Below, piece after piece: positions 1 to 64,000 of a DNA stretch of 64,000 nucleotides. The position numbers and the translations under genes were made by a program. The stretch spans positions 62,001 to 126,000 of the forward strand of contig MDYQ01000004.1 in the NCBI GenBank assembly GCA_003024175.1, read 5' to 3'. Position 1 is the stretch's first letter. Each line of letters opens with the position of its first letter. Source of the DNA: Planoprotostelium fungivorum (Eukaryota > Evosea > Variosea > Cavosteliida > Cavosteliaceae). A model generated the notes under the pieces. That model saw nothing but the letters and a program-made list of their open reading frames with translations. It made no database searches and had not been told where the DNA came from.

Positions 1-156
1 AAGAAGACCTCGTTCTCTTTCTTGTTGTTGGTGTTTCCGTTTGAACCTGCAATGGTTGAGTCATGATAATGGACAATGTCTGGCAGTCGACATATCTCAT
101 ATCGAAATCCTTGGAAACTGTCGGTACAGCCTCTTTGAGGCACGTATGGAGGGTCG

Positions 157-508
157 ATGGAAGATGATTCGTCACATACCGATTTCCTTCTCGTGGTGGG
201 CATTCTCGTGTCGTTCCTCAGCGCTTGTGGACTGTTCCTGAAGATGCAGAGGCGTCTGCGTTCTATAGGTGTGTGGGACTGCCGCGTGCCGCGTGGTGTG
301 GTCCGTCGGTTTTTGTGATCTGTCATCTCACTCTCCGGGTCGCCCGTTTCATGTACAAATTGCACGTAGACGGGCGAGTCTCGTAACTATTGGCGGTGGG
401 ATCTACAACCCCGATATCTCTTCATTTCGCGAAATGTCACGGGTAAGCCTGAAGACCCTCGATCACATGATCAAATCTCATGAGCTCCACTACATTTTAT
501 CCGCATAG
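157..508 (+). CDS. small single-pass membrane protein, unknown
   Basis: I do not recognise this protein. An ATG at 157 opens a short acidic stretch followed by a hydrophobic segment (DFLLVVGILVSFLSACGLFL) and a basic cluster (KMQRRLR), as in a single-pass membrane protein with a cytosolic positive flank. Reading on needs one intron, from about the GTGTGGG near 270 to the TAG near 380. The frame then gives RASLVTIGGGIYNPDI and ends at the TAG at 506-508, for roughly 80 residues in all. The splice join is inferred from frame only. The window begins just upstream, so further 5' exons cannot be excluded. It lies about 260 bp upstream of the rhomboid gene on the same strand. Confidence 0.4.
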
Positions 509-767
509 AAGAGGTCGTCCAGCTCTTACATCTGTCGATCTGTTTTTGTCGAGCCAAACAACTTGCATTTGTGTATTGAATTCAATTCATGATTAGTGTT
601 GAACCCGTAGGTTGAACAATGACAATCCTTGAGGAGGATGACTGTCAAGGCTCCATGTTCAATCGTTAGCTTCTAGTGAAGAGCTGATCGTGTCCACCTT
701 TTCTACAACGGAGAGTTCCTGCGATTCAATCAATCATCAATCATCTGGTGCGAGAGTGGATTGGAAG

Positions 768-2138
768 ATGCTGCGCCTTACACAGCGTGTATTCCCCGTA
801 TCATCCAATAGGGTGCTTCCAGTTCATAATGTTCTATCATACAATCCTACAATAAGAACCTTCTCCCTCCTGCGAAATCTGAGGAGACCATTCGATGACG
901 CTAAGAGAACCGTTTTATCACCCATCCAGTCAATGGGCAGACTCAGTGAGCGCCCTGATTGGAGTTCGTCTGATCATAATCAGCTCTCACACACATTCCA
1001 CGGAGGGAATATAGAACAACAGAACACCTCCCACCGACCGATAAACAGTGGCAAGCTTTGGGCGAAACAGTGATTCCATCAATCATTTCCCCTCTGATCA
1101 TCTACAGGCACCCATCTTACCTTTCGGTTTCCTCGGGTCCATCGTGTATCCCGCCCTCTTTCTGGGTGGCGTCGCCCTCGCTGTGATCTCTTGGGCTAAT
1201 TCAGAACGAGTCAAGGAGAAGAGAAAGAAGAAGGATCGCCTTGCAGAATACCGTGAGATCGAATGATGGAAGATGAAGGTGATGTGTTATAGTGGCACCG
1301 ATGGGCAGAGGAAACTTCTTGGAGGATACCACGAAGATGATCTTGTCCGTCTTCGGTATCAACTTTGTCTCCTTCTGGTTCTGGCAGGTCAGTTCTCATC
1401 TACATCGCCCATCCATCGTCACCATGCCATGATCCCTCAACGATGGTGCATGTGTCCCTCACCTCTAAATGTGATCACAGTCACCTCGATTTCGATACAT
1501 GATGCACAATCATTTCTCTTATGGCCCTCTCAATCCGAGCGTCATCTCTGGATTGTTCAGCAACATCTCACACAGGACATATCTCCATGCCCTCTTCAGC
1601 GTCCCTCTACTCATCAGTGCCTTCAATGACTTGAAGCAATACGTCTCGAAAGAACAGCTGTTAGCTTACTACATCGCCGGTGACTTTTTCCCGCCAAATA
1701 TGACCGTTCAAATTTCAAACAGGTGGCTCGATATCCAGCCTGGGCTCCCTCTTCTTTCGATTGATCGTGAGAGATTTCCCTCCCACTCTGGGTCCATCGG
1801 GTGCCATCTGTACCATGATGGCCGCAAGTGTCTATCTCAGCAACACTCTCTATGACTCGTGGTTCACGGTATTCATCGCCTTATCTGCCGTGGGATGTTT
1901 CGGTACGGCCACACGTTTGTTCCGATCGGGCTTCAACGTGAGTCGATGGTGTTCGTGATCATGACGATCGCGATGACGATCGTGATGACGATCGTGATGA
2001 TGAATGACTGAGAGACGACAGCACGCGGCACATCTGTCGGGAGCAGCCTTCGGATGGTACTATACACAATACCTCGTACAACGGCAGGCCGAAGAGCAGG
2101 CAGCCTCACCGAAGAAGGGACACCAACACAGGAGATAA
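768..2138 (+). CDS. PARL: mitochondrial rhomboid intramembrane protease (PARL/Pcp1-like)
   Basis: Intramembrane serine protease expected in the inner mitochondrial membrane; PARL/Pcp1 proteases cleave membrane-anchored mitochondrial proteins. The start at 768 opens a typical presequence (MLRLTQRVFPVSSNRV, rich in Arg and Ser, no acids). Next come a first TM segment (FGFLGSIVYPALFLGGVALA), the exon MGRGNFLEDTTKMILSVFG, and a core exon with SHRTYLHALFSVPLLISAF. The catalytic Ser motif is GPSGAICTMMA (usual GASG) and the catalytic His motif is HAAHLSGAAFGWYY. The C-terminus is basic and ends at 2136-2138. The catalytic dyad is therefore complete. About six exons are separated by short introns; the last intron carries a 12-bp tandem repeat. 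The gene converges on the LRR gene with only 12 bp between the stop codons. Confidence 0.9.
1961..1996 (+). repeat. 12-bp tandem repeat in a PARL intron
   Basis: Three direct copies of ATGACGATCGYG lie inside the short intron that separates the TM exon from the catalytic-His exon of the rhomboid gene. Each unit contains the self-complementary CGATCG. Confidence 0.8.
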
Positions 2139-2150
2139 AGGAATAGACTT

Positions 2151-5100
2151 CTATTGATACTGCACTCGATAAGCTGGCACCAGCCGCTGATGATTGAGAA
2201 AGACATAGAGTAACTCGGCCTTGGTTGGCCTCTTCTTCTCTCCTCTTCCATAGTTACCATTCACTGGAAACTCAATGCAGTCGAATCCCTTGAGAGATTT
2301 TGTCTTCTCCACCTTTCGTCGTCAGTCGTTGTAGATGAATAGGATGTCGTTGTAGATGAATAGAATGTCGTTGTAGATGTACCTGGCTCCACAGGATGGA
2401 GCGGTTCTGCTTGCAGACGACCAAGAGGACATCTTTCGTTCTGGATTGGACGTTGGATAAGCTGGAGGGGGGCCAGAAGACTCGAGAGAAGGCTTTCGTG
2501 GCGACTAAAGAGCTACCGACGAGGAGGTGTCCTACGAGTTGAGATGAGATGATGGATGAGAGGGAGAAGCAGATGATGATGAGAGATGGGAGATGATGAC
2601 GGACCTAGATCGTGATTCAACTCGGGTCGGGTGGTTGTAGATGTCTTCGGGTGTCTCCTGATGGTTTCATAGTATTGGAACCCTTCCTCGGCCACCTGAC
2701 GTCCGTCAGCGTTGTAGACGAGACCAACGGTGCTCACTCGATCCAAAGTCTTGCTCTGAAGTGTCGGATTACCATGGTAACAGAAGTGATACATGATCTT
2801 GACATCTTCACTGTTCGACCCATCCATCTGATGCATCAGCGTGTCGTATGAAGAGTGGTTGTACACTTTGGTCACTCGTATGATGTTCAATCTGAAGTTT
2901 GTTATTCATCTGTTGTGTTGTGGTGATGATCGATGATATGATGATCGATGATGTGATGATAGATGATGTGATGATCACCTGGGATCTTCTTTTCTCATGA
3001 GTTTCTGAATGGCCTCATATTCTGGTGACTCTCGATTCAGCTCCTTCTGTATCGTCACCTCCGCCTGTCCTCTCAAAAGAGGAGCCGGCGGCACTCTGGC
3101 CCATCTGCACAAGATGGTCCTCAGCATGAATTCATCTTCTGGAACGTGAATGACCGAATCCTTCTTCCCTCTCTCCGATTTCTGTCTCGTTGTAGACGAA
3201 TGGTGGTTCTCAAAGTGCTTCGCACGTTGATCGGAGATGAGGGAGCTGTAGAGACGACTACCCAGCTGATGGAGTGTCACGTTGTAGATGGATGAAAGTC
3301 AACACTCACTCGATTACTGACCCAGGTAAATTCGCTCGTCTGACTGTCGTATTCTGAATCGGAGGCCGGATCATTTTCATACAAATTTCTCCCTATTTTC
3401 CGTGAGATTTCCACGAAAATGTACCGTACTCACCATAGCCCAGATCAGAGTCGAATTCTTCTTCTGTCTCATCTACAACGACTTCGGTTCTCTTCGGTTC
3501 CACGAATTTCTTGGGAGGTAATGCATTCACCCCGGCACTCCTCGTTGTAGATTGATTTGTAGATGGTGCTTTCAGCTCGGTCTGGGTGCTGCGAGTGAAA
3601 CTCCTGTGGGCCGTCGTGTCTCTCGCGTCGATTTCTTCATCTACAACGGTGGGGGCACGCTTCGTGGATCGTGTGGAGGATTGGAACTTTTGAGACGAAG
3701 TTGGGCCTTGGCTCGTTGTAGATGGATATGAGTTGGGTATGCTGGATCCTTCTTGAGAATCTACCACCGTCACTCGAGTCGAAAATATCTCGAAAATTCA
3801 CCGGAAAAATCTTGGTCCAAACTGATCTCCAGAGGTACGTGAGGCACTCTGAATTGCGTCAATTTCTCGTTGTATTTTAAATAGAAATTGAAAGATTTAA
3901 ATCATCACCTGAAAGAACGATCTGACTGAAGAGATTGTCTCTGTGCACCTGGATGACTCGCACGATCTTCGTGTGAAGTTCTCATCATGGGATCAACCCA
4001 CGACACGTCATCACTCGTGTCGACAGCTCTGTCGACAGTCTGACGTTTCGTCGAGTTTTCTTCGGATCTGTACAAGGTTCTGACGGGTGCAGAATATCGA
4101 TACGGTGTCTCTTCGTAACGCGTTCGGGGCATCTATTCGAGAGATGAGTTTACGTTCCCTCGATCGTCTCGTTGTAGATGGACTCACCGTCTGGCTGGCA
4201 GATTGCCCATTCGTATCGAAATCTCCATCGAAAACGGGTGGAAGTTTCACGGAAGATGTCCTTTGATTTTTCCTGGAAGATGTAGAGGGTGGTGCGGGGG
4301 TCACGAACTGAAAGTTTTCGTCTCGTTGTAGATAGGAATCACGATGTGTTGGATGAGAAGTTTGATACGGTGTATCCATCACGGGAGCCGGAAGTGATAC
4401 CCTCTTCGATGAATTCTACGCGAAATTTAACCACGAAATCTCCTCACTCTCGCTCACCGTCTGAGATGATGGTGGCTGGGCGGGCGTCGAATAATAGCTC
4501 GTTGTAGATGATCGATCGTATGCGATATTCGTAGAATTGAGTGGATGGACCTTGCTGTCGTCTACGTAACTAGGGGAGAACATCTCGTTCGTTTGTAGAT
4601 CAGCCCTGGGCAGTGAGATCCTCCGGCCAGATTCACTGAAATTCCGTTGAGATCTCCTTCTGTCATCTACAGCGTTGTAGATGGGTGTCTCTTGTGTGGG
4701 GAGAGAAGGATAAGATGAGGTCTTGACGGGAGCGGGTGTGCTGGTGATCTTACGGGGGTAGAGTTGATCTACAATCGTTTGTGTCTCTGAATGTATGTCC
4801 CTCGTGTGTTCTTTCCTGGAAAATTCGTCCGTCACGTTGGAATGGTTCGCCGAACGATCGAGTGTTCCTGTTGTAGATGAGAAGGATATTCTATTTATAG
4901 GAGATATCGATGGAAGAGGAGGTGACTCACTGTCTGTTCTCCTGCTCGTCTCCGCTGCGTCTGTCAGGTGTGCCGCGAATTGGAATAATCCCATATTTCC
5001 ACTGTCGTCACCATCTACAACCTGCCCGAGCGGTTCACCCTGCTCGTTCGACTGAAAGGATCAGGAAATGTCTCTGAAAATTCTCTTCACCTGTTGTAGA

Positions 5101-8099
5101 TGGAATCGAATGGCGGGAATCATTTCCTCTTCGTCTTCCGAAAAATTTCCGTTCGTTGGCTCCTCTCTCACCTTCTGTGGTATGTACCTGGGTGTTCCAC
5201 CTACTCTTCCGTCAATTTTCTTCGAAATTTCTTAGGATTCTCACCGTTGCGTCGGGTGATCACCGGCTCTTCGTCCTCGGATGACGAAATTTCGGCGATA
5301 ATTCGTGGTGTACTGTTACGTACAGGTACGCTCGCTTCCTCTTCACTATCCGAAGACACTTCTAGAGAGGAAGGGTCTTGTATGATGTGCTCCTTCTTCC
5401 TTCAACATTCGAAATTCAAATCTCCCGCCTCACCTGGAACTCCCTCGCCGAGAAAGAGACAGACTTTTGCTTTCCACTTCGCGTGAGAGTTTCATTGTTA
5501 CCTTGTTCTTCTCTATTCCAATGATCATCTTCCTTCTCTTCCACAGGTTCTTCGGCTCGTTGTAGATGAACGGGCTGGGTCGATGTCGTGGCAGGTGGAT
5601 ACGACGTCTCTTCTTCTCCTTCGGCGAGGTGAGATGTCGCATGAGATATCATGATGACGTACCTTCGATCTCACTCTTTAGCCAGGCGAGTTCTTCTTCC
5701 ATAGTGTTGAACTTCACTTCTTCTACTTGAAAATTTTTGTCGTCGAGGAGTTGTTCGTCGGTGAAATTCAGACGAGTTTTCTGCGGATTTTCCTTTGGCT
5801 CTTCTCTCTTGGGTGGTGATCGGATGATCGGAGGTGACATCTCCGTTTTCTGGGAATTTCCCTGAAAGATTCTAGGAGATTTCTGAGAATTTTCTTGGAC
5901 TCTTCTGGGTGATGTGTTCTGTGTGTTTTCCTGGATAGTTCTGGGAGATTTCTGAGAAATTTCTTGACCCATTCTGGATGATCGAGGTGATTTTTCTTCG
6001 ACTTTTCTGGGTGAACCCCTCTGTGTCATCTCTTGTGTGGGATTCCTGGGAGATTTCTGTGAAAATTCCTGAACCTCTCTGGGTGATCGGTGCGAAATCT
6101 CTTGGAAAACTCGTGGAGACTGGATCGATCGAGACTGGGGTGCGTAATTGTTTTCCCTGAATCCCGTCACGTGACCTCTGGGCGTTCTGCCACCAGCTTC
6201 TACAGAAATGTCAGAGAAATCCCGATGCATTTTCACACTCACCGGCGTCGCTCAATTCCAACGAACTGATGTCACCATCTAGATCTGTCATCCATACGTC
6301 AATTCCATGTCACACGTCACACTCTCACCTTCGTCTGTCAGTTCTTTGTATCTCATCGATCTCTCCACGAAATCCACGGGATCATCAGACAGTTGTAGAT
6401 CGTCATCGTAACCTCGTTCTTCTTCACTCGTCTCCTCCACTTCATCTTCCCCTGCACTCTGTACCATCCAGATCAACAAGAGAAGATCAGTCAAATGGTC
6501 ACCTGCTGTGATACGCCTCTTCTCTCTTCCGAGTTGATTTGGATTTGATCCAATATCAGCAGAGAGCTCTCCAATTTGGAAGCGATTACGTCACGGTACG
6601 TCGCTCTCTTCTGTCACAATCTCATCAGAAAAATACAGACGTAGACATCGTGAGAGGTACAGACCTTGTGTGGAATTCTGTTCTTCTTCTTCAAGTAAAA
6701 GTGAGCTTCGTCATAGGCATTCAGATCGGTGTATTTGGTTGCCATGGAGAACTCTTCTGGTTGATCAGGGTACAGATTGTACGTCAGGGGATTCGATCTC
6801 AGATCTAACGTTTGTAGATCCGACAGAGAGGACAATTGTTCCGCGATGTGCTCTACATCTCCATCTACAACGCGATCAGTCCGAAAATCTCATCGAAATC
6901 CCACCGATCTCGTTCTTGGCCAAGAGTAAAACTCGCAGACATTTAAACTGTTCGATGTTTCTCAACGAATCGATCTTATTGTCTGTGAGGTTCAAGATGA
7001 TGAGATGACGTCCCAAATGTGTCCCAATCGATCCGTGAATGGAGCTGACCTCGTTGGATGCGAGGGACAAACTTTCCAATGCGGTACAATTGCGAAACGG
7101 TGATAGACTTGAGATGCGATTTTCTACGGAATGTCAAGGAAAACTCGAGTAGAACTCGTCACCTGTCAGATCGATGATTCTCAAGGTCTCAGACTCGATG
7201 GTGAATCGAGAGGAACTAGAGGGGTGAGTCGTGATGATGCACCTCTTCGACCCACTCGGTTGCGATGATGTTGCTTCTTGCGGATAACTTTGTCAGGGAG
7301 GCCAAGTGATCGAATTCCTCCAAGGTACTCAATCTGAAGACGATGCGATCAGTGATCGACCATGTCGGCATCATCATCTCACCGGTTGATGTCCAAGGAG
7401 AGTGTCTTGAGTTGTGGACAGAGTTTGATCAAGGTCTTCACTGAATGGTATTTCCTGAGATCGTTGTTGGATAAATCCAAGAGGGTCAGTTGTGGCAGTT
7501 GACCTCCCACGAAAATGCTGTGGATGCGATTGTGATCCAGATGCAGCTCTCTGATGTGAGTCATCCATTCTATGTTCTTGACGATACGAATGTCATTGTG
7601 AGAGAGACGAACGATCTGGTACGAATTCGACTCGGTTTCGTCCTGATTTCAAATCAGATGATCGAAATCAAGTGAATGACATCCATTCGATAGAGATGTG
7701 AGGCGCGAGGAAACGAATCGTTTGAAGATGTGAGTTAGAGAGGTGCCAATGTATGATTTTCGATCGCTCACCTCTGGTCGAGCTGGAATGTCTTCTAAAT
7801 CCCCTTGAGACTGATCCCACGTTCTATGCACTTTCTTCTCTTCCTTCTCGATGCCCAATGTGGCTCGCATCACATCATCTGCCCTTTGCTCCATCTCCTG
7901 TGAAAAATAGCGATGAGATGGCACTGTGTTCTGTCTACGATCGTAAGGGAGCTAGACAACGTTGCATCGGCTGACCGTTGGAAGATGCCTGCGATGTTTT
8001 CTCCCGCCCAATTTGAATCCATTCCATCTACAAACATTTTCAATTACCAACTTTTTCGTCCAAATTCTTCAGGCGCAAATTGATCCACGTGTACCTCAT
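2151..8099 (-). CDS. leucine-rich-repeat protein with long disordered tail
   Basis: Large protein of roughly 1,500 residues in many small exons. The start at 8099 (MRYTWINLRLKNLDEK) joins in frame to an acidic/basic exon (EMEQRADDVMRATLG) and then to leucine-rich repeats between about 7.6 and 6.6 kb (IRELHLDHNRIHSI; LTLLDLSNNDLRKY; LIILNLTDNKIDSL; LQTLDLRSNPLTYN). After the LRR block come over 2 kb of Ser/Thr/Pro/Arg-rich, low-complexity sequence with repeated SPR-type motifs. A folded-looking C-terminus follows (LNIIRVTKVYNHSS; TVGLVYNADGRQVAEEGF; KRPTKAELLYVFLNHQR), ending at 2151. The intron at about 2890-2980 joins KEDPR to LNIIRV in frame, so I treat everything as one gene. LRR proteins of this layout often act as cytoskeletal or centrosomal scaffolds, but I cannot name the family. 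Many exons and introns carry the GTTGTAGAT motif. Confidence 0.78.
2313..2382 (-). repeat. intron made of three tandem copies of the ATCTACAAC motif
   Basis: This 70-nt intron of the LRR gene runs from GTACATCTACAACG to GACGAAAG on the minus strand. It holds three direct copies of a roughly 21-nt unit, ATCTACAACGACAT followed by YCTATTC. The flanking exons join in frame (ILWSQ / VEKTKSLKGF). The same core motif is scattered singly through the rest of the window. Confidence 0.85.
5650..6180 (-). repeat. coding repeat: SPR / QEISQK motifs in the LRR protein tail
   Basis: Within the disordered part of the LRR protein, short degenerate units of about 11 to 14 residues follow one another: SPREVQEFSQK, SPRNPTQEMTQR, SPRKVEEK, SSRMGQEISQK, SPRTIQENTQN, SPRRVQENSQK, SPRIFQGNSQK. 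At least seven units are visible. S-P-R sites are typical targets of proline-directed kinases; that use here is inference. Confidence 0.75.
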
Positions 8100-8402
8100 G
8101 ATCATTCCAAGCGAGTCTGCCGAAGAATCGGAGACGCGTTCAGAAGAGCACAAACAAAGGTTAAGCCCATTACCATAGGCTAGTGGAATGTCAGTGTCAT
8201 AACTTGCGCCTTAGGAGAATAAAAAAGGCGACGGTGGAGCATTGCTAGACGAATGAAACCCCACAACCGATTTTTCAATTCTGTTGAAATTTTGCAGCAC
8301 GAAAGAGGAGCAACTGGACGTCTGTAGTTTGGTTTGAAGTTCTCTACAAGGCACGAGGAGACACTTGAGACGTCTGTGAGAGGTGCAGAGTTAGGTCTTA
8401 GC

Positions 8403-9595
8403 ATGGACTCGAGTTACTATAGAGGCAATGTGTACTCACAACCGGAGTACGACTCGATGAAGAAGATAGTAACACTCGCCAATGCCTTTCAGGGGGAGGA
8501 GGTGATTTTACTCGATCTTTAGGACCCCATATGGATCAGCTTCCATGCTGAAACATCCTCTTAGTTTTTCGATTTCAAAGAAGAATTACCGCAAGCGAAG
8601 CGTATGAAAGTCCCCGTTGGTTTCGAGGCAATGCAACAGGCAACATGTACATATCCATCTTCGGAGGAGCCATCTTACTCACTTTTTCATACCGACGTTT
8701 CAGACTCCATCTTCTTAGAGTCCCTTCATGATGTAGATTGGGATGCTGCTCTGACTGCGGCCATTTTTCAAGATCAAAACCCAGACGGTTGGATGATTCA
8801 CTACGAAAGACTTCGCAAGTCGGTCTCTTGTGGAGAGAGACTTTCTTTCGAGGATGCCCAATGGCTGTCGAAACAGCTAGATGAGAGTCGGGGGGACAAA
8901 TTGACACCAGAACGGTGAGGATGATCTGCCACGATGGAATTCCAACGCTCACATTGTCTCTCAGATCTGAGTTACTGCGACAAACCATCGAAGCCATGAC
9001 ACAGAACACGAAGGTCGATCCCTTCGCACCATTGGAGTTTCAAGACATCTGCATCCCCAATCCTCTCTTCTCCAGCAGCAGCGACCCATCATCTCCGATG
9101 AGCGTATCATTCCTCCCATTGAAAGAACCCACGCCCACCATCCCTCAACATCCACCATCTCAACCGACTCCATGTTACTCACAACCTCAATCTACAACAA
9201 CTACCACCCGAAAGAGGAGAGCATCAGAGTCCGACGGAGATGGTGCCCCCAGGCATGCCTTAAAGAGGAACCAACTGGCATCATGGATGTGCACTCAACG
9301 TCAAGACAAAAAGTCTGGCGAGCTTCCTGAATACAGGATCAAATTGCTGGACCTGCTCGACTTTGCATGGACCAAGCATCATAAGAAGAGACAAGGAAGA
9401 GACGATGAGATGATGGATCAAGAGCTGAGGAGATCAGAGAGGACGGTATTGAACTCCCCCGAGGTGCTCAGCTTCACTGGAAGGGCGAAGAAGAACCACG
9501 ACCTTTGGATGGTCAGGTTCCATGAGTTGGTCAAATTTAAAGAGAAGAACGGACACCTCAAAGTACCGACTCACATTCCCGATGTAACAGAATAG
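8403..9595 (+). CDS. helicase-associated (HA) domain protein
   Basis: The protein has about 340 residues in three exons. The start at 8403 gives MDSSYYRGNVYSQPEYDSM. An intron from about 8502 to 8565 joins QGEE to FFDFKEELPQAKR in phase, and a 48-nt intron (about 8917-8964) joins LTPER to RSELLRQTIEAM. The middle is Ser/Pro/Gln-rich with a basic, NLS-like patch (TRKRRAS). The C-terminal half has two units of the helicase-associated fold: LASWMCTQRQDKKSGELPEY with a trailing W, and WMVRFHELVKFKEKNGHLKVP, which matches the W...F..L..F....GH..VP pattern. HA domains are small helical, probably nucleic-acid-binding modules. No helicase core is present, so this is a stand-alone HA protein, perhaps a DNA-binding regulator. 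It ends at 9595. Confidence 0.8.
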
Positions 9596-9900
9596 ACGAT
9601 GTATATATGAACACCTTCGTCTTGTATGTCGTGTGTGATATGACTTCAGTGTGAAACGGTGATAATCGCGAGAAATCTACTTTTATTTCTTTTAGCCGAT
9701 CGATCGATCACATCATCGATGAACGACGGGTGATTGTCTCTTTCGAATCACATTTGATCCCTCTCTGATTGATATCAGAACTCCATACACACCACCACAG
9801 CCGAGGTTCGATCTCGATGCGGAGATCCCAAAGAGGCGTCATATTGCCAGTGAAACTGTCGATGTGAGCGTAAAACGTGATCTATAAGAATATCGGATTG

Positions 9901-10755
9901 ATGATCGTAAAGGTCTGCAGTTATTGTCGTCGTACGCCCGAAGAAGGCACACCCTTTCTCAAATGCGCCAGATGTCTCTTGTCTTCTTATTGTTCGAAAC
10001 AGTGCCAGGTGAATCATTGATCTTTTGCGGTGAGTCTGATCACACTGATAATGAAAGCGAGATGATTGGCCAGAGCATAAATCCCTATGCACAGTGAGGG
10101 AAGCGGGAGCGAAAGCGAAGGAGGATCAGAAGCTAACTGGGAAGAAGATCGGTAGAGGAGGACATCATCGATCGAGTGACTGAACGACGATAGGCAAACC
10201 ATTCATCTTCCCGGAATTAGTGGATCGATGGTTTCGATCCAATCTCGACGCCATAGAATATGCAGTGAGAGCATCACATCCTCATATCACCATTCCATCA
10301 CATGATTGAACTCGAACACAGGTTATCCACGCGCTACGATTATTCTTAGGCTTAGAGGAAGTGTCTGATCTGAAGACACACATCGTTGTCTTCTCATTAG
10401 ACATGAAATCGAATTCTCCGCAAGCCAGCGACGTCTATGTCTTCAGCAACGATGAGTTCTTACAAGGAAAAGACCCTTCTCTTCTTCAAGCAAGAACACA
10501 AGCTGCCGAGAGAGGTGATGAATGTGCAATGTTCAAGATTGACTCGAAAAAGGACAAGCTTGGTTGCTGTTTGTTGATGCAGATGAACCGATGACTCAAG
10601 TGCTGCACATCTTGGAGATCGGTGAGACGATGGATCACATCTGAGGCTGATGTGATGTCACAGATGAAGAGAAGGTAGCACAATATCAGAGCGGAAAGAG
10701 AGTGCGCCATCCCAGATGGTTGCAAGTGTTTGAAGCGGCCGTAAATAAAAATTAA
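9901..10755 (+). CDS. MYND zinc-finger protein
   Basis: The start at 9901 opens directly into a MYND finger: VCSYCRRTPEEGTPFLKCAR then YCSKQCQ / RDDWPEHKSLC, with the junction at an intron. All expected Cys and His positions (C-x2-C ... C-x2-C ... YCS..CQ...W..HK..C) are present. The rest, about 160 residues, is spread over small exons: KPFIFPELVDRWFRSNLDAI, VIHALRLFLGLEEVSDLK, GQAWLLFVDADEPMTQVLHI, and a C-terminal VAQYQSGKRVRHPRWLQVF, ending at 10755. I followed four further intron joins by phase. The part after the finger resembles the helical segment found after MYND fingers in many fungal and amoebal proteins, but no catalytic domain (such as SET) is present. A protein-interaction role is likely; the partner is unknown. 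Confidence 0.82.
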
Positions 10756-10816
10756 ATCCTTTTCGTAACAGTTATTATTCATCCATGACACGATAAACGC
10801 TCTACATAAAATGTCT

Positions 10817-12307
10817 TTATACAATGTCTAAACCATCGCTGGCAGCTGATGAAATGGAGTTGTTGCGGTTCGTGTTCGTGTTGGGCTTCTCCTTCGTTTC
10901 TTCTTCATCGATCGGTTTCTTGCAGAAAGGACAGACTTTGTTCTGTTGAAGCCACTGATGAAGATGAGTACCCTCCTCTTCTGCGGATCTCACCTTCATG
11001 ACACATTCACTGTGGAAGTGGTGCTTGCATCTCAAGAAACGAATCTCTTCTCCCGCCTCATAGTCTCCCAGACAAATCGCGCAGCTGATGCCACATCAGA
11101 TCACATCATCTTGTTCATCATCACCTCGCATCTTCCTTCTTGATGGTGTATGCGCTCATGGATGTCAACGTGTTCTCGTCTACGGGCTGATATTTGATGG
11201 TCTCTGTTACCTTCTTGATCTGCCTCTTCGTTGCCTTCTTAAGTGTGACTCCGTTTCTTGTCAACCACCCGGGGCAGAAACAATAGACGACCAAACCGAC
11301 AGGGAGAGAACAGCAGCAGACCAAGATGGGGATAGAGAAGGCGAGCAGATGGACGACTGATATCGAGAAGGAGACGTAGAAGGGATAGCCCAATTGGCTC
11401 GACTGGATGGATGAGTTCGTGATGTTGGATGGACGATGATATGGAGATGTGAAGGTGTGGACTCACGCATGGGCGTGCTTCGAATATCCAGATGATGCTC
11501 ATGAGCGACCATAGAAGCCATAACAAGTTAGAAAATCGACCGACGATGTAGAGATACATGATACTCTTCAGACGTCTCTCGGTGATGACTTCTGTGTCTG
11601 ATCTAGGAAGTTGAAACTGTTTTGTATGAGATGATTGTTGAATCATGTATCTTGATACCTGAAGGATGGTGTTCGTGATCAAGATGGCAACTTGTATGAG
11701 AAGCTGAACCATCATTCTGTGCATCATCCTCTGTCCTCTCGCAGAGCAGTCTAATCTCTCGACGAATTCTGGTGGGGGTGGTGGTCCTGTGATGTGTCAG
11801 TCGACTCGAAGAGGTGGTATAGAGCTCACCATTACCATCACCCTCGTGTCCGTGGTGTTCTTCTCTTGGAATGTTCTCGTGTGAACCCACTATCAGAGCG
11901 GAAATGAGCAGAATGTTGGTGAGGATGAACCAAACAAACTTCCAAAATATACTTCTCCTCCATATCGGTGCCTGTCTGTGCGTCTGTAAGATCCTGGGCA
12001 GCCCTGACCCGCTCGAGACCATCGACTCTAATGTATAGATGCGGTTGCCATTTGCATCACGCCCTGCAGTTCCATCTGTGTATTCAGTGTTGTTGTTCGA
12101 CGGCTCCTCGGGCTAATCATGTCAGGCTACCATTGTCAACAGACGCAGAAGACACACCTGCGGCGTCTCGGGCGCAGGAGAAGGTTCTGTGACCCTTGAA
12201 TCGCCGCGTTGTGTCTCATCTATCACAACATCTACGGTGGCAGGCGTTTCGTTCTCACTGTCCATGAGGGGTGCCGACTCCTCTGCGTGTGGTTCTTGTG
12301 AAGACAT
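10817..12307 (-). CDS. multi-TM RING-H2 E3 ubiquitin ligase
   Basis: Membrane-bound E3 ligase. The N-terminus from 12307 is acidic and disordered (MSSQEPHAEESAPLMDSENE). Four hydrophobic segments follow: FWKFVWFILTNILLISALIV; LLIQVAILITNTIL; FSNLLWLLWSLMSIIWIF; and SVVHLLAFSIPILVCCCSLP. A cytosolic C3H2C3 RING finger comes next (CAICLGDYEAGEEI, RCKHHFHSECVMK, CPFC), interrupted by an intron before WLQQNKVCPFC. The tail is Asn/Ser-rich and ends at 10817. The order of four TM segments, a CCC-containing last TM and a C-terminal RING-H2 recalls the plant At1g12760-type RING E3 family. All eight zinc ligands are visible. The sequence does not reveal the membrane or the substrate. Confidence 0.85.
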
Positions 12308-12699
12308 GTCTGTGTGTGATGCTGTCTATTGTTTCTTCTGACTTCTGAAGGAGAAACTGTGAGCCCGTCACTTTTCCCCGAAAAAGTTTGGGTTTGTCGG
12401 AGTTGACGTGAAACAGGCGCATCTTTAGATTCTCTCTCATCTACATTGGAGGCCCTTCCGGTGTCAGCCAACTGTTTCGTCTCACGCTGTCGATGAATAT
12501 ACCGTGTGGACGCATCCCAGGCACCTTTCGTTGTCGATTTTGCGATTCTCTTCTGTTTTTAGTCAAGGAAAAGAATTGATAGTGAATGGAGACGATCTGA
12601 CGTCCCTGGAATAAGACGAGAGATTTCGACTCGAATAGAATTGACACAGATGAAACGATATACTAGTACAGTACACGACGATACACAGAGGTGATGTAT
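12308..12699. other. intergenic stretch between RING gene and dynein 3' end
   Basis: About 390 bp. It should contain the promoter of the RING gene and the 3' end of the dynein gene. Short ORFs here have no recognisable content, and I see no RNA gene or repeat. Confidence 0.5.
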
Positions 12700-15600
12700 T
12701 CAATTCGCGACTCCTGGCCGAGGCTGACAGCACATGAAGACTCCCGCTTTCACCCAGCTCTCGTTGGACTTGAGGGTTGGCAAACGAACCGATCGCACGA
12801 GGTTTCGATCACCGGGTACGTCGCTCGTGTTCTGATCGCTCAGATAAAGAGGACATTCGAACTGGTTGACGATCACACCATCCACCTCTCTCGGTGGTGG
12901 CTGCGGTTCATTTGAAGCGTAGATGCAGACCTGTGGGGGTGAGTTTCATTGGAAGAGGAAGACAGTTACCAGGGGAACGGGACAGGAGATGTCTCTCGAT
13001 TGGGGGTCCTGTATGACGTTCTTGTCTCTGTCCCATCTACAACCAACCAAGTGCATTCCGGAGGCGAAGAGGGAGAATTCGTGGGCCTTCCTCAACTCTG
13101 AAACTTCCGTGGGCTCTTCAAAGCAGAGGGTCACGTGACTGTACAGCTTGTCGAGAGATCGATTCGTTCGCCGAACTGCCATCTGGTTTACGACTGTCCC
13201 CGTCAGCTTCATGACGCGCGATGACGTCATCTCACCCAAAAATAGATTCCCGGGGTGGAAGAGGAGATCGGCACGGTGCACCTGTGGGTGACCTCCATTC
13301 AACCACCTCCTGATGTAATCGTGACGAGTACACAAGGATGTCAACCATTCAGATAACAATCTTCTCCTCGGTAGCGTCGTGTAATTACTCCACGATCGAG
13401 GTATGACGCCTCGCATGACATCGTGGAAGAGTCTGACGTCCTTGTCCTCCGTGATAATTCTTCCGCTGACTTTTCCCTCTGCGTTTTCGATGCTGGTGGT
13501 GAGGTAAACGACCAACGAATTGAAGCTGTCGATCTGTGGAGAATCAATGGAGAGATATATCACATGACGTCACCTCCGTGCGTAAGACACCGTTGAGTGG
13601 CTGATTGTAGTCGAGGGGGTATTGATCGTCTACCTCGTCCCTCTCGATTGGAGGTGGGATCTTGGTCTTCATGTCTGGTGATGACGTCATCATACATCGT
13701 TTTACCTCATCTCCTCACCTCTCAAATGAGAGAAGAATTTGGATACCGTGGGAAAATCGTTCGGTGAAAATTCGATCCTCCAATTCTCCATCATGGATAG
13801 CCCCTTCAGAACATCGTTAGAACGCTCCTGCGCATATCTTATTTCTGCGCTACGATTGACCGCGAACACGGCCGCATCGTCCTGTGTAGACATTTGTGAG
13901 ACGTGAGACTTCAGGCTTCCTATCGCCACTTCGTCTGGAATGACGTAACCTCCTAAGATTTCGTTGAGAATTGGTAGGGCGTATCGTACGTACCTGCTTC
14001 TATCGCCATGGGACGATTGCGCTTCAATTCAAGGGTGAAGTACACGGATGATATCGCGTTGAGACGTCTTACATCCCAATGATCGGACATTTTCCCACCA
14101 TAAATGGTATCGAAGTAACTGATTAGCGCTCCGAATTCGACCGTTGTAGATGAACACAGACAGTGATCAATCATTCTACCCCACGTCAGACGATCCCACA
14201 CCATCTCCACGAAATTTCACCTCAATACGGCCGTGAAGTCCGAATCATTAAAGTCGACCACTGTGTTCCACCCGAATGATCCAAATTTAGCTCTCTCTCT
14301 CAGGGTAGCATGGAGTATCACCATGGAGAAGTAGATCCTCTTGGAGAGTTTCTGGGAACGACCGAATAGATCGAACGTTTTCTCAGGAATGGCTCTCAGA
14401 CGGGCGAGAGCATTGTTGCGTATACCCTGTGCTAACTCGTAGGTCATCTGCGGGCGTGAGTGTCATCTACAACGATATAGATGGTCACCTTGGCGCAAAT
14501 GTTGAGGACGGAGGCTGGAATGCATTCGACAGATGTGCTGAGGAGCCAGAGTCTAAATTTAGGATGTGCAGGCTCGTTAGATAAATTGTAGGCGATGCGT
14601 TCTAATTGTGGCATCCAGTCTTTGGCTAAGTGTAGATTCTCCACCACAACCCAACCACCATTCTGCTGGGCATTCTCTACTGCTCTCGTCGCTATGCTAG
14701 ACTGATTTCATTTAGATATCTCATATTGTCTATTGTGATGTGATGCGCGGGTGTGATGATGAATGAGTGTGACGATGTGACGATGTGATTTGATGATATG
14801 AATCACCAGGGATACGCCGTAAGATATGACTTCAGTTCTGTTATGCATTCCCTTCTCCTTGGCTAAATGTCTTATCTGCCCCACAGGTGATATCCCCGAA
14901 GAATGGAACAACAAGAGGGGCATAACGTTCGGATGTGAATCGTACCACATGTCCACGGTAGCCTGGAAATGACGTCATCACACGTCATCATCCAATCGAT
15001 CACCCTAGGCGGTTCGGTGAAGTGTTTGCCCAGGTGTGCCAAGATGAATCGCTGCATGTACTCCAGCATCTTATCTGGTGAGAAGCACTTGACGACCAAC
15101 AATTTAGAGAAGGGGCTGAGAGTGTCGCACCAGGGCCCTGTGATGATGTCATGACACGTCATCATAGTGTCAAAGTCTCACTGGGAAGATCCGTTGGATT
15201 CCTTGATTCTAGAAAATTCCTCCAGGCCGTCTCTTTACCACAGACAGAGTCCACGAGACCGTTGTAGATGGACAGAGAATCGAGATCCACGATCTGCTTC
15301 CACAGATGGGCGGGAAACCAATTGGGACATCTCGATTTCGTGTCTTCCCTTCTGACCAAAGATTGGGACGGAAGGGGAAAGTTTCCCTTAGATTGATTTC
15401 TGGTGGTGGGACCGGGTAGAGATCTGCGGAAGGAGAGAGATCGAGTGATGGGCCTGGTTTCGATACCAGCTTCGTTGTGCTGACGATGATATGAGTTACA
15501 CGTCCGTGTGTGGTGATGAAGTGACGATGAGATGCGATGACGAGATGCGATCGATGATGAGATGGTGAGCGATGATGTGTTTGAAGTGACGATCACGAGA

Positions 15601-18600
15601 GATCGTCATGACGACATACTCCAGGGATGTGACAGAAGATCTTCCACTCTTCTTGATCGATCGAGGAGAATTGATCCACTTTAGAGCACAGTAGGAAGGC
15701 AAATAATAACTTGTGCTTCTCCGCAATGAGGGAACACGCGTGTTGATACACCAACTGTGTGAACTGCACGACTAGAGCATTGCACCGGGTAGATGCGACA
15801 TCTGTGACCGGAATACTCTTAAAAGTCGACGCGAAGATCTGAACGTTTCAATGGAAGATCACGGTCGACATTATTTCACCTTGAGGTGCCATTGGATGGA
15901 GAAGGTGTAAGTGACGTCGACGGCTGACATCTCCTGCAGCAGAGCGTACAGATCGAGAGCTCTGCGAATGGCCGGCTCGTAATCTTGCGACAACTTTGAA
16001 AATTCCGCCAAGAGGGTCTCACTCGACCTGATGACGTCATCACACGTCATCAACTACCGTCCCCACCTGCCGGATAATTCTTCCGCATTTCTCCGGCTGA
16101 CGATGATGGCTGCCACTTGTCTCTCGTCCGATAACAAGTTGGGGTCTTGTAACAAAGACAAGACTCTCTTCTCGATCGATTTGAGTTCTTTCTGATGTTC
16201 TAAAATGGTCTCTTGGATCATGACTCTTCTAGCCTCCGCGTCGGCTCTCTCCTGGAAGGATTGAGCGTTGTAGACGGGAGACGTTTACCTCTTTGATGAT
16301 GATATTGATGAGGAGTTCTTCTAAACCTTGAGGCTGTACGGAGAAATCGATGACGTGGACTTTCGTGTACAAATCCGTGGTGAGCTGTCACATTGAGCGT
16401 TGTAGATGGATGATATCACGAAATCACCTGAGGTCGATCTCTCGTCGTGAAGAGATAAAGCTTAAATCCTTCGGAGTATTGTACAGGTTGATCTCCGATA
16501 CGTACATAACTCAATCCTTGACTGACGTAGATCTGTTTCGACACCAACGCCTCCAGAGAAGAATCCAAACTGTATGACGTCACTCCACGTCATTCTACGT
16601 CATTCATCACCTCTGACCGATCTCTAGCATGACCGGAGTACCAAACGAGATGCACTGCATCAACTTCCGCATGTAATCCCTCGTATCTTCCACGGAAGAT
16701 ATGACCGACAGCCGGTTCTTCTCCACCGCTCCAGATATGAACCCGTGGGCCCTCTTCTGTGGATCGATGAGAAGGGGCGTCCTGCTCGTGAGCTTGAGCA
16801 TGATGAGATTTTCGATGGAGGGTAAATCTTTGAATCCTTGTAGGGACCATCGTTTCAATCGAAGGGGAGACACGAGAGATTCGAGGCTGAAATCTGCGCT
16901 GCAGGCCACGCTCATCTTCTGTTAGAGGATCAGATGTGACGACCTCACGACACGTCACCTCTTTCCATTGTTCGACGATCTCTCTTCGGTAGCTGGGCAT
17001 GGGACCGAGGTAAGCGATGAAACCCGACGAGAGGAGAACATCACCGATCAGATTCTTGTCTCTCTTGTCGTAGTCTAAAACGGTCTCCATCCAAGAGCTC
17101 TCTGCATCGAGTCACGATGATGACGTCATCACACGTCACACCTTCGTTCTTTAAGATGTTGACGAGGTCGTTCGCTTTGATGAGCCTTCCCTCCCATTCG
17201 ACGATCTTCTCTTGCAAGTTATTTCTCTTCGTGATGAGATCGTTTGATCGGTCGGTCAACACTTTAGATTCTTCCTCTATTACTTTGAAATCAGCCGTCA
17301 ATACCGCCAGATCTGCCTGCTTCGTCCGCAACTACAACGGTAGAATCAGAATCTTCCTCGAATCTTCCATTTCTGGGAAACTTCACTCCCCACCTGTGCC
17401 TCTTCTTCGTCTAATTTCGCCTGCATGGGTGCAGCCGAACGGAGGGCCCAGAAGTAAGCGTTGTGTGCTATGATCCAACTGAGAAGGATTCCCGCGGCGA
17501 CAGATGTCTTCTCCAATTGAGAAGGAGTCATCTGATGCTGTCCTCCCACGAGCTTCTGCACGCGAGACATCATGGCTTCTGTCATGTTCCCACGGTCATA
17601 CAGTTGTAGACGAGAAGGTGTATTGGCTGTCACAGTTGAATGATGGAAACTCGATGAAGTCTCACGGTCAGCCATGAGATTCCTGAATTCTTCCGTGAAA
17701 TCTTCCGTTCTGGGTCCAATAGCGTTATCGGTCTTCTTTCCTTTCCTTCCCAACATGATGCAGATGCAATCGAATGTGACCACCATGGTCGCTGATGGAT
17801 TGTTGATGGACTTGACATCGGATAGATCTTTCTTCTTCAGGCGAGCGAGACCCTTGGCGGCGTTGTCTAGCATGACGTTCGACCGGTTCATCTCTTTCGA
17901 AATGGAATCTCTGTTGGACGTCAAGTGATGACGGATGATGATGAGGTGATGTCGATCGGATGTCGATCGGATGATCGAACGATGAACGATCGGATGATGA
18001 CACGATGACGATACCTTAACGTGTTGATTCTCTCCAACTGTTCAGATTGTGATAACTCTAACGTTCGAATGACATCGTTCTTCTTCTTCGCTTCGGTCCT
18101 CTTCTCACTCATCTTCGTGACAACTTCCTCGATCTATCACGTCATTCTTCCCTCTCTACAAGCGAACCCACCTCAGAAGCCATCTTACTGACGTCCGCGC
18201 GAAACTGGGCCATCTCTTCTTTCATCTCGATGGATTGGGAGCTGAGAGAAGAGAGGCTTCTCACACCAGAGAAGTAAGAGTCTCTCGTGGTGCTCATCTT
18301 CTTCTTCCTCTCTTCGTACAATTGAAGGAAAGTCATGACGTGAGTGACCAGCTGACAGTCATCCAAATGAAGGTGAGCGATGTCTGCCGTCAGTTGTTGC
18401 TCCCACAGTATACCCTGATGACGTCACGAATCGATCTGATGACATCATCGATCACCTTGACGACATCGTACATGGAAGAGAAGGATCGTATGACCTCTTC
18501 GATGATGGAGGAGGAGAAGAAGCTCTTCATCGCTGCAATAGTCTCACCACAAAATTGTTTAACTTTTTGACTAGTCCACGGAGAGAACCAGTTGAGGTGA

Positions 18601-21600
18601 GCGGCTGCAGCCAAGTGTGGATTGTCTCTGAGCTGGGAGGGGTGAGTCAATGAATGTGATCTACAGCGTTGTAGATGGCTCACCAGGGAGTGGATATGAC
18701 GCGGTCGGTTGCTCACGGCCAGGATGATACGGAGATTTCTGCGAGTTTTCCGTACGACTTGTTCCCAGGCGTGACCAGATGAGATTCTCCCACTACGACT
18801 TACGTCGGCATTATTCAATTGGATCAGATTCGCCTTCTCTTCTAACGTCACCGATGGTAGTGTAGACTGAGTCAAGATGCAAGTCAAATCGTCCAATAGT
18901 TCGGGACTGTACACGTCATACATCTTTCCCGCCAAAAATGGAAATTTAGACTCACCAGTTTTCGAAACCGTTCGTGGCATTGACGATGAGACAGACTGGA
19001 GTATCTGTGGAGTGCACGCGTAACAAGACGGTTTTGAGAGTGTTCCTCCACTCTTGGCTCTTGTACTCGTTAGCGTTGATGTCAATGGTGATGATTCCCG
19101 CCACAAAACAGGCGAAGGAAGCCAATGTGGGGGAGTGTGCCAATAGATTCGAAGAGAAGATGGTGGGTTGATTGATCTTTCTGACGGATCGGCATAATCT
19201 GATGGGACATGAGGATGATATTGATGTGATTAGATGCGATTTGACGTCGCTCAAATCGTGATGTCACCTTGCAATCTGTTTCGACACTTCAACTCCGACG
19301 TGAATCGGTAACTTGACATTCTTCTTCGAAGAAAACTCCGCTTCCTTTGTCTTCAAGAGTTGTAGCCAAGCCTCCACGGTCATACGATCACGGACCTCAT
19401 CTACCAGTGGTGAATAGAAGGCATCGGGGAGATCATCCCGCTGAAACTTCTCCGATGCAATCTGTTGGATGATCATGCTCATCACTTCGACATCGGATGG
19501 TGACAGCATCGCATCGAGATAATTCCTCTGGGCTTCGTACAGCCACAGAGAGATGCCTTCTTCTGCCGCAGGTTCTTCTGTGATCTGTTTCTCTCTTCAG
19601 ATGGATGTGATGACATCGATGATTTGATGATATGATGCGACGATGATGACACGTGCCGATGAGATGGAAGAAGATGTAGATGATACTCACTTGAGTGAGA
19701 GCGTGAATGATCTGAAAGACTTTCCGCCAAGTGAAACGATAGTGGAAGGAGACAGCCGACGGTGAGAATTGCGTCGTGGCCTTCTTGTGAAGCTGTATGG
19801 CACCCTTGATCATGGCCTCCTCGTACTGAATCAACTCAGGGTGCAGACTCGATTCGCACAGGATCTTGAGCGAAGTGTACACCTCTTCCTCTTCGAGATC
19901 GCAGTAGATCACGTGGAAATGTCTGAGGAGACTATGACGTCATCAGCGAAGGTAGATATCATTAATGCGTCACCGTGGAGACGTATTGAGAGCTGGGGTT
20001 GTCATGGCAGCCACCAGAATGAGATCTGATATGCTGCGGAATTTGTGTTCTGCGAACCAACCTCCCATGGTGGCCAATTGTCTCACTAGCTGTCATCTCA
20101 TGTCAATCATCTCAAAATTCCGTCGAGATTTCACCTCCAGGGTGGGTCGACAGCCGTCGACGTTTCCACCGGCTTCGGATAAATTGTCGATGAAGCAGAT
20201 CATCTTTCCTGCCTGTAGCGGCAAGCTCCTGTGTCTCGTGCTGCGTTCGTAATGGGCTGAGATGAGATTCTGAAGTTGATGGACCGTCAACGATCTGATG
20301 ACGTCATCTTCCGTCTACAACGAGTCCAATCTCACCTGGAGGATGATACGGTGAGGGGAGTGTACTGCTTGTCCAGACTGTAGTGAATGAATTCCGAAAT
20401 ATCGGTGGATTTTCGGGTTCCCGAAGGACCTAAAAATAGCATTGGTTGTGAATTCGTCAGCGCCACATCCATCAGATAGCTTCTCGCCGTGTGAGATGTA
20501 CACGGGATGATCGCATCGTGGATACTTCCTCCTTCGAACATCTGGATGACGTCATAACCATCGTCGATACGAAATCTCACATCAGGCTGTGCGCTATCGA
20601 ACCATTTTGTCCAACCCATGACAGAGAAATCAAAGTAGAAGTGAAAGATGGAATCGTGCTTGGGGAAGTGTGGGGACACACCGAGATCAATCATTTTCTC
20701 CTTGATGAAATCGTTGAAATTATGGCGGGAAACTAAATCTACCGAGGCACCGAAGGACCAGATGAGACAGAAGAGGAAGATTCCAACTTCAGCGATTTTC
20801 TGATCGGGCGCATCCCTCACGGCTGCGAATGCGATGCGACTCTGCTCTGAGGAGGATCAGCGGCAAGACGTAATGAAGTGAAACGAGGCGTACCTTGCCA
20901 CAGTGTGGGACGTACGCGGAAGGTGTCGACGTGGGTCTCGGGTAACCATGCGTTGGGAGCTTCTTCTCCATTGAAAATCCAAAGGTAGCACTCCAGCAAT
21001 TTGAGCAGATTTTGTGTCAAGAGCCTCGTGTCGACGTCGACGACTTGATGACAGCTCTCCACGATGACCTGACTCGTTGGTGTCACCCAGATGTCTGTGA
21101 GATTTCTTCAGAATTTCTCACACGTAATCTGAAATTTCTCACCGCACAAGACTTGTAGTCTGGCCCTCAATTCCGGACCCATTCTACCATCGTTCGCATT
21201 CATCCAATTCCATATGATATCTTCGGATGATATCACATCATTAGACAGGCATACGATGCCACATCTGGACACTATGGAAGGTGTGAAACTGTCGACTCTG
21301 TCGCATTCCACGATGAATCGGACCTGTTGAATCGTCAATCGTGGAACTGTGAGACGTACAGTACGTGTTGAGGTACGTGGATACGCTGTCCGTTGGCCAG
21401 AATGAGACAGCGGGTGTTGTCAGTGCACGTGAAGAGAGATTCAAACCACCGAAGTTCGATACTGCCGTCGAAAATGATCCAATACTGAACGGGCTGAGTA
21501 CTCGTTGTAGATTGAGTGGTGATGGCCTCGGCCTTGGGTACGATCTGGTGACGTCAGATAACGTCATAGATGAAAAATTCACATAGTTTTCGCGGGGGTG

Positions 21601-24600
21601 GATGTGTTCAGCGGAGGCAGTATTGATGGTGGAGAGCATCTCGGGGAGTACACCTGCTATCAGTTGGTGCGTTGTAGATGGATGATAGCTCACCGTTCGA
21701 CCAATTTCTGAGTGGATCCATGTGTCCCACCAATTCATCCAGCGAGAGAGTTCCAGGAATGATGTGCTGCATCTACCACATGTGAATATCACGAGATCTC
21801 ATCGGAATTGCTCACCTTCACCGACTGAATAGGGTCAACTGCTGATGGAACCTGTGCCAATTGATTTCTAGCGGCCTCAATGACTTTCAACATGGTCGAT
21901 TTGCCCGACAGACATGGTCCCGATAAGACCGTGATGCTCGATCTACAACGAGTCAATCGCTGTTTTTGACACATCTTCACCTCTCGATGGTCGTTGCCAG
22001 GGAGACAATGCTGTCGACGAAGTCTTTTTTGTCGACGAGATTCATCTGCTTGCAGCAAGTGGAGATGGTTTGACGTAGATCGCGATTCATGCTCTCCAGT
22101 GGTTCTGAACCGGAAAAGTGATCACGGAGAAGGTGCTCCATGGTCTCAAGGTCTTCCCGTCTCAATCTGGGTCCCAAAATCTCACGCAAGTTGTGAGCCA
22201 CACTTCCTTCCTCCCTGGTGGCCTAGTGGTTCGGTGAGTGGAGTGATGACATATGATGACGTCATCACCCGAACGAGATCTACAGTTGCAGCCTCAGCCG
22301 ATGCCGCGGCTTCTTCTAATTTTGGAACTTTGGACATGCTCCTGTTCCTTCCCGGTCGGTCCTGTCCCACATTCGAGCGTGATCCTAAGACCGGGCGATC
22401 TGCCCCGCAGATCTGTACGATCTTCACTACCGTTCTCACATCAAGAACCGCGGGAAATCTCGTCGAAATTTGCTCCGACATGGCCTTCAAAAACGAAACG
22501 ATCTTCCCTCCCAGAACATCCGGGGCTTCGAATCCTCCACCCCGTCAGATCATTGTCGACGTCGACACCTCACCTCCTGCCATCAGCATGCTCTGAGCGA
22601 TGAGAATGAGATCCTTCTCTGTGTTCAAGGCGAGAGAGATGGGACGAACGAGTGTCTTGAGGTTCTCGGACAATTGACAGCGGCTGGGCCCTTGTGGTTC
22701 CAGGGTGAAGAAGATTCCACAGGGAACCGATGCATCTACAACGGTACCGTCGATCCAAGGAATCGATGTCGTATTAGTCTGAGTGGGTGGTGAGGATGTC
22801 GTACGAGATATCATACTCACTTGTATACCTGTCTGGATACGTTGTAGACACTGAGAGATGATAGACAAGACTCCGCTGGGAACGCGGTCCATCTCATCGA
22901 AACATGCGATGGCGCCTGATTTGAAATTTGAATTTCGGACAATTGTTTCACTGCCTCACCGGAAGATACGACTCCACGGAAGAATTCCGTGAGAGATTGC
23001 GGAGTTACGTCGGGGAAGCCCTGGAAGATTACATGCTGTTTTCCCAGGATCTTGGCTATTTCCCGGGTAATTTCCGTCTTACCACATCCAGATCCTCCCA
23101 TCAATGCTCCAACGGCTCCCAAGTGCATAGCCGTGGCTAACATGCGCAAGGATCTGTGGGTGGAGGGAACCAGCGACAATCTGTCAGATGTTCCCACGTA
23201 TTCTCCACCGTGGATGAACGTGGAAGATGCGATGGAGATGAATAGCTCTTTGTCTTCCCAATAGTGTCGCAACGTCTGCTTCCATACGGACTCCAACCCT
23301 TCGTTCTGTTGTGCCTCCGTGGGCTACAAATGATTCAATATATGGCATCTACAACGGTGCATATGATGACATCGTCACCTGTTGTGGTCGATTGGTCCAG
23401 TCGACAAGAATGTCGACAAGATCTCGATTTGAGCGGTCCAACAAAATGAGGGCCCGTGCCGTACGTATCCGTGCGGCATTGTCGGAATTGTGCACGATGT
23501 TGGATAGAAAATGTAACCTCTCCTGCACAAAGATATTCAAGGCCTCGATCTTCGTTCGGTTCTGCAGTGCCTGGGACACCTTCTCCACGATCAATCTACA
23601 ACCCACCAATTGTCATCACCTTGTGTGTGAAGATGATCTGGTTGACGTGGAGGACGATCTCGGTTGGCCACGTGACCATCCAATCTTCCCTCGTCTGAGA
23701 AGTGTATGTCGTCAGAGCTCTGTGCACCAAGTGATTGATGGTAGACGATATGACTTGTTGCAGGTTCTTCATCCACTGGGTCACATTCGAATGTAACGGT
23801 ACCGGCTCTACCAGTCCCACCGTTTCTCCATTGGCCGCGATGATATGCGTGATCTCGAGATCACCTCGCTTCGCGCCGTGAGTCTCGATTCAAAATTCAA
23901 ATCTCACCGTATCGATGACGAGATCGTCCACACCATCGAAGCACTTCCTGACGATGCTTCGAACTTGTTCTTCGGATCGTCTCCTGTACAAAACGTCGAC
24001 CGCTTCCCTCTCGGATAAAAAGTAGAGGCGGGGGAACTCTTGTCTCTTGGCTTCTAACATCATGAGAACTCCACGGAGAATCTTCTCCATGTTTCTCATG
24101 CACTCTTGGATCATAGATGGAATCTCAAATTTCTCGCATAAGAGGAGGATGCGGGGATTGTTCGTAGCCTTTTCCATGATGATCTTCCACTGCTCGTGGA
24201 CACCTTCCAAACGAACTACACCGTCGCTCCTCCAATCTTTCTGTAGTTCTTCTGATTCGACGATGGAGCTGTCACAAGTTAGGATGTCGTATGTGATGTC
24301 GTATGTGATGTCTTATGTGATGTCGTATGTGATATCGTATGTGATGTCGATGAAAACTCACGAGTAACGTAACCACATGCCTTGACACTCGGTCCACAGA
24401 GAGAGTAATTTTTGGATGCTGCTGACGGTGTTAGTCCATTGGTGCGCGCGATCCAATAGATCGAGAACGTAGGGAGAACACATGATCTTGTGCAGATTGA
24501 TTCTCTGATTCTCCACTGCCGCTTGGAGCTGCGTGATGTTTCCCAGGATGAAGAAATCCGGTCGCTGTGGTGGATCAGCCTCTTATGTCTTGTCGATGTG

Positions 24601-27600
24601 GTCGAACCCCCTCCACTGGGACCGTGGGAACGTGGAAAGATCTCATCTCAGCCAACATTGCGTCCAGTGACGTCTCCACTTCGTATTCTTTCCTGGCAAA
24701 ATCGGTGATATTGACGATCTACAACGAGTCACGTCTCTTCCCGCCAAAATTCCTCACAATATCCGTGAAGCGATCTAATTTCATGTCGATGAGAGAGGCT
24801 AAGGTGAAGCCTTCCGGTGGTTCCGAGGTGTCGGTCATCTGACATAACATTCTCCAATGTCTAGATCGTACACCGGGATGTCTCAATCTCACAATCATCG
24901 ATAAGTGATCTTTCATCTCGTCGATCTTCTTCATCAACTGTTGTGACGCGTGCAACTGCACGAGCCTGTGAGAATTCATCGACATTTCACTCCTCACCGG
25001 TTTTGGCTTCGAAGTCAATCTCGCCGTGGCCGTTTCGATCACGTGACCCGCATTGAGGATGTACTTTGAGAATTTGTCTGCATCTAAAGATAAGAACGGT
25101 GATCTCAGATACTCTCCCAGAACAATCTGCCAATCTGCAGCGGTGGTCCACAGATCGTAAATGGGACGAAAAGAGGAAATGAAGTGTTGTAGACTGGACT
25201 GATCCATGGGTGGAATGGCCAGAATCTTCTCGTACGATCCGTAGATCTCAAATTGTCGTCCCAATTCCTCGAATCTGACCGAATTGAATAAATGACGTCA
25301 TATGATGTATCACCTCTCGTAGATGGGTGTGACCCTCTCCTCGTTGTAGAGAGCCGAATCGATGTTTTCGAACTCCTCGACGAGCGCGGCCTCCTCAGCC
25401 AATTTGAATAAATCTTCCGTGAATTCCTTCTGCTTCCTGTCTAGCTCTCTAGTCAGCTTGTACTTTTGCACCTGGAAATCGTACAGGGCCTTCTGAACGA
25501 TCTACAATGGTGTCATTCTACAACGTTGTAGACGGAAGTCACCTCGGAGAGGAGAGTGGGCATGGAGATGAGAGACCATCTGTACTGAAACTCTTGATCG
25601 GAAAGTTCCACGAAAAATCTCTCCAGCAAGTCGAATCGCTTGGCGACCTCCTGGGCCTCCAGGGAGATCGATTTGATGTTTTCAGTGACTTTTCCAAGAG
25701 CTTCCGCTCTCTCTGATAGCTCCTCCGGGGTGTGTGCTGTCTTCTTAATGATTCCATTAATTTCCTCGAATCTTCCACTCAACGTCCCCGCAATGTCCAC
25801 CGTCGTCATCTGTCTCGTTGTAGATCTAAAAAAGGAGATAATCGATTCACCTTGAGTTTCGACACGAGTGTATCGGCCATATCGTTGAGTTGCTGAATGA
25901 ACATGTTCCTCGCTTCTGTACAATTGATGTGAAGGATACCGATGACAACCATCTCAGGCATCTCTTTCGCTACTTCTAACGAGCTGGCTCGGATTCGATC
26001 CACTTCTTCCCTGAGAAGATTGAGACCAATGAAATGTCGTCGAAATTTCACCGTAAACCCTTCAGATCGTCACGGTATCTGTTGTAGATGGTGTCCAGAT
26101 CCTGTTGCAAGATCTCCTCGTACGCGTGAAACGACGTACCGAATTTTTGTGCCAAGGCCACACTCCTGACGATGATGCTCTGTATGATACCTCGCTGATT
26201 GAGTAGATCTTGCTTGTTTGTTGCCTCGTAAGATACTGTTGATGGTGACTTCTGCGGTTTGTTGTCGTCGTGCAACAGTGAGCCCAAGTCCAACACGGGA
26301 ATATTGCTACTGGGATTGTGAATGATCATGATGGAAGGTGACACATCCCTCTGCGAAACGTCAGATGACGTCATCAGAAGTGTTACCTCACCAGAAAATC
26401 ATCTAGATCGGGTGACACTTTCATTCGATTGTCTCGAATGGCCACTTGGACCTTGAAAATGGGAGGTGGAGCATCTGTGGGAATACCAAAGATCTCATTC
26501 TCCTCGATCTCTCCCAGAGATCTCTCGTATCTATCGAACGTCACGCTCCACGATCTACAACGATCCCACCTGGAGAATAGATCTACGAATCGCGTGAGGG
26601 ACTCGCTGATGCTGGCCTTCAGTGCATCTGCGACCATTCGATTGGTCAGGGATTCCATTCGGTGGATGTGTTGGTTCATGTATTCACGCTGCAGCTTAGA
26701 AGAGTTTCCGTAGAGAGAAGCTCTCGTCAAGTGCTGACCGGGGCTGAAGATGTGGGCGCCCCTGGCCCATTCGAGCGTCGCTTCTTCTACGCTCTCGATG
26801 ACAATAGCCTCTAATCGAAAGACAACCGTTTCCTGTCACGATGAGTCATGTGATGCTCGATCACGATGATGCGGCCGTCAAATGATGAGAAATACGTATT
26901 GGTATAGATGATGATACATTTGACGATCAAAAGTGTTATACGAGTGTTGTGATGATCGAATTGTCATTCACCTTGATCTTCGATATGCTTTGGATGACAC
27001 TCGTGTTCTGCCTCTGTAAAAATTCTGACGTAGAACACAGCGGAATTTCGGTGAGAAAATACCGGCTGTTCCTGATGATAAGCGTCTGTCCCACGTCAGC
27101 TCCACGATTGCCTCACCTACAACTCACCTGTTCCCAGATCTTCTGCAGGCCGTGCAGCAAGATCGAATTGCTGTGCAATGATGTACCGAGTAGATTCTGT
27201 ACCAAATCTCTCACTACAACGGGAGGGATTCTGATGGTTCCTTGTTGAGGTACAAAAATCTCTCTTTCTCTCAATAAATAATGAACGGAAGGGGGCAGTT
27301 CTTCCTCTATTGGATGGAGGCGCTCAAACTCGAGAGATTTCATCGATTTCTTGAAGATAGTCACGATCCTCTCTTTGATGTATTGAGACTGAAGGAGTCA
27401 TCAGATGATTTGATGGTGACCACATTGGGATATCACCTCAGTGTCGCTACTATTCCTTCCCACGCGTTGGACGATGACTTCGAGTTGTTCGGGTGATGGC
27501 TCGTTCATGGATGAGATGTCTAGAGAGTCTATTTTCATCTGTCTGGCCAACCGCTTCTCATAAACCATGCGGTTCTGATAAGCCGATTGTAGACGCTGGA

Positions 27601-29233
27601 AGAATCTGTCGTCGTTCTCTAACCTCAGATTCAATCTGGAATGGTGTCAGTGATGCGATGTGCAATGTGTGATGTGTGATGTGCAACGTGTGATGTGATG
27701 AAGTTAGAGATGAGATCGTATACCTTGATACGAATTTCTCTTTGCCACTATCGGACCAGATGACGAGAAACTGTTCCCTCTCTGGATCAAACGATTTGAT
27801 GATGCAGTCTTTCCATTCCCACGTTCCATCTGGAAAGAACCATTTCGACGTAGCTGGTTTACCGGGCTGGTGTTCGGTCACACATCATCACCATCTATCT
27901 CATCCGATCGCTCACCATCATGGCATCCTGTGGAACGTTCTCGTAAGACACATCGTCAAAGAACTCGAGAGGTATATATCCATGCCCTGCCGTAGACTCG
28001 TTCGTCTCCAACTTCCTCCGTGTTTCCTTCTCTTCTGAAACGTCAAAACTCACTCCCCTTTTTGTGACGTCAGATCATCGACTACAACGATGGATCGTCT
28101 CGTTCACTCACTTTCTCTTCGTATGAGAGTGAACGAGTGGTACAGATGTACTCCGCCTCATTGGAATAGCCTCGATCATGGTTGAGACAGATTGATGGAC
28201 CTATCGAATATCACTCGATCAGCATTTCTCTCGATGATTCACCTCCGGCGCTGTGAACAAGTGCCACATATCGCTCTCTGACGGAGAAGCGACAACAGGA
28301 TGATCGAACATCTCATCGTCTTCATCTTGTGTCGGTTCAGTTGAGCTGATGGGCTGCATCTCCTCAGCAGTGGCCTCCGCTGTGGGAAAGATGAAAGGTC
28401 TGTGGAATTGTCAGCATCGGTCGATGATCTCCATCATCATCATCACCGAAAGGGTGTGTGAATACGATTGCTTCTCTGTTTCGTCATGTGATGAGAGAAT
28501 GCAGATTGTCTTGATGGAGGCACTAGTGCTTGACGAGCCTGAAGAGGAGATATCGGTGCAGACACTGACTTCTCAATCTTTGTCTTTCGCTCGCCGTCAC
28601 CGTCATGAGATTCAGAAAGTCGTCGCTGTTTCGGTGAATAACGCTCCGCATCATGTGAAGTTGTCTCACCAGCTTGATACTGGGAGAGATCTGCTTGACG
28701 ACTGTTCCTGTCTTACTGCTCAGTATATCGGTGATCTTCTTTATGCTCTTCGTAGGTTGATTGGGTGCAAAGTCATCTGACTTCTGTACCTGGTGTGAAG
28801 ATGTTACATGAGGGTGTAAAATGAGCTTTGACTGGGAGATGGTTGTTCGATACAATTGTGATACAATGCGAGAATAAACGCACGTGGTCTTTTCTGATGG
28901 CCCACACGGGAGGATAATTGTGATCTTCCTTGTCATCTCTGTTCGGTTTCTTTTTTTCCTCTTGTTCTCTCGACTGATCCACAACCAGCGTCCACTCTCC
29001 AATTCCTGGAAGCGACGTCGTAGTCTGAGTATGTAAATCACATCATCGCCGAAACGATTTCTGACCTGAGATTTTGCACTCGTTTTGTTCTCGTGCTCCT
29101 GAAGCCTCTTTATGGCTTGGAGTGACCTCTCTTGGATATTCCCCTGATACCATCATCGATGAACGCCCGATGTGATGTCATACGAACTCACCTTCGTCTT
29201 CGCATTATCCCTCTGCTTCCAACCAGAATTCAT
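12700..29233 (-). CDS. divergent dynein heavy chain, axonemal-like N-terminus
   Basis: Microtubule motor ATPase of about 4,000 residues in dozens of exons. The N-terminus from 29233 includes HGYIPLEFFDDVSYENVP and WEWKDCIIKSFDPEREQFLV, elements seen in axonemal-type chains. The linker region follows to about 23.3 kb. AAA1 has Walker A GGSGCGKTE and Walker B CFDEMDR (usually CFDEFNR). AAA2 has GPCLSGKST, FDGSIELRWFESL and SIVSRCG. AAA3 has GPSGTRKST, with Arg where the P-loop needs Gly, and FIDNLS. AAA4 aligns (RLCRSVRKINQPTIF) but its P-loop is gone. Stalk and microtubule-binding domain: KKKDLSDVKSINNPS ... QMTPSQLEKTSVAAGILLSW. AAA5 has LLSSGFIAYLGPMPSYR and LLIDPQKRAHGFI. The C-terminal domain ends with WVKAGVFMCC. 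Many introns carry TGACGTCA or ATCTACAAC motifs. It resembles an atypical, perhaps non-axonemal, member of the family. Confidence 0.9.
24289..24348 (-). repeat. 12-bp minisatellite in a dynein intron
   Basis: Five consecutive 12-bp units, GTATGTGATGTC with single-base variants, fill most of one intron of the dynein gene. Confidence 0.85.
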
Positions 29234-29372
29234 GTGTTAGCGTGAGAAATTGTAATCCCCTGGAGGGCTCGACGGTCCAAGCTAAAATCGGAGGCAGGGC
29301 AGGATTTGGTTACCTTGGTTTTTTTCGATTGACACAAACTCCGCGCATCCTTGTAGGAATCGAACAGAAACC
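29234..29372. promoter_or_regulatory. shared intergenic region of two divergent genes
   Basis: Only about 140 bp separate the start codons of the dynein gene (-) and the multipass membrane protein (+), so both core promoters must lie here or inside the genes. A T-run sits near 29319. I see no clear TATA box. Confidence 0.45.
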
Positions 29373-30666
29373 ATGAAGAGAGACGATCACGATGGGCAAA
29401 ATGAAGACAAGCACGGTAGTCACAACAGTAATCCAGTGAATGGCCCGACGGATCCTTCTGCCGCCACCGATGAAGATATGTTCACGATGGCGACATATGC
29501 TGTGCCAGGGACGTTCATTCTCCTCGTGGGGATATTCATGCTATTCCGTGCTTTCAATGTGTCCATCCAGAGGGCCAAATTGAATGGAAGGACCGAAAAG
29601 AAGGAGTCGAATGAGGTACCCAGAGCCACTGCATTGTTTCCCAGCACTCGAAGGAGTTCCATCTTTCTGTCTATCGAGCTGAATGCCATGGCCATATTGG
29701 GGTATGAATGATTACGATACCCGTGATGCATTCTCATCACATCAGAGTCCTCTCTTCCGTCATCGAATTCTTCTCCGTCAAAGGAGACTGGACGGATGCA
29801 CATATGGAAAGATTCCGCATAGTCAGTCTCGTCGCAATCGCGGGTATCATTGGTCTCTTACATTTTCGAAGGGTACACTATGACGATGTAATATTATTCC
29901 TAACATGAACACAGAAAATAGTCGACCTGGTGTGGGGTATTACATCCAATCTCTGCATTGCAATGACAGGGGTCCTCTTGAATACGAAAGTGCAATCAAA
30001 TCCCTTTCGAATCTTTATGATGGATGTGAGACCAGTTGAATCACATCTTCGTCTCATTCTGATGTGGAAACAGGTCACTGCCAAGATCATCTACGCCATC
30101 GCTCTCATTCGTATTGTCAATCTCATTGTCGGTGAATACACCAACACGAAACATCATCAGAAGGTGAGAAACTGAACTCCTCCTCTTCTCACCCCGATCA
30201 TCAGGTCTACACATCTTACGAAGAGACAGAGGGGAACGATTCCTCGAGATTGATTCGAAACACGGGTGACCCATCACCATCATCCTCTAATGCATCTCTG
30301 ACATCCCTTAGGTGTCCACTCCGCCTACACGAATCCCATCGTATTCACTACCTTCCTCCCTCTTCTCGATGCCTTCCTCTTCTGTTACCTGGGTGTGTGG
30401 CTGTGGCACATTGGAGTCATGTTCTATGTGAATCCCGATCTTCAGCGCCAGGGCGGCCACAACGGGTGAGAATCAGACTCTCGAGAGAAACTCATCCGAT
30501 CATCAGAGACATGTATGCGATGGACACCCTCTACGACTGTTCCGTTCTCATGACGATCAGCACTCTCGGCTTCTATCTGTTCGTTCGTAAGATCGCCTTC
30601 ATGGCTTGTGGCAAACAGATCCAACAGGCAGAAGAGCAGACCGCCCTACAACAACAGAACGAATAA
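29373..30666 (+). CDS. multipass membrane protein, unknown
   Basis: I do not recognise this family. The start at 29373 gives a charged, disordered N-terminus (MKRDDHDGQNEDKHGSHN). Hydrophobic segments follow in successive small exons: TFILLVGIFMLFRAFNV; SIELNAMAILG; RIVSLVAIAGIIGLLHF; IVDLVWGITSNLCIAMTGVL; IIYAIALIRIVNLIV; FTTFLPLLDAFLFCYLGVWL; and SVLMTISTLGFYLFV. This gives six or seven TM passes, and the C-terminus is Gln-rich (QIQQAEEQTALQQQNE). Intron joins were followed by phase at about 29702, 29870, 30162 and 30300. The topology would fit a receptor-like or transporter-like protein, but no motif decides it. It lies about 140 bp upstream of the GH128 gene on the same strand. Confidence 0.7.
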
Positions 30667-30804
30667 ACGTTCCACTCGTGTCTTTGTCATGTCTAACGGG
30701 AGAAGTTGTTGAAAGATGGGTTTGTCGTTCAGAAACAACGACCCACGTTTCTGACGGGGCCTCTGGAAAACTGGATCAACCCGGTTCAGATCAAAGCAAC
30801 CAAC

Positions 30805-31828
30805 ATGAAGGTGAGGTGCGCCTTCAACGATCAGTGTCTCACTCTTCTAGACATTCTTTGTCTTGTCTATCATCATCGGCTGCGCCCTCTCCCGTGAGAT
30901 CCTCTAGATAATTGAATCCCTCTAATTCGTCTCAGAGATCGTCAGAGAGAACATTCTATTGGCCCGCATCAATGCATCCGATTCCTTGATGTATGCGGGA
31001 GCCAAACTCGGTCTAGCATGGGGCGACTGGGATAGCTCAGACTTGGGTCAACTGGCAGGATCCGGAAAGAAGGCCTCTTGGTATCACAACTGGTCGGCAT
31101 GGAAGATCGCACAGAACAATCAAGGGCTACAGTATGTCCCCATGTTCCATTCGCCGGACAAGATCGGCGAGTTCACTCAAGCGAAGAACACTGCTGGCTA
31201 TTACAACAACTGTCCCAACATCCTCTTCTTCAACGAGTGAGGAAGAAGTTCTTAAACATGCCCACTGACCTTTTATAGACCTGATATGAGCGGTGTGAGC
31301 CCAGCGACAGCGGTTAGCTTCTTCAAGTCGAACATGCAACCCATGAGTGGAAAGAGATTGGGAGGTCCATCGGTTGCATCCAACTCGAATGGACTCTCTT
31401 GGATGAGTCAATTCTTGGCCCAATGTTCGGGATGCAAGATCGACTTTTTGCAGTTGCATTGGTACGGATCGAGCTCTCAGGCATTCAAGGATTACGTCAC
31501 CAACTTCCATAACAAATTCAAGAAACCCATCTGGGTCACCGAAGTGGGCTGCGCCACGTACGGAGGAGGCAGCTGTGATGCTGGTCACATCTCGAGTCTC
31601 ATGAGTGACATCACGAGATGGCTCGATGGACAATCATACGTAGAGAGGTGAAAAGAAGAGGATGGAGCACATCATTTTGACGCGGACGACAGATACGCTT
31701 GGTTTGCCGCCATGCAGACCTCTACGATCCCACGCAGCGCACAGTTACCCCAGGGCAACGCCCTCCTTTCGGCCGGAGGCAAGGGAAGGACCTCTTTAGG
31801 AAATCAATACGTAAAGGGAGGATACTAA
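30805..31828 (+). CDS. secreted GH128-type endo-beta-1,3-glucanase
   Basis: Glycoside hydrolase of the Asl1/GH128 type, which cleaves beta-1,3-glucan such as fungal cell wall. The start at 30805 needs a short intron after ATGAAG and yields a clear signal peptide (MKTFFVLSIIIGCALS). The catalytic core follows: KLGLAWGDWDSSDL, WYHNWSAWK, YVPMFHSP, then NILFFNEPDMSG with the acid/base Glu in FNEP, GCKIDFLQLHWYG, and KPIWVTEVGCATYGG with the likely nucleophile Glu. The C-terminal exon (YAWFAAMQTSTIPRSAQLPQ) ends at 31828. All conserved landmarks and the usual length of about 270 residues are present. No anchor or binding module is visible, so it is probably soluble, secreted or phagosomal. The next gene downstream is also a beta-1,3-glucanase. 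Confidence 0.88.
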
Positions 31829-32276
31829 TAGACGATCATGTACGATGACGAAGCTTCATGTTCATTTCGAATGTTGTGTTCGGCACATCAGCCTCTGTTC
31901 TCTTCCACAGACTCGAACGTATCTACATCGACACGTGTGCTGCACCCAGTAGAAGACTCGGACAAACACAACGAAGAAGCTTCTACAGAAGTGAAAGCGA
32001 GATGAGACCGAGACACAGAACTCCTCTATCACTCTTTGTGATTGTGAGCTGGAGGTGAAACGATCGACGTGTGAAGAACCTGAACGTCAAAAAGAGAAGC
32101 TCTGAGCGATTCTCGTTGACATTTCACATCTGCCGGAAATCTCATCTACTTTCCGCGACGAACCCCGAGGTGTGCTCGTCTAAGCTCATCTTATTTTATC
32201 GCCGTCCACTCGAGCGAAACGCAACACGCACCACACCCCAACGCACGCACGGACTTCTAGACGCACACATCTATCT
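31829..32276. promoter_or_regulatory. intergenic region upstream of the GH17 gene
   Basis: About 450 bp with no supported gene. An AT-rich stretch (CTTATTTTATCG near 32190) and a C/A-rich leader just before the GH17 start are consistent with promoter and 5' UTR. Nothing more specific is visible. Confidence 0.4.
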
Positions 32277-34040
32277 ATGAAGAATCTCATCCTCTTACTC
32301 GCCCTTGTGGCCCTCTCCGCAGGAGCCCGTCTGAAGGGAGTCAACTATGGAATTTACAAGGCCAACGGAGACTGCACAGAGTACCCCGATGTCTTAGCCG
32401 ATCTCCAGCTCATCTCAACTTTCGCCGACTCTGTCAAGATCTACTCCACCATCACTTGCAATGGAGGTGATAACGTCCTCAGAGCCGCTAACGTCACCGG
32501 ACTCAAGGTCTTCCTCGGCATGCAGGTGAAGAACATTCCTTCCTCTCTATTTGAGACGAAAATGAGAAACGTTTTATTCATTTTGTCAGGCCGCCCCCGC
32601 TGATTGGTGGGGTTGGGAGAAGACCAAGCTCGTCGAGCTCGTTCAAGTCTACGGCTGGAGCCACATCACAGGTATCGCCGTAGGTTCTGAAGATCTCTAC
32701 CGTTACTCCGTCAACAAGACGACCGGTCTCAACTCGACTGTCATCGTCAAGGCCGTTCAGGAGGCCCAGGCCATCCGTAATGCCTTCGGAGGGAACCGTA
32801 TCCCCGTCACTCACGTGGACATCTTGACCCCCCCAGAGATCATTGCCGTCGTCGATATCGTCATGTGAGCCGTCTCCATTCCATCATCTCCATTCTCATT
32901 TCCATCTCAGGATCAACACCTTCCCCTACTGGACCGGTACCGCCATTCAGAACGCCGTATCTCGTCTGCCCACCGACATCGCCTACATCCAGAACCAAGC
33001 TCCCAAGAAGGAAGTCTGGCTCGGAGAGATCGGCTGGCCATCTGGAGGCCGCAACACCGGACAAGCCGTCGCCAGCCCTGCCAACGCAAAGACTTACTTG
33101 GAGGGTGCCATCTGCTGGTTGAACACTCATGATGTCAACTACTTTTACTTCGAGGCATTCGACGGTACGTTGTAGATCGAGACGTTTGAATCGAATTGAC
33201 CCCATGATAGAACCCCAGAAGATCATCGATGCCGCCGGCGACATCGAGACCAACTTTGGACTCGTCTCTGGTGATCACAAGACGCTCAAGCCCCAATTCA
33301 ACCCCGCTTTCACTTGCTCTGCTGCCTCTTCCACAAAATCTCACTACACTGGATCCACCGCCAGCTCGACCTACCAGCCCGCCGGCACTTACGCTTCTGA
33401 TACCTGCCACACCATGTACCAGAGCTTGACCTGCAAGACCTACACGGAGAACTCGTACAGCCTCAACGCCACCATCGTGGGACAGATCACCAGCTACTTG
33501 TGCTCCCAGAACGCCTCGTGGTGCACTCCAATCGCTGATGGAGCCGTCTACCAGTACTGCAGCCCCGCACAGAAGGTCTCTTACGCTATGAACCAGTTCT
33601 ACTCTCAGTTTGGTCCCACTCAGGGAACTGGAGCTTGCTACTTTGACGGATACGGACAAGTTGCCGCTCAGACTGTACCCACGTCATCGACCACATCCAC
33701 CACATCGTCCACCACATCGTCCACCACATCGTCCACCACCTCTTCTACAACGAGCTCGACGACCAGCTCGACGACGAGCAGCACCTCCAGCACTTCTTCA
33801 GCGGCTGCCGTGATCACATCTTCATCGGCCGATGTTCCAACCTCTTCATCTTCATCATCGTCCACACCTGCCACTTCTTCGGTTGCTGTAGAGCCCACCT
33901 CTACACCCGTGGACACTGAGACGACTGGAGGAGCTGCCGGATCCACCAACGGAAACCAGTCCACACAAGTCAGAGATCAGTCATCGTCGGCCGTCATGCT
34001 TTCCGTCGGTATCTTGGCTTTCGTTGCCCTCCTGTTTTAA
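32277..34040 (+). CDS. GH17 beta-1,3-glucanase with X8 module and GPI signal
   Basis: Cell-surface beta-1,3-glucan hydrolase or transglycosylase. Signal peptide MKNLILLLALVALSAGA, then a GH17 barrel: LKGVNYGIYKANGDC, DSVKIYSTITC, ITGIAVGSEDLYR with the acid/base Glu, and VWLGEIGWPSGGRN with the nucleophile Glu. A cysteine-rich X8/CBM43-like module follows (TCKTYTENSYSLNA, ASWCTPIADGAVYQYC, SYAMNQFYSQFG, GACYFDG). It is followed by a Ser/Thr-rich stalk encoded by a microsatellite, and a hydrophobic C-terminus (AVMLSVGILAFVALLF) that looks like a GPI-attachment signal. Three short introns are seen; one contains the GTTGTAGAT motif (near 33166). The order GH17, X8, stalk, GPI matches plant and fungal wall-modifying enzymes. 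It could remodel the amoeba's own spore or stalk wall, or digest fungal prey. Confidence 0.92.
33685..33800 (+). repeat. coding microsatellite for the Thr/Ser stalk
   Basis: Tandem TCCACCACATCG units and variants encode alternating TT and SS pairs that form the O-glycosylation-prone stalk of the GH17 protein. One unit reads TCTACAACGAG, so the dispersed window motif also appears here. Confidence 0.85.
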
Positions 34041-34145
34041 CTTATAAAGAGATGATTTGAGGACATTTTTCGTATACATCGCGAGTGCATGTCATCGAGT
34101 CGTGCGAAAACATGCGAAAATGTTTTATTCTCGAATATCGCACGT

Positions 34146-37100
34146 CTATTTGTAAGAAGCTCCGCTGAAGGAGAGAGCTTCGTCTAATCGATCAGCGATG
34201 TCCATGAAGATGATGGAGAACGAGTCTTCCTCTCGAGTGGATAGTTTCTCCAAAGCCACCGACATCTTCCTTAGGACACTAATGGCCCTCGATGTGGCCA
34301 CGTATAGCTCCGAGTCACCCAGACGGCAGACGTCCAGGGTAGAATTCCAATCGCCAGTCATGAACAAATGGTACATCCAAGGGCTGCTCCCTCGCTTCCT
34401 CCTCAACTTCGGGACGATGCGATCACTCTGTCGGCTGTAACATGATGAGATGGATCTCGGACGACGTGAAACTCACCTTAGATCGATGTCCTCTAATTGA
34501 GCGAAATTGTTCTTGCATTGTTCTAGGGAGCGGCTGTATTCACCCAGAGCCTCTAATACGGCGGTGGGTAATCTGTTCAACTTTGGAACACCCAATGGAG
34601 CTGGCTTGGTGAACACGAAATGTGCCAATACGTTGACCATCATGGATTGAGCTATGACAGTTCAACTTGACGTTCGAGATCTCGACTGCACACCTTTCCT
34701 TCGATCTTGTACAGTCTGATGGTAATCGATCTGATTGGTGCTCTGCCAATTGGGAGAATAAGGTCTCTTCATCATGTTCAATGCACCACTGAGGATGAGA
34801 TAAGTCAGGCAGTAGTTGAAAGGATAGATCTGCTTCATCTCAGCGAACGTTTAAGAAGAGGATTCACTTCGGGTAAGTGTGATGCGAAGCCAGCTAATCC
34901 GATGGGTGTACCCTTTTCATCGATGAGAGAGAGACCGTACAACACTTGGACTGATAACTGCTCGAGACATCAGATGCTTTCCATCTACCGATATATCTTC
35001 ACCTTGAATAGCTTCTTCATCTCTTCTTCTTCTCCCTTGACGTGACCGTTCGATTTGAGTGGTGGACACATCAACATCTCCAATCGCTATCGATGCATCA
35101 ACTCGATGAACGTCACATCGACGATTCACACCTGATGACTCCTCTCCAATTCGATGGGGCTCAACTTCTGATCTAACGACATCTCGTGAGCTAAGATGAG
35201 AGATCTCAAAGCATTGTCCAATGTGAGCGGACTCATTGTGGATATCGCAGTGGGAGTTCTCGTGTGAAGCGAACTTATCCTTTCCCTCGAGAAATCGAAG
35301 AAAATGACGTGACCCAGTAGCTCGTATCCTCTCCTTCCCGCCCTTCCGCTCTGAACGAACCGTCAATCTACAACGAGCCGCTCTCGACTTCTCACCGCCT
35401 GCTTGAAGGTGTTCGAGTCCAATATCCTCTCGTGGTCTTCCAGTAACACGACTGACTTTGCAGGCATGCTGACACCCAGCATGAGAGATCGATTCGAAAA
35501 GACAACGGTGATTATCCCAGATCGAAATGAATACTCCACGAGATCTCTGGTTCACGTCAGTCGCGCCAGACTACAACGAGCCTCACCGATAAGACTTGGG
35601 GGCGTTGTTACTGTGGTAACCGAAACCGTAGACGAGAGCCTTCAATTCGGGTCTCTCCGTCTTCCATTCTTCCTTGTAGAAGAGACGATATAGCCAGTAG
35701 TCTAATTCAACTGTGACAGATCGACCGAACATCCTCTCCTTTGTATAGAACCTCTTCCATATTTCCGTCTTCGTTTTCGCGATGTGTTCTCTCTTCTCTG
35801 AAGACGATTCAGTTTCTTCACGAATGGATGGAAGATGTGTGCGAACATGGAGTGAGAGATGTGAGAAGATGTGAAAAGATGAGAGACACCTTTCTCTGCC
35901 TCGAAGTGAGATACCTTCTTCTCCGGGGCATCACCCATCTTCGATGCGTTACCCTTGTTCTTCTGCTTCTTCTCTTCTCTTTCTATTTCTATCTCACATT
36001 CAATCTTCACGCGTTACATCTTCCTCCACCTTGAACTGGTTTCTGCAAGATGGGGTGGGTTCTCTCCATCTGTTGTACCATGTCCATCAACATTTCGATG
36101 AGTTCGTCGTCGTCGAATAAATACAAGATGGCTGGTAACATTTGTCTGTATCTTCATAAGGATACATCTCGAAAGAAACTCACCGATCGACCATGTCGTG
36201 TAATAGTTTGTCGACATCGACGATTGTCGGCGTCTGATGTAGACCGTTCACGTCACAACCGGGTAATGAACGAATGATCTCTTCTTTCTTTTCGTTCGTC
36301 ATGGTATGAAAAGCCGCCAGTAATTCGTCAGAATAGTGATTCTGTTCAGAATGCATCAGAGACAAAGTTCGAAAAGAAAAGTCATCCACTCACTTGATTG
36401 GGGCGAGTGATTCTGAATTCATCTCTGAAGAAGATTTCGGGTTCGAGTCGTTGTAGATCAGCATCGCTCAGGCTTCCATTCGATCGGATGACATCGTACA
36501 ATTGTACACATTGTTCGGGGGTGAGATAATCTTGATAGTCTCTTCTACTCGAGTCTGTGATCAGCGAGATCGGATGAACCGATTTCATCTGTGATTCTAC
36601 ACAGAGATCAGACGGGCAAAATAAACCTCGTCTTACCTCTCGGATCATAATGATGTAAGAGGAGATCGGTCCATCTTCTCTCTCTGTGTCCCTCTTCAGG
36701 AATCAGATTGATCTTCTCCTGGTTCACCTTTCAATCGAATGCACGACATATCATGTGATGCGATGTCTGTGATGTGACGCTCACCTCGAAACCCAATCTC
36801 TTTCGAACGTCCACCAGCCAATCTCTGAAATGTCCGGCGTTTGATATGGATGCAGATAGAGCTAAGAAGGGGCAACGGACCATCGATAAGATGGTCGTGT
36901 AATGTCCTGAGACGTTCTCTACCTACGATATGGTGAAAAGGTTTCATGATGATCGTCACTCCACCTCATCGATCACGTCCGAACGCATGATGGTGTGAAC
37001 CTGAACACAATGAGTCGAAAATGGGTTTTTACGACGTACCTCGTCGAATATGACGAATTTCAAGTTGTTGGCCCACTCTTGACATTTCGGGCTGAAGAGG

Positions 37101-39328
37101 AGAATCCCAAATTCGTTCGGAGTGCAAACGAGTACGTCACAGTTGTACTCGTCCTCCCTGTAGATGCTGCAGAATATTCCACAATTGAACTTTTTCATAC
37201 CGGGTGTCTCGTTCAGCAACTTTTTAATGCTCGCCACCGTCTGTCATGGTCAGTACATGGTCACGTGACTGATGACGTCATCACTTGATTGAGTAAGGCT
37301 ACCGTGGGCGATACGAAGACGATCTTGCTTCTCACGGCCCCTTGTCTCTCCTTCTCGTTCTTCTTCTGTCCACTTCCCTTCTTCTTCTCTTCACTGTTCT
37401 CCTTCTCTGCCCCTGACATGTTCTGTAGGACAGCTTGTATGGCGTACATGGATATGAATGTCTTTCCGGATGATGTGGGCATACTGATGATGGCACTCTC
37501 GCGGGTGGTTTCACAGGCTAAAGTGGCGTCGAGACTCTTCATGAGGTTGTACTGCCACTCGTCGGGGTAGAATCCAACTCGAAGTGAATAAGCTGGAGAT
37601 TTCCGTGAGTTTTCCGGAGGAATCGGAAGAATATCACCCGGTCGTTGTTTCTTGAGTAGGTAAGGACCCAGACTGACCAGTTGTAGACGAGCCGTCTGCA
37701 ATCTATCGCTCTTCGTATTTTCCAAGTATTTCTCGTCTCCCAGATTCATCTTACGCATGGCATCGTACAGTGCCTTCCTCTCTTCTGTCGACAAAACGTC
37801 GACAAAATGCTGATGGATGTCCATTACGTCTTGCAGTATGATTTGAGATGGCTCGTTGGCATCGAGATGTTCTTTCAATCTTTTGAAGAGGAGCTGACGG
37901 AAGACGTCTTTGACCCGGACAATGTTACCAAACCTCTTGTCGTGCATGTTCTTTGGTTTGAGGATCTCACTCCATTGTCTGTCTGATGAATAGCCGTTGA
38001 TCGTGAACGCTGATTCAATATGAAAAGTGTGTACGGCATAAATATCACACCTTCGTGCGCTTTTGGATCCTTCTTCAGATGGAGCACTGTCATCTCGGTG
38101 TCTAGATTCTGCGAGAATTCGCGGATGACACGGGGGGTCTGTATGGAGGGACGTGTGTTACCTCCAGCACTCATCGTGATTGACTTATCCTCTACTTCTA
38201 AAGACTCGATGTACTTGTTCCAGAACCTAATCATCATCAGACATGAAGTCGACCACGACCGCTCCGTCTCACAATGCTTTGGATGCCTTGCCCTTCTCGA
38301 TTGATTTCTTCACGTGAGGTAGTAATCCTCTCTTCTCTTGAAGTTCTTCTCTTGGATCGAGAGAGCGACCGGAATGGTAGTGGAAGGTCTCGCGGAAGAT
38401 GATGTCTCTGCAGTTGACTATCTTGTCTTCTCTCAATGTCTCCAGTTGATTCAACAATTGAACCATCATGGGATCTGCGAAGAGTGAGTGACATCGTCAC
38501 GATAATGTGTCCATGGTGTGCGATGATGATGTATCCGTATTTTCGAGAAGAGACTGTGAGATTTACTCTGAGCGCGAGGAGGACCAGATATGGTCTCTGT
38601 GGCTAGATTAAAACGGACCGTAGACGATAGTCTCACCTGAGGGAAGGACCCTGCGGATGAAAGGGTTCGAGATCTTCTGCAGCTGTCCTTCTCTCATCTT
38701 GAAAGCCGCTTCTTCCATGTCGTTGTGTCCTTGAACTAATTCTGTGTATTGGGCGATCTGGTGGAGCACCAGATGATGATTCTTGAGATGCAACAGATGT
38801 CTGAATTCATCACCCCTCTTCCAAATTTGGGTCGACAAAAGTTCCCCTCTCTCCTGACAAGACTTTCTCATATCTGGTACACGGTCAAATGGAAGAGTTA
38901 ATGATTGGATCGTCACCTCGAACGGCGATTTCGAGTCGCGCCGCAAACTGGTCTTCGATGTGCTTCCGTTTCCCTGCCAATATGGTGGGAAGATTCAGCA
39001 TCTCTTTGGGCAGTCTCGACTTTGTCTTCTCCCACTGCTCCATCGCCATCTTTTGGCTATTTACCGTCAACTCTTCTTCCATCGTTCGAGGTGTCCATTG
39101 TCTCAGGCGGTTGATCTCATCCTTCGCCTACCGATGTCTGAGTCGCACGCTCAAGATGCAAGGGATCACCTCTCTCTCGAAGATCAAGAAGGCAGAGAGC
39201 TTCACGAGGTCTTCTTCCGACGGTCCTACGTCTACTACGGTGACGGGAGGTAACGTCAGCTCTGCGGCTGGTTCCGGCTCATCATCCAATAAGTCTTCCC
39301 AGCTCGTCTCAATCTCCTCTTCGCTCAT
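34146..39328 (-). CDS. DDX60: DDX60/Ski2-like DExH helicase
   Basis: Superfamily 2 helicase of the Ski2-like DDX60 group, about 1,400 residues. In metazoans DDX60 is linked to cytosolic RNA sensing and antiviral defence; the role here is unknown. Visible motifs, N to C: GFYPDEWQYNLMKSLDA (Q-motif-like region); Walker A MPTSSGKTFIS; Ia SPTVALLNQ; Ib VCTPNEFGILL; DEVH box VIFDEVHTIMRSD; motif III CPFLALSASISNAGHF (SAS for SAT); ISLITDSSRRDYQDYLTPEQ, as in DDX60; motif V LMLGVSMPAKSVVLLEDHE; and motif VI GRAGRRGYELLGHVIFF. A Lys/Glu-rich insert lies between Walker A and Ia. The start at 39328 (MSEEEIETSWEDLLDDE) was chosen because earlier in-frame codons would run into the divergent neighbour's 5' region. 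Stop at 34146. The N-terminal part is shorter than in human DDX60. Confidence 0.87.
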
Positions 39329-39583
39329 GCGTTCGTCTCTCTCGGTCCTTTGTGTCTTTTGTTGTTGCTTCCTTTTTGGGCCAGTGGATTTTGGGCTGGA
39401 TTCATATTTTCCTCTGAAACGATTCGATTTGTTCCAGATAGGTGACCTAACTCCAACAGCTTCATGTCTAGACAGACACGTACACCCTCTGTGCTTGTTT
39501 ATCCATTCATGGAAATTTGAAAACAATTGGCGAAAGTTTTCTTGCGGTTTCAAGATCAGAACATCACACAGGACACCATCGAA
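39329..39583. promoter_or_regulatory. divergent promoter region (DDX60-like / unknown gene)
   Basis: About 255 bp lie between the two divergent start codons. The region has no convincing coding content beyond open frames running in from the neighbours. Confidence 0.4.
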
Positions 39584-41180
39584 ATGCACATCCCAGCCGA
39601 CGATAAGTCTTTAATCACTCAATACCTGAGCGGAATGGAATTAGGAGGAGGAGTCCGATGGACTGGTGTGCATGGGTCAGAAGCGTCTGCATTAGAGGAG
39701 CCGAAGATTGTCAATGACAACGTCTGTGAAGAACCACTCAAAGTGCAGTATTATTCAGTCGCTGGAGGACAACCACTGATGACTGTCGTCAACGATGATG
39801 CCAACGTGAAGGAGTTGAACTCGATGACACCCAGTCTCGTCGCTGGAGAATACGGTTTCTTCATCTACGTGGACAATGTTGTCACATACAAAGAGATTCA
39901 AGATCCAAGATTGAATGCATCGGCCCGCCAAATAATAGAGGAGACCCCAGCCAAATTCAAAGATATATACGGCGAATTCTTCGTCTCGAGGATCGAATAC
40001 ACTACCGAAGTCATGTGGTGAGAGGTACCATCCATTCATCACAGTCCTCTCAAAAGCTGCAGGTTCTGTAAATCATCCGAACTTCACAAATTGAGGAGAG
40101 CTCAAGACATTCTATCCAATGCAACTTCATCTTCTCCCACCATCGACAACATTCAACGCGCATTCAGAACCGCCATGGAACGTCTTCAAGTCACCGTTTC
40201 CGTCGAGACTCGCTCGTTCGAAGATGGTTTCGTCCGATCATGGTCCCTCTTTGAATTCCAAGATGAGCTCGTGCAACACAGAGTGGGAGCTACAAAGGTC
40301 CGTCTGTCCTCTTACCAGCTCATCGAGCCACAATCACCCGGGACCATCATCGATCGACACGATTCGGAGGACATGGGAGACATCCAATCGGCGCTGGGTG
40401 ATATCTACAGGCTAGCAGACATCGTATTGAGATCTGGAGACGCTTGGAATCTCGCTGCAGAGGTGAAAGCTCAGACGAAGTTGCGACCCTTCGCGGGAGA
40501 GAGTCCGAGGGCCACGAGAGACAAGTTGAACCAGCTGAGGGAGGATCTACAATTCATCAAAGATTGCAGAGATACCATCTATCTCAACCGATCGAAAGAT
40601 TGTAGCGAGTGAGTTTCAGCATCAACGAATCACCATCATCCCATGCGCATCGTCATCGACAACATCTTCCATCTTCTATGTCCGTCATGCGACTGAAGAC
40701 ACACCAGGCAATTCAAGTGCGAGAGGGGATTCGCTTCGGACGAAAAGTGGGTGAAGGCCGTCGGTCAGTACAAGTTTGTCCTCGGATTCTTCCCCGAAAC
40801 CAACGATCCCCTTCATCCCTCCGTAAGCCTCTTCTCTTCATCATCATCACATCATCATCTTCCATCATCTTCCACCATCATCACCTCATCTTCCATCACC
40901 TGATCGACCTCTTCAGGTCGAAATCCTTCCCATCGCCGAAGTCCAACGCGACAGCGGCAAGATCTGGGAGAAACAGAGGGGAACGCTCATGACGGGCCGC
41001 ATGGACAAGACGATCCTGGGTGTCGAGATCGAGTGCAAGTGGACAGATGGCACAGGAGGCTCTTGGAAGGTACCCTCTATAGAGGATAACCCCATCGGAA
41101 AGAACTCACTGGAGATCCACTTGGCCTCAGAGACGGGGAGGGGTATGAGGGTGAGGCCGGAGTGGCGGGTTGTAGATTGA
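39584..41180 (+). CDS. unknown protein, four exons
   Basis: I do not recognise this protein of about 430 residues. The start at 39584 (MHIPADDKSLITQYLSGMEL) is the first in-frame ATG; the frame is open upstream to about 39527. Exon 1 ends at VMW, and a 45-nt intron joins it to FCKSSELHKLRRAQDI. Exon 2 is helical and charged, ending at NRSKDCSE. Exon 3 gives QFKCERGFASDEKWVKAVGQ and exon 4 VEILPIAEVQRDSGKIWEKQ, finishing at 41180. All joins keep phase. One stretch of exon 1 (AKFKDIYGEFFVSRIEY) loosely recalls segments of MACPF/SNTX-type proteins, but that is too weak for a call. There is no signal peptide or TM segment, so it is probably cytosolic. Confidence 0.65.
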
Positions 41181-41586
41181 CTCTGTGGCAGTGGGCGGGG
41201 AGGGTGGTGACGGTGAAGGACATATCGCAGGTCTTGTGATGAATGGATGGAAGATAAAGACTTGTATGATTTCTTGTTTTGAAAGGACAAACGAGCTACA
41301 ATGATCGACTGTGATGGTTGTTCATCCACTCTATACATTACCGTCTTCACGGTTGGAATGAACCACACAAAACTGATGATACGACACATAATCTATCAGA
41401 TGAGAGACGAACAGATCAAATTGAACATCACTGCTAGTATAAAAACATCTTGTTTATTCGTCCATCTTTGGATGAGGAGTGATGTCCATTCACAGTGGAT
41501 TGAGAAGATGAAACGTCGGAAACTCTACGTGGGCTGGGTACGGCCATACTCCGTACACCACAGCCTCGATAGACACTCGCCTGCCT
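41181..41586. other. intergenic stretch, no gene seen
   Basis: About 400 bp between convergent genes. Short ORFs show no codon-like bias or recognisable motif, and I see no RNA gene. Confidence 0.4.
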
Positions 41587-42078
41587 TCATCGCAGAGACC
41601 TTCTAAGAAGGTTGACGCGGCAGAATGACTCTACCCGTCCCTCTACTCTGGCAATGGAGACACGATACGTGTTCCATGCGGTCGAGACGAACGTGAAGTA
41701 GAGGAGCATACGATGGTGCCACCTTCTACAATACGTTCTCTCGGTTGGTGGTCTATCTAATGGTAGCAGTCCCGTCACTCGCGTCGCTCGATCAGGGACG
41801 ATAGTCGGTGATCATCCTCTAAGAGGAGAGCCTGAGCTACTTTGTGATCACTACCGTTTGATGGAGTCGTCGGAGTGGCTGTGGACACGTTCGCATGCCT
41901 CTTGATCTCGAAATGGAAGAGGGCCAATGGTGAGGTGAGGCCAGATGGTAGATGTCGGTTGATGATCTCGGCGGAATCTTGATCACGACTCGAGTCGTAA
42001 GAGGATGGTGTGTTCTCAGAGATGTCCAATAGTAGATCATGATTGATCAGAGCAGGGGGAATGGTGTGAGGTTCGTGT
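41587..42078 (-). CDS. unknown protein, 5' exon unresolved
   Basis: An open frame from about 42078 reads EPHTIPPALINHDLLLDI, ENTPSSYDSSRDQDSAEII and TSPLALFHFEIKRHANV, then KVAQALLLEDDHRLSSLI. A short intron joins ERRE to RWHHRMLLYFTFVSTAWNTY, and the frame ends with VESFCRVNLLRRSLR at 41587. No in-frame ATG lies at the 5' end, so at least one upstream exon is missing from this model. I cannot assign a family. Confidence 0.4.
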
Positions 42079-42424
42079 CTGTTGTGACTGACTCAATCGG
42101 TATCGGTGGTGGGCTGCATTGTGTGAAGAAGCATGTGTGGCCTCGTGCTTTGCTGATGTTGGCTCAGCAAAAGAATGCGTCTGCTGGTGCATAGCCGTTA
42201 AAATCCTTCTTTTGAGTTCCGCTTAACGTGAAGTCCACGCTAAGAAACGGGAATCGGGTAAAACGAAGGGATTTCATGGGTCACTTGACCGGGCGTTTCG
42301 CCCTAACCGGCAAATTGAATCCGATTTCTCGATCGAGATGGATGATGTCTCACAAGCAAAATCAGGAGGGAAGTTGTATATGAATGGGAAAGAGAGAAGA
42401 GAGATCTTCGTTTATACAATCACC

Positions 42425-43865
42425 TTACAGACAAAGATAATCTCTTTGTCCATACTTTTGAGCGAATGCATCGCCTTCTTGTGTCGTTTGAAGGTATGCG
42501 ATTCGATCTTTCTCGACGTTCTTTCCATAGATGATCGTGCTCTTCATCGCATCCATCATCTGCGTCGCAATCTTTTGTCTCCTCTTTGACTTCTGGACCC
42601 ACACTCTCGTGACACAAACTTCGGCGGGCTCAGCTGTGGAGAGTCAAAAGATGCGAACACGAACGAGTCTCACCTTTTCCGTGGCCATCTTGTGTCTTTC
42701 TGCGAGCTTCTGAGATGACGCGTGCGCAGACGCAACCGATGATCTTCTTGTTGGAGGACACGTATAGGTACAACTATTTCGCATGAGTGATGTAAGATAT
42801 CGATCGAGGATGATGAACCTGTTGGGGGTGGCCATCACAATCTATGGGACCTCCAACTTGCCGCGTGACGACTTGATCGAGTTGTTTCATCTTTGCACTC
42901 TGCATCTTGGCGTCTGTCGTGTTGATGCGGATCAGACGTGAGCCGTCCTCGAAGTTTCGGATGATCTCTTCATCTTTCCAGCCCTAACGTTGCATCATTT
43001 CCCCGATTGGGTGGTGAATGTCTCACATTGAATTCGATGATGTCGGACGATGAGTCGAGGAATCGCCTGTGGAAGGTCTTGTGTAGCTCTTCGTCGTCTT
43101 CTACTCCTGCCTGGTATCGCATGCTGCAGGTGGCGCAGACTGTTGGTGCTCCAAAATTCTTCTGACCGAAATCTAAGAAGGATTGCTCCATTCTCGGTGT
43201 ATTGGGGGGCTATCTCGAACATTAGACATGATGCAGACACGAATTATGATGGACGATGAGAACCGATTGAGAAAGTCATCTCCACTCACTTGAGATTGTG
43301 TTTTAGCCTTCTTCTTTGGACTTGGAGTGCACAATCTATCGGACCATTTCACATCTTCCACCTCAGATACAAACTCTACAGAAGTATTCATGCTGGCCAC
43401 TGCCGCCTCTTGGTCTACGAATGGTCTTCGCTTAGAGAAGGTCATGATCTTCTTCTTTGGAGTTGTGGGTGTCGTTGGAACACTGTGATCTACTGCAGGG
43501 GAGACATTCTCAATTGGGGCTTCTTCTGACAATGGCACCTCTTCGACTGCAGCATCGTTCACATACTCATCGGGAGAAGGGACGATTGATTCTCCTCCAA
43601 AGATGTCGTCTAGAGGATCCGTATGGCGAGTCGATGACGTAGTTGGAATTTTCGTAAAGGTAGAGGGCGATAACGTTGGGGGGCTGACATCGCGTGGAGA
43701 GGCCTTTACTACTGATTTTGGGGGACTCTTGATGTCGGGCTTCTTTGGACTCGATGTGGGTTTGCTGATTGGACGGCCAGAGAAGAATGAGGTCAATGAT
43801 TGCTGCTTCATTAGACGAAAGGTCCGTGATGATGTCACGCGTCTGTGTTGTTTATAATGACCCAT
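42425..43865 (-). CDS. ECO1: cohesin acetyltransferase (Eco1/ESCO)
   Basis: Acetylates the SMC3 subunit of cohesin to set sister-chromatid cohesion during S phase. The N-terminus has a PIP box, QQSLTSFF (Q-x2-L-x2-FF), for PCNA binding, followed by a disordered Ser/Pro region with basic patches (SPKKKAKTQS). Next is the family's C2H2 zinc finger: QSFLDFGQKNFGAPTVCATC to EDDEELHKTFHRRF. The C-terminal GNAT-like acetyltransferase shows LYVSSNKKIIGCVCARVISE, CVTRVWVQKSKRRQKIATQM (acetyl-CoA loop region), STIIYGKNVEKDRIAY and FAQKYGQRDYLCL, ending at 42425. The start may be 43865 (MGHYKQHRR) or the internal Met at 43811, which places the PIP box at the very N-terminus. It is divergent from ZZZ3, 130 bp away. 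Confidence 0.9.
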
Positions 43866-43995
43866 CTTCTTGAATTTTGAACGGACTTTTTTCCCGCCTG
43901 AACCTTCGTTGAAAAGGTGGCGAACTGAAATTCCTTCAGCACCGCAAGTTATTAGCGAGAACTCATTTTCAAATCATGCCAAACAGAAGGACACG
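43866..43995. promoter_or_regulatory. bidirectional promoter region, ECO1 / ZZZ3
   Basis: Two chromatin genes start only 130 bp apart on opposite strands. The spacer contains TTTTTTCCCGCC, with an E2F-like core (TTCCCGCC). E2F control would suit an S-phase gene such as ECO1; this is inference from one match. Confidence 0.45.
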
Positions 43996-45752
43996 ATGAC
44001 AAATAGCTTCATCATCGATACCGCCGAGTGAGAAAGAGAGACAAAGTATGCGATGGTCATCTGATTATCGGATCGTTAGATATAAAAGGGTCTTGGAAGT
44101 GATTGGTATTCTTCACAAACAGAGAGAGAAAGCCCTATCAGATATAGAGAGCTTGCGAAGAGAAAGGGAGGATGCCATGAAAGATCCAATCCACTTTGTT
44201 CAACGGCTCAAAGAGAAGGTCAGGAAATAGGATGCGCTCTATCATCTCTAATCAGATGATCAGAGAGTCAAATTGCCCATACCACAACGGGTGATCCCCA
44301 TTCCTCTGGTTCCATTCGATAAATTCCTAAATAACAGAGCTGAACAAGAGGCACCACCAACGAGAGAGCCGGAGATTCTGTCTCCTCCTGCACCCTCACC
44401 TTCACCACTACTGTCACCAACAAGTAATGATTCTTTCAACTTCGCCTGTATCTCCACACAAGATCATCCCATCTTTTCATCTTCGTGACCTACATCTGAC
44501 ATCTTTTCCAGTCCCCTCTCTTCCCTCCGGCATCATCATCAAACAAGAACCATCTTTCTCCGAACCATCTGATCCCACTCCATCAGACGCTCCCGTCCTC
44601 CCTCCATCCGAAGATGGTTCTTCCATCCCCACTCGATCGACCGAGGAGCCGCCCAAACCCAACGGGAAACGTGCCGTCATCAAAACGGAGGTCAAGACCG
44701 AGGTGATCATCATCTCGATGTCCGATGACTCAATCACATCGCAGGGCGAGAAACCGAAGACCTTCAATCAACCTTGGTCTGCAGAAGAGCAGAAGCAATT
44801 AGAAGACCTCCTCGTGAAATATCCAGACGAACCCGTGTCTTCAAATCGGTGGAAGAAGATTGCCAGTCACCTGCCCGATCGGACACCTCGACAGGTGAGT
44901 CGGAATTCGGAATACTACAACGATGTAGATGACCGAATCAGGTCGCCAGTCGCACGCAGAAATATTTCATCAAATTGGCCAAGATGAATCTACCAGTTCC
45001 AGGGAGGAAGCCAAATTTAGAGACAGCAGCGGAGAAGAAGAGGAAGAAGCTGGAGAAAGCCTCACAGCCGGAGCAATCGAAGATGTGAGGCTCGGTCATG
45101 ATGAGAAGTGCTCATCGTCATGACAGACAGAAGACGAAAGGAAGCAGCGGGAAATCGAAAGAGACACAGAATGCAGGCTATTACGCAGCACCGAAGGTCA
45201 TGATGTCCGATGATGACTCCGAAGATGAAGTGGAAGACGAGGTGAAGGGTGGTACGGCTCGTTGTAGATTGATATGAAACAGATACTGAAACAATTGGGA
45301 CCCGAATTGAAGGACACTGAAGAATACCAAGAGCTGGTGTCCCTGATGAGGCTCGAAAAATTGAGCCAAGTGAAGAAACCCACAGAAAGAGTTGTCGATA
45401 AGATCGAGACCGAGACACCCTCTACAACGAGCCAGCAGAAGGTCATCCGGTACAAGGTCTGTACAACTGCGAGAGGAAATTCCGCTGACTCTTCCAGTGT
45501 GATTCGTGTGGCGTGGATCCCATTGTAGATGGTCGATGGACTTGCATCGAATGTAAAGAGAAGGGGGACTCGGTGGATCTGTGTGCCAATTGTCATAATG
45601 ACGGAGCTTTCATGAGAGAGAAACACGGCCTGCACAAGTTTAAGAGGGAGGGAGATTCAGACACGCAGTCTCTCTTCTTGGATTACAATTGGGAGTATAG
45701 GAACGGGCCTGCTGAAGACCGCTATCTCACACCCTCTTATTTCCCAACGTAA
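43996..45752 (+). CDS. ZZZ3: ZZZ3-like SANT + ZZ zinc-finger protein
   Basis: Homologue of ZZZ3, the histone-H3-reading subunit of the ATAC acetyltransferase complex. Order of parts: [11 protein letters not shown]; a coiled segment ([20 protein letters not shown]) followed by [12 protein letters not shown] and [19 protein letters not shown], which line up with the human middle region; a disordered Pro/Ser stretch; a SANT/Myb domain ([35 protein letters not shown] / [19 protein letters not shown]); and a C-terminal ZZ finger ([27 protein letters not shown]). The C-terminal tail ([10 protein letters not shown] ... YLTPSYFPT) resembles the human end. All ZZ zinc ligands are visible. The introns are short, and one after the SANT domain carries a CTACAACGATGTAGATG dyad. 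The protein is smaller than human ZZZ3 because the long N-terminal region is missing. Confidence 0.9.
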
Positions 45753-46007
45753 TAAACATCATCTCTCGATGTCGCACATTCATCGTGATGCACATGTGAT
45801 GCGTCTTCACCTGAATGGATTCGGTTTTGTCTTACTTCGCAGTGAAATCGAACCAGCTGATGCATCGTTCAAAGATGGGTATTCATGTTGGCCTTTTGTT
45901 TCGGGGTGCCGATCAGTTTTTTTCCGATGAGAGCGGAAGCCCGAAACCGGAAGCCAGGTGTGCTGTGGACAGCCACATAATCCACTCTTCCTCTACTTGA
46001 ACAAGCG

Positions 46008-46672
46008 ATGCCTTTCGATTTCTCCCTCCACCTCTCTGCCTCCACCGCTCTCAATGCATTAGGTCTTGTCGGTAGCTCATACTTCTTGTGGGCCAACCTC
46101 AGCAATTCCTTCTTTGGAGTAGTGCCCATCATGGAACTTGTCCCTAGCGTGAGTCACCTTATACAAGATCACGTGTCGTTACAATGATGAAAGATCTTCC
46201 CTTGACATTAGGACAGCTCAGCAATTTACAAAAGATCCAACTCTGGGCCAAGTATTACCCAGTCGCGATGAAACACATGTCTGGTATCACGTTACCGAGC
46301 ACCCTGTGCCTGGCCGCCTCGGCTTACCTCGCATCAACCTCTGAGAGGAGAATATTACTGAGTGTCTCCACATTTTGCGCAATTGCCGTCGTACCATGGA
46401 CCATCTTCGTGATGATGCCCACAAACAAGACGGTGAGCACACGATGATCAAAGGAATAGTCTGACGACCACACAGATGCTTCACATGGCAGACAAAGGAG
46501 ACGAACAGAAGGCGAATGCTCAGGGCTCAATTCTCCTGAAGAGGTGAACATCACCTTTCGTCCTCGATTGATGTGAGACAGATGGATCAACTTTCACAAA
46601 ATTCGCATCACATCGTCCATCATCGCCAACGGTGCCGCTCTGTACGCTCTCCTCCTCACATCCAACCACTAA
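46008..46672 (+). CDS. DUF1772 (anthrone oxygenase-like) membrane protein
   Basis: Small membrane protein of about 155 residues with four hydrophobic segments in four exons. It begins MPFDFSLHLSASTALNALGL, followed by SFFGVVPIMELVPS, then QLWAKYYPVAMKHMSG, TLCLAASAYLAS, ILLSVSTFCAIAVVPWTIFV and the family signature MMPTNKTMLHMA. The end RWINFHKIRITSSIIANGAA matches the W..H..R helix of DUF1772. Two short introns bracket MLHMADKGDEQKANAQGS. DUF1772 proteins are common in fungi and bacteria. A few act in polyketide (anthrone) oxidation, but most have no known substrate, so no specific reaction should be assumed here. Stop at 46670-46672. Confidence 0.85.
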
Positions 46673-46721
46673 CTTTCAAAACAATAAACATTAATCGATT
46701 CCTTTTATAAATAAGAAGAAT

Positions 46722-47939
46722 TTACAAGACGCTCTTGGAAGGCAGGGCGGCGTGGTTGAGAGCGGCTCCGTTTCTCATCTCCTCCTGGACGATCTTGCTG
46801 TCCAATCCGTTACCGAGGTAACCGTAAGAGGCAGGGAGGGCCTCGACGAGAGATCTTCTCTTCAGTCCGTGAGAAGTGACGAGGTTCTCCGATGCAGATG
46901 TCATGCCGTAAGTCTGTCCTGCAAGGGGGGCGGCGAGACCAGTTTGGATGGTCTGAGAAGAGTAGGTGGCGCTCAGACGCTTTCCAGCCTCTCCCAAAAC
47001 GAAGCCTTGGGCCTCGAGGGCGGCGAGATCGCCTCCGATGAAACCTCTGTCTTGGACGATGGTGGTCGAGCGGAGGACGGTGGGGGCCTCGACGATCTTC
47101 TCGTAGATGGGCTGGGTGTTCTGGATGACGGTGGACTGGATGATGTCTCTCTCTAAGACAGGCTGGATCTCCTCGATGATGGTCTTCTTGATGACCTCCT
47201 GGACGATGGGAGCGTGGACGACTTGAGTGCGGGAGACGGCATCGACCGAGCGGCTGGCGGCGATGTAGTTCTCGGTGATGGCAGCACTTGCAGAGATTTA
47301 GAGTCTGACAGGTGCAAGATGATGGACTCACCCTCTCTCGACGACGGCCTCACGTCTCTGAGCGGGAAGCTCTCTCTGCTGGATGATGGTGGGCTGGATC
47401 TGAGTCTCGTGCAACATCTGGGTGACCTGCTTGACGTCGAGCTGCTCTCTCTCTCTGTAGATGATGGGCTGGATCTCCTCCTTCTGGACGGGGTGGATTC
47501 TCTCTTGGATGACGACCTCCTTCTGAACGGTCTCAACGATGGTGGGGGCGGCTCTGACCAGAGAAGCTCTCTTGGTTCCCTGGACGTAAGCACCCTGGTT
47601 GAGCATGGTGGACTGTCCGACAAAGTCTCTGGCATCGACCTTACCGTCGAAGTTTCTGTCCAGAGGGTTGTGGTGGACTCCAGAGTTGTTTCCCTTCAGG
47701 TCTCTCATGTCGACCTTGCCGTCGAAGTTTCTGTCCAAGGGGTTGTGGTGGACTCCAGCGTTGTTTCCCTTCAGGTCTCTCATGTCGACCTTTCCGTCAA
47801 AGTTTCTGTCCAGAGGGTTGTGGTGGTCACCTTGCTTTCCCATCAGCTTAGACTCGTGGTCGACGTAGCCGGTGGCCATCTTGTTGGCGAGGTTGGCCTC
47901 GAGCTTGTTGGCAACGTTGGAGTTGTTCAGGGCGGACAT
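46722..47939 (-). CDS. repeat protein with EF-hand-like loops and IIxE-rich tail
   Basis: Family not recognised; about 390 residues in two exons (intron about 47286-47331). The N-terminus is MSALNNSNVANKLEANLANK. Three tandem 25-residue repeats follow, each with HHNPLDRNFDGKVDMRDLKG. The 12 residues DRNFDGKVDMRD fit an EF-hand loop exactly (D1, N3, D5, G6, V8, D9, D12). The rest is built of charged beta-prone segments (VQKEVVIQERIHPVQKEEIQ; VIQNTQPIYEKIVEAPTV) like those of fungal and protist stress-associated coat or hydrophilin-type proteins, then a Ser/Ala-rich tail ending KSVL. There is no signal peptide. GC-rich, strongly biased codons suggest high expression. Calcium binding is inferred from the loop pattern only. 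Confidence 0.8.
47632..47860 (-). repeat. three 75-bp coding repeats
   Basis: Three nearly identical in-frame 75-bp units encode the HHNPLDRNFDGKVDMRDLKG repeats. The DNA is almost unchanged between units, with only a few synonymous differences, which points to recent amplification or gene conversion. Confidence 0.9.
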
Positions 47940-48410
47940 TTCGTTGTGTTGTTGTTGTTCGTGTGTGGTTGTGTGAGTTATGAAGGCGAGGAAGGGACAA
48001 TTGAAGATTCGAGTCGGTGAATTCAAGAGATTTGAAGGAAAATTGGAGGACAGTTTTATCAAGATGTTGCGCGATGATCTTGTGGGAAGATCGATGACAC
48101 CGTAATAGAAGGATCATTTGATTGGGTAGATAGAGATGTGGATGAGATCTCAGATGGATGTCTCAGACCAAGGCGAGACGTGAAGGTAGATGAAAGGTTT
48201 TGTGATGAACCGAAGCAGGTCGGACTGTGAATCATCTCACCTCGAAGTGGTCAATATGCCTCATCCGAGATGTGTTGTGATTCGAATCTAATCTCGTTCG
48301 TTGCAGATCAAAAAAACAGAAAGATACATCTATTGAATGAACTTGGAGTTGTTTGTGATTTGAGCTGTGTTGTCCACCGTCAGACTATTCGGAAAATCGT
48401 CTTCAATATA
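47940..48410. other. intergenic region, promoter side of the repeat protein
   Basis: About 470 bp with no supported gene. The first 100 bp upstream of 47939 are rich in GTTGTTG and GTGTG tracts and probably form the 5' UTR of the repeat-protein gene. Confidence 0.4.
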
Positions 48411-48417
48411 CGAAAAT

Positions 48418-48435
48418 TATCTGTTCTTATCAGTT
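48418..48435 (+). ncRNA. U2 snRNA fragment (branch-recognition / stem IIa side)
   Basis: An 18-nt exact match to the U2 core, TATCTGTTCTTATCAGTT, appears alone. The flanks do not continue the U2 sequence, so this is a decayed or chance-retained piece of a former U2 copy upstream of the array. Confidence 0.5.
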
Positions 48436-48455
48436 CAGTCTTGTTGTATAGATCG

Positions 48456-48508
48456 GATGCGCGCGCAAAAAATTTTCATTTTTCAAAAAGAGCCCCGGCG
48501 CGCGCATC
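48456..48508. repeat. GC-rich inverted repeat
   Basis: Perfect 11-bp arms, GATGCGCGCGC and GCGCGCGCATC, flank a 31-nt AT-rich loop. This could form a stable stem-loop in DNA or RNA. It lies upstream of the U2 array, outside any gene I can support. Confidence 0.7.
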
Positions 48509-48553
48509 ACGCTGCCCCAACCGCATGGACCCTCCTGTTTCCGCCTCGACTTG

Positions 48554-48568
48554 TCTTAGATCAAGGTA
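48554..48568 (+). ncRNA. U2 snRNA fragment (5' exon end plus intron donor)
   Basis: The 15-mer CTTAGATCAAGGTAA repeats the end of the first U2 exon (TTAGATCAAG) followed directly by a GTAAG donor, as in the two full copies downstream. Sequence before and after does not match. It may be a relic of a third unit. Confidence 0.4.
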
Positions 48569-48839
48569 AGAGCAATAGGGTATGAGTATATCTATCTATG
48601 TATCCTCCTACCTTCTAGAATGCACTTCCATTTTCCATCGATCCTCCCTCTCGAGACTCTCAACCTCTACCAATCGACGAGTAAGATCCACTGACTCCTA
48701 TACATCCATTCTTTTCCTCCGTCCACATTCATTTATCATTTCGATTATATGGATTACCAAGTACTCACACTGACCTTTCAGAGTGTCTATAACCTCTTTC
48801 TAACGCTACTGCAGGTGTCTCCGGACCGTTTGAAAGGCG

Positions 48840-48917
48840 GAGGGTTGTTATTCGGAGGCCCACAATTTTTCGCGGTCAACTTAACGGTCACCTGACACCG
48901 CGGGCACCCCAGGAAGC
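48840..48917 (+). promoter_or_regulatory. conserved upstream blocks of U2 copy A
   Basis: Blocks shared with copy B despite divergence between them are GGTTGTTATT, CCCACAATTTTTC, CTTAACGG, and immediately before the 5' end CCGCGGGCACCCCAGGAAGC. By position these are candidate snRNA promoter elements (proximal sequence element and start-site block). The assignment rests on conservation only. Confidence 0.5.
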
Positions 48918-49084
48918 ATCTTCTCGGCTTTTTAAAGCTTAGATCAAGGTAGGGTCGCGATTTCTCTTCACCACATCACATCATCATCACCCATCAGCAT
49001 TTCTGACTCGAAAACAGTGTAGTATCTGTTCTTATCAGTTTAGTCGACTGATAGCCCTGGGTACTCCAGGGCATCCGACTAAAT
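48918..49084 (+). ncRNA. RNU2: U2 snRNA copy A, intron-containing, 3' part absent
   Basis: Exon 1 (48918-48948) begins ATCTTCTCGGC and ends TTAGATCAAG. An intron-like insert (48949-49017) follows, then exon 2 with TGTAGTATCTGTTCTTATC and stem-loop II (CCTGGGTACTCCAGGG). The match stops at CTAAAT, just before the Sm site, where an N begins the next unit. The Sm site and stem-loops III and IV are therefore missing, and this copy cannot make a normal U2 RNA as assembled. Either it is a truncated copy or the assembly collapsed here. Confidence 0.9.
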
Positions 49085-49162
49085 NCTATGCACTGACCTT
49101 CTCAAGTGTCTAGAGCATTCAACTAACGCTAGCCCAGGTGTTTCAGGGCCCTAATCAAGGCG

Positions 49163-49239
49163 GACGGTTGTTATTAAAAACCCACAATTTTTCCCGGACT
49201 ACTTAACGGCTAGTTGACCCCGCGGGCACCCCAGGAAGC
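49163..49239 (+). promoter_or_regulatory. conserved upstream blocks of U2 copy B
   Basis: The same blocks as upstream of copy A occur at matching distances: GGTTGTTATT, CCCACAATTTTTC, CTTAACGG, and CCGCGGGCACCCCAGGAAGC next to the RNA start. Intervening bases differ between the copies, which supports selection on the blocks. Confidence 0.5.
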
Positions 49240-49500
49240 ATCTTCTCGGCTTTTTAAAGCTTAGATCAAGGTAGGGTCGCGATTTCTCTTCACCACAACA
49301 CATCATCATCACCCATCAGCATTTCTGACTCGAAAACAGTGTAGTATCTGTTCTTATCAGTTTAGTCGACTGATAGCCCTGGGTACTCCAGGGCATCCGA
49401 CTAAATTAATTTTTCTCTCGGGTGAGAGGGTCAACACCGGAGCTTGCGAAGGTGCCTCTTACACGGATGAATTCAGCATTGCACTGAAGCTGACTTTCGT
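49240..49500 (+). ncRNA. RNU2: U2 snRNA copy B, complete but split by an intron
   Basis: U2 is the spliceosomal RNA that pairs with the intron branch site. Exon 1 (49240-49270) carries the 5' U6-pairing region (CTTCTCGG), stem-loop I (GCTTTTTAAAGC) and GATCAAG. After a 69-nt insert, exon 2 starts at 49340 with TGTAGTATCTGTTCTTATC, which includes the branch-recognition GTAGTA and is identical to the human RNA over this stretch. Stem-loop II (CCTGGGTACTCCAGGG), a Sm site (TTAATTTTTCTC), stem-loop III (GGAGCTTGCG region) and stem-loop IV with the ATTGCA loop (TTCAGCATTGCACTGAA) follow. The mature RNA would be about 185 to 190 nt, the usual length. The 3' end near 49492-49500 is estimated from stem IV. 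Confidence 0.93.
49271..49339 (+). other. 69-nt spliceosomal-type intron inside the U2 snRNA gene
   Basis: The insert begins GTAGGG, ends AAAACAG, and has a branch-site-like TCTGACTC 17 nt before its end with C/T-rich sequence upstream. It separates GATCAAG from TGTAGTA, which are directly adjacent in U2 of other eukaryotes. The same insert is present in copy A (48949-49017), where I see one base difference. Its size and signals match the protein-gene introns of the window. Confidence 0.9.
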
Positions 49501-49802
49501 CCACCGTTCAAAAAATCAAAAGATACAAAAATGTAAGATAATCGTCTAGAAACGGTTTCACACACAAACAACGAGGGAAAATCACTCGTACAGCAAAAGT
49601 GAGTGGTGATCGAGATGAAGTGATCGGAGGCAGGTGAGGAGCCAGCAGGAGTGGCACGATGTGTTGAAGAGAGCTGAGATTCGGAGGGGAGGTGAGAGCC
49701 ATTATCGAGGAGAGCCACGGTGCGATCAGGAACGCCCATTGGTGAATGAACACGTTTTTGATCATCGTTCACCTCGATGGAGATCTCCCCACATTCAGGA
49801 GC

Positions 49803-50102
49803 TCATCTGATTGTGATACGATAATGATGAGAATAAATCCCTCCCGATCGATCGACCGTCTGATACATCGTTGTTGTGATGACCTTCCAATTCGACGGGG
49901 AGGATGAGCGAAGTACATCATCGCCAGCGTTCAGCTGATCGATCATCGCGTTGACTGTGTGAGCAGGCGATGTTTCTCTTCCCAACCAGGCAGATCTGAT
50001 GTGAGATGAGACCTCTGTGTCACCAACAATGGAGACAACGTGCAAAGACTCAACGATCAATCCATCATCACTCGGCCTTCCTTCACAATATTCATTCTTC
50101 AT
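49803..50102 (-). CDS. hypothetical small protein
   Basis: An ATG-started frame of 99 codons (MKNEYCEGRPSDDGLIVESL ... SNWKVITTTMYQTVDRSGG) lies between the Arf-GEF stop and the U2 array. It has a protein-like composition, but I recognise no domain and cannot tell whether it continues through an intron into the open frame ending near 49.5 kb. Confidence 0.3.
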   Translation of the reverse strand: MKNEYCEGRPSDDGLIVESLHVVSIVGDTEVSSHIRSAWLGRETSPAHTVNAMIDQLNAGDDVLRSSSPSNWKVITTTMYQTVDRSGGIYSHHYRITIR

Positions 50103-50214
50103 CCACAGACAACACCAATGGAATCAACACCGACAGACTTTGTTTATATATCAAAAGGAGCACGCACGGTCCCTTCCCTGTTCCTTCTGTGTTTGTGTGT
50201 ATTTCTACTCCCAT

Positions 50215-53200
50215 TCAGTCTCTCCCTCCACAACATGTCTTCACCTTCAGTAGTCTCCCCCAACTGTTCATCTCCCTCTCCGAATTGAAAGACATGACGA
50301 TCTCGACTGGCGGCTGTGCTTCTTCCTTCACGGCGCTTAACACGCTCTTCCTCTTCGATTTGACTAAGGATAACTGCCCGGAAGCATTGACCGTCCTCTC
50401 TATCGTGCTCACTGTGGCTTCCATCTGTGTGCTGGTGAGAGACTGCAGTGATGAGAGACTCACTTGGATGCAGTATTTTTTGTCTTTGATGGAGCCGCGG
50501 AGATTGAGCAAGTTGATTTCGGCCAAGTCGTAGCAACCGGCGAGCTCGTTATCCTTCTCTCGTCAATGGTGAAGAAATAGAATAAGATAGAATAAGACAG
50601 AATGAAATAGAAATGATAGAATAAGATAGAGTAAGAAAGAATAAGATAGAATAAGATACAACGAAAACATAAATAAACGACTCACTCCTTGTTTCTTGAA
50701 ATAGATCAACAGATCGGGCAGTAGTACAAAGTAATATCTCTTCCAATTCTTCACGAGTTTCCCACTCTGTACCACTCTGACAACAGAGAACCCTGTCTTG
50801 ACCGCCGCAGTGAACACACTGATGGTAGATAACGTATCCGACGGTGGCTTAATCTCTTCCGTCACAATTCGATCGTACAGATCTTCCAGCAGCTGCGGAT
50901 CGAAATCCTGCGAGATTTCAACGAAATTTCACGGACATCTCCCTCACCTGCCCCTCGTTACTCTGTCGACAATTGTGAAGGAATTGTGGTTTCGTCATCT
51001 TCTTCTTGATCTTCGTGCTGTGTGCGTCGACGTTCAAGAGAATGGTTGCGAAGGCGAGGGCCCAGACGGAATCGGCGTTGACGTAATCACCGTACTGACT
51101 GTTCTGCTTGAAGTAGGAATGAGCGAATCGATTGAGAACGCGATCGATCTTCTGTGCTTCTCCCGGCAGACGGAAGCAGCTCGTCAGGTGACTGTACAGT
51201 TGAGTGAGTTTTGGCGGGAAGGGGGATATCCCATGGGAAGGCGGGAACTCACCGCAGGGCGACGTCGAAATCGAGGCCGGAGAAATCGAGTTGCTCGACG
51301 AAACTCGTCAGGACTTGAAGGATGAACTCGTCACTACATCGTTGTAGTGAGTCGATGGTGTGGAATTTCACTCACTTTTCTCCCAAATATTCACCAATTT
51401 TCGATTTGAGTAAGTATTTACTCTCCAAGAGGAAACGGGCGACGGCGTCTGGATCATTCTTCACGACACCTCTGTACGTAATTGAGCGAGATTCAATTGA
51501 GATCTCCATCTACAACGCTCACTCTTTGATCAGCCACTCCAGTCCCTTCTTGGGATTTTCGTTGAATTTCTGATATCCTTCCTTGTTCTACAACCTGTCA
51601 TACGGATTTTTCTCGGAATCTTCTCTCACGCTCTCGTAGTCTTGAACTTCGATCTCTGAAACGGCCGTTTCAGATTGAACTCTTCTGACATTGTACTCCA
51701 TAGGTGGTGACATGGAGGCAATGTAACTCTTCCCTACTAGGGCAGATCTGACTCCACATTATATTCCATCTACAACGGGAATTTGTGGGGATATCACCTG
51801 CGGTAGATGGATCGATCGGGGAGGGCTCGAGCGACGGAGGGGGAGGGCTGGAATGATTTGAATTTCGAATTTGGCGGGAAAACTCACCTCGCGAACGGTG
51901 GCGGGTGCCGATGGACTGGCCGTCAATCGATTCGCGAGCGAGGACACTCGTAGAAGTCAGTCACCATCTACAACGAGGATATATCTCACTTGAAGATGAG
52001 GGTTGTAGACGATCGGAATCGGATAAATTGACGGATAAACCCAACATGTCTTTCACGATGTACGTGGGTGACGAAATTTCGTTGGAAACCGATTGCTTCA
52101 CCGTGTCAATTTCGACGATCTACAACGTTGTAGATGACTCACGCGTAGCTCCTTCGCGTTGGTCTTCAGAGAACTACCGGGTGACTCCTTTTCTTCCTTC
52201 TTTTCTTCCTTCTTCTCTTCCTTCTTCTCTTCTTTCTTCTCTTCTTCCTTCTCTTCCTCCTTCTTCTCTAACGCCCTATTCCTCTCAATTTTCAAGCGTC
52301 CATCTACAACTCACTGTTTCTCCGCCTCTGCGGTGGGGTTATCCTGCTTGTACTCCCTCAAATTTTCCAAGATCTTTCTCCTCGATAGAGAAGCGTATTT
52401 TGCATTCTGATTACGAGTGGTGGTCGGCCTCGTGTTCGCATCGGAAACGGGTGAGTTCACCCTCGATGTCCTCTGGGGGTACCGACTCGTCTACAACGCG
52501 TCAGTTGGGAATTTCAATGGAATACAACTCACGGGTAGGGGGTAAGTGTAGAAGGTGTTGTCGTCTCTGAGTCGGGGCTGTGGTTCTAATTCGATCAACA
52601 GATGGAACGCAGGTTGCTGTGATTGCATCCAGTAGTTGTTCAGCATGGTCTGCGTTGACTTCAGTATCCCATACAGACGTCACGTGACATGTCTTGTAGA
52701 TGGTCACTGTACCTGATGGCTAGTGGTCTGAGAGAAGTGATAGTATAAGACGAGTTCAGAGTGGGCACGGATGAGACTCTGTAAGAAGGAGGTGGCAGAT
52801 TCCCTCGAATCAAAGTAGGCGATATTCATGAACCAATCGATGATCTCGGTACCTGAGACACGCGATCAGCGAATGCGATCAGCGAATGCGATCGGCGAAT
52901 GCGATCGGCGAATGCGATGATGATTACCGGTGATGGACTGAGAGCAAGTGAAGTGGTTGAATTTCTTCTCTCGAAAGATGGGACCCGCCTCCAAGTCTCT
53001 CATCTTATTGATAAAGTAGAAAAAGTGTAATTCGTGCAGCTCTATTCATCGTTACGCTTCACGCACAAAGATGAAACTCACCCATCGGTGAACCCTGGAA
53101 GACACTCTTACTCCATTTGAAATTTGCCTTCAAGAAGAATTTCAAGACTTCATTCTGCATTTCATAGAGGACCTGACGGATGTGATTATCTACAACGAGA

Positions 53201-55002
53201 CATTTTCCATCACCTTCTCTCGCTTGTCACTCTTCCTCTGAGAGTAAGCTGTCGACAATTGTGAGACCCGTGTGGAGAAAGATTCAATTTCCATGCTGCG
53301 GCCGATACCGAAGTCGACGATACGTAGACAGAAATTGGAGCGGGAATTCATGTAACGATTGTAGATGTTGCCCATGCGCGTGGCGGTCTAGAGAGTCAGT
53401 TTCCCGCCAGATGTGAGATTTGAAATTCGAATCACCTCGGTCGAAGACAAAGTGGGCTTCCTGCTCGATCTCGTTCTCAACATCTCCACCTGATCAATCG
53501 TCACGAAAATTCACCAGAAATTCCCGGAAATTTCACCTCAATCCAGAATGACAGCAGGTGTGATATCCCGTACTGGTGCAGAAAAAATCCAAATAAAAGG
53601 CATTGTGCCGGATTTTTAAGTACTTTCATGAAATCGTTGTCCTTTGTCATGGTACTCGCTGATCCCAAATGGGTCAGTGTTGGCTTCGGTTCCTGTAGAT
53701 TTCCGAAAGCCAAAAGGACCAAAGGGTCTCCGGTGATCTACAACGGGTCAATTCCGACATCTGCAACGAGCCATCTCACCTTTCCCTTGGCCTCGGGTTC
53801 GGCATAGTGTACGAGGTTGATGTCGATCATCTGCTGAGCCAATGCCTTGGGACTGTCGTCTTGATCTTCACCGCTCGTCATCGTTGGTGGTGGATGGTTC
53901 TTCAGCCACTCGAACATTTGCTTCCCTGTTTCCCATCAATTCTCCACAGATTCTCCACGAAATCTACCGGAAAAATATTTTCCCACGACGAGTTGTAGAG
54001 GGACGGTCTTGGACATTTTCATTCGATCGGCAAGGCCGGCCAGTCTCCTCTTTGGAGCAGACTGTCCCTCGGGTGATAAGTTGACACCCTGTTGTCCATA
54101 GAATTCAGATTCAGAGCCTCTCCTCTCGAAGCGCGATGCAGCTGTCACCGATCGCTGTCGCAAACTCTATCAAGGACTCATGAGATGATGTGGATGTGAT
54201 CGAGGAGTGCCGATGATCACCTTGTCGATGATGGAGCTGTCATCGCTGCCTTGTTTTCTGGGTCGATTCGGTGTCTTCTTCTCTTCTGCTGGCTCTTTCG
54301 CCTTTTCTTCCACCTTTTCGTTGACTTTTTCTGGATTTTTCTCTGAAATCTTCTCCTCCTTTTCCTTCTGGCCCTTCTCTCCTTCATTCTGTGAAGGTGT
54401 CGGAGATTCCGATCCATCTACAACGAGAGAAAGTCTCCTGGGTGAGCGAGATATACTCGGTCTCCTCTGATTGGCCTCTATAGTCGAAACTGGAGACGAT
54501 GAGTCCACACATGACGGGATGTCTTTACTCCTCGGTGACTGTTCTGTCGTGGCTTCGATGTTGTCCAATCGGCTGGTGACGATCTCGATGTCGATGGAGG
54601 AGATGCTGACTGTTGGAATGAGAATGAGAAGAGATGGAAGACGAGATGAGTGAACTTACGACCCGTAGAATCTTCGTTTTGTCCTCCATTGATGTCTATA
54701 TCAAGAGATCTACGAAAGATGAGATCTAATCGACATGGGCATCCTCACTGTTGAAGGAAAGAATGCAGTTCTTTATCCTCTGATTCCTCATCGTGTGCGT
54801 GTTGTTCTTCTTGTGCATGTTGTTCCTCGTGAATATCCAAATGTGAACCTGTCCGATCGTCAGCACGAGCGAAGGAGTTAGAACGGTTAGAATACCACGT
54901 ACCTCTTCGGCTTCGGGTTATGAGTTCCAGCATGCGAAGTGCATCCGTCGAACTGATAAGCCGTTTAAGAGTGGCCTGCGCCTCTGATTCTATATTCTTC
55001 AT
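50215..55002 (-). CDS. DEP-RGS-DEP-Sec7-PH protein (putative Arf-GEF)
   Basis: Likely exchange factor for Arf GTPases, coupled to RGS and DEP modules. From the N-terminus: disordered Ser/Lys/Glu region (start at 55002, MKNIESEAQATLKRLIS; an exon upstream is possible); a DEP-like segment (GKQMFEWLKNHPPP, ALAQQMIDINLVHY); an RGS domain (NDFMKVLKNPAQCLLFGFFL, ISHLLSFWIEV, LYEMQNEVLKFFLKANFKWS); a second DEP-like segment (FTCSQSITGTEIIDWFM); a Lys/Glu repeat; and a Sec7 domain (NENPKKGLEWLIKE, LESKYL, SFVEQLDFSGLDFDVALR, FRLPGEAQKIDR with the Glu finger, VWALAFATILLNVDAHSTKI). A PH domain (GKLVKNWKRYYFVLLPDLLI ... EREMNSWGRLL) ends at 50215. The absence of any terminator or start between the RGS and Sec7 parts argues for one gene, but transcript evidence is lacking. 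Confidence 0.8.
50577..50660 (-). repeat. AT-rich degenerate repeat in a PH-domain intron
   Basis: Degenerate 10-bp units around AGAATAAGAT repeat about eight times in the intron that splits the PH domain between YFKKQ and the following exon. Confidence 0.75.
52185..52269 (-). repeat. coding microsatellite, Lys/Glu repeat
   Basis: TTCTTCTTCTCTTCC-type units encode KEEKKEEKKEE on the minus strand, a charged linker that probably forms a single alpha-helix between the DEP and Sec7 modules. Confidence 0.8.
52862..52918 (-). repeat. 13-bp minisatellite in an Arf-GEF intron
   Basis: Four direct copies of GCGATCRGCGAAT plus a partial fifth lie in the intron before the second DEP-like exon. Confidence 0.85.
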
Positions 55003-55635
55003 CTCTTCAGCGCGACCTGGTGGATTGTGAGACGAAGTGCTCGCAGATGGTTTGTATTATCATCGTCAGAGGTGATATCGTAGAGTTCCGTATAAGATAT
55101 TGACATAGAAGATCATATAGACGATCCTTCTACTGAGAATCTGTGAAACGACAGAGATCCGAAACACGATGTTTGATTCGAATGTCTAAGCATACACACC
55201 AACTGAAGAGCGCTCTCTCGTTAAGAGCTTCTCAATGTCCCTCATGGACTCTTCATCCACAAAGGACTGACTATCTGCTACCGATTCATTCAGTAGAGAT
55301 GGATCCGTCACACTCACTCATGTTGTTCTATCCTCTTCCTTCAGACGTTTGATGGCACGATGGAAGCCTCCTCGCTCGAATTTTCTTTCAGAGGACACAG
55401 ATAAAACATATGCCTCCACAATAAACCGTGATTTTCGGTTGCATTTCGCAGCAACAGCCGCTGTTGCTGCGAAATGCAACCTAGCCACAACGACACACAT
55501 TACATCGAGGGCCTCACGGCGAGACCCTCCTCTTCTTTATACATACATCGATCTTCTTTCGCGAGCGTGGCTTGAATGCCATCTCCAACAGGGGAGACAT
55601 CATGATGGTGTGGGGTGCTTGGTGTGAGGTTATTC
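55003..55635. other. region between Arf-GEF start and PTP stop
   Basis: About 630 bp. On the minus strand it contains open stretches that look like exon fragments (SLLNESVADSQSFVDEESMR, DIEKLLTRERSS; RRGGFHRAIKRLKEEDR without the first R's context). They may be 5' exons of the Arf-GEF, but I could not join them with confidence. It also holds the 45-nt hairpin described separately. Confidence 0.4.
55437..55481. repeat. near-perfect 45-nt hairpin (22-bp arms, 1-nt spacer)
   Basis: The left arm starts GGTTGCATTTCGCAGC and the right arm ends GCTGCGAAATGCAACC. The arms are exact reverse complements over 22 bp with a single C between them. It lies between two minus-strand genes, downstream of the phosphatase stop (55636). 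Confidence 0.95.
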
Positions 55636-56659
55636 CTAGCCGCTACCTCCACACAATTGTTGTTCCTCAATTTCCTTCAGAACCCGATGTATCATCGCAT
55701 ACTGCGATAGTGTCTGAACCATACCGGGTCTCTCCTTTCTCATCTGTAAGACGATGTTCCTCACATCGACCTGTGGACATCAGCAAGAGGATTTTGATTT
55801 CGTTGACTCACTTGTTCGTTTTGAGACCTCAGCCACAGAGCCACATCACATGCGATGAACGTCCCAGTTCGACCGACACCGGCAGAGCAGTGGACTAAAA
55901 CTGGTCCTTCTGTGCCCTCTCTCTTGCTCTCGTCTTTCAGCAGCTGATCGAGAGTCAATGGAAGGTTCTAAAGATGGCTCGTGTTCTCACCCTGGACATC
56001 TTGACTAGACTGGACATGCGTTGTGTGTCTGTCGTCCCAAAATCGCACCAGCCTTCGTGATGGAGCTGATATATGCGTCTCTTGCTGGCTTCATAATGAA
56101 GGACGAGTGTTCGGATGACAAAACCATCGACCCTCCTGACTTGTTCGCAGCTGATGCGAGCTTGCCCTCTGGAGACTTCAGTCCCTTCTTCTGGCCAGAA
56201 AGCGGTGCATTTCTCCCTTCCCTCCTGAATGGTGTCAGATGTGGATTATGTATGGAAATAGAATTGGACTGACCTCGGTCAGCGACGTGAGGGTGACGAT
56301 GACGCCACATCTCTGCTCGTATACCATCCGCCAGAAATCATCGACGGTGCTATCGAGAGGAGCCTGAGATGCAATGTAAGGCCCTGGACCTCCCTCAGCC
56401 AGCTGAATGACACAGTCAGCGCTCGTCCTTCTTCTCTTTAGAGGGTCACCTCTATGTGGCTGGCATTGATGTAATCATCTTGATATGTTCCTTCCTTCAT
56501 CAACTTGACTCGCCCAGAGTCTGATGGCACCACATTATTATACCGATTCCTCCTCTTATTCCACGGCTTGTGACCCACTGAGCATTGTGCCGGAACAACT
56601 ACCGTTGCATTCTGTATCTCTTGGAACTCAGCTGCGATCCCGCAGACCTGCATGCTCAT
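55636..56659 (-). CDS. protein tyrosine phosphatase, classical receptor-less type
   Basis: Classical Cys-dependent tyrosine phosphatase catalytic domain of about 290 residues. Start: the first ATG giving the domain is 56659 ([15 protein letters not shown]); the frame is open further 5', so another exon is possible. Motifs in order: [20 protein letters not shown] and [10 protein letters not shown] (pTyr-recognition side); [43 protein letters not shown]; the WPD-loop position, where WCDFGT replaces WPD.G.; and the P-loop [15 protein letters not shown] with catalytic Cys and Arg. The Q-loop region [20 protein letters not shown] contains the conserved Q. Stop at 55636. The protein is probably cytosolic, with no TM or targeting sequence. 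The Pro to Cys change in the WPD loop keeps the catalytic Asp. Confidence 0.9.
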
Positions 56660-56972
56660 CCTCTGCACCTCTCTTGTTTGGTCTTTCTCTCTCAACGCCT
56701 GGCGTCCTACACTGTAGAACTGTTCTCGGACTCATTCTGGGAACCTTTACGTCACGAAATTGGTCGAAATACCAACGAGAGTCACTTCGCACGTCAGAAC
56801 AACATGAGAAGTAAGGACAGCATCCACCAGCTCCTCAACGTATGGGCTCTTCTATGAAGAATGTGGAGGTGTGTACACAAAGAAGAGTAAAGAGTGGACT
56901 TAAATGACAGATCTGGAGATCCTCTTAATGCTCCTCCGTGCAGCATCACAAGACCAACGATAATACGCAACC

Positions 56973-57925
56973 TCATGTGATCACTTTATGAAAGATCTTC
57001 TTTGCATTCTGTGAAGTGACCCGGATGACTTCCTCTTCTGTGCATTGTTTGATCTTTGAAACCTGAGAAGGGTGAGAATAGGGCTCTTGCATGGCATAGA
57101 AATGAGGGCAACCTCGTGACAGCTGAGAGGCAGGGCGAGGTGCGGAACATTCCGCCCACCGTTCTTCTGTGGGTGGAGGGCTGGGCTGTCACTCTCTAGA
57201 ACGAGCCGATCGAGTGGCACATCTTTCACGAGCTTCTGCATCTCTGGAGATCGAACGACAGAGCCTGGGACAGAAAAGTAGAATTGGATGGGTTCATCTG
57301 TAAGAAGATGAGAGGAATGGATGTGCCTGTGTCTCACTGATCTGGGTCAGCGATTTGGCCAGAGATGAGCGACCATCGAAAGCGTGCATCAATACGAAGA
57401 CATCTTGTGAAGGTTTGAGCTCTTTGACGACCTTTTATGAAATCAGAGAATGCAATCGGACAGTCTCACCTCTCTGATCACATCTGCGGTTGGTTTCCCA
57501 GCTGATCGGCTGTGTACATTGAGTGGCAGGTGGTATTCGATAGCCAACTTGACCATCCCTGTTAAGATGTGTCTCTGATTGGCCTTTACGTCGTCGCGGT
57601 GCCCAGTGACGTGCGGTGAAAAGTCCAAACCGACCTCCCCAATCGCGACAATGGTGTCTGCATTTTCTCGAATGATTTGGATCATCTCTTCCATCTCTCT
57701 CAGACGGTCTTCAGAAGAGAAGGTGTCTAATGATGTCACTGGATGAAGACCTGCAGACGGATAGAGCATTGGATGAGAAGTTGCCAAGGATAAAACGTGT
57801 TTCACATCAGCGACCCTCTCTGGCACATTGATCAGCGCCCTGATGTTGGCATCACGAGCAAGTGATACGATCTCAGCGACGTCTTCGAATAGTGGAGGAT
57901 AGAGGTGACAATGGCAATCGATCAT
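56973..57925 (-). CDS. TATDN3: TatD-family metal-dependent hydrolase (TATDN3-like)
   Basis: Amidohydrolase-fold deoxyribonuclease family. The start at 57925 opens directly into the metal site MIDCHCHLYPP. Next come SAGLHPV, then AIGEVGLDFSPHVTG (metal-binding Glu), LPLNVHSRSAGKPT (His), VFVLMHAFDGRSS (His), FYFSVPGSVVRSPEMQKLV, and LESDSPALHPQK (catalytic Asp). The C-terminus EEEVIRVTSQNAKKIFHKV is the usual TatD helix. The sequence SIPPSIIRS-like followed by QKLVK identifies the TATDN3 branch rather than bacterial TatD. Total length is about 270 residues, as expected. Two short introns lie at about 57.45 and 57.3 kb and one near 57.1 kb. All metal ligands are present. Confidence 0.92.
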
Positions 57926-58104
57926 CTTTCGTTTGCTTGATCGTATCCCAAATTGTCGTTTACAATGGCACTAACGTTCACCGAAACCATACTCAGTTTC
58001 TCCTCTGAGAAAGGGGCTAAATCGAAGAGCTGACCACTCAGGACCATCCATACTCGCAGCTAGTATAGGTATAGATTACCACCGACATGATGTAGACCCA
58101 TCCA

Positions 58105-58580
58105 TCATCGAGCATACGTGTATTCTTGAACATTTTCCGTAATCGGCACTAGTCCACGTCTCAGCGCCATCCTCTTCCCTGAGTGGTTGGACTCTCCCGT
58201 CTGCATTGCGAACATGTGACCCCTGACATCCTCTAAAGTCATCTCTTTGAAGAGGGGATCTGCAAGAGGGACCTTCTTCCCCATCGCCACATTATGAAAT
58301 AACTGTCTGTGAAAAGCCTTCCAAGCGGGTTCCTCTTCAACGAAATGCCTTCTTCAGCATCACTCTCTCTTCGATCGTGCGTCGCTCACCTCTTGACAGT
58401 CATGATCAGCTCGATTATTTGTGAGTCGTAAAACTGAATGAAAGACTTTCATAAAGAGGTCGTCATAGATACGAGAGGGGAGGTCTCCTCCAAACCCTGG
58501 AGGCCTCTCTAGTCGGTGTCCAGATGACGCTATGCCGCACAGCTACTCACCGTGTCATCTCTGTGGATAGAGGAAGACAT
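58105..58580 (-). CDS. small unknown protein
   Basis: About 120 residues in three exons. The start at 58580 gives MSSSIHRDDT, then RPPGFGGDLPSRIYDDLFMK and SVLRLTNNRADHDCQE, then RHFVEEEPAWKAFHRQLFHN, VAMGKKVPLADPLFKEMTLE and ENVQEYTYAR, ending at 58105. The introns are 40 to 45 nt with GTGAG donors. I recognise no family. It has no signal peptide or TM segment, and the mix of charge and aromatics looks like a folded small protein. Confidence 0.6.
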
Positions 58581-58624
58581 GGTTCTGAGTCCACAGAAGC
58601 AAATGACACGAGAGAGATATTGTT

Positions 58625-61600
58625 TTATTTGTCGACATTTCCGACCGCTCCGACTCTGAAGGCTATACACGTCGTGTGATCGAATTTTCCTGTCATCTCG
58701 TCAGCTCCATCTACAACGAACCGTTCCCACCTGGGAAGTCTTCGTAATTGGTGGGCTGTCTGGCTCCCAGATTAGATTCCATAAAGTCCCTGCACTTCTT
58801 CGTCAGGTCGATGCAATAGCCGAGGAGAGCGTTGACGATCTGCTGCGGTGAGGGATCTTGCGTGTCTTTGAGGATGAGAGACCGTAGAGCGTCTGTTCTG
58901 AACTTGCTCTTGAGCTCGTCGGCTCTGACTTGGGCTGTGGCTCTCGTCAATGGAAGGTCTTGGATGATGTAGAAGAGTTGCCGTCGGTGATGATGTGACA
59001 TGATGATGAGATGTGAAGATGGAACGAGTCCATGATGTGTGATGATGAGATCGCATGGAGATGTCTCACTCTCAAACTCCTTCCAGCTTTCGCCGTCTAA
59101 TTCGCTCGATACGTCCTTTGGTTTCAATCCGTGCTGCTGAGGATCAAAGTTGTCGTGGACACCATCCGAGCAGATGAAGACGATGTCTCCCTCGTGCACC
59201 TGCACCGCGTCATCCATCTACAACCCGCCACTCTTCCCCACCTCGTAAAAGTACAACTTGAGATTTCTCAGATCGGGCGCTCCATCACCCACGTACGGAC
59301 CGATCCTACCACCTGATGACGTCATCACCTGAAATTTCGCGGAAAACTCACCGGGATCAGAGACATTGCTCAGGTTACCACGGTTCAATGCAGTCATGTC
59401 CACGACTTCCTTGTCTGAATTCCTGAGAACGAAAGCCTTGCAGTCTCCGACGGATAAGAAAGCAAAGCCCCACACTGGATCGTTCGCACCGATCTGTTCA
59501 AAGTGAAGCATGACGCCTCCCAAGAGTGTCGTGGTGCCTGCCGACCAGATGTCTTCCTCGTGGCCTGCGGGGGTGAGTTGAAATTTGGGACGTGAAAATT
59601 GGGACGGAGATGGTGGGGAGATCACCTTTGATGATGGAGTCGTGGGCGGCGGATGCGCCTAATAATAGATTGTGACCGACGTCTTCCAAGGAATCAGCCT
59701 CGTCTGCGTTATCTTCCAAGAATTTTACAAACTGAGCCGAGGCCCTGTCATCACATCAGTACCATCGAAACTTCGTGAAATTCCAATGAAATTTCACCTC
59801 TGTGCGGCACGTAAAGGTCTGGGTCCCCAACTACAACCGTCGGCCAACGCCACAAAGAGTCGATTCTTCGTCAACTTTTCCGGTCAATTTCTCATCCATT
59901 TCTCGGAATTTTCTCACCTTGATGTTGTAGTGATCTGCCACTGGATCACCGTCTCTCTTTAGAGGGTCACGAGATATGATTGGATAGGTAGACACCGATC
60001 TACAATACACTCTCGATCTCACTGGATCTTGATCGATCGACAGATCTAATTCCGGCATGATCGGACTACAACTGTCGTTCGCGTCAGATCTAAATACCGC
60101 GAATGCGACGGTATCGCCGAAATCTGCGAATGCGAATCTCACTCTGCGTTTTCTTCCGGGCCGTCGAGTTGGAGCATGACTGTCCTCGAGTATTCACCCA
60201 GCCTGATTTTCGGTAGTTCAGAAGGAATATTGACGACACATTTCCTGACAGGACCTTCCAGTAGCCACAAGAAGGAAGAGTCTTTGCGAACGTTCGGTCC
60301 TACATTCCCGTGAGATTTCATTTGGTGGAGAATCCGTGGGAAACTCACGCTCGCGGTCGAGATTGATTACGGGAGATTTCGTTCGAATTCCCTTCTTCTT
60401 CGTCGACGCCCTGTGGATGACCTGAAATTTCTCAGAATCTTCTCTATATGACGTCATCACCTCTCCTAGATCCATGACCCACGACTGTTTCTCTTGCGTT
60501 GTAGACGCACCGAACACGTGCATGTCACTCTTATCTCCCCTCTTTGTCAACTTGAAACAATTCTTCACGTCTGAAGACGTCAGCCTCTTAAGACGTCTCT
60601 GTCCTCACATCCATTATCTTCCATGTTAGAGATCAAGATCTGATCTAATCGAATCTCGCAGAGATAATCTTTCGTGCCGTCGGGCATCAGAAGCGTAACG
60701 ATGAGAGCGTCGCTCAGCATGTATAGGTAACATTTTTCCGGGCCGCTGACGAGGACCTAAACGTTGTAGATGGAGAAATGTGGTGGAAATTTCACCTTCA
60801 GCATGGGACCTTCTCTGACCCACTCGTGCGAGCCGTCGAGTAGACCCTGAAAATTCCGTGAATTTTCGAAGGAATGAAATGGAAAATTCTGAAGGATGGA
60901 AGAGTCACCGGCGCAGTGGGCCCAAATTTCATGGAAATGTCGAACACCTTTTCGAACCTCTCCGCCACCTGTCCCAATTCAATCTCCCGCCAGATCTTCC
61001 ATCTACAACGCAACTCACGTCACGATTCATCTCGTTCTTCTTGTTGAGATGAGAGATGAGAGTGCAAGCTTTGAACAGATTGACTTGGTCGGGGTGCTCC
61101 CTCGGTGTGCATTGTAGACACTCATTCAGCAGCCACTCGTATTTGATGAGACGTAAGATGGGCAGGAGAAGGAGAGAAGACAAGACGTTCTTCTTGTCTG
61201 TCTCCAAATTCTATTGCACTCGTCAATTTCGATCGTGTCAGACGTCCTTCACCTTGAACAATTTCTTGAAGGCCGCGTTTTTCTTCTTCTTCCTCAATAT
61301 CTGTTGTAGATTGCTACAATAATCCGTGGAATATTCCGTGTACAATAGATTCATCCGTTGGTACTGTCCTCCATGGGTACGTCTCAGACGATGTGGACTC
61401 ACGCTCTTCAAGAAGATGGCACCGATCATGACCTTCTCTTCGTCCTCGTTGGCAAGCTGCTCCATCATCTCCCGTGATAACTTTGCAATCTCTCTCAAGT
61501 TGTCGAATAAGGTCACGTGACCTTCGGGGTCGTCTGCTTGCTGGGGGACCTTGTACCACTGGAAGGATGAATAAAATGAAATAAAATAGAATTAAATGTG

Positions 61601-63405
61601 GATCGCACGGGTGGATCTCACCTGCTGGATGTTGAGAAGGTTGTCTAGATACTCTTGTTCTGAACGTATGACTTCTCTCTGGGCTAATAGACGTGGACTG
61701 GGTTGTGTGTCGGTCAAGCTACTGGATGTCAGTTTCTCGGAAGTTCCTCGGAAATTCCTTCACCTCCTCTGAGAGATCCTGCGACGAGTGAGCCAGCCTC
61801 GGACGACAGCTTGAACCTGAGAGTGTGAGAAATTCGAACGAAATTTCGAGTGTATCTCTACCTTGGTCAGTTTGTCTTCTTCTAATTCTCCAAACTTTTC
61901 AATGTCTTGTGTGTGCTCTTCCTATTTGAAGTTAGATCTAAAAATAAAACGTAATGAAATGCATCTTGAAATGTAGATAAATGTGGGACGGTGACTCACA
62001 ATGGTTTTGATCTGACTCGAGCTTAGATCAGCTACCAGGGAGGCCATGAGGCTATAAATAGCCTTCTCTAAATTTGCCGCCAAAAGGTTCGAATCGTCGT
62101 CTCCCACGTGTTTCGCCTGGGTGAGAATTACCCTCGTCTACAACGATGTAGATGAATCCCACCTTGACGTCCTTGACCAATTTGTGTGCCCTCTCAAAGT
62201 TGAGCTGCACCGTCGTCCAACTTCGCGGATCGCGGATCGCAAATTCCAGCATGTTCGTCCACTCGTACTTCTCTTCCTCGTTTCGAGCCGAGAAGAGGAT
62301 CTGGAAAGGTCAGCGAAATTTCCGATCACGTCGAAACCATCTGGCTCGTTGTAGTCTCACCTGTTGCTTCTGCATCTGGGTTCTCTCTGAACTGGGATTA
62401 ATTGCCACCGTCTTGTTTGCTTTGAGGAGGTCAGCCTGGGAAATTTCAGATCTTTTTCGGGGAAAAGTCGGTATCACGGTCTGATCGAACACGGGTGATG
62501 GTGTCGGAGAGGGTGGAGCATCCGGATCTTTCGTAGCGGACGTCATATCTACAACGAGTCAGTCCCAATTTATCATTCCCGCCAAATCCTCACCTCGCAG
62601 GGACTGCTTGCCGGATTTGGGATCCTTTGTCAAGTTGGTATGAGAAGTTGAAATCTTCTTCAACTTGAAAAGGGGGTTCATCAGGGACGTCAGGGACGAC
62701 TGAGTCTGCCGCCGGTAAATTTCCGGGAACTTTCCATCTACAACGCACCTCGGTTCCCTTCGGTGAAGAAGGTACCTTCTTCGTGGGATCCTCTTCTGGC
62801 TTCTTGCTGGGTGTCTGTGGTACAGCGAAGTCCGTTGTAGATGAGCTGACGGGAGGGCCTGCAGTGTCAGAATGTTGTGTGAAGAATGCAGGTTCACCTG
62901 GCCAAGTAGCGCTGTTTCGGTTGGTGTTGGGGATATAGACACTACTGCTCGAGTCGGTGTTGATCGCGGCGACGGCTCCGGGGGGGAAATGTTCGATCAA
63001 CTGAGACGCGTGAGACGTGGGATGAGATGATGGATGTTCACTTCGAATCGTGATGTCGATGTGGAGTTGGTGATCTCTCGATTGACGCGACAGAAGCGAA
63101 GATCAAATTGAGATACGGACAGTTCGGACAGTGTCGGTTCACTTCGGGCGGGCTATAGAGGATGAGAAGATGGAATGGAAATCACATCACAAATGTTCGA
63201 GAGCGAGGAGAGACAGAACGGATGAAGGAGAGGGACTCACCGGTTTCTTGTCGAAGTAATAGAGAGTGGAGCCTTTGACGTGTACCCATACTCTCTCCCA
63301 TTTTCCGTCCAGGGTCTTCATTTTGAGATGACCTCCTTTCCATTTCGAGCTGTTCATGGATGAGATGGAATGATAAGCCCGACAGATGCACCTGATACTA
63401 TCCAT
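58625..63405 (-). CDS. PH-IQ-RhoGEF-PH-PP2C signalling protein
   Basis: Putative Rho/Rac exchange factor fused to a PP2C-type phosphatase. From the N-terminus: a PH domain (WKGGHLKMKTLDGKWERVWV, STLYYFDKKP) whose end is split off by a Pro/Ser-rich insert (LFSARNEEEKYEWTNMLEFA); a helical region; an IQ motif (VQAVVRGWLTRRRISQR); a DH/RhoGEF domain (REVIRSEQEYLDNLLNIQQ, LLYTEYSTDYCSNLQQIL, LLLLPILRLIKYEWLLNECL); a second PH domain (KCYLYMLSDALIVTLLMPDG, ASTTQEKQSWVMDLGEVM); and a PP2C-like domain (FVALADGCSWGPRP, AGTTTLLGGVML, FLSVGDCKAFVL, DIVFICSDGVHDNFDP). The last intron contains GTTGTAGATGG and joins EDFPG to KFDHTTCIAFRVG before the stop at 58625. The metal-site Asp residues ADGC, SDGV and FDHT are visible. 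The first ATG is uncertain (63405 or 63357). Confidence 0.85.
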
Positions 63406-63939
63406 GATTATTGAAGCATACGTCAGATGGAGACGCTGCGGTGTTGATTGTTCTGATCGTGCGGAGTCAGTCTCTATATTACGGATATAATAGAAGATAA
63501 AGATAAGAGATATGCAATGTGAAACCATGTTTGCATTCGATAGAAACAGACGGACATTTGAATTCTTCATATTTGACGTTCATTCTCCTCTTCTATCGCC
63601 CACTATGATTTCCTTCTAATGGAGTCGCAACACGAATGATGAGGCTGCCACAAACAGAACTCACCCTCTTCTCAGAGATCCTCTTTCGTCCCTCGTCGAG
63701 CTCTGGCTTAGTCTGGATGCAACTGCCGCTAAATAAATGTTCACAACAATCCAAATCTTTTTGTGTTCCTTGCATTCACACCTTTATCCGCGTTTGGACT
63801 CGATAGGGCGCGGCCTTCCCTGGTTCCTTCAGCCACTCCTTACACAACCCGCGAGCGTATTAGCTAGCTTGTGTTTCGCGGACAACAGCTAACGAACCTG
63901 GAAGTTACGGTGTAGCCATAGTGTGTGCGTCTGTTTTTG
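63406..63939. other. intergenic region, no gene seen
   Basis: About 530 bp upstream of the RhoGEF gene. It contains short unsupported ORFs and no RNA gene or repeat that I can recognise. Confidence 0.4.
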
Positions 63940-64000
63940 ATGGCGTTGATCACAGGCATCGTGATGGGTCAGTCACTGAGGGCAGGGAGAATTGCGTGAG
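63940..64000 (+). CDS. possible first exon of a gene leaving the window
   Basis: An ATG at 63940 gives MALITGIVMGQSLRAGRIA and runs into a GTGAG donor-like sequence at the window edge. This matches the pattern of short first exons seen elsewhere in the window, but nothing else supports it. Confidence 0.25.

Follow-up and report, generated by a model that had tools for sequence, protein, structure and literature searches.

How can a gene for U2 snRNA, a core component of the spliceosome, be interrupted by an intron of the kind that spliceosomes remove? The question is raised by a locus in a stretch of 64,000 nt from Planoprotostelium fungivorum (assembly GCA_003024175.1, contig MDYQ01000004.1, positions 62,001 to 126,000; hereafter the window, to which the coordinates below refer unless a contig is named). 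A first-pass annotation, made from the sequence of the window alone, had placed a 69-nt intron of spliceosomal type within a U2 gene, next to its branch-recognition sequence, and had presented the case as one from a non-fungal protist. Both statements were borne out, the former by the sequence itself, an Rfam match, the splice signals and nine genes that carry the insert, and the latter by the source of the DNA, a variosean amoebozoan. A search with one protein of the window yielded 15 proteins, five of which bear the name P. fungivorum; these five are its paralogues (52-70% identity), and one of them is encoded without a mismatch over 336 residues in the same assembly. An excerpt of a 2023 survey states that the deposited genome is really that of Protostelium aurantium (PMC10639083).

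The complete U2 snRNA gene lies at 49240-49509 on the forward strand and is divided by a 69-nt GT-AG insert at 49271-49339. Exon 1 (49240-49270) comprises stem-loop I and ends in the U6-pairing segment GATCAAG. The insert runs from GTAGGG to CTGACTCGAAAACAG, with CTGAC ahead of the terminal ACAG; the putative branch point is an A situated 12 nt before the 3' end of the insert. Exon 2 (49340-49509) starts with TGTAGTATC and contains GTAGTA, stems IIa and IIb, the Sm site AATTTTT and stems III and IV, with stem names as in general use and in Rfam. The gene was matched by the Rfam U2 model (RF00004) with 83.3 bits (E 6.2e-15, cut-off 46), the 5' end of the model being misaligned into the insert. 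A snRNA promoter element, CCCACAAT, is present at 49181-49188 (forward strand), 59 nt 5' of the RNA start, and a 3' box, AAAAGA, at 49518-49523 (forward strand), 8 nt past the RNA end. The insertion point falls between G31 and T32 of U2, so that exon 2 reads T-GTAGTA and the insert lies 1 base 5' of the branch-recognition sequence, separating it from the U6-pairing segment. If the intron were retained, these two elements would stand 69 nt further apart and the RNA would presumably be unfit for the catalytic core.

A second U2 copy, 322 nt upstream on the same strand, is split alike and reaches only as far as a single N at 49085. It consists of the promoter element CCCACAAT (48859-48866), exon 1 (48918-48948), a 69-nt intron inserted at the identical site (48949-49017) and exon 2 up to the N (49018-49084); its partial Rfam match (49016-49071, 38.3 bits) is below the cut-off of 46. 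The N that separates the tandem copies has the appearance of an assembly gap or join, and for this reason the upstream copy was not called a natural truncation.

Further U2 genes were sought in the whole assembly (36.86 Mb, 471 contigs), with counts that rest on the best candidates and may be lower bounds. At least 15 U2 matches were found with Rfam, 14 of the 15 exceeding the cut-off; the exception is the upstream copy in the window, which ends at the N. A pattern for the interrupted U2 core recovered nine intron-bearing genes (family B), two of which are in the window; contig C387 holds four, and C23, C90, C94, C120 and C451 one each. The reversed pattern, used as a control in the same genome, gave no matches. 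The insert site is the same in all nine, and since the identical split recurs at the same site in nine places of the genome, it is not due to chance; the nine introns presumably go back to a single origin. The interrupted pattern gave no matches in viral contigs or in contigs of prokaryote genomes, which is little informative since neither set is eukaryotic. The genome-wide search for U2 genes free of the insert, which had been proposed as a check, succeeded: the pattern for an uninterrupted core identified six intronless, diverged genes (family A), three on contig C27, two on C123 and one on C234.

The nine B introns (seven distinct sequences, 65-69 nt) all have G at +1, G at +5 and a terminal AG. 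Position +2 is T in eight and C in one (C451, with a GC 5' splice site). A branch-type motif, CTGAC or CTAAT (CTRAY), is found in each, and its A is always exactly 12 nt before the 3' end. The features of an mRNA-type (U2-dependent) intron, that is GT/GC-AG ends, +5G and a branch motif near the 3' end, are thus present in 9/9 copies. U12-type introns start with ATATCC or GTATCC and have the branch consensus TTCCTTRAC. The B introns start with GTAGGG, GTGGGC, GTACGG, GTAGGC or GCACGC, none of which is the start of a U12-type (minor) intron, though the organism has a U12 gene and 265 minor introns are reported for the deposited genome in an excerpt of PMC10639083. None of these starts fully matches the observed U1 5' ends of the genome. 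For comparison, three introns from protein genes were inspected visually, too small a number for a consensus. The six U1 matches fall into two 5'-end classes, ATACTTACCTG (C82, C90) and ATACTCACCTG (C392, C231, C24, C25), as though adapted to splice sites of the forms GTAAGT and GTGAGT.

No inserts were found in the matches to U1 (six, two of which are slightly below the cut-off), U4 (three), U5 (six), U12 (one) and U6 (two over the cut-off), all of which span the Rfam models. Seven weaker U6 matches were inspected and, by eye, judged to be relics or noise. At C74:56400-56602, a U6 gene has another, diverged U6-like copy (63 bits) immediately after it, and incomplete pieces resembling U6 are dispersed over other parts of the genome.

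The promoter element and the 3' signal of the window gene are common to it and other snRNA genes of the genome. CCCACAAT is located at -59/-60 in all nine B genes and at -58/-60 in all six A genes, and CCA(T/C)AAT lies between -57 and -63 in each of the 12 U1, U4, U5 and first-U6 loci scored in gene orientation, a count that leaves out four reverse-oriented loci and the second U6-like copy. AAAAGA occurs at +8 in the eight complete B copies; in family A it occurs at +9 in five genes, and the sixth has GAAAGA at +8. In dictyostelids, according to an excerpt of PMC7919456, ncRNA genes are preceded at a distance of about 60 nt by the DUSE element, and Class I RNA predictions that scored highly but had no DUSE at that place were not expressed. 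Given this precedent and the position of the promoter element, transcription of the window U2 gene most likely starts at exon 1.

Sequence conservation was compared among the eight complete B copies, leaving out the upstream window copy that ends at the N. Pairwise identity was 98.5-100% in the exons, 44-100% in the introns, 45-85% in the 200 nt upstream and 62-81% in the 100 nt downstream; exon 1 is the same in all nine copies. Minimum numbers of changes were counted on a tree built from the flanks (120 nt upstream, 60 nt downstream) and introns, with columns of more than two gaps skipped. Exon 1 had 0 changes in 31 columns and exon 2 had 7 in 170, whereas the intron had 64 in 68, the upstream flank 123 in 120 and the downstream flank 68 in 60. 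Per column, this is 0.04 changes for exon 2 vs 0.9-1.1 for the intron and either flank. The contrast in variable columns between exon and the remaining sequence was significant in six of six comparisons (Fisher p <=6.2e-9). Similarities of introns and flanks conflict between some copies: C451 and C23 share 94% of the intron and 71% of the upstream sequence, C451 and C120 share 47% and 85%, respectively. Gene conversion between B copies is therefore at work, so that the single tree used for the change counts is only approximate. Conversion could explain part of the exon identity. Recurrent conversion tracts that cover just the 31-nt exon between unlike neighbours are a poor explanation, and selection on the spliced product is a better one.

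Stems I, IIb, III and IV were recovered in a consensus fold (50 pairs) of three joined B and three A sequences, and were also written out by hand. The two families differ in stems IIb and III and at other places. Five pairs are altered on both sides yet kept, one of them in stem IIb (C-G/U-A) and one in stem III (U-A/C-G), and the remaining both-side changes are found either in the IIb loop or away from the standard stems. Stem IIa, which the Rfam alignment pairs, was replaced by a longer-range pairing in the consensus fold, for which the alignment is 1 base off at this stem. When the joined B exons were folded at minimum energy, the branch-recognition region was paired. Inner stem IV has a mismatch at its base in families A and B alike. 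The unspliced precursor (278 nt) was more stable than its shuffles (z -3.2), which has no bearing on splicing.

Judged from these patterns of sequence, the window locus is very probably a working U2 snRNA gene of family B, the transcripts of which would need splicing. The first-pass annotation had named a condition for the opposite conclusion, namely that an intronless, expressed U2 gene elsewhere, combined with a lack of spliced reads from this locus, would make both copies in the window pseudogenes. Intronless genes do exist, but the conclusion is opposed by exons that are conserved between an intron and flanks that are not. Extended to the family, the argument would be that the insert killed an ancestral U2 gene, that the dead copy multiplied and that U2 is made from family A only, for which the six intronless genes provide the means. 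Dead exons would be expected to drift as the introns do, whereas exon 1 is unchanged between neighbours with about one change per column on either side; moreover, the promoter element, the 3' box, the splice signals and the branch distance are all kept, and some stem pairs differ from those of family A on both sides and yet still pair. Pseudogenes throughout family B are consequently improbable. Conservation restricted to the exons would also be explained if the RNA worked in two pieces, with exons 1 and 2 cut apart but acting jointly, as in fragmented ribosomal RNAs, and the insert site is indeed unpaired in the Rfam U2 model. Cutting by itself would have no need of splice signals, yet the seven distinct inserts in the nine genes retain G(T/C), +5G, the CTRAY A at -12 and AG, and we consider a two-piece U2 very unlikely.

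The two families might also come from two organisms mixed in one assembly, such as the amoeba and a food yeast. Protosteloid amoebae are fed on red yeast, which counts in favour of such a mixture. So does an intron of mRNA type reported for U2 in a red yeast, Rhodotorula hasegawae, in a paper cited by PMC2586383. Against it, flanks of 3.2 kb around five A genes (those on C27 and C123) are inside the tetranucleotide range of the window (correlations of 0.852-0.905 vs 0.832-0.935 for window pieces) and similar in GC content (44.8-49.8% vs 46.2-51.5%). Two genomes should give two matches to ribosomal protein S6; a 61-residue piece of this protein has one match in the assembly, and it adjoins an A gene. 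The promoter and 3' elements, too, are common to both families. From the composition of the A flanks and the position of the sole S6 match, families A and B most likely share one nucleus, and a mixed assembly is very improbable.

For the working, intron-bearing gene that we favour, the following course is proposed. Transcription would begin about 59 nt 3' of CCCACAAT and yield a precursor containing the intron; the major spliceosome would excise this intron, and the joined RNA would act as U2 and enter snRNPs. The spliceosomes that process B precursors could carry U2 from the six intronless A genes, provided that these are active. It had been claimed from the window alone that the spliceosome depends on its own product. 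This is not supported as stated, since the six intronless genes have the same promoter element and U2 can therefore in principle be made without splicing; a partial self-dependence remains. With A-derived U2 available to spliceosomes there would be no bootstrapping paradox, and, because intronless U2 genes exist, the B genes need not be essential.

Introns in genes of the core snRNAs have served as an argument that spliceosomes insert introns into the RNAs with which they come into contact, and to our knowledge the examples are fungal. In R. hasegawae the U2 intron reportedly lies just downstream of the branch-recognition sequence (Takahashi et al. 1993). Both cases would then be short spliceosomal introns near the branch-recognition region of a U2 gene, the one described here 1 base upstream of that sequence and the fungal one downstream. 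They differ further in that the present host is an amoebozoan, in which nine intron-bearing and six intronless, diverged U2 genes coexist. In fission yeast, an intron near the catalytic nucleotides of U6 snRNA is thought to be a product of reverse splicing (excerpt of PMC10484740), and U6 introns of other fungi are the subject of Canzler et al. 2016, a paper cited in PMC5832005. There, as is predicted here, a core snRNA needs splicing before use, although it is U6 that is interrupted in those fungi and U2 in the amoebozoan, both U6 matches over the cut-off being without an insert. Spliceosomal introns also occur in fungal U3 snoRNA genes (excerpt of PMC5832005), likewise small structured RNA genes, but U3 is not a spliceosomal component. 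A literature search covering titles and the starts of abstracts, with few subscription papers, retrieved no U2 intron outside fungi among the matches listed, which is weak evidence of absence. The position of the B intron would fit an origin by reverse splicing of an mRNA intron into the RNA core of the spliceosome. An amoebozoan U2 intron kept in nine genes suggests that introns of core snRNAs are not just a fungal oddity, and the coexistence of both kinds of U2 gene in one genome makes it testable whether a part of the spliceosome that itself has to be spliced is tolerated baggage or a control point.

A DNA search with 48400-48620 revealed a conserved upstream element, here called element E, at 48455-48545 (forward strand), with the arrangement GCGCGCGC...AAAATTTTCATTTTTCAAAAA...GCGCGCGC. 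It is located upstream of all eight B loci (the tandem pair counted as one) and had no other match in the assembly at E 0.001; a stricter pattern recovered it at six of the eight. The element is a GC- and AT-rich block with a loop at -442 to -446 in seven loci; in the remaining locus the loop is at -382 and the right arm is lost. The upstream element missing from the second copy of the tandem pair, like the missing 3' half of the first, may fall in the N at 49085. Splice-like sites follow 3' of element E in an alignment of six of the eight loci, and an acceptor-like CTAA(C/T)G...CAGGT is found at -107 to -118, 3' of the element, in all eight. The element was considered as the start of a small spliced peptide and rejected, as the frame is broken, for example by a 1-base difference before CCCACAAT (six of eight loci, by eye). 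A role as an alternative first exon was likewise rejected: the end of the element in the window, TTAGATCAAG/GT, matches U2 exon 1, but the match is missing at some loci (alignment of six of eight loci).

A wider reading, which we regard as speculative and rather unlikely in its entirety, can also be put forward. One U2 class would be made directly and the other gated by splicing, with the intron tying the supply of B-type U2 to splicing capacity in a positive feedback; B-type U2, perhaps together with one of the two U1 5'-end classes, may serve a particular life stage, and the sites at element E may add a longer spliced transcript across the U2 promoter.

Upstream of element E, on the reverse strand of the window (47328-48113), there is a gene with three 25-residue repeats, the loops of which are weakly EF-hand-like and below the Pfam cut-off. 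Relatives are found at many places in the genome.
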